Shown piece by piece: positions 1 to 64,000 of a stretch of DNA of 64,000 bases. This DNA comes from Bacteroidales bacterium (GTDB lineage Bacteria; Bacteroidota; Bacteroidia; Bacteroidales; UBA932). A program made the position numbers and the translations under genes. Location: positions 248,001-312,000 of the forward strand of contig JAFZOK010000024.1 of assembly GCA_017550655.1 (NCBI GenBank), given 5' to 3'. Positions within the stretch are counted from its first letter, which is position 1. Each line of letters starts with the position of its first letter. Below the pieces are notes generated by a model. The model saw nothing but the letters and a program-made list of their open reading frames with translations. It was not told the origin of the DNA and did no database searches.

Positions 1-1289
1 GAAGGCTGGTTGTCTGAAGCCGTGGAGAAGATCTGGCTCTTGCGGGTAGGGATTGTGGTGTTGGCGTCGATGAGCTTGGTGAATACTCCGCCGTAGGTCT
101 CGATACCGAGTGATAGAGGAGTAACATCCAGCAGAAGCACATCCTTTACATCTCCTGCGAGAACGCCGCCCTGGATAGAAGCTCCGATAGCCACAACCTC
201 GTCAGGGTTTACGCTCTTGTTAGGCTCCTTTCCGAAGAAATCCTTAACCATCTGCTGAACCCTAGGGATACGGGTTGAACCGCCGACGAGCAAAACCTCG
301 TTGATGTCGCTTGCGCTCAGGTGAGCGTCTGCAAGAGCCTTGCGGCAAGGCTCTATGCACTTCTGGAACAGGTTGTCTGCCAAAGCCTCGAACTTAGCCC
401 TGGTAAGGGTCTTTACAAAGTGCTGAGGCACACCGTCTATAGGCATGATGTAAGGCAGGTTGATCTCTGTCGTGGTCTGGCTGGAAAGCTCGATCTTTGC
501 CTTCTCTGCAGCTTCCTTCAGTCTCTGGAGGGCCATAGGGTCCTTGCTGAGGTCTGCGCCTGCGTGCTCGTTCTTGAACTCCTCAACCATCCAGTCTATG
601 ATAACGTGGTCGAAGTCATCGCCTCCAAGGTGGGTGTCACCGTTGGTGGACTTAACCTCGAATACTCCGTCGCCGAGCTCAAGGATTGAGATATCGAAGG
701 TACCGCCACCCAGGTCGAACACTGCAACCTTGGCGTCCTTTTCCTTCTTGTCCAGACCGTATGCCAGTGCGGCTGCGGTAGGCTCGTTGATTATTCTCTT
801 TACGTGCAGTCCGGCAATCTCTCCGGCTTCCTTGGTGGCCTGCCTCTGAGAGTCTGAGAAGTATGCAGGCACTGTGATGACAGCCTCTGTAATTGTCTGT
901 CCCAGATGGTCTTCTGCGGTCTTCTTCATCTTCTGAAGAATCATCGCGGAGATCTCCTGTGGAGAATACAGTTTGCCGTCAATGTCAATTCTTGGGGTGT
1001 TGTTGTCGCCGCGCACTACCTTGTAAGGCACTCTGGCGATTTCTGTCTGCACCCTGTCATAAGTCTCGCCCATAAACCTCTTTATGGAGTATATGGTCTT
1101 GGTAGGGTTGGTGATGGCCTGCCTCTTTGCAGGATCGCCGATCTTTCTTTCTCCGTTTCCGGTGAATGCAACTACTGAAGGGGTTGTTCTCTTTCCTTCG
1201 CTGTTGATGATTACGGTAGGCTCAGAGCCTTCCATTACTGAGACACAACTGTTGGTTGTTCCCAAGTCGATTCCGATAATTTTTCCCAT
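1..1289 (-). CDS. dnaK: Molecular chaperone DnaK (Hsp70), 3' part cut by window edge
   Basis: DnaK is the cytosolic Hsp70 that binds unfolded peptides under ATP control, working with GrpE and DnaJ (both at 10.4-12.2 kb here). The gene reads leftward from an ATG at 1289 and runs off the left edge, so only about 429 N-terminal residues are seen: the whole ATPase domain and the start of the substrate domain. Visible Hsp70 signatures are IDLGTTNS at residues 7-14, a [12 protein letters not shown] phosphate loop near the middle and [11 protein letters not shown] further on, followed by the linker [16 protein letters not shown]. No frameshift is visible. It stands alone rather than next to grpE, but shares an upstream element with grpE (see 1357-1406). 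The family call is very secure. Confidence 0.98.
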
Positions 1290-1356
1290 GATTTTATCTC
1301 CTATTTTTAATATTCAACTTATTCCTGAGCCCAAAAGACTCCGCGAGGGGTATATC

Positions 1357-1406
1357 TCCATTATTGTGCCATCGCCGAGAAACGCCAAAAATCTGCCAAA
1401 ATGACA
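1357..1406 (-). promoter_or_regulatory. Putative heat-shock control element of dnaK
   Basis: Read on the minus strand, this holds TGTCATTTTGGCA (1406-1394), 22 bases, then TGGCACAATAATGGA (1371-1357). The second box resembles a sigma-54 -24/-12 promoter (TGGCAC-N5-TTGC) but its -12 half is poor. The same two-part layout with 23 bases between occurs upstream of grpE (10256-10307). The start codon of dnaK lies 68 bases beyond the second box. That the two boxes are functional is inference from this repeated arrangement. Confidence 0.45.
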
Positions 1407-1430
1407 AAAAAAGGATGGCCGAAGCCATCC
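1406..1430 (-). terminator. Rho-independent terminator of the 1459-2244 lipoprotein gene
   Basis: On the minus strand a perfect 7-bp stem (GGATGGC/GCCATCC) with a four-base loop at 1413-1430 is followed by seven T. It sits 29 bases past the stop codon of the leftward lipoprotein gene and separates it from dnaK, which reads the same way. Confidence 0.88.
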
Positions 1431-1458
1431 CTTTACCCATTAATTCAGTCAATCTGCC

Positions 1459-2244
1459 TTATTGGAGTCCGCCCCAGGTGCCTTTGATGTTCTTGCACTG
1501 GGTGTAGCAGGAAGGGCAGTTGTAAACCTTGTATAGTTCGCTTCCCTCTGCCTGGAATATCTCCACGCTTCTCTGGCGGGTATCCCAGCCGTCTGCGAGG
1601 ATGTAGATGAAGGTGTCTGTTCCGCCGGTTACATTGTGCACACCGTTAGGGGATGCCGCCATTTCTACTGTGTAAGGCATATCCGGGCTGTAGGCATTGT
1701 CCGCCTTTGCTCCCTTCAGCAGGGCTGCTGCCATATATCTCTGGATGTAAGGATCATTTACAGGAGCATGCTCGGATGGTACCAGCTTGGTCTTCAGGAT
1801 ACGTATGATTCCGCTTACCGTTGCATCGCTGTTGCACAGCAGGTTAAAACATTTTTCTCCCTCAACGGCATCCTTGGCGTACATCTCTATTGCCATAGGA
1901 ATCATAGCCGCAGTTCCCTGGATGCTCTTTCCGAGCAGCCCGTTGTAAACGGCCTCGAACTCGGCATAGTCTGCCGGGAAGTTTGTGAATGTCACAAATG
2001 CCGTAGGAACCTTGTAGGAATTGTTGAACTCTCCGGAAACCGTGTAGGAGTGGTCTCCGTAAGTCAGGGTGTTTCCGTCCACTACTGCAGATGGCGCCTG
2101 GGCTGCAACTTCATCTGCCTGAATCTCAGGATTCTCCAGATTAGCAGTGTTCTGGCCTCCGCCGTTACCGGTGTTGTTGCAGGCAACTATGAAAGATGCC
2201 ATGCTAAAAAGCATAAATGTTGAAATTTGAGTGATGCTTCTCAT
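1459..2244 (-). CDS. Hypothetical lipoprotein with C-terminal cysteine cluster
   Basis: I do not recognise a named family. The 261-residue product begins with a lipoprotein signal peptide: hydrophobic residues 8-21 and a lipobox ending in Cys22, followed by an Asn/Gly-rich linker, so it should be anchored in an outer or inner membrane leaflet. The mature part is soluble. The last 20 residues hold CPSCYTQC (Cys243, 246, 250), and two further cysteines lie in KCFNLLCN. This suggests disulfides or a bound metal; that is inference. The gene is monocistronic: a terminator follows it and a promoter-like CTTG-N20-TATTTTTT precedes it (2303-2272). Function unknown. Confidence 0.85.
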   Translation of the reverse strand: MRSITQISTFMLFSMASFIVACNNTGNGGGQNTANLENPEIQADEVAAQAPSAVVDGNTLTYGDHSYTVSGEFNNSYKVPTAFVTFTNFPADYAEFEAVYNGLLGKSIQGTAAMIPMAIEMYAKDAVEGEKCFNLLCNSDATVSGIIRILKTKLVPSEHAPVNDPYIQRYMAAALLKGAKADNAYSPDMPYTVEMAASPNGVHNVTGGTDTFIYILADGWDTRQRSVEIFQAEGSELYKVYNCPSCYTQCKNIKGTWGGLQ

Positions 2245-2271
2245 AATGCTTGTTTATTTATATAATTAATG

Positions 2272-2303
2272 AAAAAATATTAGAACCAAAACTTAGGCAC
2301 AAG
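2272..2303 (-). promoter_or_regulatory. Putative promoter of the 1459-2244 lipoprotein gene
   Basis: On the minus strand CTTG (2303-2300), 20 bases, then TATTTTTT (2279-2272), seven of eight bases of the Bacteroidota -7 consensus TAnnTTTG. The start codon is about 28 bases further on. It lies back to back with the forward promoter at 2316-2346. Confidence 0.5.
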
Positions 2304-2315
2304 TTAACACTTTAT

Positions 2316-2346
2316 TTTGACATATCATTCGATTTGAGTAACTTTA
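2316..2346 (+). promoter_or_regulatory. Bacteroidota-type promoter of the first secreted paralogue
   Basis: TTTG (2316-2319), 19 bases, TAACTTTA (2339-2346): a full -33 box, ideal spacing and a -7 box with one mismatch to TAnnTTTG. It lies 48 bases before the ATG at 2394. Confidence 0.75.
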
Positions 2347-2393
2347 CCTGACAAGACCGCTCAAAAATTGTCTATTTGCAAATAAACAATATT

Positions 2394-3641
2394 ATGAAAA
2401 CAAGATTTATCTTCAGTGCATTGCTTGCCTCGGCTCTCATGTTCGTGGTATGCACCCCAGCAGACGCTCAGCTCAAGGGCGTTCTCAACAAGGCCAAGAA
2501 GGCTGTGGAAAAGAAAGTTGAACAGAAGGTGGATGAAGTTCTGGACGGAGATTCTAACCAATCTACCACGACCACAACCAATTCTTCACAAAAGACAACT
2601 ACCACAACTAAGAACACCGCTACTCAGACTGCAAAGCAAACTGCCGGCAAGTCTTATGGGAATGGCCAGGAAATTCCTAAACTTATGTCTATGGAGCCTT
2701 CTTACAGCGACTATGATGAATCCGGAAAGTATCTGAACAGTGTGGCTTGGGGCCTGAGAAAGACTTCCCAGGCAGAAGCAAAAGCTCTGGCAGAAAAGCT
2801 TACGGCCCGTTTCAAGTGGGACAGAAAGACGCTCCAGGAAATGGAAGCAGGAGAGAACTACGAACTCGAAATGCAGTTGAAGAATGAATTGAGCAACTGG
2901 CAGTCTTTTTATGTCAAAATCGGTGAAATAATGAACCTTATTAATAACGGGGATTACAAAAAAGACAATACCGGGGCTTTCTATCTGGATAAAGCTCCAC
3001 TTATGCATGTCGGCATGCATGTAGCTGGTAACACTGCAAGTGAAGAAGGAGTTATGGGCATTGGTTCCCTGCTGTTTACAAGAAACAAAGGAAAGGCATA
3101 TTTCTGCAATTACATGCTGGATCCCGTTTTCGCCGAGGAAGACGGCATTAGAGTAGCCAAGCTGGATTTGAACATGGCAACCAATATCGCTATTTTGTTC
3201 GAAGGCTATCCTGTTGAGTGGTGCCGCGAAACGCAGCAGGGTGTTATGAAAGACCAGTTTGCCATTTACCACCAGAAAGCTGTGGCCTATGTTTCCGCTC
3301 TGAAAGAAGCTATTAAGGGCAATTCTCTGGATAATCTTGAATACAAACCCGTTCCTAAGGCCGGCGGCATGAACGCCTCAATGAATGCAAAGGCTCTTGC
3401 AGCTGAGAAGCAGAAGGGAAAGGATGTGGTTAAGGTTGTAATCACCAGCAATTCCTGGGAGATTCAGAAAAACGCCATGGGACAGCCAGTCCGCAGGGTT
3501 ATCTACGGTTATTCAATCGGAAACACCAAGCACGGCAAGATGGCCTCAAGAGTTTCCTGGGCAGAAGACTACCAGGGCGGCGGCAAATACGGATCCCTGC
3601 ATTGCTACGGTGTCGGAACCGAGTACTTCTATGTTAAATAG
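2394..3641 (+). CDS. Secreted protein of unknown function, tandem paralogue 1
   Basis: Unrecognised family. The start is set at the ATG of 2394 because it gives a clean signal peptide (25 residues, cleavage after ADA, before Gln26); an in-frame start 18 bases upstream would add a pointless extension. The 415-residue product then has a Lys-rich amphipathic stretch starting QLKGVLNKAKKAV, a Ser/Thr-rich linker of about 45 residues, and a globular part with WGLRKTSQAEAKALAEKL and a conserved C-terminal block (ITSNSWEIQKN, QPVRRVIYGYSI, RVSWAEDYQGGGKYG). The next gene encodes a paralogue with the same parts and order. It has its own promoter at 2316-2346. Exported, probably periplasmic or surface-exposed; function unknown. 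Confidence 0.88.
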   Translation: MKTRFIFSALLASALMFVVCTPADAQLKGVLNKAKKAVEKKVEQKVDEVLDGDSNQSTTTTTNSSQKTTTTTKNTATQTAKQTAGKSYGNGQEIPKLMSMEPSYSDYDESGKYLNSVAWGLRKTSQAEAKALAEKLTARFKWDRKTLQEMEAGENYELEMQLKNELSNWQSFYVKIGEIMNLINNGDYKKDNTGAFYLDKAPLMHVGMHVAGNTASEEGVMGIGSLLFTRNKGKAYFCNYMLDPVFAEEDGIRVAKLDLNMATNIAILFEGYPVEWCRETQQGVMKDQFAIYHQKAVAYVSALKEAIKGNSLDNLEYKPVPKAGGMNASMNAKALAAEKQKGKDVVKVVITSNSWEIQKNAMGQPVRRVIYGYSIGNTKHGKMASRVSWAEDYQGGGKYGSLHCYGVGTEYFYVK

Positions 3642-3660
3642 TAAAAAAAAACATATTATT

Positions 3661-4878
3661 ATGAAAACGAAATTCTTTTTCAGATCGCTTCTCATCGCGA
3701 TTCTAGCACTTGGCATCTGCGCTTCCGCAGACGCCCAGCTCAAGGGAGTTCTCAACAAGGCCAAGAAGGCCGTAAAGGAAGCAACTTCTGACAATCCCAG
3801 CAAGTCTTCCTATTCAGAGACAACCACGTCTTCCAACTCAAACAGTCAGGTTAAATCAAAGATTACCGATAACGGTCCTGAATGTCCGGAAGTCTTGAAA
3901 TTGGAACCATCTTATAAACCGGGTGATCCTACAGACACATATATGGAAGAGCTTACCTGGGGGCTTAGGACTATGTCTCATCCCGAAGCAAAGGCACTTG
4001 CCGCAAAATTAAATGCTCGTATCAAGTGGGACCTTGAACAGATTAAAAAACTGGAGAGCAAAGATAGAACAATAGAAGAGGGAGACTTTTATCACGCACT
4101 TAGGCAGGAAGTTAACAACTGGGATAAATTTGTAGGAAAAGCAGGAACTTATGTAGCGCAGATGACATCTATCAATTGGGAAAAAGACGCTCAAGGGAAG
4201 TTCTTTTACCGCGATAAATTTCCGTTGTTTCATACAGGCCATTGGATTTCTAGTGTCCCTGCCAGTCAGGAAGGAGACATAAAGGGGAATAACTCTATGG
4301 TTTCCAAAGTGGACGGCAAATTTGTCTTTTGTTATTCCAATGGTGAAAAGTTGATTCCTATTGTAGCAAAGCCAGGTGAGATTAGGGTTGCGAAATTGGA
4401 TGCCAACATGGCATTGAATGTTGGCTATCTGTTAGACGGCTTCCCTCTTGAAGTGTGGAGGGCTGACAATAAGGGGACTGCCATGGAAGATACTTGGGAC
4501 AAGTGTTATTGGAGTGCACTGATGTTTGTTCAGGCTATTGCGGAAGCAGTCCAGAATAATTCACCATCCAATATCAAGTATGAGGCAATGCCTAAGCCAG
4601 GAGCCATGAACGCTTCCATGAAGTCAAAGATTCTGGCACTGGAGAAGAGCGCGTTCCCTGATGTAGTGGATGTCGTAATCACCAGCAACAACTGGGAAAT
4701 CCAGAAGAATGCCGCAGGCCAGCCTGTACGCAGGGTTATCTACGGATATTCCATTGTAAAGACAGAGAACGGCAAGATGGCCAACAGGGTTTCCTGGGCT
4801 GAGGACCATCAGGGTGGCGGAAAATACGGAGCCGTACACGGCTACGGAAACGGAATGGAGACATTCTATGTGAAGTAG
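3661..4878 (+). CDS. Secreted protein of unknown function, tandem paralogue 2
   Basis: Paralogue of the preceding gene, 405 residues, starting 19 bases after its stop. The ATG at 3661 begins a 25-residue signal peptide, exactly the length of its neighbour's, followed by the same QLKGVLNKAKKAV stretch, a Ser-rich linker and the WGLRTMSHPEAKALAAKL motif. The last 60-70 residues are close to identical to paralogue 1 (ITSNNWEIQKNAAGQ, RVIYGYSI, SWAEDHQGGGKYG), while the middle has diverged strongly. It is probably co-transcribed with paralogue 1, and the next gene starts two bases after its stop. Function unknown; a local duplication with the centre under different selection is the simplest reading. 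Confidence 0.88.
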   Translation: MKTKFFFRSLLIAILALGICASADAQLKGVLNKAKKAVKEATSDNPSKSSYSETTTSSNSNSQVKSKITDNGPECPEVLKLEPSYKPGDPTDTYMEELTWGLRTMSHPEAKALAAKLNARIKWDLEQIKKLESKDRTIEEGDFYHALRQEVNNWDKFVGKAGTYVAQMTSINWEKDAQGKFFYRDKFPLFHTGHWISSVPASQEGDIKGNNSMVSKVDGKFVFCYSNGEKLIPIVAKPGEIRVAKLDANMALNVGYLLDGFPLEVWRADNKGTAMEDTWDKCYWSALMFVQAIAEAVQNNSPSNIKYEAMPKPGAMNASMKSKILALEKSAFPDVVDVVITSNNWEIQKNAAGQPVRRVIYGYSIVKTENGKMANRVSWAEDHQGGGKYGAVHGYGNGMETFYVK

Positions 4879-4879
4879 A

Positions 4880-5671
4880 GTGGAACAATCTGAAGTATAT
4901 AGGGTACTTTCTCCGGAAGAGTTTGAAGACATCTCTTCCAGGATTTTGTTTGAGGACAATCATTTCCTGATTTTCAACAAGAGAAGCGGAGAGATTGTCC
5001 AGGGAGACAAGACCGGAGACGAGCCGCTGAGCGAAACCCTAAAGGCTTTTATCGCACAGAGAGACAATAAGGCGGGCCAGGTGTTTATGGGAGTTGCCCA
5101 TCGCCTGGACCGCCCTGTCAGCGGCGCTGTGCTCTTTGCCAAGACCGGCAAGGGGCTGGAAAGGATCAACGAGATGCTCCGCGACGGAGATGTCCACAAG
5201 ACCTATTGGGCTCTGGTACAGACACCTCTGGACGGAGTGCCGGACGGGGTGGCCATTGAGGAAGGCTGGGTGGAGCTCCGCGATTATCTCTATCGTGATG
5301 AAAAAAGCAACAAGTCCTATCCTTTCAAGGGTAAGGGAACTCCTCCCGCAGGATACAAGGAAGCCCGCCTACTTTACAGGATAATCAAGGAACTGGACCG
5401 TTACACTCTTCTGGAAGTTATGCTTCTTACGGGCAGGCACCACCAGATTAGATGCCAGCTGTCATCCATCGGATGCCCGATCAAGGGAGATCTCAAATAT
5501 GGAGCCAACCGCTCTAACAGGGATGGTTCCATCTGCCTGCACGCCAGAAGGATAGAGTTTATCCACCCAATCGGCAGGAAGGATGCCAAGGGTCAGGCAA
5601 CCGGAAACGACAGGCTGATCAGCGTGGAGGCTCCGCTCTTTGGAGAAATCGGAAGGATTTTAGGTTTATGA
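4880..5671 (+). CDS. RluA-family RNA pseudouridine synthase
   Basis: Converts uridines in rRNA or tRNA to pseudouridine. The 263-residue product has the RluA catalytic motif HRLDRPVSG at 74-82, with Asp77 as the catalytic residue, preceded by the usual DNHFLIFNKRSGEIVQ strand and followed by KTYWALVQ and a LLTGRHHQIRCQLSSIG motif near the C-terminus. There is no S4 domain, as in the short RluA-like enzymes. The start is a GTG two bases after the previous stop; no ATG is available upstream in frame. The stop overlaps the next ATG (ATGA). The position modified cannot be told from sequence alone. Confidence 0.9.
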   Translation: MEQSEVYRVLSPEEFEDISSRILFEDNHFLIFNKRSGEIVQGDKTGDEPLSETLKAFIAQRDNKAGQVFMGVAHRLDRPVSGAVLFAKTGKGLERINEMLRDGDVHKTYWALVQTPLDGVPDGVAIEEGWVELRDYLYRDEKSNKSYPFKGKGTPPAGYKEARLLYRIIKELDRYTLLEVMLLTGRHHQIRCQLSSIGCPIKGDLKYGANRSNRDGSICLHARRIEFIHPIGRKDAKGQATGNDRLISVEAPLFGEIGRILGL

Positions 5672-6393
5672 AAAGGGCTGTGATAATGGGAGCATCCTCC
5701 GGAATGGGACGGGAGGTTGCAAGGATTCTGGCGGAAAAAGGCTGGAGGCTTGGCATTGCGGCAAGGCGCGAGGAAATGCTTCAATCACTCCAGGCTCAAT
5801 ATCCTCAAAGCATTGAATACCAGGTAATAGATATAGAGCAGGAAAATGCTCCTGAACTCCTGTTGTCTCTCATAGACAAGATAGGGGGAATGGACCTTTA
5901 CTTCCACGGGTCAGGAGTTGGCTGGCACAACGAGGAACTTGATCCTTCTGTAGAACTTAAGACCTGTGCCGTCAATACCACCGGCTTTACCCGTATGGTA
6001 ACAGCCGCCTGGAACTATTTCAAGGAAAAGGGGGGAGGACACATTGCCGTCATAAGTTCCATTGCCGGAACAAAAGGTCTGGGGCCGGCACCTTCATATT
6101 CCGCCACAAAGAGTTTCGACAACACATATATCCAGGCACTTTCACAGTTGTCAAGAAAATCGAAGCTTGGCATAAGATTCACAGATATCCGACCGGGATT
6201 TGTGGACACGCCGCTTCTGGACACCTCAAAGCATCACTATCCGATGCTGATGAAGCAAGATAAGGTTGCAAAGAGAATAGTCAGTGCCATAGAGCATAAG
6301 AAGAGGGTAGCGGTAATTGACTGGCGCTACAGAATCCTGGTGTTCTACTGGCGCCTTATTCCAAACCGTATCTGGGAAAAGATAAAACTATAA
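5668..6393 (+). CDS. Short-chain dehydrogenase/reductase (SDR)
   Basis: NAD(P)-dependent oxidoreductase of the classical SDR type, substrate unknown. The 241-residue product has the nucleotide-binding GASSGMG at 8-14, the catalytic serine at 130-131 (VISSIAG) and the YSATK active site with Tyr144 and Lys148. The cofactor loop ends AARREE, and the Arg pair there favours NADP(H). The start overlaps the pseudouridine synthase stop by four bases, so the two are translationally coupled, though no shared pathway is obvious. Its 3' end overlaps convergent nadD by six bases. Confidence 0.9.
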   Translation: MKRAVIMGASSGMGREVARILAEKGWRLGIAARREEMLQSLQAQYPQSIEYQVIDIEQENAPELLLSLIDKIGGMDLYFHGSGVGWHNEELDPSVELKTCAVNTTGFTRMVTAAWNYFKEKGGGHIAVISSIAGTKGLGPAPSYSATKSFDNTYIQALSQLSRKSKLGIRFTDIRPGFVDTPLLDTSKHHYPMLMKQDKVAKRIVSAIEHKKRVAVIDWRYRILVFYWRLIPNRIWEKIKL

Positions 6394-6945
6394 TTCTCCG
6401 TTGCGGATCTGGGTGGAGGAAATGTCGTTAAGAGGGGCGTCCTCAAGGTAGAGGGCCTTGTATTTCCGGCACATGGTCTTGACCCTGTAACCTTTTCTCG
6501 GATAGACAATTACCTTGAACTCTTTCAGGATATCCTCTCCAAGATACCACTTGGGCATGATCTTGAAGGAATCCGCCCCGACAACAATCACATATTCTGT
6601 ATCGGGATTCCTTTTCTGGAGTTCCTTCATGGTGTTGAAGGTGTAGAGAGGCTCGCTCATATGGAACTCAATGTCGTTGACCGTAACCTTGCTGCACTTC
6701 GGATTCGCCCCTGAGGCTTTAATCTTTTCCTTGAGGCCTTTGTTGAATTCTCCGATGGCCTTCCTGAGGGCCTTCAGCCTTTGCTGCGGGTCCTGCAGCA
6801 TCTGCTTGTCCTTGAACGGGTTGTGAGGGCTGAGGATCATCTCGAAGCGGTCTATGTCACAATTGAGTATGACATATTCCGCCACGCCCAGATGCCCGTA
6901 GTGGAGTGGGTTGAAGGAGCCGAAGTACAAGGCTACGCGTTTCAT
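6388..6945 (-). CDS. nadD: Nicotinate-nucleotide adenylyltransferase
   Basis: Transfers AMP from ATP to nicotinate mononucleotide, giving deamido-NAD in NAD synthesis. The nucleotidyltransferase fold is shown by FGSFNPLHYGH at residues 8-18 (the family's GxFxPxHxGH signature) and ISSTQIR at 175-181 near the C-terminus. At 185 residues it ends only four residues after that motif, whereas many family members carry a further helix, so it is a short form. It lies downstream of gmk in a two-gene leftward operon with eight bases between. An alternative family, pantetheine-phosphate adenylyltransferase, is unlikely because that enzyme is shorter and its second motif differs. Confidence 0.93.
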   Translation of the reverse strand: MKRVALYFGSFNPLHYGHLGVAEYVILNCDIDRFEMILSPHNPFKDKQMLQDPQQRLKALRKAIGEFNKGLKEKIKASGANPKCSKVTVNDIEFHMSEPLYTFNTMKELQKRNPDTEYVIVVGADSFKIMPKWYLGEDILKEFKVIVYPRKGYRVKTMCRKYKALYLEDAPLNDISSTQIRNGEL

Positions 6946-6953
6946 CGCTGAGG

Positions 6954-7544
6954 CTATTTCTTTGCCTTCTTTCTAGGTTTGAGGCGGGTAAACAGGGTTA
7001 CAAGCCTTTCTGCCTTGGCGAAGGATTCTTCCAGGACATCGTTTACAAGAACAGTATCGAACTTGGCGGCGTATGTCATTTCTTCAGCGGCCTTTGCAAT
7101 CCTGGTCTTTATGGCTTCATCTGAGTCTGTGCCCCTTGCTCTGAGCCTCTGTTCCATAACCTCCAGGGATGGCGGCATGATGAAAACGGTGAAGGCTTTT
7201 TCTCCGAAGATTTTCTTGATGTTCACTCCGCCCTTGACATCCACGTCAAACATTATGACGTTGCCCTTGGCCCATATTCTCTCAACCTCGCTCTTGAGGG
7301 TTCCGTAGAAAGAGCCCGGATAAACCTCCTCGTATTCCACAAACTCGTTGTTCTTTACCCTTTTCTTGAACTCCTTGACAGAGAGAAAGTAGTAGTCCTT
7401 GCCGTCAACCTCCTGGCCTCTTGGGGCACGGGATGTGGCGGAAACGGAGAATTCAAGTTTTCTGAAAGTCTTGAGAAGATGTGTCACTATTGTTGTCTTT
7501 CCGGCACCGCTCGGGGCGGAGAAAACCATAACCTTGTTATCCAT
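6954..7544 (-). CDS. gmk: Guanylate kinase
   Basis: Phosphorylates GMP to GDP with ATP. The start is taken at the ATG of 7544, giving 196 residues that begin with the family's short lead into the P-loop (SAPSGAGKTT at 9-18). Longer in-frame starts up to 7616 would read through the divergent promoter region and into the fba start. GMP-binding motifs SATSRAPRGQEVDGKDYYF and a lid with MPPSLEVMEQRLRARGTD follow in the usual order, and the tail is Lys/Arg-rich. It heads a gmk-nadD operon transcribed from the -7 box at 7572-7565. Confidence 0.95.
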   Translation of the reverse strand: MDNKVMVFSAPSGAGKTTIVTHLLKTFRKLEFSVSATSRAPRGQEVDGKDYYFLSVKEFKKRVKNNEFVEYEEVYPGSFYGTLKSEVERIWAKGNVIMFDVDVKGGVNIKKIFGEKAFTVFIMPPSLEVMEQRLRARGTDSDEAIKTRIAKAAEEMTYAAKFDTVLVNDVLEESFAKAERLVTLFTRLKPRKKAKK

Positions 7545-7564
7545 AATCCTTTTTCTTGTTATTA

Positions 7565-7594
7565 CAAAGATAGTGGTATTTTTTACTATTTTTG
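7565..7594. promoter_or_regulatory. Back-to-back promoters of gmk (-) and fba (+)
   Basis: The short gap between gmk and fba holds two perfect TAnnTTTG boxes pointing apart: TATCTTTG on the minus strand (7572-7565) for gmk, and TATTTTTG on the plus strand (7587-7594) for fba. The minus box has a possible TTGC-type -33 element about 21 bases upstream (7597-7594). I see no good -33 box for fba. The two transcripts would start within about 30 bases of each other. Confidence 0.6.
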
Positions 7595-7622
7595 CAACGG
7601 TTTTTAAAGCATTCAATAGATT

Positions 7623-8621
7623 ATGGTATCTTACAAAGAGTTAGGCCTTGTGAACACAAGAGAGATGTTTGCAAAGGCGGTAGCAGGCGGATATGCCATT
7701 CCTGCATTCAACTTCAACAATATGGAGCAGCTCCAGGCCATTATCAAGGCTGCGGCAACAAAGAGGTCTCCGGTTATTCTCCAGGTTTCCAAGGGTGCGC
7801 GTTCATACGCCAACCAGACACTCCTCAGATATATGGCACAGGGTGCCGTGGAATATGCAAAGGAACTCGGATGGGAGAATCCTCAGATTGTGCTCCATCT
7901 GGATCACGGAGATACTTTCGAGACTTGCAAGAGCTGCGTGGATATGGGCTTTTCTTCAGTGATGATAGACGGAAGTTCTCTTCCTTATGACGAGAACGTT
8001 GCCCTGACAAAGAAGGTTGTGGAATATGCACACCAGTTCGACGTGACCGTAGAGGCAGAGCTTGGCGTGCTGGCAGGAGTTGAGGACGAGGTTGCGGCAG
8101 AGGAATCTCACTACACTCGCCCTGAGGAAGTTATAGACTTCACCAGCAAGACCGGATGCGACTCCCTGGCAATTTCCATCGGAACATCCCACGGAGCATA
8201 CAAGTTCAAGCCTGAGCAGTGCACAAGAGACCCTAAGACCGGAATCCTGATTCCGCCTCCACTGGCATTTGACGTTCTGGCAGAAATCGAGAAGAAGCTT
8301 CCTGGCTTCCCGATCGTGCTCCACGGCTCGTCTTCAGTTCCGCAGGAATATGTGAAGATTATCAACGAGAACGGCGGCAAGCTGCCTGATGCAGTGGGCA
8401 TTCCTGAGGAGCAGCTCCGCAAGGCCGCAAAGAGCGCAGTTTGCAAGATCAACATCGATTCAGACTCCCGTCTGGCAATGACCGCTATGGTCCGCAAGGT
8501 ATTCAACGAGAAACCTGGCGAGTTCGACCCTAGGAAGTACCTCGGCCCTGCAAGAGACGAGATGCAGAAGCTCTATGAGCACAAGATTGTCAACGTCCTC
8601 GGTTCAGACGGCAAGGCATAG
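7623..8621 (+). CDS. fba: Class II fructose-bisphosphate aldolase
   Basis: Zinc-dependent aldolase cleaving fructose-1,6-bisphosphate in glycolysis and running the reverse step in gluconeogenesis. The 332-residue product has AFNFNNMEQ at about 29-36, the metal and catalytic segment LHLDHGDT at 91-98 (Asp94, His95), VEAELG further on, a zinc-binding SHGAYK segment, and the phosphate-binding LHGSSSVP. This is the class IIB pattern. It is followed after six bases by a HAD phosphatase in the same direction. Confidence 0.95.
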   Translation: MVSYKELGLVNTREMFAKAVAGGYAIPAFNFNNMEQLQAIIKAAATKRSPVILQVSKGARSYANQTLLRYMAQGAVEYAKELGWENPQIVLHLDHGDTFETCKSCVDMGFSSVMIDGSSLPYDENVALTKKVVEYAHQFDVTVEAELGVLAGVEDEVAAEESHYTRPEEVIDFTSKTGCDSLAISIGTSHGAYKFKPEQCTRDPKTGILIPPPLAFDVLAEIEKKLPGFPIVLHGSSSVPQEYVKIINENGGKLPDAVGIPEEQLRKAAKSAVCKINIDSDSRLAMTAMVRKVFNEKPGEFDPRKYLGPARDEMQKLYEHKIVNVLGSDGKA

Positions 8622-8627
8622 CCGTTT

Positions 8628-9416
8628 ATGGACGTTAAGGCCGTTTTCTTTGACATAGACGGGACCCTGGTTTCTTTTAGGACTCACAGGGTTACCCAAA
8701 GCAATCTGGAAGTCCTTGATGCTCTCCGAAAGAAGGGCATCAAGGTTTTCATTTCCACCGGCAGGATGCTGGGAATGACCAGCGTGCTGGACGGCATAGA
8801 ATTCGATGGCTACATAGCCAACAATGGGGCTGCCATCTACGATTCCTCGAAGAAGATGATCCACGGAAGGCTTCTTCCCAAGAAGGAACTCTACGCGTTG
8901 CGCGAAAGGCTGAAGTTAAGCGATCTTCCGCAGTTTGCAGTTTCTTTCATGACGGCGGACAACTATTATCTGAACTGCAAGTCATCTCTGGCTGAGGATG
9001 TTGCCCGGGTTGTGGGAGTTGCCCCTCCGATACTCAGCGATATAGATGATATCGTGGAGATGGATGTCTATCAGATGTGCGTGTATCTGAAGGGCAAGGC
9101 TCTGGACGATGTGATGGAAGGCTGGCTTACCGGTTGCACCGCAAGCGTCTGGAATCCTGTGTTCGCCGACGTGAACGAAAAGGGTATCACCAAGGCCTAC
9201 GGCATAGACAGGATGCTGGAGATATTCGGTATAGACTTGAGTCAGACACTTTCCTTCGGCGATGGGGGAAACGACATCCCGATGCTGGAGCATACTGCAG
9301 TCAGTGTCTGTATGGGCAATGCAGACGAGGCGGTAAGAGCCGCATCTGACTATGTTACGGAAACCGTGGACGAGGACGGCGTAGCAAAGGCCCTGGCCAG
9401 GTTAGGAGTGCTATAG
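8628..9416 (+). CDS. HAD-superfamily sugar-phosphatase-like hydrolase (Cof type)
   Basis: Phosphatase of the Cof/HAD-IIB group, which in relatives acts on sugar phosphates or flavin-pathway phosphates; substrate not assignable here. The 262-residue product has the DxD nucleophile motif FFDIDGT (Asp9, Asp11), motif II ISTGR near 46, a cap domain in the middle, and motif IV FGDGGNDIPML at 210-220. It starts six bases after fba, probably as its operon partner, and its 3' end overlaps the convergent TSUP gene by six bases. Confidence 0.9.
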   Translation: MDVKAVFFDIDGTLVSFRTHRVTQSNLEVLDALRKKGIKVFISTGRMLGMTSVLDGIEFDGYIANNGAAIYDSSKKMIHGRLLPKKELYALRERLKLSDLPQFAVSFMTADNYYLNCKSSLAEDVARVVGVAPPILSDIDDIVEMDVYQMCVYLKGKALDDVMEGWLTGCTASVWNPVFADVNEKGITKAYGIDRMLEIFGIDLSQTLSFGDGGNDIPMLEHTAVSVCMGNADEAVRAASDYVTETVDEDGVAKALARLGVL

Positions 9417-10220
9417 ATGCCTGATGATAAGGGCAGTGCACATTGTGATGATAATGACTGTCACGAATATCTTGATGAATTTTTCTCCGCCCTTGATGGA
9501 GGCGTAGGATCCGGCTACTCCGCCGATTATGTTTCCGGCCGCATAAATCAGGGCTATTCCCCAGTGAACCTGCCCGTAGATAATGAATACCGCCAGAGCC
9601 AGTGGGGTGTATATGGTTACGGCAAACTGCTTGATGGCGTTTGATCGTATCATGTCCAGTCCAAGCAGAAAGAAGCTTCCGAACATAATCAGCAGGCCCA
9701 CACCGGAGTGGGTGAATCCGCCATATACTCCAATGGCCATGAAAATCAGAAAAATCCACACATCGCTGAGTCTGGATCCGGTATAGCCTTCTTCCTCCTG
9801 TCTTTTCAAGGCCACCTTCTTGCGGTCTATGAAAAGAAGGATGGACATAATCGGAAGCAGTATTGCCATCACGATTTCTATGACCTTTACGTGGAGAACT
9901 GCGGCGAGCAGGGCTCCGAAAATGGCTCCGCAGCCAACCGGTATGCCCACTTTCCACCCGGTTTTCATATCCAGATAGCCCTTTTTCTTGAAAATGGCGG
10001 AAGTGGTGATGAACTGGAGCAGAACGCCTACGCGGGTGGTGCCGTTTGCCACGTTAATCGGAAGGCCCATCATCATGAACAGGCCGTAGGATATTGCAGT
10101 GGCCATTCCGGCAATGGTGTTGATGAAGCCCACAACCGCACCGCAGACCACGAGAATGAGGATAATCCTGTAGTCCGTAAACGGGGTTGTACTCAAAAAG
10201 TTATGGAGCTGCTCAAACAT
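9411..10220 (-). CDS. TSUP (TauE/SafE) family membrane permease
   Basis: Integral membrane protein of 269 residues with about eight hydrophobic segments. The family exports or imports small organosulfur or sulfite-like anions; this member's substrate is unknown. Family features seen are the two repeated halves with GxxxGfintiAGmAt near the N-terminus (VGFINTIAGMATAISYGL) and a second repeat with IYGGFTHSGVGLLIMFG. It is monocistronic, with a TATCTTTG box on the minus strand at 10254-10247, immediately beside the grpE heat-shock-like element. Confidence 0.87.
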   Translation of the reverse strand: MFEQLHNFLSTTPFTDYRIILILVVCGAVVGFINTIAGMATAISYGLFMMMGLPINVANGTTRVGVLLQFITTSAIFKKKGYLDMKTGWKVGIPVGCGAIFGALLAAVLHVKVIEIVMAILLPIMSILLFIDRKKVALKRQEEEGYTGSRLSDVWIFLIFMAIGVYGGFTHSGVGLLIMFGSFFLLGLDMIRSNAIKQFAVTIYTPLALAVFIIYGQVHWGIALIYAAGNIIGGVAGSYASIKGGEKFIKIFVTVIIITMCTALIIRHL

Positions 10221-10255
10221 CCGGCGGTTTCTTTTTGCCCTTTTGGCAAAGATAC

Positions 10256-10307
10256 TGACAAAATGTCCACACTCCTAATAAAAAAAGGCGGTGGCAAAGA
10301 AATTGTC
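10256..10307 (+). promoter_or_regulatory. Putative heat-shock control element of grpE-dnaJ
   Basis: TGACAAAATGTCC at 10256-10268, then 23 bases, then TGGCAAAGAAATTGTC at 10292-10307. The second box fits the sigma-54 pattern TGGCA-N6-TTG with one change at the last -12 base. The dnaK upstream region has the same two boxes with 22 bases between (1357-1406). The ATG of grpE is 50 bases beyond. Its role as a promoter and activator site is inferred. Confidence 0.5.
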
Positions 10308-10357
10308 ATAGACTTTACCGGTTTTTAGACAGCGGAATAATCAAAAAATCAAATATT

Positions 10358-12155
<1,798 letters not shown>

Positions 12156-12160
12156 TTCCG

Positions 12161-12168
12161 TAAATTTG
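12161..12168 (+). promoter_or_regulatory. Possible -7 box of the M23 peptidase gene
   Basis: TAAATTTG, a perfect TAnnTTTG, six bases after dnaJ ends and 19 bases before the M23 ATG. No -33 box is seen at the expected distance, so this is tentative. Confidence 0.35.
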
Positions 12169-12187
12169 CCATATCGGCGAAAAGATT

Positions 12188-13939
12188 ATGGCAGATTCCA
12201 GAATCATAATAAGGAAAGCGGTGCAGTTGATATTCTGCACTGCTTTCTTGTTGCTGTGCGGGGTTGCCCGCTCCCAGGACAAGGGAGTGGACTATGACCG
12301 CCAGAAAGAGGTTACGGGCAGGTTCATCGTTCCGATAGAAACCTATAACGGATTTGCTGGAACATACGGGGAACTCAGGGGCAACCATTTCCATTGCGGC
12401 CTGGATATGAGGACCAGCGGTGTGGTCGGCAGGAAAATCTATGCCGCAGACGACGGTTATGTCTCCAGAATCACCATCAGCCCTTGGGGTTATGGTAATA
12501 TGATTGAGGTAACCCATCCTTCCGGCTACAGGACAATCTACGGCCATCTTCTGGGATTTGCGCCCAAATACAAGAAACTGGTTGCGGAGAAGCAATATGC
12601 CGAGGAGAGCTGGGGCCAGTATCTGGACTTCCCTTCAGACAGCCTTCCGGTCAAAAGGGGAGACCTGATCGCATATTCAGGAAATACGGGCTCTTCCGGA
12701 GGTCCGCACCTGCATTTCGAGGTTCTGGACGAGAACGGTGTCCCGGTTAACCTGCAGATAACCCGTATTTTTAATCTTAAGGACAATGAAAGCCCTGTTC
12801 TCCGCGATATTAGAATAGTAGGATGCACTCCGTTTTACGGCACCCTTTACACTTTCCCGGTAAAAACGGAAGGAGACACGGTAAGGGTTCCGAAATCCTT
12901 CTACCTGGCAGTGGACTCATACGATGTGATGGCCGGAACTCCGGGTAAACTCGCGGTTTACAAGTATGAGACTTTTCTGGACGGGGAGAGCTTCTTCTCC
13001 TTTACAGAGGGCAACATCCCTTATTCAGACGGAAGATATATCGCGAGTCTTCTGGACCATCCTCTGAGAAGGGCTACGGGCCGCTATTTCGTGAAGACTC
13101 AGATAGATCCGAACAATACTCTCATAGACCGCATAACCGCGGAAAATGGGGGTATAGTCACTCTCGGCGATACTCTGGTCCATAAAATCAAGGTGGAGGC
13201 TACGGATGTTTACGGCAACAGGGCGGTTAAGGAATTCAGTATTTTAAGATGCGATTCCCTTTTCAGCGGCAGCGTTCCTTTTGCTCCGGAAGGGGAGTTT
13301 GCCGCCTGGGACAAGGAGAGCAAGTTTTTCTTTGACGGGCTGAGCGTTACTGTTCCTGAAGGCGCGCTTTACCGCAACGCTTTCATCAGCGCCCGCAAGG
13401 TAAATGATTCATACGCTCCCCAGAAAAACGTTCCCGCGATGAGCGCACTGTGGAGTGTCGGAGACGAGAACATTCCTCTGCACAAGTCATTTACGATGAC
13501 TATCAAGTGCAATATCCCTTCAATGTATCTCTCAAAGGCAGTTGCGGCAAGGGTAGGCCGCGGAGGCTCCCTTTCCTCCATAGGCGGCACCGTGAACGCC
13601 CTTACCGGAGAGATGACCGCCACCGCCGGTTCCTTCGGGACATTCTGCGTCACTGCAGACGTGACTTCTCCTGAAATTTCCTTCAAGTTCAAGGAAGGCG
13701 CAGTTATAAAGGCCCCGTCAATTAAAATTGAGATTAAAGACAGGCTTTCCGGAATCAGGGAGTTCCGCTGCGAGATAGACGGGCACTGGGTTGTGGCTCC
13801 TCTGGACGGCAAGACAGCAACAGTGGAGATTCCTTTGGCAGATGCAAGGATTGCAAAGGGCAGGAAGCACCGCCTGAAGGTTACGGTAGAGGACAATGTG
13901 GGCAACAAGGCTTCAGAATACAGAAATTTCACCTGGTAA
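12188..13939 (+). CDS. M23-family peptidoglycan endopeptidase, exported
   Basis: Zinc metallopeptidase likely to cut peptide cross-links in peptidoglycan. The 583-residue product starts with a signal peptide (about 29 residues, hydrophobic 11-27). The M23 domain follows at about 45-185 with HxxxD at His69/Asp73, YGHL at His120 and GPHLHFE with His174 and His176, so all zinc and catalytic residues are present. The remaining 400 residues are beta-rich and probably Ig-like or barrel-like. Next comes anmK four bases after its stop, which recycles cell-wall amino sugars, so the pair makes sense as a wall turnover unit. Confidence 0.9.
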   Translation: MADSRIIIRKAVQLIFCTAFLLLCGVARSQDKGVDYDRQKEVTGRFIVPIETYNGFAGTYGELRGNHFHCGLDMRTSGVVGRKIYAADDGYVSRITISPWGYGNMIEVTHPSGYRTIYGHLLGFAPKYKKLVAEKQYAEESWGQYLDFPSDSLPVKRGDLIAYSGNTGSSGGPHLHFEVLDENGVPVNLQITRIFNLKDNESPVLRDIRIVGCTPFYGTLYTFPVKTEGDTVRVPKSFYLAVDSYDVMAGTPGKLAVYKYETFLDGESFFSFTEGNIPYSDGRYIASLLDHPLRRATGRYFVKTQIDPNNTLIDRITAENGGIVTLGDTLVHKIKVEATDVYGNRAVKEFSILRCDSLFSGSVPFAPEGEFAAWDKESKFFFDGLSVTVPEGALYRNAFISARKVNDSYAPQKNVPAMSALWSVGDENIPLHKSFTMTIKCNIPSMYLSKAVAARVGRGGSLSSIGGTVNALTGEMTATAGSFGTFCVTADVTSPEISFKFKEGAVIKAPSIKIEIKDRLSGIREFRCEIDGHWVVAPLDGKTATVEIPLADARIAKGRKHRLKVTVEDNVGNKASEYRNFTW

Positions 13940-13943
13940 CGAT

Positions 13944-15071
13944 ATGAAAAGGATATATGACTTTGAAAACGGAGTGGACATTATAGGCCTTATGAGCGGA
14001 ACGTCTCTGGACGGGCTGGATATATGCTACGCCCGCTTTTTCCTCCGCGACGGGAAATGGACTTACAAGACGCTCCTCGCCGAGGACGAGAGTTATCCTT
14101 TAGACCTGAAGGCAAGGCTTTCCAGCGCCCAGACGATGACCGCTGAGGAGTATGCACTCCTGCATTCCGATTACGGCCTGTATCTTGGAGGCCGGGTTAA
14201 GGCGTTTATGGAAAGACACGCTATAAAGGATGTGGCGGCTATCGCATCCCACGGCCAGACTGTCTTCCACCAGCCTCATCTCAGGTTTACCGGCCAGATT
14301 GGAAGCGGCGCAGGCATTGCAGCAGCCAGCGGAGTGGACACAATCTGCGATTTCCGCACCACGGACGTGGCCCTTGGGGGCCAGGGAGCCCCGCTTGTCC
14401 CGGTCGGAGACAGAAATCTCTTCGGGGAATACGACTATTGCCTCAATATCGGCGGTTTTTCCAACATTTCCTCGGAGGGAGTGAAAGACGGCAAGGCTGT
14501 CAGGGTTGCCCACGACATTTCCCCGGTAAACTACGTCCTGAACCATTATACACGCGGCATTGGCCTGGAATATGACAAAGACGGGGAGATTGCCCGCAGC
14601 GGAAGCATCCATCGCGGTCTTCTTAAACAGCTCAACAGCCTGCCGTTCTATTCAATGGCCGGTCCTAAGTCCTTGGGCAGAGAATGGGTGGAAAACGAGG
14701 TTATTCCTCTGATAGAGGCCGCCAGGAATGAAGACGGCAGCCCTTTGACCCTCGCGGACAAGCTGGCAACCTTCACCGAGCACGCCGCATACCAGGTATC
14801 GCTGAACGTTATTCAGAATAGCGCGGACAGGGCAAAGGTCCTGACAACCGGAGGAGGTGCGTACAACAAGTATCTCCTGGAAAGAATGCGTTTCAATGCT
14901 CCTCAGGCCCAGTTCGTGGTTCCTGACGATATTACCGTAAAGTTCAAGGAGGCCCTGATTTTCGCTTTCCTGGGAGCTTTATATCTGGCGGACATGCCAA
15001 ATTGCATGAGCAGCGTTACGGGTGCCGAATATGACTGCATAGGCGGCGCTTTATACAAAGCAGGCCGCTAG
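13944..15071 (+). CDS. anmK: Anhydro-N-acetylmuramic acid kinase
   Basis: Phosphorylates and opens 1,6-anhydro-MurNAc released by lytic transglycosylases, feeding it back into murein recycling. The 375-residue product has the family signature GLMSGTSLDGLD at 15-26, then HGQTVFHQP and the ATP-binding TTGGGAYN near 307. The start at 13944 is preferred over an in-frame ATG 48 bases upstream because that one lies inside the previous gene and adds residues before the usual N-terminus. It is probably translated from the same mRNA as the M23 peptidase. Confidence 0.93.
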   Translation: MKRIYDFENGVDIIGLMSGTSLDGLDICYARFFLRDGKWTYKTLLAEDESYPLDLKARLSSAQTMTAEEYALLHSDYGLYLGGRVKAFMERHAIKDVAAIASHGQTVFHQPHLRFTGQIGSGAGIAAASGVDTICDFRTTDVALGGQGAPLVPVGDRNLFGEYDYCLNIGGFSNISSEGVKDGKAVRVAHDISPVNYVLNHYTRGIGLEYDKDGEIARSGSIHRGLLKQLNSLPFYSMAGPKSLGREWVENEVIPLIEAARNEDGSPLTLADKLATFTEHAAYQVSLNVIQNSADRAKVLTTGGGAYNKYLLERMRFNAPQAQFVVPDDITVKFKEALIFAFLGALYLADMPNCMSSVTGAEYDCIGGALYKAGR

Positions 15072-15093
15072 AAATGCTTTTTCTACAGATATT

Positions 15094-15124
15094 TTTGGAA
15101 GTTTGCAAATAAGTTGTATTTTTG
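15094..15124 (+). promoter_or_regulatory. Bacteroidota-type promoter of rplS
   Basis: TTTG (15094-15097), 19 bases, TATTTTTG (15117-15124). Both boxes and the spacing match the Bacteroidota housekeeping consensus perfectly. Transcription should start near 15130, leaving a leader of about 105 bases before rplS. Confidence 0.85.
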
Positions 15125-15130
15125 CAGTCC

Positions 15131-15235
15131 CAAAACCGAAGGCAACCTCTTGTATAGGCCAAGGCGGCCGTAAGACACTGTAAAAATGGTTGATAGTGCT
15201 TTTGGTACAATGTTGCCGATAAAATTTTAAAGAAA
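15131..15235 (+). ncRNA. Structured 5' leader of rplS, putative ribosomal-protein leader
   Basis: The leader of rplS can close on itself: GGCAAC (15141-15146) pairs with GTTGCC (15212-15217), enclosing two small hairpins, GGCC-AAGGC-GGCC (15157-15169) and CACT/AGTG (15176-15198). Leaders of this kind bind the ribosomal protein and feed back on its synthesis, and an L19 leader class is known from Bacteroidota relatives. Pairing is read from sequence; the regulatory role is inferred. Confidence 0.45.
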
Positions 15236-15610
15236 ATGGACTTAATTAAAGTAGCTCAGGAGGCATTTGCCGGCGAGAAAAAAGAGTTCCCTGCTTTCAA
15301 GGCAGGAGATACCGTAACCGTTACCTACAAGATCAAGGAGGGTGACAAGGAGAGACTTCAGAACTTCAAGGGCGTATGCCTGCAGAGAAGGGGAGCCGGC
15401 CAGACCCAGACCTTTACGGTAAGAAAGATATCCAACGGTGTAGGCGTAGAGAGGATATTCCCTCTGAATTCACCTTTCATCGAGAAGATCACCGTAGATA
15501 AGGTAGGTAAGGTTAGAAGGGCAAGAATCTTCTATCTGCGCGACCTGACCGGTAAGAAAGCTCGTATCAAGGAGAAGAGCTTTGCACGTAAGGAAGCTAA
15601 GGAGGAGTAA
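15236..15610 (+). CDS. rplS: 50S ribosomal protein L19
   Basis: Large-subunit protein at the interface with the 30S subunit. The 124-residue product shows the family core [29 protein letters not shown] and a [20 protein letters not shown] segment in order, with a basic C-terminal tail of normal length. It stands alone with a perfect promoter and a structured leader, and is followed 14 bases later by a tRNA-Arg gene likely to be on the same transcript. Confidence 0.97.
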
Positions 15611-15624
15611 AATCCCCCTAATCC

Positions 15625-15698
15625 GGCTCCGTAGCTCAATTGAATAGAGCATCTGACTACGGATCAGAAGGTTGCAGGTTTGAGCCCTGCCGGAGTCA
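15625..15698 (+). tRNA. tRNA-Arg (anticodon ACG)
   Basis: A 74-base cloverleaf: acceptor GGCTCCG/CGGAGTC with one G-T pair, D arm closed by GCTC/GAGC, anticodon stem TCTGA/TCAGA around loop CTACGGA (anticodon ACG), five-base variable loop, and T arm GCAGG/CCTGC. Discriminator A; CCA is not encoded. The ACG wobble base is normally edited to inosine by TadA. Confidence 0.95.
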
Positions 15699-15701
15699 CT
15701 G

Positions 15702-15743
15702 AAAAACCCCGTTTGACAATCGTCAGACGGGGTTTTCTTTTTC
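15702..15743. terminator. Bidirectional terminator between tRNA-Arg and the XRE operon
   Basis: A long hairpin with arms AAAACCCCGT and ACGGGGTTTT, extended inward by a second stem, is followed by T-rich sequence on both strands. It can end the rplS/tRNA-Arg transcript and, read the other way, the leftward XRE operon whose stop codon is at 15746. Confidence 0.9.
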
Positions 15744-15745
15744 TG

Positions 15746-15946
15746 CTAATCGTTATCCTCAAGTTGAAATATTGACTCGGCGGGCTTGCCGAAGTATCTT
15801 GCAATCTTGAATGCAAGGACGGCGGAGGGAACATAGCCTCCAGCCTCGATGGAATTGATGGTTTGCCGGCTCACGCCTACAGCGGTGGCAAGATCCTGCT
15901 GGGTGATATCCTTGATCGCCCGTTCTACTTTGACAGTATTTTTCAT
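15746..15946 (-). CDS. XRE-family helix-turn-helix regulator, short
   Basis: A 66-residue Cro/C1-type DNA-binding protein, just the helix-turn-helix: TQQDLATAVGVSRQTINSIE (residues 15-34) is the classic HTH_3 core, followed by PSAVLAFKIARYFGKPAESIF. Such short regulators usually pair with a small membrane protein in the same operon, as here: the start codon overlaps the end of the upstream membrane protein gene (ATGA). It probably represses its own operon. The inducing signal is unknown. Confidence 0.92.
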   Translation of the reverse strand: MKNTVKVERAIKDITQQDLATAVGVSRQTINSIEAGGYVPSAVLAFKIARYFGKPAESIFQLEDND

Positions 15947-16389
15947 AGGGCTTTCCTCCTGATGCTGCGCATCGTGAAATTAAACTTAAGGATATACACC
16001 AAATAGAAAAGATAGAGCGCAATCAAGGCAAAACTCAGGAAATTGAGCCCCTGTATGAAAAGGATTCCGAATGCCAGGATGGCAGAAGTGAACCAAAGGC
16101 TCCAGACAAAGGACTGCATCCGGATGTGTGCGGTCATTTCATCTTCGTCCTTTTCGCGGGACAAGGCAATGAAGCATAGGGATACAAGCAGGCCCATCAT
16201 ACCTGCCTCAGTCAACAGGTTCGCTTTACCGGTGTAGAAGATTTCGTCTCCAAAAGCTATCCAAGGAACCATGATCTCCGGAAGATTAACGTCAAACAGA
16301 AGACAGAGACATAAAGCGGCAAAAGGCAGAAACATCCACATGCCTACTTTCTTGTAGACATATGGAAGAAGATAATTGCGTGTTTTCAT
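15943..16389 (-). CDS. Small integral membrane protein paired with an XRE regulator
   Basis: A 148-residue protein with four likely membrane segments (about 17-33, 60-75, 90-110 and 114-132). I recognise no named domain, but the pairing of a short XRE regulator with a four-helix membrane protein of this size is common in Bacteroidota and Firmicutes. Its C-terminal coding end overlaps the regulator start by four bases, so translation is coupled. Possible roles, such as sequestering the regulator at the membrane, are inference. Confidence 0.8.
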   Translation of the reverse strand: MKTRNYLLPYVYKKVGMWMFLPFAALCLCLLFDVNLPEIMVPWIAFGDEIFYTGKANLLTEAGMMGLLVSLCFIALSREKDEDEMTAHIRMQSFVWSLWFTSAILAFGILFIQGLNFLSFALIALYLFYLVYILKFNFTMRSIRRKAL

Positions 16390-16418
16390 AAAGCATGTTT
16401 GTTAATCGTTCAACGTTG

Positions 16419-16450
16419 CAAAAGTAAAAATAACTTTCCATATTGTCAAG
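16419..16450 (-). promoter_or_regulatory. Promoter of the membrane protein-XRE operon
   Basis: On the minus strand CTTG (16450-16447), 20 bases, TACTTTTG (16426-16419): a perfect -7 box at normal spacing, about 30 bases before the ATG at 16389. Confidence 0.75.
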
Positions 16451-16509
16451 TAAATTTTACATTATTGATGAAAAATATTTTTTCCGGAGTGTGCATATTT
16501 CTCTGCGAA

Positions 16510-16594
16510 AACTCTACAACGGTGTTTTTAAAACCCTACAAATTGCGTTTCAAATGCATTATTGTAGGGTTTTGAACTCTACAATGGGTGTTTT
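16510..16594 (+). promoter_or_regulatory. Four-copy AAC(T/C)CTACAA operator array upstream of the phosphate-type operon
   Basis: The decamer AAC(T/C)CTACAA occurs four times: 16510-16519 (+), 16532-16541 (+), 16562-16571 (-) and 16575-16584 (+). The two central copies form a perfect 12-bp inverted repeat (AAAACCCTACAA at 16530-16541, TTGTAGGGTTTT at 16562-16573). The outer two are direct repeats extended by GG(G)TGTTTT. The last copy ends 26 bases before the predicted -7 box of the operon, the usual place for an activator site. The obvious candidate to bind it is the LuxR-type domain encoded two genes downstream; that is inference. Confidence 0.6.
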
Positions 16595-16610
16595 GTATAT
16601 TCTATTTGCA

Positions 16611-16618
16611 TATATTTG
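16611..16618 (+). promoter_or_regulatory. Predicted -7 box of the eight-gene operon
   Basis: TATATTTG, a perfect TAnnTTTG, 28 bases before the ATG at 16647. There is no TTTG at the usual 19-21 base distance (one occurs at 15 bases, 16592-16595), which fits a promoter that needs an activator. Confidence 0.55.
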
Positions 16619-16646
16619 TATCAAGAAATTCAAAATATAATATTGT

Positions 16647-17306
16647 ATGGGGTTGACTGAGATATTTTCAAGGAAATCGGCGAGGCTGGAGAAGAGTATC
16701 GGGGGCTTGATGGAGACCGTGGACCAGTCTCTCCTGGTGTTCAAGGAGGGAGTCAAGAACTATCTGTACGGAGATGAGGAGAGTTTTGCCGAGAATCTTG
16801 GCAAAATGGCCTCTCTGGAGACAGAGGCATCTTCCCGAATAAAGGAAATCGAGAATATTCTGTACTCAAGAGGCTATCTGATCCGTTCCAGGGGAGACAT
16901 TATGAGGCTTCTGGAAAGGTTCGACCATATCTTCATAATCATCAGCACAGACCTCATCCAGTTTGAGATCGAGTCTCCGAAGATTCCGCAAGAACTGAAA
17001 CGTGAGTTTGTAAAGCTCAGCGAACTGGCCGCAATGGCAGCTGAAAGCACGATTCCGGGGACCAACGCTTATTTCACTTCCCCGAAAAACGTGGCTGAAA
17101 CGACCGCTCAGGTATATTTCTACGAAAAGGAAGCCGTAAAGCTAAGCCAGTCAATCAAGAGAACCGTTTTCCACGATATGGATAACCTCAAACTCAGCGA
17201 GAAGTTCCACCTGAGGTATTTTGCGCTGCATATCGAGGATCTTTCAAAGGCTGCGGTGAAAGTTGCCGAGCAGCTTTCCGTAATGACAATCAAAAGGGCC
17301 CTGTAA
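16647..17306 (+). CDS. DUF47 / PhoU-like protein
   Basis: A 219-residue all-helical protein of the DUF47 family (TIGR00153), distantly related to PhoU. In many bacteria this gene sits directly upstream of a PiT inorganic phosphate permease and is thought to regulate it. Supporting sequence: N-terminal FSRKSARLEKSIGGLMETVD, the ETEASSRIKEIENILYSRG helix with its acidic metal-ligand-like residues, then RGDIMRLLERFDHIFIIISTDLIQFEIE, in the order usual for the family. It is the first gene of the operon; its stop codon is followed at once by the next ATG with no spacer. In the place where PiT is expected, the next gene encodes the PiT-like/LuxR fusion. Confidence 0.88.
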   Translation: MGLTEIFSRKSARLEKSIGGLMETVDQSLLVFKEGVKNYLYGDEESFAENLGKMASLETEASSRIKEIENILYSRGYLIRSRGDIMRLLERFDHIFIIISTDLIQFEIESPKIPQELKREFVKLSELAAMAAESTIPGTNAYFTSPKNVAETTAQVYFYEKEAVKLSQSIKRTVFHDMDNLKLSEKFHLRYFALHIEDLSKAAVKVAEQLSVMTIKRAL

Positions 17307-18911
17307 ATGGATTGCATCCTGTACATAGTAATCTCTGTCCTGTTTGCCGGAACATTCATGATTATGCTGGAACTGCCTTTTGTCAGCGGTTCCGTGCTTG
17401 CTTCCGGAGCCGGGGAGAGGATTGCCGTCAGGATTCTTGCTCCGCTTCTTCTGCTTGGAGGACTCTGTGTGCCTGTTTTCTGGCCGGAGTATTTCCATCA
17501 GATGACAGACGGACTCCTTGCAACTGATTCCATCGCCAACATATTGCCTGTAGGCATTGCCACGGCTGTTGCGGCTATGGCAGTGAGGGGATTCAGCCGC
17601 TATGTAGCCGTACCTTATGCCTTCGTAGCCGCCCTGGCTGGCCTTGGCCTTGCAGAAGGGAATGTAATTAATATAGGCGAGGCGCTGCCTTATGTACTTT
17701 CCTGGACTGCGGCACCACTGCTCTGTGCGCTGCTTTCTGCGGGCATATATGCCTTCTTTGCATTTGCCGGACGGAGGCACAAGACGCATCTGGCCCGTTC
17801 TGAAGGACGGTATCTTGCAGCCGCGACATTTGTAGCGGTTTTGCTTCTGCCCGTAGCTGCCGCCAACAATTCGCTTGTTTTCGGTTTCCTTCCTTCATCT
17901 TTAGGAGACATTGCTGTCTGGGTGACTTTGGGATGCGCCCTTGCAATCCTTCCGTTTGTGCTCAGGCACATAACAATGAGCAAATGGAACATCGCGGATT
18001 ATGAGCTTGACACAAATCCGCAGTCAATTATCAGCCTTATGCTGGGTATGCTGGCTTGCTTTGCACTGTTCTCCAGCCCGGTTCCTGGCAAGATAGGTTT
18101 GGCGGCCACTCCGCTTCCTGCAGGAACACTGTATTTGGCTGCCCTGGCTGGCATAAGCCTTTTCAGCAAACGCACACTTGTTGACGGTCCAAATCTGCTG
18201 AAGGGAATCGTCTCTACATATATTTCTCCGGTGCTGGCATTCCTGCTGTCTTTCTCCCTGGGAAGGGTTATGGACGGGGCACTCACGGGCACATTCATTG
18301 TTCTTGGAATAATTATACTGATTGCCGGTGTGGTAATCTATATGAGGATGCAGAGCCGCAGGATTATTAATCAGCAGATTGCGCGTGCGCACGAGCAGCA
18401 GGTTTATTCCACGAGGAAATCCCTTTCCGCATTGGAGGTCAGGGCGGAAATGACAGAGAAAGATCTTCTCAATAAGCTGGATCTCAAGCGGAAGGAATTA
18501 GTTGACTTTGCCATGGGCATCAGCGACCAGAAAGATTATATGGAGAATGTGCTTGAGCAGCTCAAGCAGGTACGCACGGCAAAGGACGGATCCGAGAAGG
18601 ATGCCAGGACTGATGCCCTGCTCAGGTCTCTTAAAGAGAGGATGTATTTTACAAGGGAGATGAACGATTTCTACGCCCGCAGCGAAGAGCTCCACAAGGA
18701 CTTCAACGAGCGTCTGGCTGAAAGCTTTCCTAACCTTACCGAGAACGAGAGGAAGCTGGCAAACCTTCTCAGGCAAGGCTTCTCCAGCAAATATATCGCA
18801 TCGCTGATGAACATAACCCCGAAAAGTGTAGAAATAAACCGCTATCGTCTCAGGGCCAAACTGGGCCTGACACGCAGCGAAAACCTTATAAATTTCATTA
18901 AATCAATTTAA
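17307..18911 (+). CDS. PiT-like membrane domain fused to coiled coil and LuxR-type HTH (putative membrane-bound transcription factor)
   Basis: A 534-residue protein in three parts. Residues 1-345 hold about ten hydrophobic segments. Two stretches, 99-152 (VAVPYAFVAALAGLGLAEG then SWTAAPLLCALLSAGIYAF) and 268-322 (LPAGTLYLAALAGISLF then STYISPVLAFLLSFSLG), look like the two repeated halves of PiT/PHO4 phosphate permeases, but the PiT signatures (GANDxANA, PxSTTH) are degraded. Residues 346-470 form a charged coiled coil. Residues 474-534 are the LuxR/GerE-type HTH found at the end of many Bacteroidota regulators (FPNLTENERKLANLL, then SVEINRYRLRAKLGL). It abuts the DUF47 gene, the usual position of PiT. 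The HTH is secure; the PiT origin is inferred from spacing of motifs and context. Confidence 0.75.
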   Translation: MDCILYIVISVLFAGTFMIMLELPFVSGSVLASGAGERIAVRILAPLLLLGGLCVPVFWPEYFHQMTDGLLATDSIANILPVGIATAVAAMAVRGFSRYVAVPYAFVAALAGLGLAEGNVINIGEALPYVLSWTAAPLLCALLSAGIYAFFAFAGRRHKTHLARSEGRYLAAATFVAVLLLPVAAANNSLVFGFLPSSLGDIAVWVTLGCALAILPFVLRHITMSKWNIADYELDTNPQSIISLMLGMLACFALFSSPVPGKIGLAATPLPAGTLYLAALAGISLFSKRTLVDGPNLLKGIVSTYISPVLAFLLSFSLGRVMDGALTGTFIVLGIIILIAGVVIYMRMQSRRIINQQIARAHEQQVYSTRKSLSALEVRAEMTEKDLLNKLDLKRKELVDFAMGISDQKDYMENVLEQLKQVRTAKDGSEKDARTDALLRSLKERMYFTREMNDFYARSEELHKDFNERLAESFPNLTENERKLANLLRQGFSSKYIASLMNITPKSVEINRYRLRAKLGLTRSENLINFIKSI

Positions 18912-18939
18912 TTTCTATTAACACCTTTAATTAACTACT

Positions 18940-20307
18940 ATGCGTAAAACATTATTATTACTGGCGATTTCAGTTCTGGCAGTCCAGACAGTATTCGCCC
19001 AGGAGAACGTAAAGCGCAACCAGTACGGAGTAGCCGTCAAGTCAGACAGACTGGACGTTGAGGCTCAGGACGGTATCTTGGTGCTTGAATCTCCTACCAG
19101 CGCCTACAAGCTCTGGTTCGACACCCGTATCCAGGCTGACGGAGCAGTGTTCTTCGGCCAGGACAAGGATTACGACAAGATCGGTAACGCAACCAGCATC
19201 CGCCGCGCGCGTTTTGCCATCAAGGGACAGCTTAACGAGAGCTGGTACGGAGAGTTCGATATGGACCTCGCAGACGGTCTGATAGAACTCAAGGACGCTA
19301 TCGTACGTTACACCGGAGTTCCAAACCTGGATCTTCAGGCAGGTAACTTCAAGGAGAATTTCTCAATCCAGCGTAACACAACTTCCCGTTACCTCCAGTT
19401 CATGGAGAGGCCAATGGTTACTTCCGCTCTGGCTCCTAGCCGCCATCTCGGTATCAACGCCAAGTATGCAAAGGACTGGTTCTGGGGATCTCTCGGTGCT
19501 TTCACCCAGGAAGTTGCAGGTGCAGAGGAAGAAGGTTATGTAAAGGATAACAACAAGGATTATGGCCGCAACACCGGTTACTCAATTACCGGTAAGGTTG
19601 TTTTCCGCCCTCTCTACAAGATGCAGGATGCAAGTCTCCACATCGGTTTTGCAGGATCTTACCGCAGGGCTCTTACCAGCGTAGACCCTAAGGAGTTTGG
19701 AACATACCGCGCAAGCGCACGTAACTCCACAAGCCTCAACCGCAAGAAGTATATCGATACCGACGCGCTTCCTGGTTTCTCCCACAATTTCCTGTGGACA
19801 GTTGAGGTTGCCGGTCACTATCAGGGACTCCGCTACGAGACCGCTTACATCGGCGACAACGTTCATTTCCACAAGAGTGTAGCAGACAACAAGACCAAGA
19901 ACTTTGGCGGTTGGTATGCTCAGGCAGGTTACCTTCTGTTCGGCGGAACCCAGAACTATGATGCCAACGGTGGCAAGTACACAAAGGTAAACCGTGGCCA
20001 GAAGTGGGGCGACCTCGAACTTTGCGCACGCTACGAGTACTGCGACCTTAACAACGCCAACATTTACGGTGGTGCTGCAGAGGCTTACACAGTAGGTCTG
20101 AACTGGCTGGTTAACAATAACGTGAAGATTATGGTCAACTACCAGTACAACAACAACGACCGTTATGCAAACGGCAAGGGCAAACTCTTTGTTGGCCACG
20201 ATGCCGCCGGAAAACCAACCAAGGACTACACCAAGGTTGTAGAGGGTAACAAGAAGGCAGGCGTTGACTACCACATGCTTGCAATCCGTTTTGAGGTTGA
20301 CTTCTAA
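18940..20307 (+). CDS. Outer-membrane porin, phosphate-selective porin O/P family
   Basis: A 455-residue beta-barrel protein with a 20-residue signal peptide (cleavage after VFA). After a short N-terminal segment it shows SYKLWFDTRIQ-like strands (AYKLWFDTRIQADGAVFF), then RRARFAIKGQLNESWYGEFDMDLADG, the run typical of the OprO/OprP family, and QAGNFKENFSIQ with alternating strands to the C-terminal Phe. In Pseudomonas this family takes up phosphate and polyphosphate. It lies 28 bases after the PiT-like/HTH gene in the same operon. Members in Bacteroidota are often annotated simply as porin, so anion specificity here is inferred from family and neighbours. Confidence 0.85.
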   Translation: MRKTLLLLAISVLAVQTVFAQENVKRNQYGVAVKSDRLDVEAQDGILVLESPTSAYKLWFDTRIQADGAVFFGQDKDYDKIGNATSIRRARFAIKGQLNESWYGEFDMDLADGLIELKDAIVRYTGVPNLDLQAGNFKENFSIQRNTTSRYLQFMERPMVTSALAPSRHLGINAKYAKDWFWGSLGAFTQEVAGAEEEGYVKDNNKDYGRNTGYSITGKVVFRPLYKMQDASLHIGFAGSYRRALTSVDPKEFGTYRASARNSTSLNRKKYIDTDALPGFSHNFLWTVEVAGHYQGLRYETAYIGDNVHFHKSVADNKTKNFGGWYAQAGYLLFGGTQNYDANGGKYTKVNRGQKWGDLELCARYEYCDLNNANIYGGAAEAYTVGLNWLVNNNVKIMVNYQYNNNDRYANGKGKLFVGHDAAGKPTKDYTKVVEGNKKAGVDYHMLAIRFEVDF

Positions 20308-20321
20308 AATTGACAGAGATT

Positions 20322-21146
20322 ATGAAAAAGATATTTTTAGCCGCATTCGCAGCACTGTTTACATTCAGTTCCTGTGTTAAGGACGAGATGTATCCTTATC
20401 CATCAATAGCTGATATTTCCAACACCATCGCTTACGATGAGACAGAAGATGTAACCGTTACGGCAACCGTAACTGCATTCGTTGACATTCAGGAGGTTAA
20501 TCTTTTCTATAAGGCAGGCGGATCTGCTGCCCAGAAGGTTAAGATGACCGCTTCCGGCAACACTTACTCCGGAGTTATCCCTGCCCAGCCAATGGGAACA
20601 GAGGTTACTTATTACATCGAGGCTTCCACCAACGGCGGAACCACTACTTCCAATGAAGGCAATTACACCGTAGGTGTTATTCCTATCGACTTTACTCCTT
20701 TGAAACTTAACGAGCTCAACGGAAACGACAAGTTCATCGAGATTATCAACACAGGTTCAGCTCCTATCAATATCAAGGGTATCAAGATCTACAAGGACAC
20801 CAAGGATGTATGGACCGGTCCTAACCGCGATCTGGCAGCAGGTGCATTCCTGCTTCTCTACAGCGAGGACGTTGTAGGTTCAGGCGGAGCTCACGAGGGT
20901 TATGATCCAGAACTCGTATTCACTTCCGGTCTTTCTGCAAAGAAGGCTGTAAGGGTACAGCTCACAGATCCTGTCAAGAAAGATCTGGATGACTTCAACC
21001 TTGTAACCGTATCCAAGACAGCTCCTGCTTCCTACAGCTGTATTCCTGACGGAAGCGGTGACTGGTATTTTACTGCAGCGACTCCAGGTGCAAAGAACTC
21101 AACTGACAAGTCAGATCCTGTAACCGGACTTATGATTTCACATTAA
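20322..21146 (+). CDS. Lipoprotein with lamin-tail-like domain
   Basis: A 274-residue lipoprotein. The ATG at 20322 gives a compact signal peptide ending in the lipobox FSSC with Cys18, and the gene starts 14 bases after the porin. Residues about 40-118 form an immunoglobulin-like beta domain (VTVTATVTAF, TYYIEASTNGG). Residues from about 126 (LKLNELNGNDKFIEIINTG) to about 250 resemble the lamin tail domain found in many secreted bacterial proteins, with the usual LNE..FIEI..N.G pattern and a LLLYSED strand. It is likely to be a surface or periplasmic partner of the porin. Ligand unknown. Confidence 0.8.
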   Translation: MKKIFLAAFAALFTFSSCVKDEMYPYPSIADISNTIAYDETEDVTVTATVTAFVDIQEVNLFYKAGGSAAQKVKMTASGNTYSGVIPAQPMGTEVTYYIEASTNGGTTTSNEGNYTVGVIPIDFTPLKLNELNGNDKFIEIINTGSAPINIKGIKIYKDTKDVWTGPNRDLAAGAFLLLYSEDVVGSGGAHEGYDPELVFTSGLSAKKAVRVQLTDPVKKDLDDFNLVTVSKTAPASYSCIPDGSGDWYFTAATPGAKNSTDKSDPVTGLMISH

Positions 21147-21159
21147 TGTTTGATAGATT

Positions 21160-21798
21160 ATGGCAGAATTAAAAATCGGTGAAATAAGCAAGCCACGGTT
21201 TGAATTCCGCAGCTTCGGACAGTGCTTCTGCGAGGCTCACAAGAGAATGGCACGTCTTTCGGCTCCTGTTCCAGAGAAGGTCTGGGAAAGGCAGAGCGAC
21301 GAAATCTATATCATTTCCGCAAAGAACGACATCAACAACACCAAGATCCGCGACGGTAAGATGGACATCAAGACATTTGTCCAGAGCGTTGACGGTCTTG
21401 AGCAGTGGAACCCTCTGATGAAGGGAGAGTTTCCTATCAGCCGCGAGGTTCTGGAGAAGGAAGTTTTCCCTGCATTCATGGTTGAGATGCCGGCTCTTAC
21501 GAAGGACACATACACTTATGAGGAATTCATCGCGATGGTTAAGGCCAATCCTGATCTTGCCGCTGTCAGAGTTCACAAGCAGCGTTTCGGCTATATGGTC
21601 AACAATACCATCTGCGAGGTTGGCAATGTCCTGATCAATGGTGCAAAGGTTGTAACCATCAACTCCGAATCCACCGAGATCGAGGATATCAAGAAGACCA
21701 TTAAGGACGTGGGTCTCGAGGGCGTTGAGAACATCAACTACCTCCAGGCTATCAAGCGCGTTATCGGAATGAGTGACAAACCATTGGCAAACGAATAG
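21160..21798 (+). CDS. Divergent CYTH-like protein (unrecognised)
   Basis: A 212-residue cytosolic protein directly before a canonical CYTH gene. It is not an obvious family member, but its shape fits a triphosphate-tunnel fold: an N-terminal strand FEFRSFGQ where CYTH proteins have ExExK, a strand DEIYIISAKND with NNTKIRDGKMDIK, then VRVHKQRFGYMVNN, TICEVGNVLING and a VTINSESTEIED strand with alternating acidic residues, ending in a helix NINYLQAIKR. The key ExExK motif is reduced. If it is CYTH it has probably changed its substrate or lost catalysis. It lies 13 bases after the lipoprotein gene and two bases before the next. Confidence 0.5.
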   Translation: MAELKIGEISKPRFEFRSFGQCFCEAHKRMARLSAPVPEKVWERQSDEIYIISAKNDINNTKIRDGKMDIKTFVQSVDGLEQWNPLMKGEFPISREVLEKEVFPAFMVEMPALTKDTYTYEEFIAMVKANPDLAAVRVHKQRFGYMVNNTICEVGNVLINGAKVVTINSESTEIEDIKKTIKDVGLEGVENINYLQAIKRVIGMSDKPLANE

Positions 21799-21800
21799 TT

Positions 21801-22271
21801 ATGGCACAGGAAATAGAACGCAAATTCTTGGTCAAGGGCGACTTCAAGGACGCCGCCTTCAAGGCCACCCGCATTACCCAGGGCTATCTCAGCAGCGTGC
21901 CTGAGAGAACCGTACGTGTAAGAGTAAAGGGCGACAAGGGTTTCATCACCATCAAGGGCATAGGTTCCGACAGCGGAGCCAGCCGTTTCGAGTGGGAGAA
22001 GGAAATCCCTGTTGCTGAGGTTCAGGACCTTCTGAAGATATGCGAGCCTGGTGTCATCGACAAGACACGTTATCTTGTAAAGGCAGGTGAGCACACCTTC
22101 GAGGTAGACGAGTTCTACGGAGACAATGAGGGTCTTACCGTTGCCGAGGTTGAGCTCGGAAGCGAGAGCGAGGCTTTCGTAAAGCCGGAATGGCTGGGTG
22201 AAGAAGTCACCGGAGATGTGAAGTACTACAACTCCATGCTGATGAAGAACCCGTACAAGAACTGGAAATAA
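21801..22271 (+). CDS. CYTH-domain (triphosphate tunnel) protein
   Basis: A 156-residue CYTH protein of the class that binds and hydrolyses triphosphates inside an eight-stranded tunnel; bacterial members include inorganic triphosphatases, and a few are class IV adenylate cyclases. All the hallmark charges are present: ExExK at Glu4, Glu6 and Lys8, RVRVKGDKGFITIKG at 39-53, RFEWEKEIP at 62-70 (Glu64, Glu66), KTRY at 88-91, EVDEF at 101-105 and EVEL at 116-119. Its stop and the next start overlap by one base (TAATG). In this operon a triphosphatase or polyphosphate-related role fits better than cyclase; that is inference. Confidence 0.92.
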   Translation: MAQEIERKFLVKGDFKDAAFKATRITQGYLSSVPERTVRVRVKGDKGFITIKGIGSDSGASRFEWEKEIPVAEVQDLLKICEPGVIDKTRYLVKAGEHTFEVDEFYGDNEGLTVAEVELGSESEAFVKPEWLGEEVTGDVKYYNSMLMKNPYKNWK

Positions 22272-23845
22272 TGGATGTTCTGGACCTGAACAACTATAAG
22301 ATCGAGAAGCTGCCGAAGATGCAGAAATCCGGCTTCGAGCGGACTATGCAGCGCTTCGGCGGCCCTCTCGCTATCTTGGTGTTCATCCTCTTGTATTATG
22401 TAGCCAGGATTTCCTTCCTGGATAATCTTGACACCGGTTCCCTCTCGGGTGCGGCGCTGAAGCGTTTCAATGAGCTGGGGTTCGACGGCTTCGTCAGGGC
22501 AAACTATGCGATGCTCGCCATCTTTGTGGCGGCTATAGTGCTCTGGATCACCGAGGCTATACCGAATTATCTGACCTCTCTCATTGTTATACTCGCGATA
22601 GTGCTGACGGGCATCACCACGGACAAGGTTGCCTACGCCCAGCTCGGACACCCTGTGATGTGGCTGAACATTCTCTCGTTCGTTCTGGCTTCTATGCTTG
22701 TCAAGACTCAGGTAGCCAAAAGGTTTGCCCTTTGGTTCGTGATCAAGTTCGGCAAGAGTGCCGGGGGCGTGATTTTCAGCTTCATCATCATCAATCTGGT
22801 TCTTTCCGCCTTCATATCGGCGACAACCGCAAAGGCAGCCATCCTGCTTCCTATCATGATGGTGATTTGCGCCATCTACGGAGCGACCGGCGGAGAGCAC
22901 CGCAACAACTTCGGGCGTAACCTGATGCTGCAGAACCTCTTCCAGATTAACCTGGGAGCCAACGCATTCCTTACCGGATCGGGGGCAACGCTTCTGGCCG
23001 GATCCCTGATTGCAGGAGCGCTTGGCATCGGTTCCTTCAGCTACCAGGACTGGTTCAAGGCGGCCTTTCCGATGAGCGTAATTCTCATTCTTATTGGCTG
23101 GTTTGTTGGAACCAAGATCATCTTCAGGATGAAGAAAGATGAGACCAAGCCTCAGATTGAGGGCGGTATGGAAAGGCTCCGCGATGAGCTCAAGGCTATG
23201 GGCAAGATGAAGGGAATCGAGTACAGGGCTATCGCGATCTTCCTCTGTGTGCTGATTCTCTGGGCAACAGACAAGCAGCACGGCATTAATCAGACGGCTG
23301 TTGCCTTCCTGGGTGCCGTTGTGGCCCTGATGCCTAAGATCGGCATTGTAAAGTGGAACGACGTGGATATTCCTTGGCATCTCCTCCTTTTCTCGGCCGG
23401 AGCCTATACGCTAGGAGCCGGTCTGGATGCGACAGGCCTTCCGGGAACAGCGGTCAATGCTGCATTCGCCTCAATGGGAATCACTGCACAGACGCCTTAC
23501 TGGGCTCTGTATATGATACTTACGAGCACCATGCTCCTAAGCGCCCTGATTTTCCAGAGCAAGACGATGCAGACGCTGATCTTTGTTCCTATAGCCATTG
23601 GAGTGGCCCAGAATTTCGGTTACCCGATAATGAGCCTGGCGTTCCCGATCGCTATGCTGGTAGGACACGTTTACGTGCTTCCGTTCAACAGCAAGCCGGC
23701 CGCTCTGCTCTATACCACTAACCAGTATGGCTGGAGCGACACCTTCAAGTTCGGCATCACGATGATGTTCATCAGCTGGCTGATGATTCTTATATGGGGC
23801 CAGACCGTCCTTCACTGGTTCGGCTATACCCCTGGACTTTTTTAA
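22271..23845 (+). CDS. DASS/SLC13-family anion permease
   Basis: A 524-residue transporter with about twelve membrane segments. The family (divalent anion:sodium symporters) moves sulfate, dicarboxylates or phosphate; the yeast low-affinity phosphate carriers Pho87/Pho90 share this fold. Two repeated halves each carry a hairpin region, with ISATTAKAAILLPIM in the first and FNSKPAALLYTTNQYG in the second, the regions that carry the substrate-binding SNT-type motifs. The start overlaps the CYTH stop by one base. Given the operon, phosphate is the most likely substrate, but sequence alone does not decide it. Confidence 0.87.
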   Translation: MDVLDLNNYKIEKLPKMQKSGFERTMQRFGGPLAILVFILLYYVARISFLDNLDTGSLSGAALKRFNELGFDGFVRANYAMLAIFVAAIVLWITEAIPNYLTSLIVILAIVLTGITTDKVAYAQLGHPVMWLNILSFVLASMLVKTQVAKRFALWFVIKFGKSAGGVIFSFIIINLVLSAFISATTAKAAILLPIMMVICAIYGATGGEHRNNFGRNLMLQNLFQINLGANAFLTGSGATLLAGSLIAGALGIGSFSYQDWFKAAFPMSVILILIGWFVGTKIIFRMKKDETKPQIEGGMERLRDELKAMGKMKGIEYRAIAIFLCVLILWATDKQHGINQTAVAFLGAVVALMPKIGIVKWNDVDIPWHLLLFSAGAYTLGAGLDATGLPGTAVNAAFASMGITAQTPYWALYMILTSTMLLSALIFQSKTMQTLIFVPIAIGVAQNFGYPIMSLAFPIAMLVGHVYVLPFNSKPAALLYTTNQYGWSDTFKFGITMMFISWLMILIWGQTVLHWFGYTPGLF

Positions 23846-23866
23846 ACAATTAACTACAAAGGCATT

Positions 23867-24487
23867 ATGACAATCGACTGGAACTTTATACTTAGAATAT
23901 TCATCGCCGGACTGCTTGGCGGACTTATCGGCTTTGAGAGGGAGATGAGGGCAAAAGAGGCCGGAGTGCGGACACATTTTGTGGTTGCTCTCGGCAGTGC
24001 CCTGTTCATGATTATCTCCCAATTCGCCTTCAAGGGCGTTCACGACGAAGCCCGAGTGGCGGCTCAGGTGGTTTCCGGTATCGGTTTCATAGGTGCCGGA
24101 GTAATAATCTTCCAGAAGAACGCGGTCCGCGGCGTAACAACCGCGGCCGGTCTCTGGGTAGCTGCAGCCATAGGCCTTACCTGTGGAGCCGAGATGTATT
24201 CATTGGCTATCGCAGCTTCTTTGTTCACCATAATATGTCTTGAAGCAATGCATTTCATCACCCACAGGTTTGGAGAAAAGGCTCTGACCATTAACATTTC
24301 GTCCGCGAGCAGCGAGCAGCTGTCAGGCATTATCAAGTCCATCAAGGATATGGGAGCTGATATCCAACTTCTTACAGTAGTGGACGAGGTGGCCACATTC
24401 CAGCTTCACGTAAAGCAGAAAGAGTACCTGTCCACCATAGACAAGCTCCTCCTTCTTTGCAAGGGCCTCAAACTGGAGATTTCCTAG
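23867..24487 (+). CDS. MgtC/SapB-family membrane protein
   Basis: A 206-residue protein with four to five membrane segments and the MgtC hallmarks: GGLIGFEREMR at 18-28 with the conserved charged pair, GVRTHFVVALGSALF, and later AVRGVTTAAGLWVAAAIG, followed by a small cytosolic ACT-like C-terminal domain (about 140-206). In Salmonella MgtC affects ATP synthase and phosphate uptake, so its place as last gene of this operon is meaningful. It lies 21 bases after the permease and is followed by a strong terminator. Confidence 0.92.
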   Translation: MTIDWNFILRIFIAGLLGGLIGFEREMRAKEAGVRTHFVVALGSALFMIISQFAFKGVHDEARVAAQVVSGIGFIGAGVIIFQKNAVRGVTTAAGLWVAAAIGLTCGAEMYSLAIAASLFTIICLEAMHFITHRFGEKALTINISSASSEQLSGIIKSIKDMGADIQLLTVVDEVATFQLHVKQKEYLSTIDKLLLLCKGLKLEIS

Positions 24488-24510
24488 TTATCAGGAGCAA
24501 AAGCTATTTA

Positions 24511-24543
24511 AGCGGTGGTATCGAAAGATGCCATCGCTTTTTT
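24511..24543 (+). terminator. Rho-independent terminator closing the eight-gene operon
   Basis: A 12-bp stem (with two G-T pairs) and a GAAA tetraloop at 24511-24538, running into TTTTTT, 23 bases after the MgtC stop. It marks the 3' end of the transcript that begins near 16622. Confidence 0.93.
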
Positions 24544-24560
24544 CTTATCTCGCATTTCGC

Positions 24561-24568
24561 TATATTTG
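24561..24568 (+). promoter_or_regulatory. Possible -7 box of the GH29 gene
   Basis: TATATTTG, a perfect TAnnTTTG, 21 bases before the ATG at 24590 and just after the terminator. The -33 region is only T-rich. Confidence 0.4.
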
Positions 24569-24589
24569 TTAGGATTAATAATCATCGCG

Positions 24590-25963
24590 ATGAGTTATAG
24601 GAAACTTCTTTTGTGCGCTTTTGCCTTAATTATATCAAGCGGCATTTTTGCCCAGGATAGGGAGGATGTTGTAAAACAGGCGGACGGCTATCAGTGGCCG
24701 ACCGACGAGGCTGTGCTTCGGAAACTGGACAGTTGGCAGTACCTGAAGTTCGGTGTCCTTATGCACTGGGGAATCTATTCCGTGCCCGGAATCATTGAAT
24801 CCTGGAGCATCTGCAACGAGGACTGGATAAGAAGGCCTGAAGGAAGTGTATACGAGGACTACAAGAAGTGGTATTGGGGGCTCAGCGATGAGTTCAACCC
24901 CGTGAAATTCAATCCTGAGCAATGGGCTGAGGTCTTCTCCCGCGCCGGAATGAAATATATGATTTTCACCACCAAGCATCACGATGGTTTCTGCATGTTT
25001 GATTCTGAGTTCTCCGATTACGGCATTGCTCACGGCCCGTTCAGGGATAATCCCAAGAAGGATATTGCAAAATATGTGTTCGAGGCCTTCCGCGACAAGG
25101 GCTTTATGGTTGGAGCATACTTTTCCAAGCCGGACTGGCATCACAAGGGTTTCTGGAATCCTTATTACGCCACTCCCAACCGCCATCCGAACTACGACAT
25201 TAACAAGCATCTGGACTGGTGGCAGAGCTATGTTACTTATACTCAAAATCAGCTAAATGAACTTACCGGCGGAAAATACGGAAAACTGGACATCCTCTGG
25301 CTGGACGGGGGCTGGATAACCGGAGACCAGGTGGGAATCAACGGGATACTTCCTAATGCCAGAAAGGTTAGCCCGGGCCTTATTTGCGTGGACCGCACCA
25401 TAAAAGGCCCCAACGAGAATTACCAGACCCCGGAGCAATCCATCCCGAAAACCCAGATTAACCATCCGTGGGAAAGCTGCATCACCCTGACTGACAGCTG
25501 GGGCTGGGTTCCCAACGCAAATTTCAAATCTTCCAGAAAGGTAATCGGCCTGCTTGCTGAAATTACCGCCAAGGGCGGCTGCCTGGTCCTCGGTGTGGGC
25601 CCGACTCCAGAAGGACTGATAGAAGACGCAGCCATCCCAATCCTTGAAGAGATAGGGGAATGGCTTTCCCGATGCGGAGAGGCTATATATTACACGCGTA
25701 CCACGGAAAATTACAACCAGGGAAACCTCTGGTTTACAGCCTCAAAGGATGGTAAGACACTGTATGCGGTATATGCCCTGAAAGACGGAGAGGCGCTTCC
25801 GGAATCAATTTCCTGGAACGGTAATCTTCCTAAGGGAAAAGTAAAACTTCTTAACACAGGCAAAACTGTAAAAGCCAAAATCAAGGACGGTGTTGTTACA
25901 ATTACGCTTCCAAAGAATCTCAGGCAGGAACCTTTGGCTTTTTTATATAACTTTGATTTTTGA
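24590..25963 (+). CDS. Exported alpha-L-fucosidase, GH29
   Basis: Glycoside hydrolase expected to release alpha-linked fucose from host or dietary glycans by a retaining mechanism. The 457-residue product has a signal peptide of about 21 residues (cleavage after IFA), then the GH29 landmarks: FGVLMHWGIYSVPG at about 54-67, TTKHHDGFCMFDSEFS at 127-142, and ILWLDGGW at 235-242 with Asp239 as the catalytic nucleophile. The start at 24590 is chosen for the signal peptide; longer in-frame starts overlap the preceding terminator. It is about the normal family length and single in this region, with no SusC/D pair nearby. Confidence 0.93.
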   Translation: MSYRKLLLCAFALIISSGIFAQDREDVVKQADGYQWPTDEAVLRKLDSWQYLKFGVLMHWGIYSVPGIIESWSICNEDWIRRPEGSVYEDYKKWYWGLSDEFNPVKFNPEQWAEVFSRAGMKYMIFTTKHHDGFCMFDSEFSDYGIAHGPFRDNPKKDIAKYVFEAFRDKGFMVGAYFSKPDWHHKGFWNPYYATPNRHPNYDINKHLDWWQSYVTYTQNQLNELTGGKYGKLDILWLDGGWITGDQVGINGILPNARKVSPGLICVDRTIKGPNENYQTPEQSIPKTQINHPWESCITLTDSWGWVPNANFKSSRKVIGLLAEITAKGGCLVLGVGPTPEGLIEDAAIPILEEIGEWLSRCGEAIYYTRTTENYNQGNLWFTASKDGKTLYAVYALKDGEALPESISWNGNLPKGKVKLLNTGKTVKAKIKDGVVTITLPKNLRQEPLAFLYNFDF

Positions 25964-25992
25964 AAATTGTTGCACTTAAATAGAATCCAATT

Positions 25993-27483
25993 ATGAAAGC
26001 TTTAGCAGTAACCGTAGCGCTGATCTCTTTTCTTCTTATTCACGAAGGAACATACGCGCAAGTCACTCCTGTAAGCAATGCCGCCTGTGCGGAATGCGGT
26101 GGAGTAGGGGCGCACAAGCCTTCCTGCCGCCATTACGTAGCTCCAAACAATGACTCTGAGAGTTCATCGCAGAGCAGTACAACTCTTAAGCCTAATGTCC
26201 GCCAATCTACTAAAGGCGATGAACCTTATTCAGACAGTAACAATTTTTCTTCAGTTGAGGGCAAACATCTGACTAACAAGGAGTACTGGAGCATACTGAT
26301 GGATGTCTGCACAGTGTGCGGAGCCAAGAATAACCATTCGCACACGGAGGATTGCGTTATCGGAAGAAGTTATAAATGGTATAAAGAGTATTCCAACCAA
26401 GGCAAAAAGTGGGATGCTATCCGTATGAGGGACAACATCGTTCAGTTGAAACTCGGCACGGCAAAAGGAAAAGCCATGCTCGCCGCAATGCGCAACTCTT
26501 CCGGCACCAAACCTTCAACCACCACAACCAGTACGGCATCCAAACCAGCCACTAATACATCAGCAAATACCAGTACAAGCCTGAAGGACTACACCCCGGC
26601 ACCGGAAAAGCCGAAACCGGCAGTTGGCAACCCTGTTATGCCACGCCCGATAATGGTCCGCACTCCGGAGTTTTCCGGAATAAACGAGCACAGCATCGTC
26701 TATGACAAACCTCAAAGCATAGACGGAGAGCATCCTTGGGGAACTGTGGATATGAACGCTTTTCGCCAGAGCCAGAAAGGCGGCTGGGGGGTCTTCGCCG
26801 ATTATGACATTGAGCGTTACACAAATACCCCTAATGGCGTTGTAATTCTGGGTAAACGACAGCCAGACGGACATATCCTGTGGATGTGGTTGTCTTTTGA
26901 CAAGGATACCGGGAAATATCGGGCGTATGAGAGTGAGAATGAAGAAAAAGACCAGAGCGGCAAAAAGGTGACGCTAAAGGATGTCCGGTTCGAAGCAGAA
27001 GGAGAAATTCTGGTGAAAGAGTATTCGGATGGTTATAAGAGAGTTACAAATGTCTTTGGGAAATACATTGCCTCCGGTTACAACATTAAAGTTCTTCCGA
27101 TGAAAGTTGATGGGCACCGTATCGTCGCTCACGGACAGGATCCAACCAGAGGAAAACTCGCAAACGAGATCTGGGTTTATGACGATACAGGTAATCGCAT
27201 CGCCAATGGGGAAGAACTTGAATATTTCGACGATGCCATTATAGCCCGCTCCAAGGGATTTGCCACTTTATATAACTGGAAAGGCCAGAGCATCTATTTT
27301 GACAAGGGCGGCTGGACATCAAACTATGCGGATGAAATACAGGCTTTCACCAGCGACAAAGGACGCTATTATCTGATCAAGGTCAAGGAAGGACGATATG
27401 CTCTGGAAACCCAGGACTTCCGCCCTGTAGGAGGCTTCTACTCAACCGCCCAGGAAGCTCATGACGCCTGGAATAGATGGTAA
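25993..27483 (+). CDS. Exported protein with two CxxC-HxxxC zinc-like motifs and WG-type repeats
   Basis: I do not recognise a named family. The 496-residue product has a signal peptide (about 22 residues). Two matching cysteine/histidine clusters follow: Cys32-x2-Cys35, His41, Cys45, and Cys106-x2-Cys109, His115/His117, Cys121. Both read CxxCG with a later HxxxC, like small zinc fingers, which is rare in exported proteins. A Ser/Thr/Pro/Ala-rich linker (about 175-215) leads to a C-terminal half with GGWGVFADYDIERY and YNWKGQSIYF repeats resembling WG repeats. It follows GH29 by 29 bases with no clear promoter of its own. Function unknown. Confidence 0.82.
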   Translation: MKALAVTVALISFLLIHEGTYAQVTPVSNAACAECGGVGAHKPSCRHYVAPNNDSESSSQSSTTLKPNVRQSTKGDEPYSDSNNFSSVEGKHLTNKEYWSILMDVCTVCGAKNNHSHTEDCVIGRSYKWYKEYSNQGKKWDAIRMRDNIVQLKLGTAKGKAMLAAMRNSSGTKPSTTTTSTASKPATNTSANTSTSLKDYTPAPEKPKPAVGNPVMPRPIMVRTPEFSGINEHSIVYDKPQSIDGEHPWGTVDMNAFRQSQKGGWGVFADYDIERYTNTPNGVVILGKRQPDGHILWMWLSFDKDTGKYRAYESENEEKDQSGKKVTLKDVRFEAEGEILVKEYSDGYKRVTNVFGKYIASGYNIKVLPMKVDGHRIVAHGQDPTRGKLANEIWVYDDTGNRIANGEELEYFDDAIIARSKGFATLYNWKGQSIYFDKGGWTSNYADEIQAFTSDKGRYYLIKVKEGRYALETQDFRPVGGFYSTAQEAHDAWNRW

Positions 27484-27496
27484 AACTGTATAGAAC

Positions 27497-28120
27497 TTAG
27501 AATAAGCTGGTTCCGTGTAACTGAGGGGCCTTGGAATCTATTGCTATCTGCTTGAGATTCTGAGGTCTTATTCCTTTTCCCGCTATGATGGTGATTCTTC
27601 CTGAAGCCTGTTCCACCAGACGGGCTATGTTGAATCTACCCACATAGGCATCTTCCATATTTCCGGAAGTGAGAAGATGAGTGCATCCCAGAGAAATTAT
27701 ATCTTCCAGTGCTTTCTCAGGATTTGCAACCTGGTCAAAAGCCCTGTGGAAAGTAACAGGTTTTCCGCCCACCTCTGCCATAAGTCTTTTCATCGCCGAT
27801 ATATCCACCTCATTTTCAGGCGTAAGGCATCCGAATACAAAACCGTTTATTCCCGTTTCCTTGTATGAACGGATATCCTCGATTATCTGAAGTATTTCTT
27901 CTTCTGAATAGACAAAGTTTCCTCCCCTTGGCCGGATCATCACGTTTATGGGAATCGCTGAAACAGAAAGGGAATCCGAGAGCAACTGCCTGGATGGAGT
28001 TATGCCTCCAAGGTCTATCCTTTCGCATAATTCTATGCGGCTAGCCCCGTTTTCGCAGGCTTTTTTCACCTCCTCAAGGCTTGTGCAGCAGCTTTCCAGA
28101 TATAGTTTCCCGTTACTCAT
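27497..28120 (-). CDS. cutC: CutC-family protein, short at the C-terminus
   Basis: TIM-barrel protein of the CutC family, historically linked to copper tolerance, though the true activity is unsettled. The 207-residue product shows LESCCTSLEEVKKACENGA, RIELCERIDLGGITPS, VMIRPRGGNFVYSEEE, GCLTPENEVD, VTFHRAFDQV and LLTSG in the family order. It stops right after LHGTSLF, where most members (about 240-250 residues) continue for some 35 residues, so the end of the barrel seems to be missing or rebuilt. The convergent secreted-protein gene ends 13 bases away. It may be a truncated or non-functional copy. Confidence 0.87.
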   Translation of the reverse strand: MSNGKLYLESCCTSLEEVKKACENGASRIELCERIDLGGITPSRQLLSDSLSVSAIPINVMIRPRGGNFVYSEEEILQIIEDIRSYKETGINGFVFGCLTPENEVDISAMKRLMAEVGGKPVTFHRAFDQVANPEKALEDIISLGCTHLLTSGNMEDAYVGRFNIARLVEQASGRITIIAGKGIRPQNLKQIAIDSKAPQLHGTSLF

Positions 28121-28151
28121 GTCACAAAAGTAATCAAATTCCTTTTTTGGT

Positions 28152-28159
28152 TAAATTTG
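28152..28159 (+). promoter_or_regulatory. -7 box very close to the transglutaminase ATG
   Basis: TAAATTTG, a perfect TAnnTTTG, only five bases before the ATG at 28165. If used, the mRNA would have almost no 5' leader. No -33 box is visible. Confidence 0.4.
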
Positions 28160-28164
28160 CAGAT

Positions 28165-30486
28165 ATGAGAAAGATTCTTGCATTTGTTTCGGCGATAGTT
28201 GTTTTTTCTGCTCTTCTTGGCTCCTGCTCACGTGAAAGGGATGTCTGGGAATATAAAAGCTTCCTTAGGGAGAATATGAGCAGTGCGGATTTTATGGTTT
28301 ATAGCGAGGCCTTTTGGGAGAAGAATGTTGAAAAGACACTTGATGTCAGGAAAAGGATGAACTGGAATATCTCCGAGAGGGATTTCAGGTACTTTGTCTT
28401 GCCCTTGAGGGTTAATAACGAGAATCTTGATGATTTCCGTACCGAGTGGGCTGATTCACTGTGCAGAAGGGTTAAGGGAATGAATATGGAGCAGGCCATC
28501 CTGGAGATTAACCACTGGTGCCACGAGATGGCGACTTACGCTCCGTCAGACGCCAGAACATCTTCTCCGCTTGCCACGATCCGCAAAGGCCTTGGCAGAT
28601 GCGGTGAGGAATCCGTGCTTGCAGTTTCCGCATTGAGAGCCGTTGGAATTCCCGCCCGCCAGGTTTATACTCCGCGATGGGCCCATACTGACGACAACCA
28701 CGCCTGGGTTGAGGCAATCTCCGATGATGGACGGTGGCATTTCATCGGAGCCTGTGAGCCTGAGCCTAAACTGGATATGGCTTGGTTCAACGCTCCTGTT
28801 TCAAGGGCAATGCTTTTGCACACCAAAGTATTCGGAAAAGACTATGACGGGCCGGAAGAAGTGATCCAGAGAACTTCTGCCTATACTGAGATAAATGTTA
28901 CCGCCAACTATGTTCCTGTTGTAAAGCGTGTTGTGGAAGTTGTGGATGAGGATGGAAATCCTGTTGAAGGCGCTGAGGTATCCTTCAAAATCTACAATTA
29001 TGCCGAGTTTTATACGGTTGCCACTTACTTGACAGACTCTAAAGGCAATGCTTCCCTTACTACCGGCAATGGAGATATGCTGATAGTGGCATCCAAGGGA
29101 AACAAGTTCGGTTTTACTAAAGCATCCGGCGACGGTCTGGTAAAGATTGAGCTCAATAAAGAAATAGGGGAGAGGTATTCCTTTGATTTTGACATTGTTC
29201 CTCCCGCTGAAAATCCAATTCCTTCCTCAGCGACCGAAGAGGAAATCGCAGAGAATCAGTTGAGATTTGAAAAAGAGAACTTAATGCGTGAACATCATTA
29301 CAAGAATAATGACGCGTTGGGTGCTTTTGCAAGGTATGTGGGTAATATTGAAGGTAGGGAGAGTGCTCTGGTAAGCGAGAAGATTCTTGCCACATTGTCC
29401 GATAAAGATATGAATGATGTCACTCTGGAGGTTCTTAAAGATGCTCTGGCCCATGTAGAGATTCCTTTTGACAAGTGGAGAGACAGCCCAAGGATCGAGT
29501 TGGAATTCCTATATCCATATTTTATGGAGTTGGGAATTGGGATAGGAGAAGTTTTTCACTCTCCGTCTGAGATTGCCAGATGGACAGAAGAGAACATTGT
29601 TACTGATAGTGTGGGCAATCCGCAGAGACTGAGGATTCCTCCCGTATTTGTTATGGATAACCGTAAAGCGGATCCTCTATCAAAGGATATATTCTTTGTG
29701 GCTCTGTGCAGGGCTAAAGGATTTGCTGCGAGAATTGATGAAGCTACTGGAAAGGCTCAGTATAGGGAAGGAGAGAATTGGATAGATCTTCATACTGGAG
29801 TCAAGGCTCCTCAAGGATTTCTCGAGGGAACTTGTAAGGAGAATCCTGAGCCTCTGTATTACAAGCATTTTTCCATTTCAAAAGTTGACGGAAGCAAGGC
29901 GGTTCAACTGGCTCTAGACGAGAATATCGACATTCCTTTCAGCAAAATGTTCGCTCCTTCCTATCCACTGGACTGTGGATATTATATGCTGACAAGCGGA
30001 AACAGGATGGCGGACGGGAGCGTTCTCGCCCATATCGAGTTCTTCCCGATAGAAGAGAATAAGACTACTTCCATAGAACTGGTGATGAGAAAGGAAGAAC
30101 GGAAGATTTCCGTAATTGGAAGTATGGATCCCTCCATCCTTCCACAGACCGGCAGGGGATATTTCCTGGTTGCCTGCCTTGGCTACAAGGATGAGCCAAC
30201 AACTCACGCGGTAAGGCAGCTGACTTCCATCTCCGAGCTGATAAATGACAAAGGTCTTAAGGTTTTTGCTCTTGGTCAGGCGCAACCTAATGGCATTATC
30301 GGTCTTGTAAAGGGTGAGGACAAGGATGATTCAGTCAGGAAAATGCTCTCAGAAGGCTGCAAGAAAGATGGCAAGACTCTGCCTGTAATTGCTCTATGCG
30401 ACAGTTTTGGCCGGATTTTCTATTATTCTCAGGGCTACAACACCTCCCTCGCCGAAGAACTCAAAAAAGTCTTATTGCAAATATAA
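28165..30486 (+). CDS. Transglutaminase-domain lipoprotein
   Basis: A 773-residue lipoprotein (signal peptide with lipobox LLGSC, Cys21). A transglutaminase-like core lies at about 110-205: Cys146 in GRCGEES, His179 in DDNHAWVE, and a third position reading ACEPEP (Glu198) where the family usually has Asp-Pro. After it comes a carboxypeptidase-regulatory-like beta domain (about 240-320, DEDGNPVEGAEVSFKIYN). The rest, to the C-terminus, is a long extension ending in a thioredoxin-like stretch (VIALCDSFGRIFYYSQGY). The start at 28165 is chosen for the lipobox. Likely a surface or periplasmic enzyme acting on peptide bonds or cross-links; substrate unknown. Confidence 0.88.
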   Translation: MRKILAFVSAIVVFSALLGSCSRERDVWEYKSFLRENMSSADFMVYSEAFWEKNVEKTLDVRKRMNWNISERDFRYFVLPLRVNNENLDDFRTEWADSLCRRVKGMNMEQAILEINHWCHEMATYAPSDARTSSPLATIRKGLGRCGEESVLAVSALRAVGIPARQVYTPRWAHTDDNHAWVEAISDDGRWHFIGACEPEPKLDMAWFNAPVSRAMLLHTKVFGKDYDGPEEVIQRTSAYTEINVTANYVPVVKRVVEVVDEDGNPVEGAEVSFKIYNYAEFYTVATYLTDSKGNASLTTGNGDMLIVASKGNKFGFTKASGDGLVKIELNKEIGERYSFDFDIVPPAENPIPSSATEEEIAENQLRFEKENLMREHHYKNNDALGAFARYVGNIEGRESALVSEKILATLSDKDMNDVTLEVLKDALAHVEIPFDKWRDSPRIELEFLYPYFMELGIGIGEVFHSPSEIARWTEENIVTDSVGNPQRLRIPPVFVMDNRKADPLSKDIFFVALCRAKGFAARIDEATGKAQYREGENWIDLHTGVKAPQGFLEGTCKENPEPLYYKHFSISKVDGSKAVQLALDENIDIPFSKMFAPSYPLDCGYYMLTSGNRMADGSVLAHIEFFPIEENKTTSIELVMRKEERKISVIGSMDPSILPQTGRGYFLVACLGYKDEPTTHAVRQLTSISELINDKGLKVFALGQAQPNGIIGLVKGEDKDDSVRKMLSEGCKKDGKTLPVIALCDSFGRIFYYSQGYNTSLAEELKKVLLQI

Positions 30487-30503
30487 TAAGGCGCTTTAGT
30501 GCC

Positions 30504-30583
30504 CGGCTCGGAGAGCCGTAATCCCCCTTGAGGGGGTGCAGGGGGTGAGCTTGCACAAAAATAGCTGACCAAAAATGGTCAGC
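30504..30583. repeat. Cluster of three perfect hairpins between two genes
   Basis: Three perfect inverted repeats in 80 bases: CGGCTC-GGA-GAGCCG (30504-30518), CCCCC-TTGA-GGGGG (30523-30536) and GCTGACC-AAAAAT-GGTCAGC (30564-30583). The first two have no T-run and do not look like terminators. The last is the tRNA-Leu terminator. The G/C-rich pair stands out from its surroundings and could be a REP-like element. Confidence 0.5.
30554..30583 (-). terminator. Rho-independent terminator of tRNA-Leu
   Basis: A perfect 7-bp stem with six-base loop (30583-30564), followed on the minus strand by TATTTTTG. It lies 11 bases past the tRNA 3' end. The other strand also has a T-rich run after the stem (30586-30593), so it may serve the transglutaminase gene as well. 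Confidence 0.85.
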
Positions 30584-30594
30584 CTAATTTTTTG

Positions 30595-30677
30595 TGCCCA
30601 GGACAAGAGTCGAACTTGCACACCATTGCTGGCACTAGTCCCTGAAACTAGCGTGTCTACCATTCCACCACCTGGGC
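30595..30677 (-). tRNA. tRNA-Leu (anticodon CAG)
   Basis: An 83-base class II tRNA on the minus strand: acceptor GCCCAGG/CCTGGGC, anticodon stem CTAGT/ACTAG around loop TTCAGGG (anticodon CAG), and the long variable arm (TGCCAGCAATGGTGT) expected of tRNA-Leu, followed by GTTCGACTC in the T loop. CCA is not encoded. Confidence 0.93.
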
Positions 30678-30720
30678 TTTCAGGGAGTGCAAAGATAGAC
30701 AAAAAATCGCGATATGCAAA

Positions 30721-31473
30721 TCAGAATTTCATTATTGCTTTACCAGAATAGACTTTGCCGTCGTCTCCGTAAAGCTTGACGGTAAACTCGTACTCTCCTT
30801 TTGCCTCTGGAAGCTTTTCTACGTAGAATTCTCCAAAATAAGGAGAAAGCAAGGCCAGATCTTCTTTGGTGAGTTCTGACACCTTTTTATCAACAGGGAA
30901 TACAGGAATCTGTTGGGAATCCTTGAAATCGAGATATGTAGTCAGATAATAGCTTCCCAGGTAAGCTCGGCCGTGAACTTCGTATAGGGCGGAAAGAGGT
31001 TCATTCTTGTTGAAAGTCTTCTTGTAGCCAGACTTTATATATGGATATGGCGTGCCCGAAATCAGGCGAACTATATCGTTGAGCAAAGTACCTTCAGGAT
31101 GCTCTGCATTGTAGTTTTTGCTGCATGAGATCTCTATCTTCTGAAAGTCAGTTCCTATTGCGGTATAGCCAATGTGGCTTGTCTTGCCCACATTTATCTT
31201 TCCGTAAAAGTTGAGGTCGTTGTGTTTTTTGCAGAGGCTGTCATAGATATGGGTGTTCCAGAGTCCTCCCATCTTGGAATGCTTGATATTGACGCTGATA
31301 CGCCTTGTTTCAAGCTGCCTGAATTCAAGCTCGTCTATTGAGTCATATTGCTGGACGAAAGACCTGGCAACTGAGGTGTCTGCAAAATCATATTTGTCGT
31401 GATCCTTATGGCAGGAACACAGGACAATTGCAGATGCAGCCGTGAGGATGGTTGTCAATTTAATGAATCTCAT
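30721..31473 (-). CDS. Hypothetical lipoprotein A
   Basis: Unrecognised 250-residue protein with a lipoprotein signal peptide (hydrophobic 8-18, lipobox ending at Cys21, then CHKDHDKYDF). The mature region is mixed alpha/beta with no motif I can name; the C-terminal third reads like an Ig-like or barrel-like strand series (GEYEFTVKLYGDDGKVYSG). It follows a second lipoprotein gene by ten bases in the same leftward operon, so the two may form a pair. Function unknown. Confidence 0.82.
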   Translation of the reverse strand: MRFIKLTTILTAASAIVLCSCHKDHDKYDFADTSVARSFVQQYDSIDELEFRQLETRRISVNIKHSKMGGLWNTHIYDSLCKKHNDLNFYGKINVGKTSHIGYTAIGTDFQKIEISCSKNYNAEHPEGTLLNDIVRLISGTPYPYIKSGYKKTFNKNEPLSALYEVHGRAYLGSYYLTTYLDFKDSQQIPVFPVDKKVSELTKEDLALLSPYFGEFYVEKLPEAKGEYEFTVKLYGDDGKVYSGKAIMKF

Positions 31474-31483
31474 AGTACGGTTG

Positions 31484-31993
31484 CTATTTGACGAGTTCTA
31501 TGAAGAAAGAAGGATGTGTTGTCTTGTAAGATTTCCCGTTAAGAGTGCACTTGCCTTTTTTGTTGTACTTTTTGTTATAGCAGGTTATCACGTCGGTTGA
31601 ATTGTCCCTCCAGGTTATCCTGAAAGTTCCGTCAAAAGTTTTCTCTCCGCTAAACTCTCCAAAGAACAGGAAATAGCGTCCTTTATTCTTCGTGAAATGA
31701 TAGGTGTTCTTTATAAGCTTCAAGCCATCGAAATGCGGCATATAGGTCTTGGTGCGGAGCTCTTCAATCTGGTCATCCACATTGTAAACGGTTCCGTTGT
31801 ATTCGAATTTCAGCCCCTGGGCAAAGTTATCTGGATTATCCGGATTCAGAAGATCGTTGCCGTTAGAATCATTTACAAATATGGCCAGTTCAACGGGGTT
31901 GTAATCCATGGCAACCGGGCATCCGCATAGAATTAGCATAGCTGCAACGGCAACGGTAATGTTCAAGGCAAATGATTTAAGACTCCCTTTCAT
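31484..31993 (-). CDS. Hypothetical lipoprotein B
   Basis: Unrecognised 169-residue lipoprotein with a signal peptide whose lipobox is ILCGC (Cys25), followed by PVAMDYNPVELAIFVNDSNGND, a form seen in small Bacteroidota lipoproteins with an N-terminal beta strand that resembles a DUF-type transthyretin-like fold. It is the first gene of a two-gene operon with lipoprotein A. Its promoter region is shared back to back with menG (32024-32040). Function unknown. Confidence 0.82.
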   Translation of the reverse strand: MKGSLKSFALNITVAVAAMLILCGCPVAMDYNPVELAIFVNDSNGNDLLNPDNPDNFAQGLKFEYNGTVYNVDDQIEELRTKTYMPHFDGLKLIKNTYHFTKNKGRYFLFFGEFSGEKTFDGTFRITWRDNSTDVITCYNKKYNKKGKCTLNGKSYKTTHPSFFIELVK

Positions 31994-32023
31994 AATAAAC
32001 CTTCAATTTGTTTTATTGTTGTA

Positions 32024-32040
32024 AAGATAATAATTATCTT
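32024..32040. promoter_or_regulatory. Palindromic divergent promoter between lipoprotein B and menG
   Basis: AAGATAAT-A-ATTATCTT is a perfect palindrome (8 bp per arm). Each half is a near -7 box: TATCTTTA read leftward for the lipoproteins and TATCTTAG read rightward for menG, whose ATG is at 32052. The palindrome could also bind a regulator. Confidence 0.45.
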
Positions 32041-32051
32041 AGCGTTTACTA

Positions 32052-32792
32052 ATGGATACCGCACCTATTTTCAACGATATATCAGGAAACTACGACCGTT
32101 TCAACCATCTTTTCTCCTTGAACATAGACAAAAGCTGGAGGAAAAGTTGTGCACGCACGGCTTTAAGGATAGCTTCGGACCTTGCTGTTTCCCGGGGAGT
32201 GGAAGTCTCGGCGATAAAAGTGCTGGACCTGGCCTGTGGGACCGGGGACCTTAGCATTGCGCTGGCTAGGCGTGGGCTTAAGGTAACCGGAGTGGACATC
32301 TCGGAAGGGATGCTGGAAAAAGGCAGGGAGAAGGTGGAAAAACTCTGGAAGGGGAAGTTCTCCCGTTATCCTCGTCCGGAGTTGGGAAAGGGGGACGGGG
32401 CAGCCTTGGCTTTTGCGGACGGCTCGGTGGATATAGTCACAATCGGCTATGGGATAAGGAATTTTGATGACAGGCCTTCATCGCTGAGGGAGATTCTAAG
32501 GGTTCTTTCCCCTGGCGGAGCGTTGCTGATCCTGGAGTTTGGACAGCCCAGGAACGCGTTAATGCGAATGATTTACAGGCCTTATTTCAGATATGCGATT
32601 CCCGGCATTGCATCGGTTCTGACAAAAGGCAAAGACAAGGCGGCGTATACCTATTTCATCAGTTCCGTGGAAAAATTTCCTAAATTTGAGAAGTTTTGCG
32701 GAGAATTGTCGGAATCGGGTTTTATGGACGTTGGGTTCAAGAGCCAGACCGGCGGCATTTCTGTGCTTTACAAAGCCTTCAAAGCCAAATAA
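32052..32792 (+). CDS. menG: Demethylmenaquinone methyltransferase
   Basis: SAM-dependent C-methylation of demethylmenaquinone, the last step of menaquinone synthesis (the UbiE/MenG family). The 246-residue product has the N-terminal FNDISGNYDRFNHLFSLNID signature, motif I LDLACGTGDLSIALA at 58-72, GVDISEGML, and IGYGIRNFDDR followed by RVLSPGGALLILEFGQP, all family marks. A menaquinone rather than ubiquinone substrate is assumed from the phylum. The next gene starts 12 bases after the stop. Confidence 0.95.
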   Translation: MDTAPIFNDISGNYDRFNHLFSLNIDKSWRKSCARTALRIASDLAVSRGVEVSAIKVLDLACGTGDLSIALARRGLKVTGVDISEGMLEKGREKVEKLWKGKFSRYPRPELGKGDGAALAFADGSVDIVTIGYGIRNFDDRPSSLREILRVLSPGGALLILEFGQPRNALMRMIYRPYFRYAIPGIASVLTKGKDKAAYTYFISSVEKFPKFEKFCGELSESGFMDVGFKSQTGGISVLYKAFKAK

Positions 32793-32804
32793 AAACCTTC
32801 AGAT

Positions 32805-33749
32805 ATGAAAAAGAATTATGTAGCCGGCGTGGATATCGGCGGACAGACAGCCAAAATCGGCATCGTTGACAGAAAGGGCAACATACTTGCCAGAAAGGTA
32901 ATCAGCACCAAGTACAAGGATGCTGGAAAGTTTATCGGTTTGCTCAGCGACAGCATCCGCGAGATGACAGCTGACATCGGCCTGGACAATATCAACGGAG
33001 TTGGAGTCGGGGCTCCTGACGGAAACTACTACACAGGCGATATCGTTGAGGCAACTAACCTTATGTGGGCCAAGGGAAAAACTGTCCATTTTGCCAACGA
33101 ACTGAGCAAAATGCTTGGTGGCCTGAAGGTTACAATTACCAACGATGCGAATGCCGCAGCCATCGGGGAGATGAAGTACGGTGCCGCAAAGGGCATGAAG
33201 AACTTCATCGAGATTACCCTCGGAACCGGAGTGGGCAGCGGAATCGTAATAGACGGCAAGCTGGTTTACGGACACGACGGATTTGCCGGAGAACTTGGAC
33301 ACACTTGCGCCGTCAAGGGTGGTAGAGACTGCGGATGCGGCCAGAAGGGATGCCTGGAATGCTATTGCTCGGCAACCGGCGTTGCCCGCACGGCAGTGGA
33401 GATGCTTGCCAAGACCAAAACCAAGAGCCTGCTGCACGGAATGAAGGACATCACCTCCAAGGACGTGTTTGACGCAGCAGAAAAGGGAGACAAGCTGGCA
33501 ATCAAGATATTCGAATACACAGGAAAGATTATGGGTGAGAAGTTTGCGGACTTCATCCCGTTCTCCGCACCTGAGGCAATTATCCTCTTTGGCGGCCTTA
33601 CACACGCCAAGGATTACTTTATGAAGTATCTGGTGGACACGATGAACGAGAAGGTGGTATTCCTGTGGAAGGGTAAGGTTAAGGTGCTTGTAAGCGCCCT
33701 CAACGAGTCTGATGCCGCCATTCTCGGAGCTTCTGCTCTTGCCTGGTAA
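32805..33749 (+). CDS. ROK-family sugar kinase
   Basis: ATP-dependent kinase of the ROK family, probably a glucokinase or related hexose kinase. The 314-residue product has the phosphate-binding GVDIGGQTAKIGIV at 8-21, the catalytic NDANAAA (Asp114), Glu163 and His166 of the sugar site (GELGH), and the ROK zinc motif CGCGQKGCLE with Cys176, 178 and 183. It lacks an HTH, so it is a kinase and not a repressor. Exact sugar is not decided by sequence. It sits between menG and a D-2-hydroxyacid dehydrogenase, all in the same direction and 11-12 bases apart. Confidence 0.92.
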   Translation: MKKNYVAGVDIGGQTAKIGIVDRKGNILARKVISTKYKDAGKFIGLLSDSIREMTADIGLDNINGVGVGAPDGNYYTGDIVEATNLMWAKGKTVHFANELSKMLGGLKVTITNDANAAAIGEMKYGAAKGMKNFIEITLGTGVGSGIVIDGKLVYGHDGFAGELGHTCAVKGGRDCGCGQKGCLECYCSATGVARTAVEMLAKTKTKSLLHGMKDITSKDVFDAAEKGDKLAIKIFEYTGKIMGEKFADFIPFSAPEAIILFGGLTHAKDYFMKYLVDTMNEKVVFLWKGKVKVLVSALNESDAAILGASALAW

Positions 33750-33760
33750 ATCGCCGAATT

Positions 33761-34696
33761 ATGAAGATAGTGTTTCTGGATGCCGCCTCAATTGGCGAAG
33801 ACGTATCCCTGGAGCCCATTTCAAGCCTGGGTGAACTCATTACTTATCCGTTCACTTCCCCGGAGCAGGTAGAGGAAAGGATAAGCGACTGCGATGTGCT
33901 AATAATCAACAAGGTACAGATCCGTAAGCAGCAGATAGACTGGGGCAAAAATCTTAAACTGATCTGCATAGCAGCCACCGGAACCAACAACGTGGATCTG
34001 GAATATGCTGCCAGCAAAGGCATTCCGGTAAAGAATGTGGCAGGCTATTCCACGGAAAGCGTTGCCCAGGTTACTATGGCAATGCTGCTGGGACTTAGCT
34101 GCCATACGGCGTATTATGACAACAAGGTAAAAAGCGGAGAATACACAAGGGGAAACCTAGTCTCCGATGTTACCAGAAAATGGGGGGAACTCAAAGGCCA
34201 GAGGCTCGGAATCATTGGCCTTGGAACGATTGGCAGCAGGGTTGCGGCGTTGGCTGAGGGCTTCGGAATGGAGGTATGCTACTATGCCACAAGCGGAAAG
34301 CCACATTCAGAGAAATACCAGTGCCTCAGCCTGGAGGAACTTCTTAAGACCTCGGACTTTATTTCAGTCCACGCCCCTTTGAATGACAGGACTCTAAACC
34401 TTGTAACCTACGACAAACTGAAACTTTGCAAGAAGACAGCAAAGGTCATCAACATAGGACGAGGAGGGATCATCAACGAAGAAGACCTGGTAAATGCCCT
34501 GAATGATAACCTTATAGAAGGCATCGGCATAGATGTGTTCTCAAAGGAACCGATACCTGAAGATTCTCCGTACCTTAAGATTAAAGACAAGACAAAAGCG
34601 ATTCTCCTGCCTCACATCGGCTGGACCAGCAAGGAAGCCCGCATCCTGCTCGTTAACAAAATCGCTGAAAATATAAAAAACGTTTTAACTACTTGA
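33761..34696 (+). CDS. D-2-hydroxyacid dehydrogenase
   Basis: NAD-dependent dehydrogenase interconverting 2-keto and D-2-hydroxy acids; glycerate/hydroxypyruvate-type or lactate-type. The 311-residue product has the catalytic-domain AATGTNNVD, the NAD-binding GLGTIGS at 153-159, the active-site Arg in NIGRGGIINEEDL, Glu in FSKEPIPEDSPY, and the catalytic His in LPHIGWTS near the C-terminus. Substrate cannot be fixed from sequence. Its 3' end overlaps the convergent SDR gene by eight bases. Confidence 0.92.
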   Translation: MKIVFLDAASIGEDVSLEPISSLGELITYPFTSPEQVEERISDCDVLIINKVQIRKQQIDWGKNLKLICIAATGTNNVDLEYAASKGIPVKNVAGYSTESVAQVTMAMLLGLSCHTAYYDNKVKSGEYTRGNLVSDVTRKWGELKGQRLGIIGLGTIGSRVAALAEGFGMEVCYYATSGKPHSEKYQCLSLEELLKTSDFISVHAPLNDRTLNLVTYDKLKLCKKTAKVINIGRGGIINEEDLVNALNDNLIEGIGIDVFSKEPIPEDSPYLKIKDKTKAILLPHIGWTSKEARILLVNKIAENIKNVLTT

Positions 34697-35513
34697 GTGG
34701 GGAGTCTGGCTCTTTCTTCATGTAGTTGTATTCCAGGCGGTCTACCCACCTCGGGAAGAATTTGTTGAGATTGACGGTAAGCTTTCCGATAGGGGTGAGG
34801 ATCACCTGGGATTTGCGCTTGAAAACAGCCTGCGTGAGTTTCTTGGCGCAGGTTTCCGCACTCATCATCTTGCCCTCTTCCCTAGGTGTCTGGCCCTGTG
34901 GGGTGCCGTCTGCGGTGAGAGCCGCAAACCTTACGTTGGAGGCGGTAAAGCCAGGGGCGAAGATCAGAACGTTCAGGTTGTCTTTCAGATGCTCAACCCG
35001 AAGCGTATCCATAAAGCCGTAGATCGCAAACTTTGAGGCTGAGTAGCCGGTTCTTGCAGGCAGACCTTTGAAACCGGCGATGGATATAACTCCCACCACG
35101 GTTCCCTTGCTTTCAAGAAGGTAAGGGAGGGCGTACTTGGTGCAATAGACTGTTCCCCAGAAGTTCACATCCATAAGCCTTCTGATAACATCCAGATCCA
35201 GGTCCTTGAACATTGCCCTCATTGAGATACCGGCGTTGTTGACCAGCACGTCTATCTTGCTGAACTTCTCGACTGTGCAGCGGATAAGTCTCTGGCAGTC
35301 TTCCTCCTTGGTAACATCCGTTGGAACAGCCAGGAAGCGGTCTCCGAATTCTCCTTTGTTGGAAAGCTCGCAGAATGTCTGCTTGAGCTTGTCCGCACTT
35401 CTTGCCGCCAGAACCACGCTTGCACCTTCAGAAGCGAACTGACGCGCAGCGGCCAGTCCGATACCCGAACTGGCCCCTGTAATTATCACGACTTTACCGT
35501 CAAATCTTCCCAT
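34689..35513 (-). CDS. SDR, candidate 3-ketodihydrosphingosine reductase
   Basis: Classical SDR of 274 residues: TGASSGIG at 12-19, NNAG near 92, Ser144 and YSASK with Tyr157 and Lys161. Its start codon overlaps the stop of the adjacent serine-palmitoyltransferase-like gene by one base (TAATG), so the two are translationally coupled. The coupling suggests it reduces the ketone made by that enzyme, the second step of sphingolipid synthesis. That role is inferred from context; the fold and cofactor class are secure. Alternative: an unrelated lipid or sugar reductase. Confidence 0.88.
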   Translation of the reverse strand: MGRFDGKVVIITGASSGIGLAAARQFASEGASVVLAARSADKLKQTFCELSNKGEFGDRFLAVPTDVTKEEDCQRLIRCTVEKFSKIDVLVNNAGISMRAMFKDLDLDVIRRLMDVNFWGTVYCTKYALPYLLESKGTVVGVISIAGFKGLPARTGYSASKFAIYGFMDTLRVEHLKDNLNVLIFAPGFTASNVRFAALTADGTPQGQTPREEGKMMSAETCAKKLTQAVFKRKSQVILTPIGKLTVNLNKFFPRWVDRLEYNYMKKEPDSPLK

Positions 35514-36769
35514 TAGTCAATAGCTTTGTCCTGAATATCAGTATCTCCGCTGTAGAAGCCCTGCTCGTGCTTCTTCTTTATCTCTGCCCAGGCCTTGAGA
35601 GTGTATTCAACGTGCTCCATTTGATGCATCTGGGTGCAGATGAGGCGGAACATGATTACTCCCTGAGGAACAACAGGATAAACAACTACAGAACAGAAGA
35701 TGTTGTAGTTCTCCCTGAGGTCTACCAGCATGTTGGTTGCCTCAGGAACGGTTCCGTGAACGAATACCGGAGTGATGCAGGCCTCGGCAGGTCCAACATC
35801 GAATCCAAGTTCCCTGAGTCCGTTCTGCAGGGCCCTGGCTATCTTGAAAAGATGCTTTCTGCGGTCGTCTCCCTTGCGGATAAGGTCCAGTCTCTTGAGG
35901 TTACCCTCAACGAACGGCATAGGAAGGCTCTTTGCGTAAATCTGGCTGCGGAGATTGTAGCGCAGGTAGTTTATGATGTCCTTAGGGCCTGCAACGAATC
36001 CTCCTATAGAAGCCATCGCCTTGGCAAAGGCTCCGAAGTAGAGGTCGATTCCGTCCATGCAGTGCAGTTCCTCACTGGTGCCTCTTCCGTGCTCACCCAT
36101 TACTCCGAATCCGTGAGCATCGTCGATGAGTATCCTGAACTTGTATTTCTTCTTGAGTTCAACGATCTTGTCGAGGATTCCCATTGCGCCGGTCATTCCG
36201 TAAACTCCCTCAGTTACAAGCAGTACGCCTCCGCCCTGCTCTTCTGCTCTCTTGGTTGCCCTGGCAAGAACCTTCTCGCAGTCGGCGATGTCGTTGTGGG
36301 CGTATTTCATACGGTAGCCTATGTGGAGCCTCAGGCCGTCCATTATGCAGGCGTGGCACTCCTCGTCATAAACGGCAACGTCTCTTCTTGTCAGGAGAGC
36401 GTCAAGGGTGGAAATCATTCCCTGATATCCGAAGTTGAACAGGAAGGCGTCCTCCTTGCACTCGAACTCGGCGAGTTCTCTCTCGAGCTGCTCGTGAAGG
36501 GAAGTGTGGCCGCTCATCATTCTTGCGCCCATAGGATAAGCCAAACCCCATTTTGCGGCAGCCTCGGCATCAACCTTTCTTACTTCCGGATCATTGGCAA
36601 GTCCGAGATAGTTGTTAAATGTCCAGGCAAGCATCTTCTTGCCCTGGAATGTCATGTAAGGCTGGATTTCACCTTCCAGTTTTGGGAACATGAAATATCC
36701 TTTGGCTCTTTTGCGGTACTGCCCGAGCGGGCCGCCCTCGTTCTGTTGTATTCTTTCAAAAATGTCCAT
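35513..36769 (-). CDS. Serine palmitoyltransferase-like alpha-oxoamine synthase
   Basis: PLP-dependent enzyme that condenses an amino acid with an acyl-CoA. The 418-residue product has the alpha-oxoamine synthase landmarks: FNNYLGLANDP at 51-61, GARMMSGHTSLHEQLE at 81-96, the PLP-ring stacking region at DEECHACIMDG, DDAHGFGVMGEHGRG at 216-230 and the PLP lysine Lys250 in GAFAKAMASIGGF. Among relatives (glycine C-acetyltransferase, BioF), a serine palmitoyltransferase is favoured because Bacteroidales make sphingolipids, there are no bio genes nearby, and a reductase gene is coupled behind it. It sits in an operon after gyrB and an M23-LysM gene. Confidence 0.85.
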   Translation of the reverse strand: MDIFERIQQNEGGPLGQYRKRAKGYFMFPKLEGEIQPYMTFQGKKMLAWTFNNYLGLANDPEVRKVDAEAAAKWGLAYPMGARMMSGHTSLHEQLERELAEFECKEDAFLFNFGYQGMISTLDALLTRRDVAVYDEECHACIMDGLRLHIGYRMKYAHNDIADCEKVLARATKRAEEQGGGVLLVTEGVYGMTGAMGILDKIVELKKKYKFRILIDDAHGFGVMGEHGRGTSEELHCMDGIDLYFGAFAKAMASIGGFVAGPKDIINYLRYNLRSQIYAKSLPMPFVEGNLKRLDLIRKGDDRRKHLFKIARALQNGLRELGFDVGPAEACITPVFVHGTVPEATNMLVDLRENYNIFCSVVVYPVVPQGVIMFRLICTQMHQMEHVEYTLKAWAEIKKKHEQGFYSGDTDIQDKAID

Positions 36770-36780
36770 TTTATATAGTT

Positions 36781-39928
<3,148 letters not shown>

Positions 39929-39945
39929 TTAAAATTAAATCCTAG

Positions 39946-39977
39946 CAAAAATAGGAAAAAATCAGAACTTAATCAAG
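39946..39977 (-). promoter_or_regulatory. Promoter of the gyrB operon
   Basis: On the minus strand CTTG (39977-39974), 20 bases, TATTTTTG (39953-39946): perfect -7 box at normal spacing. The -33 box lies inside the last codons of the barrel-protein gene upstream, which ends at 39962. Confidence 0.75.
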
Positions 39978-41800
39978 AGTCCGAACCCAATATTTATACC
40001 CTTTTCCACATACATTCCACAGTTGATGCGGCGGGCGTTTAGAAGGTTGCCTCCATTGATATACGCAGTGAAGTGATTATCAATGACATACTGGGCATAA
40101 ACTCCCAGGTCTGCGTAGCCCTTGTATTTTATTTTCTGACCGTTGTAGAGGAAGGCTGAAGCAGGGGTGGAACTGCGGGCGTAAATGGTTGCTCCGACAA
40201 ACAGTTTTTCATCCCAGTTTGCCTCCGCATAGAAGTTGGCTTCAAGCGGTGCATATCCGGCAGGTTTTCCCTTTACGGCATAATCTTCAGGAGCTGGTGT
40301 AAGGATGCTCAGCCCGTCAACTCCAGGAATGGATCCTCCGTACCTCTCTCCGTCTGTCCAGAATGAGAATTTGGCATCCGCTCCGGCCGCAAAACCTTCT
40401 GTCTTGTAGCCCAGCTTGCCGCCAAGGAATCCTTCGTAATGGTTGGAATAGACGGCATCCAGAGGATTGCCCGCAAACTGGAGCATTCCCTTGCGGTAGG
40501 CTCCGCCGAGATATACATCATAATCAACCTCTTCAGAAGCTTTTCCCTTGATACCGGCTTTTGTAAACAGAGGAGTTCCGCTTTCCCTCAGGTCTATCAT
40601 CGGAGACAGATAAGGGGCTCTCTCGAGCAGGGAGGCATAGCTGTTAATAACATTTCCTCCATCAGCAAGAGCGTAGGCCCAGGTCTTCTCGTCGTCCATC
40701 TTGTAGGTAATGGAAACCTTCGGGGAGATGTAGTTATGGTATTTGTCTCCGCCATCCTTGTTGGTGAAGCAGAAGCTGATCCTGGCCCCCAGATCCATGG
40801 ACACGCGGTTTCTTCTCAGCTTGTAGGAAAGGGTTCCTTCCAGAAGGCTGAGGTGATAATCCTGGGCGTCCTTGTAAATGGCTGTTTGGGAGTTGATTCC
40901 GGCAGTAACCATAGAATATTTTCCAATGGTCGGTCCGGCTTCCACGTTGAACTTTATCAGGTTCTCCTTGAGTTTAAGATTGATTGGTCCGAATCCGAAC
41001 TTGGCGTCGTCAGACGTATGGGTTACGCTGAACCTGGCATCATATCTGACGGTTCCGCTGTAATCTTCAGAATCCAGGCTGTTTGCTCCGAGGGAGACCT
41101 CAAACTGGTTATAAGTATGGGAGAGATTGTCCTTCATAAAGCCCTTTTTGTTGAAGTCCTCGATGTCAAAGGCAACTCCTTTCTCCTTGAATCTTGCTAT
41201 GTCCACTCCATGGTAGTTGCTGTATGCGTTGCGGAAACCGATTCCGGCATCCAGCTGGTGCTCGTCCCAAAGATGGGTGTAGGCTACTCCTGCAGTGTTC
41301 TTCACTTCCTTGGCCTGGACTTTGTTGCTTAGGGCGTAAACCTTGCCGGAGGCATCCACGTCCGCAAGCTTTGTCGTTCCGTAATAGGAATCGTGAGCCG
41401 CCTTTACGGTAACGATATCAGAATTGCTTCCGGTATCAGGCTGCCACCACACTCCCAGGGTAGGGGCAAACGGGAACGATACGCCGATTTTAGCCGCAAA
41501 TGACGGCACTTCTTGCTTCAAGGCGGAAGATACCTTGGCAGACGGCATCGGAGAGAAAGAATAGAGGTCTTTTATCTGCCTGTCCTGGATTCTGTAATCC
41601 ATATTCAGGTCGAACTTTTTCAGGGTGTCTGAAAAGTCGATTCTCAGCGCCCCTTTCTTTGCTCCGGTCAGGTCTGTTTCATAATCTTTCTTCACTTCCA
41701 CTTTTCCGCCCGGATTCTGGGCAAACGAGGCCGTAGAGAGCGAGGCAACAAGGGCCATCGCCATCAAGGCCTTGAATGTTTTCAGTCTTTTTCTTTTCAT
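39962..41800 (-). CDS. Outer-membrane beta-barrel protein
   Basis: A 612-residue protein with a signal peptide (start at 41800 preferred; cleavage after SFA). The mature part is almost all amphipathic beta strands typical of a large TonB-receptor-like or porin-like barrel (LRIDFSDTLKKFDLNMDYR, YVIDNHFTAYINGGNLLN) ending in a short strand with a final Phe, the outer-membrane insertion signal. No plug domain or TonB box is seen, so I call it a barrel of unknown cargo. It lies 30 bases after the TPR protein gene in the same operon, which suggests they work together. Confidence 0.83.
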   Translation of the reverse strand: MKRKRLKTFKALMAMALVASLSTASFAQNPGGKVEVKKDYETDLTGAKKGALRIDFSDTLKKFDLNMDYRIQDRQIKDLYSFSPMPSAKVSSALKQEVPSFAAKIGVSFPFAPTLGVWWQPDTGSNSDIVTVKAAHDSYYGTTKLADVDASGKVYALSNKVQAKEVKNTAGVAYTHLWDEHQLDAGIGFRNAYSNYHGVDIARFKEKGVAFDIEDFNKKGFMKDNLSHTYNQFEVSLGANSLDSEDYSGTVRYDARFSVTHTSDDAKFGFGPINLKLKENLIKFNVEAGPTIGKYSMVTAGINSQTAIYKDAQDYHLSLLEGTLSYKLRRNRVSMDLGARISFCFTNKDGGDKYHNYISPKVSITYKMDDEKTWAYALADGGNVINSYASLLERAPYLSPMIDLRESGTPLFTKAGIKGKASEEVDYDVYLGGAYRKGMLQFAGNPLDAVYSNHYEGFLGGKLGYKTEGFAAGADAKFSFWTDGERYGGSIPGVDGLSILTPAPEDYAVKGKPAGYAPLEANFYAEANWDEKLFVGATIYARSSTPASAFLYNGQKIKYKGYADLGVYAQYVIDNHFTAYINGGNLLNARRINCGMYVEKGINIGFGLLIKF

Positions 41801-41830
41801 ATCGTTGATTATCATATTATTCTGCGATGG

Positions 41831-44719
41831 TTACTTCTTCGGTTTCATTTTGGCTGCCTGCTGGGCACGGGCCTTGGCGGTTTCCTTTATCTGGGCATCC
41901 GGTCCGTCATAGGAGGATGCTATGCTCTTGTAGACGGCCTCCGCCTGCTCGTAATCTTCCTGGTCAAAGTAGCTGTCTCCCAGAATCAGATAGGCCTTAG
42001 CCAGCCAGGTGCGGTCTATTACCATCTCCGATAGTTCAAATACCATATTCTCCACCTTCTCGAACTTTCCCCTGTCGTAAGCGTCCTTTACAAGCAGATA
42101 AGCGGCTTCTCCTCCAACCTCATCGTCAGTTCCTTCCGCAACAAACTTGAGCGGTTCAAGGGCTTTATCCGCATCTCCGGTTGCCAGGTAAGACTTGGCA
42201 ATCCAATAGGCAATATATTTCTTATTACTTGCCGGAGAATATTCATTCTCCATCAATTCAGACGATCTTTCAATGATTTTGTTGTATTCCTTGCCCTTGA
42301 AAAGCATCTCAACTTCATTGGCAGTACAGAGAGAGCATAATCTTGCATCTCCATTTTCCGCTGCAAGAGAATCCAAATGTGAATATGCCTTTGCAGCTCC
42401 GCTGTAATCTGCAATTCTGGAGCGGCTTTCAGCCAGATAATACCAGGATTTTGACGGATTGTAATCCGGATACTCGGCAATGAAGGACTCGAACGCTTCT
42501 GCCGCAGCATCGAATTTTTCCGCCAGGAATATCTGTTCCGCAGCGTTAAACAGTATTTTTGCCTTATCATCAGCAGCAGAATCGTTTCCGCCCCTCTGGG
42601 AAACCCACTTGAAGAACTCGTCCGGATTCCCCTCCTCGTTGCAGATGTTCTGGTATGCGTTCATTGCCGCCTGGATTTCTTCAGGCGAAAGGTCACTCTC
42701 GGCAGCCTTGCGGTAGCATTCCTTGGCTTTGGAGGTGCTTCCTTGATTGGAATACAGCATACCGAGTTCCATAAGGGCTCTTCCATAGTAAATGCTGTCT
42801 ACAGGATTCTCCACAAGGCTTCTGAAGGCCTTTTCCGCTCCCTTGCTGTCTGAGGACTGGAGCCTTGTCTTTCCAAGTTCAAACAAAAGTTCAGTGTATT
42901 GGGCTGCTTTGGAATAACCGGAGGAAGCGTATTTTCCAAGGATCTCAAGCTTCTTCTTTGTATTGCCCATAAGGCCTTGGCTGATAGCTTCTTGAAGAGG
43001 TGCATACAAAGTCCTTTCGGCGGTTGTCTGGCTCAGCGATGAATACAGCTTTGAGGCCTGGGCAAAGTCTCTCTGCATAAACTTGCAGTCTGCCATCCTC
43101 ATTTTGGCCTCAAGGGAATACTCTCCTCCTTCACCTGCCAGATCCATATATTTTGAAAAGTCCCTGTAGGCATTGCCTATGTCCTTGAGTCTGAAGCGGG
43201 CATAGCCGCTGTTGAAAAACGATACCGGATATTCCCCGGTGCCCTTGAACAGCTTGGCGGCCTGGAGCCTTTCCAGGACATCCAGGGCATCGCGATACTT
43301 TTCCGTGCGGAAATAACTCTCCGCCAGCCAGAAATCGGCGAGGTTGGAAACTCTGATATCCGAGTCATTTTCCGCGGCATTGTCCAGAAACTCCGCAGCA
43401 GCAGAATACCTGCCTTCATTCATGAATTCAATTCCTTTGAAGAAATTGGCTTTCTGAAGATTCTTCCTGTCCGCGGCGGTAGGGGAGGAAATCTTGTCCA
43501 GAGCCGTTATAGCATCCTGGAAGTTATTGTCCTCGAGGCATTTGGCGGCAATATATCCATAGGTTTCGTCCTGCTTTGCAGCAGATGAAGGATATTTGTC
43601 CAGATATTCATACAGGCGGTCTGCATTTCCCCACAGGTCGAAGCTCAGTTTTGCATAGTTGAAGAAAGCGTCTTCCTTAACTTCCGGGTTGAAACCCATC
43701 TCCGATGCCTTCTTGAAAGCCTCCGCAGCAGCTACCTTGTCTTTTTCTTCTATCAGGCAGCGGGCCTGGCGGTATAGGGCGTTCTGGGTAAGGGAATCCG
43801 CATCGCCGAACTGGATACATTTTTCAAACTTGCCAATGGCCTCCCTCCAGTTTCCCTGTTCGTAAGACAGCATTCCCGAGAAGAAATTGTCCGCCTTGCT
43901 GAGTTCCTTCTGCTCAGAATATATTTTAAAGTATTGTTCTGCGTCAGACTTCTGCCCCAAAGCGTATGCGGATTCGGAAACAATTCTTGCAAAATGCGCT
44001 TTTTCAGCACCTTCGTATTTGTTTATCTCTGAGGCGTGTTCACAGACATACAGATAATCCTTGAGCATGAAATGGCAGTCCGCCACCATAAGCGGAACTT
44101 TCGGATTGTCTGATTTTAGGAAATAGTTCAGGGCGTCGGCAAAGTTCCCTTCCTGATACTCGGAGTATCCAAGATAGTACTGGGCCTGGCCGTACAGTTT
44201 GCTCTTCTCGGGGATTTCCATCAGGTGATTCTGCGCTTCCACAGTCCTGAAGTCCTTCATAAGGCAGATGCCTTTTTCCAGAAGATAGCGGTCCCTGTCA
44301 TCCTTGTCTATGTCAGATGGCTGGAGTTCCTCCATCAGGCTCAGGGCCCGGCCGTAATCCTCCCTGTCAAAGTATGAGGATGCCGCAGCAAACCTGATCT
44401 TCGGAACGAGTGGAGAAGACGGGAACTTGCGGATGTAACTCCCGGCCAGGGCTTCAGCCCCTTTCCTGGAAAGCTTGAGGGCGCACAGCAGTCTGTAGCC
44501 TTCTGCCTCTTCATAGGCTCTGGAAGCGGTTCCCTCCTCCTCCCGGATCTGGCTGGAGGCTTTCTGGAAGAGGGTTTGGGCGTTCTGGTATATCTTGTTG
44601 ATGTATAGCTGCTTTGCTTCTTTCATATTTTCCTGCCAACTCTGGGCGGAAAGTAATGAAGGCACTGAAAGAAAGGCGCAAACGGCAATCGCTGAGAATA
44701 ATTTTCTGTATCTTGTCAT
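41831..44719 (-). CDS. Large exported tetratricopeptide-repeat protein
   Basis: A 962-residue protein: signal peptide from the ATG at 44719 (cleavage after LLSAQ region), then a nearly continuous set of TPR-like helix pairs to the C-terminus (ALSLMEELQPSDIDKDD, YLGYSEYQEGNFADALNYFLKSD, AYLILGDSYFDQEDYEQAEAVYKSI). TPR scaffolds in this setting hold outer-membrane or periplasmic protein assemblies together. Its operon partner is a barrel protein. The specific complex is unknown; I cannot link it to BamD or other named scaffolds. Confidence 0.85.
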   Translation of the reverse strand: MTRYRKLFSAIAVCAFLSVPSLLSAQSWQENMKEAKQLYINKIYQNAQTLFQKASSQIREEEGTASRAYEEAEGYRLLCALKLSRKGAEALAGSYIRKFPSSPLVPKIRFAAASSYFDREDYGRALSLMEELQPSDIDKDDRDRYLLEKGICLMKDFRTVEAQNHLMEIPEKSKLYGQAQYYLGYSEYQEGNFADALNYFLKSDNPKVPLMVADCHFMLKDYLYVCEHASEINKYEGAEKAHFARIVSESAYALGQKSDAEQYFKIYSEQKELSKADNFFSGMLSYEQGNWREAIGKFEKCIQFGDADSLTQNALYRQARCLIEEKDKVAAAEAFKKASEMGFNPEVKEDAFFNYAKLSFDLWGNADRLYEYLDKYPSSAAKQDETYGYIAAKCLEDNNFQDAITALDKISSPTAADRKNLQKANFFKGIEFMNEGRYSAAAEFLDNAAENDSDIRVSNLADFWLAESYFRTEKYRDALDVLERLQAAKLFKGTGEYPVSFFNSGYARFRLKDIGNAYRDFSKYMDLAGEGGEYSLEAKMRMADCKFMQRDFAQASKLYSSLSQTTAERTLYAPLQEAISQGLMGNTKKKLEILGKYASSGYSKAAQYTELLFELGKTRLQSSDSKGAEKAFRSLVENPVDSIYYGRALMELGMLYSNQGSTSKAKECYRKAAESDLSPEEIQAAMNAYQNICNEEGNPDEFFKWVSQRGGNDSAADDKAKILFNAAEQIFLAEKFDAAAEAFESFIAEYPDYNPSKSWYYLAESRSRIADYSGAAKAYSHLDSLAAENGDARLCSLCTANEVEMLFKGKEYNKIIERSSELMENEYSPASNKKYIAYWIAKSYLATGDADKALEPLKFVAEGTDDEVGGEAAYLLVKDAYDRGKFEKVENMVFELSEMVIDRTWLAKAYLILGDSYFDQEDYEQAEAVYKSIASSYDGPDAQIKETAKARAQQAAKMKPKK

Positions 44720-44738
44720 AAAATGGAAATCCAACATA

Positions 44739-44768
44739 TAAAAGTAAAAATATTTAACTTTGTACAAA
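44739..44768. promoter_or_regulatory. Overlapping divergent promoters of the TPR operon (-) and ftsE (+)
   Basis: Minus strand: TTTG (44768-44765), 18 bases, TACTTTTA (44746-44739), for the TPR gene. Plus strand: TAACTTTG (44755-44762), a perfect -7 box, 27 bases before the ftsE ATG; its -33 box is not obvious. The two promoters share bases. Confidence 0.55.
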
Positions 44769-44789
44769 TCAATTTTTGCTGAGAAAATT

Positions 44790-45542
44790 ATGCCACAAAC
44801 TCAAGGAAACGGATTTGTCACGTCAAATGCCCTTCCTCTTGTACAGCTGGAGGGCGTTGACATAGTCAACGACGGCAACCTGATACTCTCGGATGTGAGC
44901 TTCAAGGTCAGCCGCGGAGACCTTGTCTATCTGGTCGGAAAGGTGGGTAGCGGAAAAAGTTCCATCCTCAAGACCCTGGATGCCGAACTCCCTGTTACAA
45001 AGGGCAAGGCCAGGGTGGGGGACTATGACCTTTCAACTATCAAGAACCGCCAGATTCCATTCCTGAGGCGTAATCTCGGTGTGGTTTTCCAGGATTTCCA
45101 GCTCCTTACAGACCGCACGGTGGAGGACAATCTGATGTTTGTCCTTAACGCTACCGGCTGGAACGATGACAAAAAGATGCGGGACAGATGCTCCCAGGTG
45201 CTTGATATGGTTGATCTTAAGACAAAGGCCCACAAGATGCCTCACCAGCTCAGTGGTGGAGAGCAGCAGAGAGTTGCCATTGCCAGGGCTCTTCTGAACA
45301 ACCCTGACGTTATTCTTGCAGACGAGCCGACCGGCAACCTGGATGCGGAGACGGCAGACGGCATAATGACACTTATGATGAAGATCCATCACCAGTACAA
45401 GCCGGCCATCATAATCGTTACCCATAACCGCACCATAATTGACCGCTATCCAGGCAGAGTCCTACTGTGCAGCGAAGGCAGGTTGAAGGAAGTCACTGAG
45501 GAAGTCTCCCCAACCGGAGCATCCGAGGATATGCCTGATTAA
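44790..45542 (+). CDS. ftsE: Cell-division ABC ATPase FtsE
   Basis: Cytosolic ATPase that with FtsX activates peptidoglycan hydrolases at the division site. The 250-residue product has Walker [10 protein letters not shown] at 50-58, the Q-loop QDFQLL, the signature LSGGEQQR at 154-161, Walker B VILADEP and the FtsE-type D-loop GNLD. The ATG at 44790 is chosen since an earlier in-frame TTG adds residues before the normal start. No ftsX lies next to it; in Bacteroidota the two are often apart. LolD-type ATPases are similar, but this sequence matches FtsE better in the N-terminal half. Confidence 0.87.
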
Positions 45543-45559
45543 CAAGTATTTCAAAATAT

Positions 45560-46228
45560 ATGGGAAAGGGTTCGGCCAAAAATACTGCCCTCCAGAAGAA
45601 GATAGTGGAGTGGTTCAAGGAAAATGCCAGGGGAGAGGAGAGCGAACTCCTTTTCACTAATCCCTTTGAGCTCATAGTTGCGGTAATTCTAAGCGCCCAG
45701 TGTACGGACAAAAGGGTGAATCTTGTAACGCCGCCCCTTCTGAAAGCATACCCAACCGCCGAGGCCATGGCCAAGGCTACAAAAGATGATATCTACGGAT
45801 ATATCAAGTCCGTTTCATACCCAAACAGCAAGGCAGACCATCTCCTTAAAATGAGTCAGAAGCTGCTCAGCGATTTTGATGGCAAAGTACCGGACAATAT
45901 CACGGACCTGATGACTTTACCCGGCGTTGGCCGCAAGACCGCTAACGTGGTGGCTTCCATTTGTTTCAACGAGCCGGTCATTGCAGTGGACACTCACGTT
46001 TTCAGGGTAGCCCACCGCCTTGGACTCTCTCAGGGAAAGACTCCTTTCGAGGTTGAAAAAGACCTTGAAAAACTGATTAAAAAGGAAGACCGCGCCAGGG
46101 CTCACCACTGGCTGATCCTGCACGGAAGATATGTGTGCAAGGCCCAGAAGCCGGACTGCAGCAATTGCGGAATCAACCATCTTTGTCCAAAACTGATGGA
46201 AGGCAGCAAACTCAGCGATGGCAGATAA
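45560..46228 (+). CDS. nth: Endonuclease III (DNA glycosylase/AP lyase)
   Basis: Removes oxidised pyrimidines and nicks the abasic site in base excision repair. The 222-residue product has the helix-hairpin-helix LPGVGRKTANVV with catalytic Lys126, catalytic Asp144 in VDTHVFRV, and the C-terminal [4Fe-4S] motif Cys193-x6-Cys200-x2-Cys203-x5-Cys209. All catalytic and cluster residues are intact. It lies 17 bases after ftsE, and its end overlaps xerD by 11 bases. Confidence 0.96.
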   Translation: MGKGSAKNTALQKKIVEWFKENARGEESELLFTNPFELIVAVILSAQCTDKRVNLVTPPLLKAYPTAEAMAKATKDDIYGYIKSVSYPNSKADHLLKMSQKLLSDFDGKVPDNITDLMTLPGVGRKTANVVASICFNEPVIAVDTHVFRVAHRLGLSQGKTPFEVEKDLEKLIKKEDRARAHHWLILHGRYVCKAQKPDCSNCGINHLCPKLMEGSKLSDGR

Positions 46229-47177
46229 TTTCCAGACACATATCAAAGAATTTGCAGACCATCTCCGGCTGGAGCGGAGTCTGAGCAAGAATACCATATC
46301 TTCCTATTGCTCAGACATAAGCATATTTGCAGACTGGCTTAAGGAACACGGTAAAAAGTCTTTTGATGCCGCATCCGGAGAAGATGTAGAATCCTTCATC
46401 TCTGAAAAGTTTTCCACAGCCTCTTCCCCAAGGAGCCAGAGCCGAATGCTGAGCGCCCTCAAGGCTCTTTACAGGTTCCTCAAAGTCGAGTACGGATTTG
46501 ACGGCAATCCCCTGGAAACCATAGACACTCCAAAGATTACCCGACGCCTTCCGGATGTGCTTTCGGTAGAGGAAGTGGACCAGATACTCAAGACCTGCAA
46601 CCTCTCTACTTATGAAGGTCTAAGAAACCGTGCTATGCTGGAGATGCTCTACAGTTGCGGCCTTAGAGTCAGTGAGCTTATAAACCTCAGAATATCAGAT
46701 ATTTTCTTCAAGGAGCAATTCGTGAGGATTATCGGCAAGGGCAACAAGCAGCGCCTTGTACCGATAGGGGAATTCGCCATCTCTGCAGTACAGAACTATA
46801 TCCCGTCCCGTTGGGAATGCCTGCAAAAAGCCAAGAATTCAGGTTCTGCAACACCGTCTCTTGGCAAGAGCAAGAACAAGACAAAACTTTCTGAATCGGA
46901 CGAGACACTGTTCCTTAACAGAAGAGGCGGAAAAATGACCAGGGTTATGGTTTTTACCATTGTCAAAAAGCAGGCGGAACTTGCCGGAATAAAGAAAGAC
47001 GTGCATCCTCACACATTCCGCCATTCCTTTGCCACTCACCTGGTTGAGAACGGTGCAGACCTTCGTGCCGTGCAGGATATGCTGGGCCACGAGAGCATCC
47101 TTACCACAGAAATCTACACCCACGTCAGCTCTCAGCAATGGATGAAGAACATCCTTGACCATCATCCTCAGCGATAA
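46218..47177 (+). CDS. xerD: Tyrosine recombinase XerC/XerD
   Basis: Resolves chromosome dimers at dif. The 319-residue product has an N-terminal SAM-like core-binding domain (residues 1-95) and the catalytic domain with Arg150 (CGLRVSEL), Lys174, HPHTFRH (His265, Arg268), His291 (GHESI) and the nucleophile Tyr300. It is a few residues longer than usual because of a Ser/Lys-rich insert at about 203-227 before the LFLN strand. It overlaps nth by 11 bases and convergent phzF by 53. Whether it is XerC or XerD cannot be settled without the partner. It is housekeeping, not a mobile-element integrase. Confidence 0.93.
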   Translation: MADNFQTHIKEFADHLRLERSLSKNTISSYCSDISIFADWLKEHGKKSFDAASGEDVESFISEKFSTASSPRSQSRMLSALKALYRFLKVEYGFDGNPLETIDTPKITRRLPDVLSVEEVDQILKTCNLSTYEGLRNRAMLEMLYSCGLRVSELINLRISDIFFKEQFVRIIGKGNKQRLVPIGEFAISAVQNYIPSRWECLQKAKNSGSATPSLGKSKNKTKLSESDETLFLNRRGGKMTRVMVFTIVKKQAELAGIKKDVHPHTFRHSFATHLVENGADLRAVQDMLGHESILTTEIYTHVSSQQWMKNILDHHPQR

Positions 47178-47961
47178 CGGCTCTTCCACCGACGATTACT
47201 CGTCCTTCCTTTATCTTTAAATGGAGAATTCCTCCTCTCAACGATGCCTGATATGCGTTTAGAGATATCTTATTCATTCGCCTTGCCCAGAAAGGTCCTA
47301 ATGTGCAGTGAGCAGAGCCTGTCACGGGGTCTTCGTCTATGGCTTCCTTTGGGAAGAAGCATCGCGATACAAAATCGTATTTTCCATTACTGGAAGCAGC
47401 TGTTATGAGTAAATTGCAACTTCCTGGTAAAGAGGCTATCCTATGAAAATCTGGTTTGAATGCAAGTACATCTTTTTCTTCTTCAAGAACAGCCACATAA
47501 TCTATACCTCTATAGAGTTCAAAAGAATCATTTCCGAGCACTTCAGCCACTGTCTGTATTTCGGATGCCTCAGTGACTTTATCCATCGTGTATGACGGGA
47601 AGTCCATAAGTATGATGAAGTCATCTGTCTTTCTTACGTGAAGGTCCCCGCTTCTGCTCTGGAAATGAAGTGCTTCGGCCTCTTTGAAGTAGTGCTTGAA
47701 CAAGATGTATGATGTGGCAAGAGTAGCGTGCCCGCAAAGGTCCACCTCGCATCCTGGGGTAAACCATCGGATGTGGAATTCCGGATGCAGTTTGTCATCG
47801 CGGAGGCAAAGGCAGAATGCAGTTTCAGACAGGTTGTTGTCCTTTGCAATACGCTGCATTTCAACATCTGAAGGCCATTTGTCCACAATGCATACAGCTG
47901 CAGGATTACCCGCAAACCCATCCTCGGCAAAGGCATTTATAAAATACATCTTGTTTTTCAT
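47125..47961 (-). CDS. PhzF-family isomerase
   Basis: Enzyme of the PhzF/diaminopimelate-epimerase-like fold; members isomerise or epimerise small molecules, often of unknown substrate. The 278-residue product (start at 47961) begins MKNKMYFINAFAEDGFAGNP, the family N-terminus, with the catalytic Glu in NNLSETAFC, then DLCGHATLA and GSAHCTLGPFW, the second-half signature. Its last 53 bases overlap xerD in the other direction. It is not part of a phenazine cluster; most such genes in gut bacteria are stand-alone. Confidence 0.93.
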   Translation of the reverse strand: MKNKMYFINAFAEDGFAGNPAAVCIVDKWPSDVEMQRIAKDNNLSETAFCLCLRDDKLHPEFHIRWFTPGCEVDLCGHATLATSYILFKHYFKEAEALHFQSRSGDLHVRKTDDFIILMDFPSYTMDKVTEASEIQTVAEVLGNDSFELYRGIDYVAVLEEEKDVLAFKPDFHRIASLPGSCNLLITAASSNGKYDFVSRCFFPKEAIDEDPVTGSAHCTLGPFWARRMNKISLNAYQASLRGGILHLKIKEGRVIVGGRAVIAEDDGQGCSSSIAES

Positions 47962-47966
47962 TTCCT

Positions 47967-47984
47967 CAAAGATAATTATATTTG
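47967..47984. promoter_or_regulatory. Back-to-back -7 boxes of phzF (-) and the 48016 barrel gene (+)
   Basis: TATCTTTG on the minus strand (47974-47967) and TATATTTG on the plus strand (47977-47984) are both perfect and only two bases apart. The first box is six bases before the phzF ATG. No clear -33 boxes. Confidence 0.45.
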
Positions 47985-48015
47985 CTGGTGTAACCATTTT
48001 ATTATCACTGATAAT

Positions 48016-48717
48016 ATGAAGAAAGTTTTTTTGACGCTTATGGCGGTTTGGGCTTTTGCCGGCCTTAGGGCTCAGGAAGTTAATGTTGAAGTTAGCCCTG
48101 TAAATGAAAGTGTGCTGGAACAAGAGGGATTTAACGTATTCTTCCTTAACAGCATGAATTTTGGATTTGTATCCCCTCTCAGCCAGCCGGACGGAATGGG
48201 GGCAAAGCATTTTGGCTCCTATGAACTGGGTGTCAACGTGTTCGAGCTTTCTTACACTCCGGTTGTTGGACAGAATGTTTCATTCGCGATGGGACTGGCA
48301 GACAGGTTCTTCAAGACCCGCCACAAATCAATCATAAGCAATGTTGCCGGATATTATCTCCTTGAACCGTTCCCTGCAGAAGCTGATGGCAACCGCAAGA
48401 GAAAATCAAGGCTGGATGTTTACAGCCTCAACGCTACCGTCGGCTACAAGTTCAAGGTTTCAGAGCAGTTCAACATCGGGCTGGATGTGATCGGCAACTA
48501 CAACTTTGGGGCAAAGAGCGTTTCCAAATACAAGATTGGCGGCGACAAGAAGAAGATCAAGCACAGACATTTCAAGACCCAGAAGTTCACTCCTGAGTAC
48601 AGGATAACCTTCGGATTCGAGGATGTTGACTTCTACATAAAGTTTGCTCCGCACTCACTCTTCCAGAAGGAGTACGGTCCTAAACTTACCTACATGTCTA
48701 TCGGCTTTATTTTCTAG
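48016..48717 (+). CDS. Small outer-membrane beta-barrel protein
   Basis: A 233-residue exported protein with a signal peptide (about 19 residues, cleavage after LRA). The mature part is amphipathic beta strands with alternating aromatic residues (SYELGVNVFELSYTPVVG, YSLNATVGYKFKVSEQFN, GLDVIGNYNFGAKS) and ends in a strand with a terminal Phe, as in small eight- to ten-strand barrels of Bacteroidota. Cargo unknown. It is monocistronic, and convergent guaA ends 19 bases away. Confidence 0.83.
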   Translation: MKKVFLTLMAVWAFAGLRAQEVNVEVSPVNESVLEQEGFNVFFLNSMNFGFVSPLSQPDGMGAKHFGSYELGVNVFELSYTPVVGQNVSFAMGLADRFFKTRHKSIISNVAGYYLLEPFPAEADGNRKRKSRLDVYSLNATVGYKFKVSEQFNIGLDVIGNYNFGAKSVSKYKIGGDKKKIKHRHFKTQKFTPEYRITFGFEDVDFYIKFAPHSLFQKEYGPKLTYMSIGFIF

Positions 48718-48736
48718 GAATCAGAGAGTTTTAATC

Positions 48737-50362
48737 CTACTCCCACTCGATAGTTGCGGGTGGTTTGGAGGAGATATCGTAGCAGACTCGGTTAACTCCC
48801 TTGACCTTGTTGATGATCTCGTTGGAGACCTTAGCAAGGAATTCGTACGGGATGTGAACCCAGTCTGCTGTCATTCCGTCATTTGAGACAACGGCCCTGA
48901 GAGCGATCGTGTACTCGTAGGTCCTTTCGTCTCCCATAACTCCGACACTGCGTACCGGAAGCAGGATTGTTCCAGCCTGCCAGATGGAGTCGTAGAGCGG
49001 CCTCATCTTTTTGCCATCTACGAGAACCTCCGATTCTTCCGCCGCAAATCCGTTGGATGCCGGAGGAAGTTCCGTCATATAGGTTCTGAGGTTGGAAATG
49101 AAGATATGGTCTGCCTCCTTGAGAATGTTCAGCTTTTCTGCCGTAACCTCTCCAAGCACCCTGATACCCAGGCCAGGACCCGGGAACGGATGGCGTGATA
49201 TGAGTTCTCTCTTTATGCCCAGAGCCCTGCCTGTCCTGCGGACTTCGTCCTTGAAGAGGGAGCGCAGAGGCTCAACGATCTTAAGGTTCATCTTCTCAGG
49301 CAGTCCGCCCACGTTGTGGTGGGACTTGATTGTGGCGGAAGGGCCCTTTACGCTGCTGGACTCGATTACATCCGGGTAGATGGTGCCCTGGGCCAGCCAT
49401 TTGGCGTTCTTTATTTTCTGGGCTTCTGCGTCGAACACCTCAATGAATGTGCGGCCAATTGCCTTACGCTTGCCTTCCGGCTCGGAAATGCCCTTGAGAG
49501 CCTCCAGGAAGCGGTCTGCCGCCCTTACACCGGTTACGTTGAGACCCATGTCCTGATACTGGGAGAGCACATCCTCAAACTCGTTCTTTCTCAGAAGGCC
49601 GTTATCCACAAAAATGCAGTGGAGGCGGCTTCCGATAGCCTTGTTCAGCAAAACGGCGGCTACGGAAGAATCCACTCCGCCGCTTAGGCCGAGGATTACT
49701 TCATCATCGCCGAGCTTGGCCTTGAGGTCCTTTACGGTTGCCTCAATGAAGGATTCAGTGGTCCAGTCACCCTTGCAGAGGCAGACGCCCTTCACAAAGT
49801 TGCGGAGCATAGTTCCGCCGTAAGCCGTGTGGAACACCTCCGGATGGAACTGGAAGGCATATATGTTTTTCTCAGCGATCTTGTAGGCGGCATTCCTGAC
49901 GGTAGGGGTGGATGCAATCAGCTGTGCTCCATCCGGCAGCTTTGTGATGGAATCCCCGTGGCTCATCCAAACCTGGGATGTCTTCGGAATATCCTTGAAT
50001 ATCGGCTCATTTTCCTCTGCGACAGTCAGTTCCGCTCTTCCGTATTCCCTGGTGTTGGAGGCCTCGACAGCACCGCCACAGGTGTGGGCGATATACTGGG
50101 CACCGTAGCAGATGCCAAGGATCGGCACCTTGCCTTCAAAATCGCCGAGATTGACCTTAGGGCTGTTTACGTCCCTTACTGAGAACGGGCTTCCGGACAG
50201 GATTACGCCCTTGACATCCTCCGGGATGGTTTTGTTTTCCGGATCGGCGAACGGGAACTTGTTGAAAGGATAGATTTCGCAGTAAACGTCGAGTTCCCTG
50301 ACTCTTCTGCCTATGACCTGAGTCACCTGGGAACCGAAATCAAGTATGATTATTCTCTCCAT
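48737..50362 (-). CDS. guaA: GMP synthase (glutamine-hydrolysing)
   Basis: Amination of XMP to GMP, last step of GMP synthesis. The 541-residue product has the class I glutamine amidotransferase domain (Cys85 in LGICYGAQY, and FHPE with the catalytic His), then the PP-loop LSGGVDSSV of the ATP pyrophosphatase domain, and a C-terminal dimerisation domain ending TIEWE. The start at 50362 is chosen because it gives the canonical [12 protein letters not shown] opening; a longer in-frame reading toward 51295 runs through typA on the other strand and is rejected. Confidence 0.95.
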
Positions 50363-50386
50363 TGAAGTTAGATTGATGAGGCGGAA

Positions 50387-50414
50387 CAAAGATAGTCCTT
50401 TTTTGCTATCTTCG
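50387..50414. promoter_or_regulatory. Back-to-back -7 boxes of guaA (-) and typA (+)
   Basis: TATCTTTG on the minus strand (50394-50387) for guaA and TATCTTCG on the plus strand (50407-50414, one mismatch) for typA, 12 bases apart. Start codons lie 24 and eight bases beyond. The same arrangement recurs at 7565-7594, 44739-44768 and 47967-47984. Confidence 0.5.
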
Positions 50415-50422
50415 CGCCCGAT

Positions 50423-52231
50423 ATGCAAAACATAAGGAATATAGCGATTGTGGCCCATGTGGACCACGGAAAGACCACGCTCGTGGACAAGATGATTGCC
50501 CAGGCCAAGGTAACGAGGGAAAGCGAGAAAAATCCGGGGCAGCTGATCCTGGACAACAACGACCTTGAAAGGGAAAGGGGCATCACCATCCTCTCCAAGA
50601 ACGTGAGCGTGCCGTACAAGGGATACAAAATCAACATCATAGACACTCCGGGCCACGCCGATTTCGGCGGCGAGGTGGAGAGGGTGCTCAACATGGCGGA
50701 CGGAGTACTGCTGCTGGTGGATGCCTTCGAAGGCTGTATGCCGCAGACAAGATTCGTGCTCCAGAAGGCCCTGGAACTTGGGAAGAAGCCTTTGGTGGTA
50801 ATCAACAAGGTGGACAAGCTCAACTGCCGCCCGGAGGAGGTCAACGACCAGGTGTTCGAACTGATGTTCAACCTCAACGCAAATGACGACCAGCTGAATT
50901 TCAAGACCGTTTACGGCTGTGCAAAGCAGGGCTGGATGAGCCTTGACTGGAGAAAACCGACAACTGACCTTACAACCCTGATGGACCTTATCATCAGCGA
51001 AATCCCAGGTCCTGAGCAGGATCTTGAGGGAACTCCGCAGATGCTGATTTCCTCTCTGGAATACTCTCCATATGTTGGCCGTATAGCCGTGGGAAGGATA
51101 AAGAGGGGCGTTTTGAAGGCAGGACAGGAAATCACCCTCTGCCACAGGGACGGAACCCAGGTACGCCAGAGAATCAAGGACCTGATGGTATTCACCGGAA
51201 TCGAGAAAACCAAGGCAGAGAGCGTTGAGAGCGGAGATATCTGTGCTGTTGTGGGTATTGAGGGCTTTGAAATCGGAGATACCATCGCAGACCACGAGAA
51301 TCCGGAGCCGCTGCCTCCAATTACCATAGACGAGCCTACGATGAGCATGCTCTTCTGCATCAACGATTCACCGTTCTTCGGGCGCGACGGCAAGTACGTG
51401 ACCTCCCGCCACCTGAAGGAAAGGCTGGAGAAGGAACTCGAGAAGAACCTTGCCCTAAGGGTTAAGCCGGGCAAGACATCCGACTCCTTTATAGTATATG
51501 GAAGGGGCGTGCTCCATCTGTCCATCCTCATCGAGACTATGCGCAGAGAGGGATTCGAGCTGCAGATCGGCCAGCCGAAGGTCATCGACAAGAACATAAA
51601 CGGTACCCGCTGCGAGCCTGTGGAGCACCTAATCATCGATGTTCCGGAGGAGTATGTAGGCAGGGCCATCGAGATGACAACCCGCCGCAAGGGAGCCCTT
51701 CTGCACATGGATCATCGCGGAGACAGGGTTCATCTGGACTTTGACATTCCATCCAGAGGCATAATCGGACTCAGGAGCAACCTCATAACCGCCACTTCCG
51801 GAGAGGCCATCATGGCTCACCGTTTCAAGGACTATGAGCCTTACAAGGGAGAAATCGAGAAGAGAACCAACGGATCCCTGGTGGCTCTGGAGACAGGCCA
51901 GGCCATTGCCTACTCGATGTGGAAGCTTCTGGACAGGGGCAAGTGGATAATTAATCCGGGAGAAGATGTCTATGCCGGCCAGGTAGTGGGAGAATACACC
52001 CGCGCCATGGACCTGAACGTAAACGTCTGCATCAAGAAGAAACTTACTAACGTAAGAGCCTCTGGTTCAGACGAGAAGGTTATACTTCCTCCTCCAATGC
52101 AGTTCACTTTGGAAGAAATGCTGGAATACATCCAGGACGACGAGCTGGTGGAGGTTACTCCAAAGCATCTGAGAATCCGCAAGATTTATCTGGACGAGAA
52201 CGAGAGGAAGCGCCACAAGATGCAGGGATAA
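50423..52231 (+). CDS. typA: GTPase TypA/BipA
   Basis: Translational GTPase that acts on the ribosome during stress and 50S assembly. The 602-residue product has G1 [10 protein letters not shown] at 11-20, G2 RERGITI, G3 DTPGHADF, and NKVD and the EF-G-like domains II, III and V, followed by the BipA-specific C-terminal domain with [10 protein letters not shown]. No domain is missing. Confidence 0.96.
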
Positions 52232-52233
52232 AA

Positions 52234-52264
52234 CTTGCATTTTGAAAAATAATAAGTATCTTTG
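52234..52264 (+). promoter_or_regulatory. Promoter of yceD-rpmF-fabH
   Basis: CTTG (52234-52237), 19 bases, TATCTTTG (52257-52264): perfect -7 box at ideal spacing, only eight bases before the ATG at 52273, so the leader would be very short. Confidence 0.75.
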
Positions 52265-52272
52265 CGCCCCCT

Positions 52273-52800
52273 ATGGACTACAAGATTCACATAAGCGGAC
52301 TTGCCCAAGGAAAGTATGAATATGAGTTCCCTGTAAAGGGAGACCTTTTCAGAGAGTATGGGAACCAGCAGGTTATGGATGCGGATGTAACCGCAAAAGT
52401 GACTCTGGAAAAGGGCAGCGGATGGATGAACGCCCACCTGAGAGGCGAGGGAAAGGTTACCGTGGAGTGCGACAGATGCCTTGAGGAGATGGATGTTCCG
52501 GTGGATTTCGAGGCGAGCCTGGCAATCAGGACCGCCAAGCTTGGAGAGGAGACGGAAGACTCAGACGAATTCATAATCGTCGATCCTTCAGAGGCTGAGG
52601 TGGATCTGAAGCAGTTCATATACGACTATATATGCCTGAACCTTCCAATGGTGGCTTGCCATCAGGAAGGGGAATGCAACCCTGAAATGCTTGCAAAGAT
52701 TGAGGCTCTCAGGGCAGGTGAGACTAAAAAGGAAGAAACTGAAAGCTATTCCCCGTTCAGCGGCCTTAAAGACCTTCTGGACAAAGGGAAAAAGAAATAG
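52273..52800 (+). CDS. YceD/DUF177-family protein
   Basis: Small protein of the YceD (DUF177) family, which precedes rpmF in most bacteria and is linked to 23S rRNA processing or ribosome assembly. The 175-residue product has the diagnostic ECDRCLEEM cysteine pair with a preceding GKVTV strand, the DLKQFIYDYICLNLPM segment, and CHQEGECNPE, then an acidic tail ending in GLKDLLDKG. It is followed 26 bases later by rpmF. Confidence 0.9.
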   Translation: MDYKIHISGLAQGKYEYEFPVKGDLFREYGNQQVMDADVTAKVTLEKGSGWMNAHLRGEGKVTVECDRCLEEMDVPVDFEASLAIRTAKLGEETEDSDEFIIVDPSEAEVDLKQFIYDYICLNLPMVACHQEGECNPEMLAKIEALRAGETKKEETESYSPFSGLKDLLDKGKKK

Positions 52801-52826
52801 AGTGTAAAATTTTAAAATTATAAGAG

Positions 52827-53009
52827 ATGGCACATCCTAAACACAAGATCTCCAAGCAGAGGAGAGACAAGAGAAGAACACACGACAAGGCAGAACTGCC
52901 TACACTGTCTACCTGTTCTAACTGCGGTGCTACTGTTATGTATCATCACGTTTGCCCTGAGTGCGGTTACTATCGTGGACGTCTGGTCATAGCAAAGGAC
53001 AATGCATAG
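52827..53009 (+). CDS. rpmF: 50S ribosomal protein L32
   Basis: Small zinc-binding large-subunit protein. The 60-residue product shows AHPKHKISKQRRDKRRTHDK at the basic N-terminus and a CxxC...CxxC zinc ribbon (CSNCG, CPECGYY). Both cysteine pairs are kept, so this is the zinc-dependent form. Its end overlaps fabH by eight bases. Confidence 0.96.
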   Translation: MAHPKHKISKQRRDKRRTHDKAELPTLSTCSNCGATVMYHHVCPECGYYRGRLVIAKDNA

Positions 53010-53997
53010 CACGCCAAAAGCCATAATCACGGGTATCGAGGCCTATATACCTGATTATGTGCTTACAAACCAGGAGCTCTCGACCATGGTGGATACCTCG
53101 GACGAATGGATAATGTCCAGGGTAGGCATCAGGGAAAGGCGCATTCTGAAGGAAGATGGCCTGGGAACATCCTTCATGGCTTCCATAGCCGTGCAGAGGC
53201 TTCTCAAGGCTACCCACACAGATCCGTCAGAGGTTCAGATGCTGGTCTGCCATACCGTTACACCGGATATGGTATTCACGGCAACCTCCAACATAATCTG
53301 TGACAAATGCGGAATCAAGAACGCCTGGGGATTTGACACCAATGCAGGCTGCAGCGGCTTCCTGTTCACATTCGAGACAATTCGCCGGTTCATAGAGACC
53401 GGACAGTACAGGAAGATCATTATAGTCTGCGGTGAGAGAATGAGCAGCATCGTCAATTACGAGGACCGTACAACCTGTCCTTTATTCGGCGATGCGGCAG
53501 TGGCCCTGATGATAGAGCCTAGCGAGGATCCGAGCCTGGGATTCCAGGATTCCATCCTCCACGTGGACGGCATCGGCAGAAGATACCTTTACCAGACAGC
53601 CGGCGGAAGCCTCTATCCAGCAAGCCACGACAATGTGGACAAGCGTATGCACTTCATCCACCAGGAAGGGCAGGGCGTTTTCAAGTATGCCGTAGTCAAT
53701 ATGGCAGATGTCTCAGAAGAGATGATGAAGCGCCACAACCTTACCGCTGAAGACATAGCATACCTGGTTCCTCATCAGGCCAACCTGAGAATTATAGATG
53801 CTACCGCCAGAAGGATGGGTCTTCCTAAAGAGAAGGTGCTCATTAACATAGAACGCTTCGGCAATACGGCGGGAACCTCCATTCCTCTTGCAATCTGGGA
53901 TTTCAAGTCCAAGTTCAAGAAAGGAGACAACCTGATCCTGAGCGCATTCGGAGCGGGCTTCACCTGGGGCAGCATTTTCTACAGGTGGGCATATTAG
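53002..53997 (+). CDS. fabH: Beta-ketoacyl-ACP synthase III
   Basis: Starts fatty-acid elongation by condensing acetyl-CoA with malonyl-ACP. The 331-residue product has VDTSDEWIMSRVGIRERR near the N-terminus, the nucleophile Cys117 in TNAGCSGF, then the catalytic His and Asn motifs LVPHQANLRI and ERFGNTAGTSIP near the C-terminus. The start at 53002 lies inside rpmF. In many bacteria plsX sits between rpmF and fabH; here it is absent. Confidence 0.95.
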   Translation: MHSTPKAIITGIEAYIPDYVLTNQELSTMVDTSDEWIMSRVGIRERRILKEDGLGTSFMASIAVQRLLKATHTDPSEVQMLVCHTVTPDMVFTATSNIICDKCGIKNAWGFDTNAGCSGFLFTFETIRRFIETGQYRKIIIVCGERMSSIVNYEDRTTCPLFGDAAVALMIEPSEDPSLGFQDSILHVDGIGRRYLYQTAGGSLYPASHDNVDKRMHFIHQEGQGVFKYAVVNMADVSEEMMKRHNLTAEDIAYLVPHQANLRIIDATARRMGLPKEKVLINIERFGNTAGTSIPLAIWDFKSKFKKGDNLILSAFGAGFTWGSIFYRWAY

Positions 53998-54016
53998 GCC
54001 TAAAGAAATAAGGTTT

Positions 54017-54088
54017 GGTCCTATAGTTCAACGGATAGAACGGAAGTTTCCTAAACTTCAAATCTGGGTTCGATTCCCGGTGGGACTA
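54017..54088 (+). tRNA. tRNA-Arg (anticodon CCT)
   Basis: A 72-base cloverleaf: acceptor GGTCCTA/TGGGACT with two G-T pairs, D arm GTTC/GAAC, anticodon stem GAAGT/ACTTC around loop TTCCTAA (anticodon CCT), four-base variable loop and T arm CTGGG/CCCGG with loop TTCGATT. Discriminator A. The CCA that follows is not part of the gene. Confidence 0.94.
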
Positions 54089-54090
54089 CA

Positions 54091-54116
54091 AAGCGGCTCT
54101 CTTGAGCCGCTTTTCT
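54091..54116 (+). terminator. Rho-independent terminator of tRNA-Arg (CCT)
   Basis: AAGCGGCTC (54091-54099), four-base loop, GAGCCGCTT (54104-54112) and a T-rich tail. The same stem could stop the leftward small-protein gene, whose stop codon is immediately to its right at 54117. Confidence 0.9.
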
Positions 54117-54272
54117 TTACTGTTCGAGGCCGGCGCGGAAGCCGTCTGAGAAGGCGGTCCAGTTGGATATGAGTTCGATGACAAACCAGGCCACTATGAC
54201 TGTTACCAGCAGCCAGATGATCTGTTTCCTGTTTTCCCTGATGAAAGCCTTGGCTTTTTTCATTGTTTCCAT
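54117..54272 (-). CDS. 51-residue single-pass membrane protein
   Basis: A short leftward ORF that is easy to miss. The product has a charged N-terminal helix (METMKKAKAFIRENRK), one membrane segment (IIWLLVTVIVAWFVIELI, about 18-35), and a C-terminal tail NWTAFSDGFRAGLEQ with Trp, Phe and Gly. Tails of the DGF..G kind occur in small membrane proteins of Bacteroidota. An internal ATG at 54263 would give 48 residues. A weak TATATTG-like box lies upstream on the same strand. It sits between a tRNA terminator and hydF. That it is expressed is inferred from its membrane segment and codon pattern. Confidence 0.6.
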   Translation of the reverse strand: METMKKAKAFIRENRKQIIWLLVTVIVAWFVIELISNWTAFSDGFRAGLEQ

Positions 54273-54355
54273 AACTTCTTTCTTTTGAGTTTATTATGGG
54301 TGCAATATAGTTGTCTGTACATAAGGGCGGATGCCAAACGGTAAATAAAAATGAT

Positions 54356-54363
54356 TACATTTG
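54356..54363 (+). promoter_or_regulatory. -7 box upstream of hydF
   Basis: TACATTTG, a perfect TAnnTTTG, 70 bases before the hydF ATG at 54434. No -33 box at the expected distance. A 13-codon ORF starts just upstream of it at 54351 but I see no reason to call it a leader peptide. Confidence 0.4.
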
Positions 54364-54433
54364 AAGAAATTGTTGATACTGGAATCGTTTAAGCTCATTA
54401 TGCGTGTTAATCGTTTCTCAAAAGACTGATATT

Positions 54434-55636
54434 ATGGAAGTTAAGAATATTGTAGTGCTAGGACGCAGAAATGCGGGCAAAAGTTCTCTTGTTAACCTTT
54501 TGACTGGCCAGAACGTGTCTATTGTATCTGAAGTGGCCGGAACAACCACGGATCCCGTGCGCAAGCGAATGGAGATAAAAGGAGTTGGGCCGTGCAATAT
54601 CATAGATACCGCAGGAGTGGACGATAGTGGAGATGTAGGTGCGCTTCGTTCATCCAGAAGCCTGAGAGAAGCGGTTGGGGCGGACCTGGCACTGATTCTT
54701 TTTACCGGGAACAATTTCCTTGATTATGAAAGGAATCTTGCCGGGCTTCTCAAGACTGGCGGAGTGCCGTTCATAATCGTTCATAACCAGGAAGATCTGG
54801 AGCATCTGGAGGATGATGTGAGGGTTTCTCTCAGCGATGAATACAAGTGTCCTGTAGTGAGGTTTACCTGCCTGAAAAACATAAGCGGGATGTACCTCGA
54901 GGAACTGGTTGACGCAATATCCGGAGCGCTGAAACAAACAGGTGAGTCCGAAAAGGAACTGGTTCCAAAGTCATTGGCAGGGGAAGGGGACAAGGTGCTT
55001 CTGGTTTGCCCGATAGACGCGGGTGCGCCTCAGGGAAGGCTGATTCTGCCGCAGGTGCAGGTTTTGCGCAATCTGCTGGACAACAAGGCAGTTGTGACAG
55101 TCATCCAGCCGTCGGAACTGAAAAATGTTTTTCCCGGCGGGGATTTTAAGGTGGTGATTACTGACAGCCAGGCCTTCTCGGAAGTTGCGGCGGCGGTTCC
55201 GGAAGGGATTCCGGTGGGGAGTTTCAGCATACTGTTTGCCCGATTGAAGGGGCCGTTCAAACTGTTCCTGGACTCTGTTTCAACTATAGACAGTCTTAAG
55301 GACGGGGATAGGGTGCTGATACTGGAAAGCTGCACGCACCGGGCAAGTTGCGATGATATCGGAAGGGTTAAGATTCCTGCATTGCTCAAATCCTACACGG
55401 GCAAGAATCTGGAGTTTGAGTTTGTGAGCGGACTGGATCCGGTTCCGGACCGGAAATATGCCCTGGCAATCCAGTGCGGCGGCTGCATGGCAACAAGCCG
55501 TCAGATACAATCCAGGGTGGAAAGTATCGCTGAGGAAAAAGTTCCAGTTACAAACTATGGCCTTGCAATAGCATTTACCAAGGGGCTTTTCGGTAATAAA
55601 AATTTCACGGATTTCTTGAGTTTGGTTGATGAATAG
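54434..55636 (+). CDS. hydF: [FeFe]-hydrogenase maturation GTPase HydF
   Basis: Scaffold GTPase that assembles the two-iron subcluster of [FeFe] hydrogenase and hands it to the apo-enzyme. The 400-residue product has an N-terminal TrmE-like GTPase domain (GRRNAGKSSLVN P-loop near 9-20, GTTTDPV, DTAGVDD) and a C-terminal cluster domain with CTHRASCDD and the conserved CGGC in LAIQCGGCMATSR. The ATG at 54434 is preferred to a GTG 30 bases upstream. hydE and hydG are not in the window, so the hydrogenase must be encoded elsewhere. Confidence 0.93.
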   Translation: MEVKNIVVLGRRNAGKSSLVNLLTGQNVSIVSEVAGTTTDPVRKRMEIKGVGPCNIIDTAGVDDSGDVGALRSSRSLREAVGADLALILFTGNNFLDYERNLAGLLKTGGVPFIIVHNQEDLEHLEDDVRVSLSDEYKCPVVRFTCLKNISGMYLEELVDAISGALKQTGESEKELVPKSLAGEGDKVLLVCPIDAGAPQGRLILPQVQVLRNLLDNKAVVTVIQPSELKNVFPGGDFKVVITDSQAFSEVAAAVPEGIPVGSFSILFARLKGPFKLFLDSVSTIDSLKDGDRVLILESCTHRASCDDIGRVKIPALLKSYTGKNLEFEFVSGLDPVPDRKYALAIQCGGCMATSRQIQSRVESIAEEKVPVTNYGLAIAFTKGLFGNKNFTDFLSLVDE

Positions 55637-55658
55637 CAACAAATAGCGGGATTTTTCT

Positions 55659-55666
55659 TATTTTTG
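55659..55666 (+). promoter_or_regulatory. -7 box of ppdK
   Basis: TATTTTTG, a perfect -7 box, 42 bases before the ATG at 55709, within an A/T-rich stretch. No clear -33 box. Confidence 0.5.
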
Positions 55667-55708
55667 TAGATGCACTTTTGCGAAAATTATTAATTAAACA
55701 ATAAAACG

Positions 55709-58426
55709 ATGTCAGAAGTTAAAAGAGTTTACCGCTTTGGCGGTGTAAATGCCGATGGTGACGGCTCTATGCGTAACCTCCTTGGTGGAAAGGGAGCAAA
55801 CCTTGCAGAAATGTGCAAGCTCGGAATTCCTGTACCGGCTGGTTTCACTATTACCACAGATACCTGCAACGAATATTACGATCTCGGGTGCAAGATGCCG
55901 GAAGGTCTTGAGGCTGAGGTAACAGAGGCCCTCAAGGCTACCGAGGAGATAATGGGCCGCAAGTTCGGCGACCCTAAGAATCCTCTCCTGGTTTCCTGCC
56001 GTAGCGGTGCCAGAAGCTCAATGCCTGGTATGATGGAGACCGTGCTCAATATCGGTCTTTGCTCAGAGACAATTCCTGGCCTGATCGAGGCAACCAAGAA
56101 TCCAAGATTCGTATATGACGCATACAGGCGTCTGATCATGATGTACTCTGATGTCGTTATGGAGAAGGCAGAGGGCATTAAGCCTAAAGACGGCAACGGA
56201 ATCCGCAAGCAGCTCGACAACATGCTTTTGAGATTAAAGGAAGAGAGAGGCTATGCTTCTGATACTGACCTTACTGAGGAAGAACTGAAGGCTCTCTGCG
56301 AGGACTTCAAGATCAGAGTAAAGCAGGAACTCGGCAAACCATTCCCAGATAACGCTATGGATCAGCTCTGGGGCGGTATCGCAGCCGTGTTCAAATCCTG
56401 GAATGGAGAAAGGGCTATTTCCTACAGAAGAATCGAGGGAATTCCAGACACTTGGGGAACAGCAGTTTCTGTACAGAGTATGGTATTCGGTAACATGGGT
56501 GAGAACTCTGCAACCGGTGTTGCTTTCTCACGTAACCCTGCAACCGGAGAGAATAAGTTCTACGGCGAGTGGCTGATTAACGCTCAGGGAGAGGATGTTG
56601 TGGCAGGTATCCGCACTCCTAATCCTCTGAACGACGCTACCAAGAGCGAGCACAACCAGCATCTGCTTTCACTTGAGAAGGCTATGCCGGATGTATACGA
56701 GCAGCTGAACACCATCCAGCACAATCTGGAGCAGCATTTCCACGATATGCAGGACCTCGAGTTCACTATCCAGGACGGCAAGCTCTGGATGCTTCAGTGC
56801 CGTGTAGGTAAGCGTACCGGTCTGGCAGCTCTGAATATGGCAATGGATATGCTTGCAGAAGGCCTAATCGACGAAAAGACCGCCGTTATGAGAGTTGCTC
56901 CTAAGCAGCTCGACGAGATTCTCCATCCAATCCTCAATGCTACTGAGGAGAAGAAGTTCACCCCTGTGGCTCACGGACTTCCGGCAGGCCCTGGCGGATC
57001 TGTAGGAAGAATCGTTTTCACTCCTGAGGCTGCAGTTGAGGCAGCAAAGAGAAAGGAGAAGGTTATTCTCGTACGCGAGGAAACCAACCCTGAGGACGTT
57101 GAGGGTATGAGGGCTGCAGACGGCCTTCTGACCGCAAGAGGAGGTATGACTTCCCACGCCGCACTGGTTGCAAGAGGATGGGGCAAGTGTTGCATCGTTG
57201 GATGCGACGCTGTTCACATCAACATGCTCACCAGAACAATGACTATCGGCGATAAGGCTTATAAGGAAGGAGACGTATTCTCACTCAACGGAATCCGCGG
57301 ACTGGTTTATGATCAGCCTGTTCCGACCATCAACGCTTCCGAGAACAAGAGCTTCATCGATTATATGAAGATTGTTGACAAGTACCGTGTTCTGGGCGTA
57401 AGAACCAACGCTGACAACCCTGACGATGCACAGACCGCTCTCAACTTCGGTGCTGAGGGAATCGGACTTTTCCGTATCGAGCACATGTTCTACGGCAAGA
57501 ATTCAGAGGAGCCTCTTGCAAAACTCCGCAAGATGATCCTTTCCAACACTCCGGCCGAGAGAAAGATGGCTCTGGCAGAACTGGAACCATACGTTACCGC
57601 ATCTGTAAGGGCTACAATGAAGGTTATGGACGGCAAGCCTGTTACCTTCCGTCTGCTCGATCCGCCATTGCACGAGTTCGTTCCTCAGTCTGCAGAGAAG
57701 AGGCAGGAGCTTGCCAACGCCCTCAATATCACCCTTGAGGATGTTGCAAAGAGAGGAGAGGCTCTCCACGAGGTTAACCCAATGATGGGTCATCGCGGAG
57801 TAAGACTCGGTATCTCTTATCCTGAGATTTCAGAGATGCAGTTCAGGGCAATCTTCACCGCTACGGCTCAGCTCATCAACGAGGGCTACCATCCGCAGCC
57901 TGAGATCATGATTCCTGTAACCATTTCCTACAAGGAGCTCAACGACCAGAAGGCAATCTGCGAGAGGGCTTACAACGAGGTTTACAGCAAGACCGGAGTT
58001 GAGATCAAGTACCTCTTCGGAACAATGATCGAGATCCCGAGGGCAGCCATCATGGCAGACCGTATGGCAAGAACCGCACAGTTCTTCTCATTCGGAACCA
58101 ACGACCTGACACAGATGACCTTCGGCTTCTCAAGAGATGACGTTGGCGGATTCATGCAGGACTACATCGACAAGAAGATTATCGCTGCCGATCCGTTCCA
58201 GAGCATCGACCCTATGTCTGTAGGTAAACTCGTCGAAATGGGTGTTAAGGGTGGCCGCACCACCAATCCTAACCTCAAGTGCGGTGTCTGCGGCGAGCAT
58301 GGTGGAGACCCTGCTTCCGTAGAGCTCTTCCACAAGTTCGGCATGAACTACGTATCCTGCTCACCGTTCCGTGTTCCAATCGCACGCCTTGCCGCTGCCC
58401 AGGCAGCCATCAAGAGCTACAAGTAG
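55709..58426 (+). CDS. ppdK: Pyruvate, phosphate dikinase
   Basis: Interconverts pyruvate, ATP and phosphate with phosphoenolpyruvate, AMP and pyrophosphate; in anaerobic gut bacteria it often works toward ATP synthesis from PPi. The 905-residue product has GGKGANLAEM at the nucleotide-binding N-terminus, the catalytic His in GGMTSHAALVARGWGKCC, and the C-terminal PEP-binding domain with CGVCGEHGGDP and its active-site cysteine. Full length. A strong terminator follows. Confidence 0.97.
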   Translation: MSEVKRVYRFGGVNADGDGSMRNLLGGKGANLAEMCKLGIPVPAGFTITTDTCNEYYDLGCKMPEGLEAEVTEALKATEEIMGRKFGDPKNPLLVSCRSGARSSMPGMMETVLNIGLCSETIPGLIEATKNPRFVYDAYRRLIMMYSDVVMEKAEGIKPKDGNGIRKQLDNMLLRLKEERGYASDTDLTEEELKALCEDFKIRVKQELGKPFPDNAMDQLWGGIAAVFKSWNGERAISYRRIEGIPDTWGTAVSVQSMVFGNMGENSATGVAFSRNPATGENKFYGEWLINAQGEDVVAGIRTPNPLNDATKSEHNQHLLSLEKAMPDVYEQLNTIQHNLEQHFHDMQDLEFTIQDGKLWMLQCRVGKRTGLAALNMAMDMLAEGLIDEKTAVMRVAPKQLDEILHPILNATEEKKFTPVAHGLPAGPGGSVGRIVFTPEAAVEAAKRKEKVILVREETNPEDVEGMRAADGLLTARGGMTSHAALVARGWGKCCIVGCDAVHINMLTRTMTIGDKAYKEGDVFSLNGIRGLVYDQPVPTINASENKSFIDYMKIVDKYRVLGVRTNADNPDDAQTALNFGAEGIGLFRIEHMFYGKNSEEPLAKLRKMILSNTPAERKMALAELEPYVTASVRATMKVMDGKPVTFRLLDPPLHEFVPQSAEKRQELANALNITLEDVAKRGEALHEVNPMMGHRGVRLGISYPEISEMQFRAIFTATAQLINEGYHPQPEIMIPVTISYKELNDQKAICERAYNEVYSKTGVEIKYLFGTMIEIPRAAIMADRMARTAQFFSFGTNDLTQMTFGFSRDDVGGFMQDYIDKKIIAADPFQSIDPMSVGKLVEMGVKGGRTTNPNLKCGVCGEHGGDPASVELFHKFGMNYVSCSPFRVPIARLAAAQAAIKSYK

Positions 58427-58448
58427 CAGATACTCAGCGATTAGATCC

Positions 58449-58485
58449 AAAGCGGCCCGGAATTCTCCGAGCCGCTTTTATTTTA
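58449..58485 (+). terminator. Rho-independent terminator of ppdK
   Basis: Outer stem AAAGCGGC/GCCGCTTT with inner stem CGGA/TCCG and loop ATTC (58449-58478), followed by a T/A-rich run beginning TTTTATTTTATTTT. It starts 23 bases past the ppdK stop. Confidence 0.9.
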
Positions 58486-58569
58486 TTTTGTTTTATTGGG
58501 AAGAAGAAATTCCGCTCAGTTCCAGAACTATTGAACCGGTCGCAAAATGCGACCAGTTCTTGAATATTT

Positions 58570-58600
58570 TTTGTTATCTTAAAAAGTTATCATATATTTG
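58570..58600 (+). promoter_or_regulatory. Promoter of the vapBC pair
   Basis: TTTG (58570-58573), 19 bases, TATATTTG (58593-58600): both boxes and the spacing match perfectly. A ten-base palindrome AATAATTATT (58615-58624) lies between the start site and the ATG and is a likely operator for the antitoxin. Confidence 0.8.
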
Positions 58601-58633
58601 TAGCGTTGATATATAATAATTATTGTTATTGAT

Positions 58634-58933
58634 ATGATTTCACCCACCCCAAAAAATAAAATACAGACAGCTTTCAGGTTTGAGCCACTGTTGCTTGAAC
58701 GATTGAAGGAAGCGGCTAAAAGAGAAGGTATTAGCGTCAATGAGTATGTCGGTAATATTCTCGCTGATGCCACAAAAGATATTATAACAGACAAAGAAAT
58801 GGAAGAAAGAAGAAGAGAAACGGAAGAATTCCTGGAAAAAGTTTCCGGGAAATGGGTGGGCAATGAGACCACGGAAGAGATTATGAAGAAGATCAAAGAG
58901 GGGAGCAAGCCATGGAAAACAGTCAAGTTATGA
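58634..58933 (+). CDS. Antitoxin, VapB-like (ribbon-helix-helix type)
   Basis: A 99-residue DNA-binding antitoxin. The N-terminal strand and helices (AFRFEPLLLERLKEAAKREGISVNEYVG) fit a ribbon-helix-helix fold, followed by a charged helix (EMEERRRETEEFLEKVSGKW) and a C-terminal tail that should wrap the toxin. It overlaps the toxin gene by four bases (ATGA). It should repress the pair together with the toxin, probably at the palindrome at 58615-58624. Typed as VapB by its PIN-domain partner. Confidence 0.85.
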   Translation: MISPTPKNKIQTAFRFEPLLLERLKEAAKREGISVNEYVGNILADATKDIITDKEMEERRRETEEFLEKVSGKWVGNETTEEIMKKIKEGSKPWKTVKL

Positions 58934-59328
58934 CTCAGTATCTTCTAGATACCGATATGGTTATTGATTTGATGCGATCCCCATCTTCAAAGGCCTCTCA
59001 GATGGTTCGTCAAGTGACAATGGCCACATGTTATATTGCAGATATTACTCTATATGAGTTGTATTGTGGTGCAGCTGAAAGCAATACACCCGATGCCAAT
59101 TACGCCTTAATAAACTATATCAAATCCAGGTTCAAGCTCCTGAATTCCTCGGATGCATATATTGAGGCCTCTAAGCAAAAGTTGAGACTGAAGAAGTTAG
59201 GAACTCCACTAGAAGAAAAAGATCTTCTGATTGGATGTACTGCAAAAGTTCATGGTATGACGCTCGTAACCGGCAATCTTAAGCACATGTGCCGGATAGA
59301 GGGGCTGGAAGTTTGTTGCTGGCGGTAA
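58930..59328 (+). CDS. PIN-domain toxin, VapC-like
   Basis: PIN-domain ribonuclease, usually cutting tRNA or rRNA. The start is placed at 58930, where ATGA couples it to the antitoxin and gives the standard opening MTQYLLDTDMVIDLM (132 residues); an ATG at 58912 would add six residues. Acidic residues of the active site are Asp8 or Asp10 (LLDTDM), Glu in TLYELYCG and Asp in EEKDLLIG. The fourth conserved acid, normally in the TxNxxDF segment, reads TGNLKHM with His, so that ligand may be replaced. Neither neighbour (ppdK or a membrane protein) is related. Confidence 0.87.
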   Translation: MTQYLLDTDMVIDLMRSPSSKASQMVRQVTMATCYIADITLYELYCGAAESNTPDANYALINYIKSRFKLLNSSDAYIEASKQKLRLKKLGTPLEEKDLLIGCTAKVHGMTLVTGNLKHMCRIEGLEVCCWR

Positions 59329-59330
59329 GG

Positions 59331-61046
59331 TTAATCTCCGGCTTTCTTGAACAGGGTTGCAGATGTTATGTTTGTGCAATAGCCTTTAAGCTTCCCTGAA
59401 TCTATATGTAGTTCTTTCAGTATTCCCAAATACTCGTTATTGCGGTAAGTGAGCATATCATTTATTTGTTCAGGAGTTAACGCATTTGAAGAGCCTTTGT
59501 AAATAGAGTCATACTTTTCTATGACATTGCATTTCAGGAGAGTGTCTGCTCGATTGGTTCCATCTAGGAAATATATGTTAGTGGAATCGTTTTCTATCAG
59601 GTAATGAGAACGGTAAGTGGTGTACTGCCCCAATTCCACATTGCCCTGCAATACAAAATCATGGTTAGACTCATCGATGAGGTGCAGAGAATTGCCCAAT
59701 TCATCTGAATCTTCTGTTTGCAGTTTCCACTTAGAGAGATAAAAGCTTCCGTATTGTCCGTATTTCTCCTCAAACTTGTTTTCGTCCATTTCACTTTCAA
59801 GATACTCGTAGGCACTGTAGGCAGCCAAATATGATTTAGCAAGCTTGGGATCTGCATTGACTTTTTCATAGTTTATGTCGGCAGGAAACTTGTTGTCTAT
59901 CAATATTTCAGGGATGTGACGGTCTAAAATTGCCATCTGGCTCCTTCTGCCAAAGTCTTTTGCCTTAAGGCCGGGAATGAATGTAAAGATGACTAGACAG
60001 ATTGCCAAAATGTGCGCCATAAGAGAGAATCTTTCAGTTCTTTTATTCAGGAGCATCGCGATGAAAACAGTTATCAGAGAAGCAGACAGAATAAGGTAGA
60101 ATCTGCTCTCGGTTAAGCCATAGTCCGATATTCGGCGATGGATACCTGTCCACATCAGAACCAGCGGAATCAAGGCTATTAACGGAAAATACCTGTAGAA
60201 CCAGTTGAAAGTGCGCTTTTCAAAAGAGTGGCGGACAGACATACAGAGCAGAGTCAGGATACAGAATACAGACACCATATATGCGGTTCCGCCTTTTGGA
60301 AGATCCCAATTGAAAAGTATCCTTAAAGTGTATGCCAACAGTATTATGGCGTAGATTATAAGAGCCGGAGTAACTATATAGTTGACAATGAATTGTATAA
60401 CTCTGGCTGATGTCTTTCTTACTGATTCATTTATATATAAATTGCAGGCCATCAGAGGGAATATTACCAATCCGTTAAATGCCCAAACATGCAATTGTAT
60501 GATTCCAACTGGTTTGAACAGGATTCCTATCGTTCCAAAGATGGCTGTTAACAGGAGGCCGATAATGGCAGAAACAAGGCCGGCGAACAGCAACGTTCCA
60601 ATAAGTGCGGTCAGGTTACTTGCAAAACTGGAATTATGCAACTTTCTGAAAGTGGTAAGCAGAAATATGAAAGACAGTACATAAATTATGACAATGTGCG
60701 ATATGTACAGGTCTAAGTCAATCTTCAAGAATAATGGTACCATCACCAGAAGATATGAAGCATAGTAAGTCCATTTGAGACAAGTTTTTCCAGTTTGTCT
60801 AAATAGGCAGTTAAATGAATAGGCAATCAGAAAGATCGGGACAAAAAACACCAGAATCTGGTCATAATTCAAGGGCACATCATTATTTGAATCCATGTTT
60901 TCCCTGAATACAAACAGATGTATGAGGAATACCGTAACAGACAGCAGGGCTTCAACCGGGAATCTCTTGAAGCTGCTGATGAATCCTTTCCAAAGCGATT
61001 TGAAAAAGCCTTCTTTCTTAGGTGTGTTTTCTGTCAGTTCGCTCAT
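59331..61046 (-). CDS. DUF4153-family membrane protein
   Basis: A 571-residue protein with about ten membrane segments in residues 30-400 and a soluble C-terminal region. The segments PALIIYAIILLAYTLRILFN and RISDYGLTESRFYLIL are typical of DUF4153. The family has no firm biochemical role. It is followed leftward by VapC, ending two bases from it in the convergent sense, and lies downstream of phoH, 20 bases away. Function unknown. Confidence 0.85.
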   Translation of the reverse strand: MSELTENTPKKEGFFKSLWKGFISSFKRFPVEALLSVTVFLIHLFVFRENMDSNNDVPLNYDQILVFFVPIFLIAYSFNCLFRQTGKTCLKWTYYASYLLVMVPLFLKIDLDLYISHIVIIYVLSFIFLLTTFRKLHNSSFASNLTALIGTLLFAGLVSAIIGLLLTAIFGTIGILFKPVGIIQLHVWAFNGLVIFPLMACNLYINESVRKTSARVIQFIVNYIVTPALIIYAIILLAYTLRILFNWDLPKGGTAYMVSVFCILTLLCMSVRHSFEKRTFNWFYRYFPLIALIPLVLMWTGIHRRISDYGLTESRFYLILSASLITVFIAMLLNKRTERFSLMAHILAICLVIFTFIPGLKAKDFGRRSQMAILDRHIPEILIDNKFPADINYEKVNADPKLAKSYLAAYSAYEYLESEMDENKFEEKYGQYGSFYLSKWKLQTEDSDELGNSLHLIDESNHDFVLQGNVELGQYTTYRSHYLIENDSTNIYFLDGTNRADTLLKCNVIEKYDSIYKGSSNALTPEQINDMLTYRNNEYLGILKELHIDSGKLKGYCTNITSATLFKKAGD

Positions 61047-61066
61047 TTTAAATATGTTGGGTGTGT

Positions 61067-62605
61067 TTACAGTTTCTTGCCGGCAAGTTCGCTGAGGCGG
61101 CTGCGCTCTCCCATAATCAGGTTGACGTGCTCAAAGAGCTTCTCTCCATACAGCTTGTCGCTGATGTGGGTAAGGCCGTTTGAATACTTGTCCAGGTATG
61201 GCTGGTCAATCTGCTGGACATCACCTGTAAAGACAATCTTGGTGCCTTCTCCCGCACGGGTGATGATGGTCTTGACCTCGTGAGGAGTGAGGTTCTGGGC
61301 CTCGTCGATGATAAAATAGGTCTTCTGGAGGCTTCTTCCCCTGATGTAGGCGAGAGGGGAGATTTCCAGTTTCTTGGTTCTGATCATCTCCTCGATCTTG
61401 ATGTTTTCCTTGGAAGAAATACCGAAGTTCTTCTTGATGACTGCAATGTTGTCGTAAAGAGGCTGCATGAACGGAGCGAGTTTCTCGTCCACGCTGCCAG
61501 GAAGGAAGCCCATCTCCTCGTTCTGGAGGGTTATGACAGGCCTTGCCACCAGGATCTGCTCGTAGTGGTCTGCCTGGGCAAGTGCTCCGGCAACTGCAAT
61601 AAGGGTCTTTCCTGTTCCTGCAGTTCCTGTAAGAGACACGAGCTCTACGTCTTTGTTCATTACAGCATCCATCGCGAACACCTGCTCCTCGTTTCTTGGA
61701 GAAACTCCGTACTGGGTCTGAGGCAGAACCCTTACCACCTTGCCGGTGCGGGCGTCGAAACGGGCAAGGATGATGTAGTCGCGTATAGGGTCGCGGTCTT
61801 CCCCGTTCATATTGAGGTACTCGTCCTCGCCGTTGTTAGGATCTACATCCACGTGTGTGGTAGGGATTCTGAACAACTGGTTGAAAGCCGGTTTCGTATT
61901 GAGTTTCAGGTCTTTGAAATCCACGCCGTCTCCGTTCATAAGGGTGTGGATGGCTTTCAGCGGAACGTTTGTAAGAGGGATCACGCGGTCATAGTCCTGG
62001 GTGAACTTCTCCTCGCGGATATGGTCGTTGAGGTAGTCCTGGGTGAACATTCCCAGAGCCTTGGCCTTAAGGCGGAGGTTAACGTCCTTGGTCACGAGGC
62101 AGACTGTGCGGTCAGGGAACTGGTTCTTGTACCAGATGGCTGTTGCAAGTATCCTGTGGTCAGGAACATCGTTGGTAAAACAGTCTTTCAGTTCGTCAGG
62201 GAAGGGGCGGTTAAGGGAAATTATTATTGTACCCATACCAGGGCCCAGAGAAAATCCTTTCTCAGGGTCGTACAGACGCTTTTCGGAAATCTCGTCCGCC
62301 TTCCTCACAAACTCGCGGGCATTGTAGTTGATTGTACCGTCTCCTTTCTTGAACTTGTCAAGTTCCTCCACAACTGCCAGAGGAATTACCAGGTCGTTCT
62401 CCTGGAACTTGAAAATGGAGCGCCAGTCGTGCAGCAGCACGTTGGTGTCAAGCACGAAAATCTTTGGCTGTCTGGTCTTTACCTTAATGACAGTTTCCAG
62501 TCCGCCAATCTTTTTGCCCTTTGCCTTGGTTGTAGTCTTCTTCGTCCTGGTCTTGGTGGTTTTAGCGGTAGTGCTTTTCCTTCTTTCCGTCTTAGTCTCT
62601 TTCAT
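61067..62605 (-). CDS. phoH: PIN-PhoH fusion ATPase (PhoH family)
   Basis: A 512-residue two-domain protein. After a Lys/Thr-rich basic N-terminal tail (about 1-45), a PIN nuclease domain (FVLDTNVLLHD, VVEELDKFKKGD) is followed by a PhoH ATPase with P-loop TGTAGTGKTLIA, Walker B IIDEAQN and TGDVQQID, and a C-terminal Arg-finger-like segment. PhoH2-type proteins unwind and cut RNA. The name comes from phosphate-starvation control in E. coli, but here the gene is far from the phosphate-type operon and no such control is visible. Confidence 0.93.
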   Translation of the reverse strand: MKETKTERRKSTTAKTTKTRTKKTTTKAKGKKIGGLETVIKVKTRQPKIFVLDTNVLLHDWRSIFKFQENDLVIPLAVVEELDKFKKGDGTINYNAREFVRKADEISEKRLYDPEKGFSLGPGMGTIIISLNRPFPDELKDCFTNDVPDHRILATAIWYKNQFPDRTVCLVTKDVNLRLKAKALGMFTQDYLNDHIREEKFTQDYDRVIPLTNVPLKAIHTLMNGDGVDFKDLKLNTKPAFNQLFRIPTTHVDVDPNNGEDEYLNMNGEDRDPIRDYIILARFDARTGKVVRVLPQTQYGVSPRNEEQVFAMDAVMNKDVELVSLTGTAGTGKTLIAVAGALAQADHYEQILVARPVITLQNEEMGFLPGSVDEKLAPFMQPLYDNIAVIKKNFGISSKENIKIEEMIRTKKLEISPLAYIRGRSLQKTYFIIDEAQNLTPHEVKTIITRAGEGTKIVFTGDVQQIDQPYLDKYSNGLTHISDKLYGEKLFEHVNLIMGERSRLSELAGKKL

Positions 62606-62637
62606 ATTGAATGTTTTTAATTTTTCTCAGCGATGTG

Positions 62638-64000
62638 TTATTTCTTGTTTTCAAGGCACCATTTAACAGCAGCCCTGAACATCTCTATCCAAGGGGTTAC
62701 TTGGTCGGAGTCCCTTCTGCCGTCAGGATAATATGCCCAGTTCCAAGGTCTTATGCAGCGCTCAGGGTGAGGCATCATTGCAAGGTGCCTTCCGTCCGGG
62801 GAGCATACTCCGGCTATTGCAAATGGAGAGCCGTTAGGGTTGGCAGGGTACTTGTCATAGGTGTACCTGAGAGCAATATCCATATCCGGGGTCTTGCCGT
62901 CCGACGAGATTCCAAATATTCCTTTTGCTTTCCTGATAGTCTGTGAAAGGTTGTCCGATGAACGTTCTATGTGCTGTGCAGGGAAGCTGAACCTTCCCTC
63001 TCCGTGAGCCACCCAGATTCCCAGGCGGCTGCCTTCCAGAGGCTTTAGCAGGATGGAATTGCTCTTTGGAATCTCCACTCCAACAAATCCGCTCTCGAAC
63101 TTGTGGGAAATGTTGTGGAGCATCTTCGGCGATTTCTCTCTATGGTCAGGAGTTATGAGCCCGAGTTCCGCCATCAGCTGGCAGCCGTTGCAGATACCCA
63201 GGGAGAGTGTATCCTTGCGTGCATAGAAATCGTTTAATGCCTTGTTAGCTTTCTCGTTGTAGAGGAAGGCTCCTGCCCAGCCCTTGGCGCTTCCCAGAGT
63301 ATCTGCATTTGAGAATCCTCCCACAAACACAATCATCTGCACGTTTTTCAGATTTTCCCTACCGCTGGTCAGGTCTGTCATATGGACATCTTTTACGCGG
63401 AATCCCGCAAGATGCAGGCACCAGGCCATTTCACGGTCTCCGTTGCTGCCTTTTTCCCGGATGATGGCTGCAATCGGAGCGCCTTTCCTGTCTGCCGGAA
63501 CAGACTTGCCGGAGAATCCCTTCGGGAACTTGAACTCCAGTGGCTGCTTCTTGAAATTGGCGGCTCTCTGGCGGGCGCAAAGGGCGTTTGTCTGGCGGAG
63601 TTCCATCTGGTAAGATGTTGAATACCAGACATCCCTCATCTTGTCTATGTTGATTCTGTATGTGTTCAATATGTTGATTCTCCTCTTGGCGGAATAGCGT
63701 CCGATTCTCATCATATACACTCCTTCCGGATGCTTTTCGTCCGCCAGGGAGGCCAGGATCTTGTCCACAGCCTTGAGCTTGCTGTCTCTAATCTGGAGAA
63801 TTACTCCCGGCCGCTCGCTGAAGAAGAATTCCATAAGCGGCAGGCTGGCTCCGTAGAGTTCCATACCGCCATCGCGGTTTGCAAAGCACATCTCCAGCAA
63901 GGAGGTAATCATTCCGCCGGCTCCGATGTCGTGGCCAGAGAGTATAAGCTTCTCTTTCACGAGCTTTTGAACGGCTTCAAAGCACAGGGCGAAGTAGGCG
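62638..64000 (-). CDS. purL: Phosphoribosylformylglycinamidine synthase, C-terminal part (cut by window edge)
   Basis: Fourth step of purine synthesis, converting FGAR to FGAM with glutamine. The reading frame is open to the right edge, so about 453 residues of the C-terminal half are seen and the start lies beyond 64000. Features: GHDIGAGGMITSL and NRDGGMELYG of the synthase domain, then the glutamine amidotransferase domain with the Cys in LGICNGCQLMAELGL and the catalytic His/Glu in MPHPERC. A single-chain enzyme with the glutaminase fused, as in E. coli. It lies 32 bases upstream of phoH. Confidence 0.95.
   Translation of the reverse strand, partial: AYFALCFEAVQKLVKEKLILSGHDIGAGGMITSLLEMCFANRDGGMELYGASLPLMEFFFSERPGVILQIRDSKLKAVDKILASLADEKHPEGVYMMRIGRYSAKRRINILNTYRINIDKMRDVWYSTSYQMELRQTNALCARQRAANFKKQPLEFKFPKGFSGKSVPADRKGAPIAAIIREKGSNGDREMAWCLHLAGFRVKDVHMTDLTSGRENLKNVQMIVFVGGFSNADTLGSAKGWAGAFLYNEKANKALNDFYARKDTLSLGICNGCQLMAELGLITPDHREKSPKMLHNISHKFESGFVGVEIPKSNSILLKPLEGSRLGIWVAHGEGRFSFPAQHIERSSDNLSQTIRKAKGIFGISSDGKTPDMDIALRYTYDKYPANPNGSPFAIAGVCSPDGRHLAMMPHPERCIRPWNWAYYPDGRRDSDQVTPWIEMFRAAVKWCLENKK

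Follow-up and report, generated by a model that had tools for sequence, protein, structure and literature searches.

Gene and domain organisation of the window protein

In the 64,000-nucleotide stretch of DNA analysed here (the window), the open reading frame at 17307..18911 (+ strand; 534 aa) is predicted to encode a regulator composed of a PiT-derived membrane domain, a coiled coil, and a LuxR-type helix-turn-helix (HTH) domain. It starts at the base directly after the stop codon of the first gene of the operon (16647..17306, + strand), leaving zero gap; this conserved neighbour encodes a 219-aa DUF47/PhoU_div protein (PhoU_div, 1.5e-6, above the cut-off), which confirms the position immediately after a DUF47 gene that the initial annotation had assigned to the frame.

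Full-length copies without internal stops were found in 11 of the 61 genomes searched, the window's own included, and all 11 genomes belong to one genus. These orthologues are 63–89% identical to the window protein, and each of the 11 has a DUF47 gene beside it. The dN/dS of the membrane domain between the window and L003, L002, and L004 was about 0.25, 0.26, and 0.12, respectively, which indicates that this domain is under purifying selection in the genus; lower values were obtained for the coiled coil and the HTH, several wider pairs being saturated. The full-length copies, the DUF47 neighbours, and the purifying selection together identify the frame as a real conserved gene. In alignment A1, the window protein resembles L003 near the N-terminus and L002 further on, as if segments of the membrane domain had been recombined within the genus.

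Hydropathy analysis revealed ten membrane segments, the last at residues 326–344. According to hydropathy and profile comparison, residues 1–345 (17307..18341, + strand) comprise a degenerate PiT domain and an extra membrane helix (326–344), which is the counterpart, in the alignment, of the extra helix of the intact fusions described below. Residues 346–470 (18342..18716, + strand) appear to form a cytoplasmic coiled-coil linker, assigned from the alignment to fusions, the low dN/dS, and recognition of the coiled coil by eye. Residues 476–528 (18732..18890, + strand) carry a LuxR-type (GerE) HTH with a Pfam score of 30.6 bits versus the cut-off of 23.5 (2.5e-7), and GerE was matched in all 11 orthologues of the genus when they were scanned singly. 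The proposed succession of membrane domain, coiled coil, and LuxR HTH is thus well founded. No Pfam family was found above the cut-off in residues 1–345, and no kinase domain was present among the Pfam and NCBIfam matches of the protein. A weak match to RseC_MucC at residues 296–352 occurred in all 11 orthologues (best 2.2e-4, below the cut-off).

Origin of the membrane domain and fate of the PiT signatures

In Pfam scans, the window copy did not match the PiT family PHO4 (PF01384) even at E 10, and none of the 11 orthologues scanned in the genus exceeded the cut-off. Scanned singly, five of these 11 matched PHO4 at E 0.1 or better (best 8.2e-8), with the L011 orthologue reaching 30.4 bits, under the cut-off of 33.7; a PHO4 search of the 61 genomes retrieved three orthologues at 2e-5 to 9e-5 per genome, also under the cut-off. 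The domain profile of the window genus (A2), searched against 393 genomes of the order, found the PiT located after DUF47 in G051 (2.1e-6). Comparison of the window-genus domain with 86 signature-keeping PiT domains by hhalign gave 94.4% and a score of 60.8, the match in this one comparison resting mainly on residues 64–188, while the controls scored 14.9 (reversed profile), no more than 24.2 (30 column shuffles), and no more than 18.9 (three unrelated membrane proteins encoded in the window). L098, from another genus of the same family as the window, gave 98.4% across residues 1–327, and a comparison of the window-genus domain limited to the five A6 fusions matched residues 1–286 (94.9%). Searches of solved structures with the window protein returned HTH chains and otherwise just weak matches that look like chance (SecY, 0.0075), with no PiT among them, and those with the L098 membrane domain returned no match; the intact fusion L099 matched the PiT structure 6l85 over both repeats (2.5e-22). 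The PHO4 matches to orthologues and the controlled hhalign comparisons indicate that the membrane domain of the window protein descends from PiT, bearing out the relation suggested earlier for residues 1–345.

The accompanying view that the PiT signatures had been lost is mostly correct, but the loss is not complete. When nine rows of the window genus were compared with 36 signature-keeping rows of alignment A7, the STSQ and PVSSxQ loops, constant in the 36 intact fusions, were absent from the window genus, and neither of the two GANDxAN-type signatures was present as such. What remains is the acidic residue of the first signature (D in seven rows and E in two; E22 in the window protein), together with the last Gly of the GAND region, and two adjacent Asn residues in the second motif, GANNIAN (N187 in nine of nine rows, N188 in eight of nine). 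Among the residues invariant in all 46 alignment rows are W133, P137, H161, N187, S257, G264, and P308. For human PiT2, a published study lists D28 and D506 of the signatures among the critical residues (PMC3126765), and we infer from the alignment that D28 corresponds to the acidic position kept in the window genus. In PiTs linked to DUF47, fused or not (A6, A8), the second signature contains GANN, with an Asn at the position of the critical Asp (D506) of human PiT2.

PiT-HTH fusions in other families

A family survey with one genome per species yielded at least 583 pattern matches, of which the best 80 were analysed; as these were ranked by likeness to the fused query, the ratios obtained from them are not prevalences. 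Among the best 80, 47 loci were fused and 33 unfused, and contig ends truncate three of the unfused ones. In families other than that of the window, the gene after DUF47 encodes a PiT domain that runs on into an additional membrane helix, a coiled coil, and a LuxR HTH. All five fusions scanned singly matched PHO4 (4.6e-54 to 1e-64) and GerE in one chain, GerE being above the cut-off in four, so that intact fusions combine the PHO4 profile with the signatures. Among the 47 fusions of the best 80, the first signature fits GAN[DE]xxN in 39, reads GSND or GTND in seven, and reads GANG in L153; the second fits GANNx[AG]N in 45 and reads GANNVSN in L146 and L149. Carriers include the cultured strains Lutibacter maritimus DSM 24450 (L146), L. 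litoralis JCM 13034 (L148), and Mariniflexile maritimum M5A1M (L140), as well as Saprospiraceae, Chitinophagaceae, Melioribacteraceae, Lentimicrobium, and others. The fusion is found in several families, and the PiT signatures are largely kept in the members fetched from families other than that of the window. The initial annotation had envisaged a one-protein regulator built from a decayed transporter; the fusion stands, but the idea has to be widened to several families in which, outside that of the window, the signatures are largely intact. Within the phylum, the PiT-HTH fusion is not common: in 395 genomes drawn, the 12 PiT-part matches among those listed had frames of 391–528 aa that did not reach the HTH.

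Most of the fusion chains inspected have basic residues after the extra helix. The positive-inside rule relates basic residues to the cytoplasmic side of the membrane, and the HTH would accordingly be located in the cytoplasm.

Alignment A7 contained 33 of the 47 fetched fusions together with L099, L101, and L104; alignments A5–A7 exclude L093 and L100, which are cut, and L097, which has two frames, and the pairs L151/L095, L154/L093, L170/L101, and L181/L102 are the same records. In L097 (3490–5307), the fusion occupies two frames in one assembly, one with the PiT part and the other with the PiT end and the HTH part, reflecting either a sequencing error or a real break. Locus L074 (3575–5116, genome G055) encodes a 513-aa membrane–coiled coil–HTH protein with DUF47 before it and the porin after it. 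It was considered as a second degenerate PiT fusion and rejected, its membrane domain showing no relation to PiT (hhalign 0.3%); its sensor domain may have been swapped or may have diverged beyond recognition.

Order of events

The order of fusion and signature loss was read from a tree of the DUF47 proteins, in which the fused gene itself was not used (quick search without bootstrap, long branches flagged; L074 carried the label degenerate). The window genus and L098 (nine rows) group with 26 intact fusions with an SH-aLRT of 98%, and the fused or unfused state requires five changes on this tree. The window protein thus appears to be a degenerate member nested among signature-keeping fusions, and because of this nesting the loss of signatures most likely came after the fusion. 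Since the fetched members outside the family of the window largely keep the signatures, the ancestor would have been a transporter-HTH fusion. Because fused loci and unfused loci each tend to group together on the tree, the distribution of the porin and of the array described below could partly follow phylogeny.

Composition of the operon

Downstream of the window protein, all on the + strand, lie genes for an outer-membrane porin of the OprP type (Porin_O_P, 18940..20307, 2.2e-43), a lamin-tail-domain (LTD) protein, probably a lipoprotein (20310..21146, 4e-9), a conserved 212-aa protein without a Pfam or NCBIfam family (21160..21798), a CYTH-domain protein (21801..22271, 4.3e-16), and a DASS-family anion symporter (22271..23845, TIGR00785, 3.3e-64, above the cut-off). 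Neighbours were counted at the fused and unfused loci among the best 80 of at least 583 matches. Among the best 80, DUF47 immediately precedes all 44 fusions with at least 700 bp of upstream sequence and 27 of 27 unfused loci. Within the same best 80, an OprP-type porin lies within 600 bp downstream in all 39 fusions with at least 1500 bp downstream, and after only one of 26 complete unfused PiT loci (L183); the unfused G051/L094, outside that 26-locus set, also has the porin downstream. The later genes, counted anywhere in the fetched locus, follow the same trend among the best 80: in the 29 fusion loci with about 5 kb or more downstream versus 17 unfused loci, the LTD gene was found in 22 versus 0, the 212-aa gene in 29 versus 2, the CYTH gene in 29 versus 4, and the DASS gene in 27 versus 0. 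The 212-aa protein is very strongly conserved, with matches in 33 of the 47 fusion loci of the best 80, most near 1e-100; its identification as a second CYTH protein was rejected (hhalign 0.4%, against 0.6% for the reversed profile).

All 11 genomes of the window genus with an orthologue contain a Na/Pi cotransporter, a likely phosphate importer, and neither a PstC match nor a PHO4 protein above the cut-off was found in these 11 genomes (73–92% complete). Phosphate uptake in the genus may rest on the Na/Pi cotransporter.

A phased CHMTACA array upstream of the fusion operons

The region before the DUF47 gene contains three operator-like sites on the + strand: CTCTACAA at 16512..16519, CCCTACAA 22 bp further on at 16534..16541, and CTCTACAA again, 43 bp after the second, at 16577..16584. 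An inverted copy of the second site is located at 16562..16569 on the - strand (TTGTAGGG on the + strand). The stretch 16512–16584 is the only cluster of three sites in 150 bp across the 64-kb window. The sequence TATATTTG at 16611..16618 (+ strand), 34 bp after the start of the third site, fits TAnnTTTG, the -7 box consensus of Bacteroidota promoters.

The upstream test included 43 of the 47 fusions and 26 of the 30 complete unfused loci among the best 80, namely those with an adjacent DUF47 gene and at least 200 bp of upstream sequence. K-mer and EM searches upstream of DUF47 (42 and 43 fusion operons) both converged on CWMTACA. The refined pattern C[ATC][AC]TACA (CHMTACA) occurs within 300 bp in 41 of the 43 fusion operons of the best 80, with 97 forward and 9 reverse sites, versus a mean of 9.3 and a maximum of 19 in the shuffle control, and in only two of the 26 unfused loci (2 sites, shuffle mean 2.1), although the pattern was refined on the same operons in which it was counted. 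A first pattern, written after reading 21 upstream regions, four of them in the fusion set, was found in 34 of the 43 fusion operons (shuffle mean 11.6, maximum 22) versus one of the 26 unfused loci of the best 80. Of the 43 operons, only L146 and L149, both from Lutibacter, had no forward CHMTACA site. The background elsewhere is 0.087 sites per 300 bp of strand, and the frequency between the later genes of the cluster is near this background.

The sites are regularly arranged: the 44 distances between sites of up to 75 bp follow a period of about 10.7 bp, and none of 2000 random sets was equally regular. A TAnnTTTG box is present in the last 60 bp in 30 of the 43 fusion operons of the best 80, versus 2 expected; 68 of the 70 sites in those 30 operons are at least 25 bp upstream of the -7 box, a layout pointing to an activator, and they cluster near 38, 65–71, 119–125, and 160–182 bp from it. 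The link between the HTH and the array at 16510–16594, at first surmised from the window alone, is thus supported by the presence of CHMTACA at fused loci and its scarcity at unfused ones. Two unfused PiTs that kept the porin, L183 (6001–7161) and L094 (5582–6712), have neither the HTH nor a CHMTACA site in the 300 and 220 bp examined, respectively, and are candidates for joint loss of HTH and operator. One site each was found at the unfused L185, L195, and L096.

Searches for a wider regulon did not establish one: pairs of CTACAW sites in the window's own genome are no commoner than in the reversed control (58 versus 63). A three-site CTACAW pattern gave five matches at four places, one of them the operon at 16512–16584, against one in the control. 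Another three-site stretch, G000:C15:781265-781336, located in an AT-rich region, is a possible second target.

Proposed mechanism and alternative explanations

Taken together, the window protein is probably a membrane-embedded one-component regulator, made of a PiT-family transporter domain, an extra helix, a coiled coil, and a LuxR HTH, that activates its own operon, and the autoregulation is well supported by the sequence comparisons. What the sequences themselves show is the ancestry, the fusion, the operon, the array, and the joint occurrence of HTH and array. The HTH, held at the membrane and paired via the coiled coil, would bind the phased CHMTACA copies before the first gene, just upstream of the promoter, and would activate the genes for DUF47, the regulator, the porin, and the LTD protein, and probably those beyond. 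The substrate state of the PiT-derived domain would decide whether the HTH can activate, with the PhoU-like DUF47 protein as a possible partner in sensing. Transport and regulation may be combined in the members fetched from other families, while in the window genus the membrane domain would now be mainly a substrate sensor, as suggested by the decay of the signatures in a domain that stayed under purifying selection. More tentatively, and on balance short of an even chance, each of the intact chains of several families could function as a PiT-type anion transporter and, in the same molecule, as an activator that recognises specific sequences at its own uptake operon, with substrate occupancy or flux read directly at the promoter; the window genus would then represent an end state in which transport has decayed and the sensor-regulator is left.

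The ligand may differ from phosphate, and sulfate or another anion such as tripolyphosphate is a real if minority possibility; it is compatible with the autoregulatory reading, and the chances of the two overlap. The nearest NCBIfam model of intact PiT domains is the sulfate permease CysP (69.5 and 79.6 bits, with a cut-off of 400), the last gene of the cluster encodes a DASS symporter with a Pfam match to a sodium:sulfate family, and the cluster also encodes a CYTH protein, a fold known for triphosphates. The DUF47/PhoU-like and Porin_O_P neighbours suggest phosphate by their family names, neither of which is proof.

It is unlikely that the membrane domain is a mere anchor or scaffold, with the signal coming from the DUF47 partner or elsewhere. 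Such a role would agree with the invariable presence of DUF47 directly upstream of the fusions and unfused loci tested among the best 80, and with the faster evolution of the membrane domain relative to the coiled coil and HTH. However, one helix would suffice for an anchor, whereas the whole multi-helix domain has been retained and contains residues that do not vary between intact PiTs and the window genus.

Still less expected is continued transport by the window protein as a bifunctional transporter-regulator with an altered substrate site. The survival in place of the first-signature acidic residue and the second-signature Asn pair, the purifying selection on the domain, and the lack of another PHO4 protein above the cut-off in the 11 genomes speak in its favour, but the window genus has lost both loops, STSQ and PVSSxQ, together with most residues of the signatures, all invariant in the 36 intact fusions, and all 11 genomes hold the Na/Pi cotransporter as another likely importer. 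Repression of the operon by the HTH is improbable to a similar degree: arrays can also serve repression by looping, whereas the sites have an activator layout relative to the -7 box, and the membrane-spanning LuxR regulators tested in Eggerthella lenta are activators (PMC9734109).

Comparison with known systems

The membrane domain and gene position of the fusions are those of unfused PiTs located after DUF47 (L094, L182; TmPiT structure 6l85), but the unfused loci lack the coiled coil and the HTH, carry CHMTACA sites no more often than chance would give, and usually have no porin. The C-terminal half is similar, with weak matches, to other Bacteroidota coiled coil-LuxR proteins (BT3442 family, DUF6377), whose N-terminal domains are different; residues of about 330–534 of the window protein gave many matches in the 61 genomes searched, commonly in frames of about 950 aa.

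Transporter-like domains in sensor proteins have precedents. CbrA of Pseudomonas combines a transporter domain with a histidine kinase; it shares with the fusions a transporter-like domain in a sensor protein, but the transporter family is different and its output is a kinase. Ks-Amt5 consists of an ammonium transporter domain and a histidine kinase, and is reported to bind but not translocate ammonium (PMC5764959). It likewise illustrates the recruitment of a transporter as the sensory module of a fusion, differing from the proteins described here in the transporter family, which here is PiT, and in having a kinase rather than a DNA-binding output.

A close architectural likeness is to the LuxR regulators DadR, HcdR, and CadR of E. 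lenta and other Coriobacteriia, which have 10–12 transmembrane helices in an N-terminal membrane domain and a C-terminal LuxR HTH in one chain, control genes beside themselves, and were shown to be activators (PMC9734109). The word transporter does not appear in the text of that paper, and a transporter origin is not claimed there (PMC9734109). The window protein, with ten segments and a GerE domain, has the same layout; it belongs to another phylum, and the membrane domain of the fusions is derived from PiT, often with the transport signatures.

Full-text literature searches, with most subscription papers outside their scope, yielded no description of a fusion between a PiT transporter and a DNA-binding domain. 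As far as could be searched, membrane LuxR regulators and transporters turned sensors are known separately, and their union in a PiT-HTH chain with a phased array would be new. In most cases, partner proteins relay the state of a transporter to gene expression. In the fusions, the transporter domain, the membrane anchor, and the DNA-binding domain seemingly form a single polypeptide that has its own predicted operator, and cultured marine bacteria are among the carriers. Transceptor signalling could thus be studied with a single protein and its promoter, by point changes at a transport site that is already known, and CHMTACA is an immediate gel-shift target. The series from unfused PiT through the signature-keeping fusion to the degenerate fusion suggests a possible path from transporter to sensor. 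Since related fusions usually have a matching array in front of their own operon, such a protein probably senses a nutrient itself and turns on the genes for its uptake.
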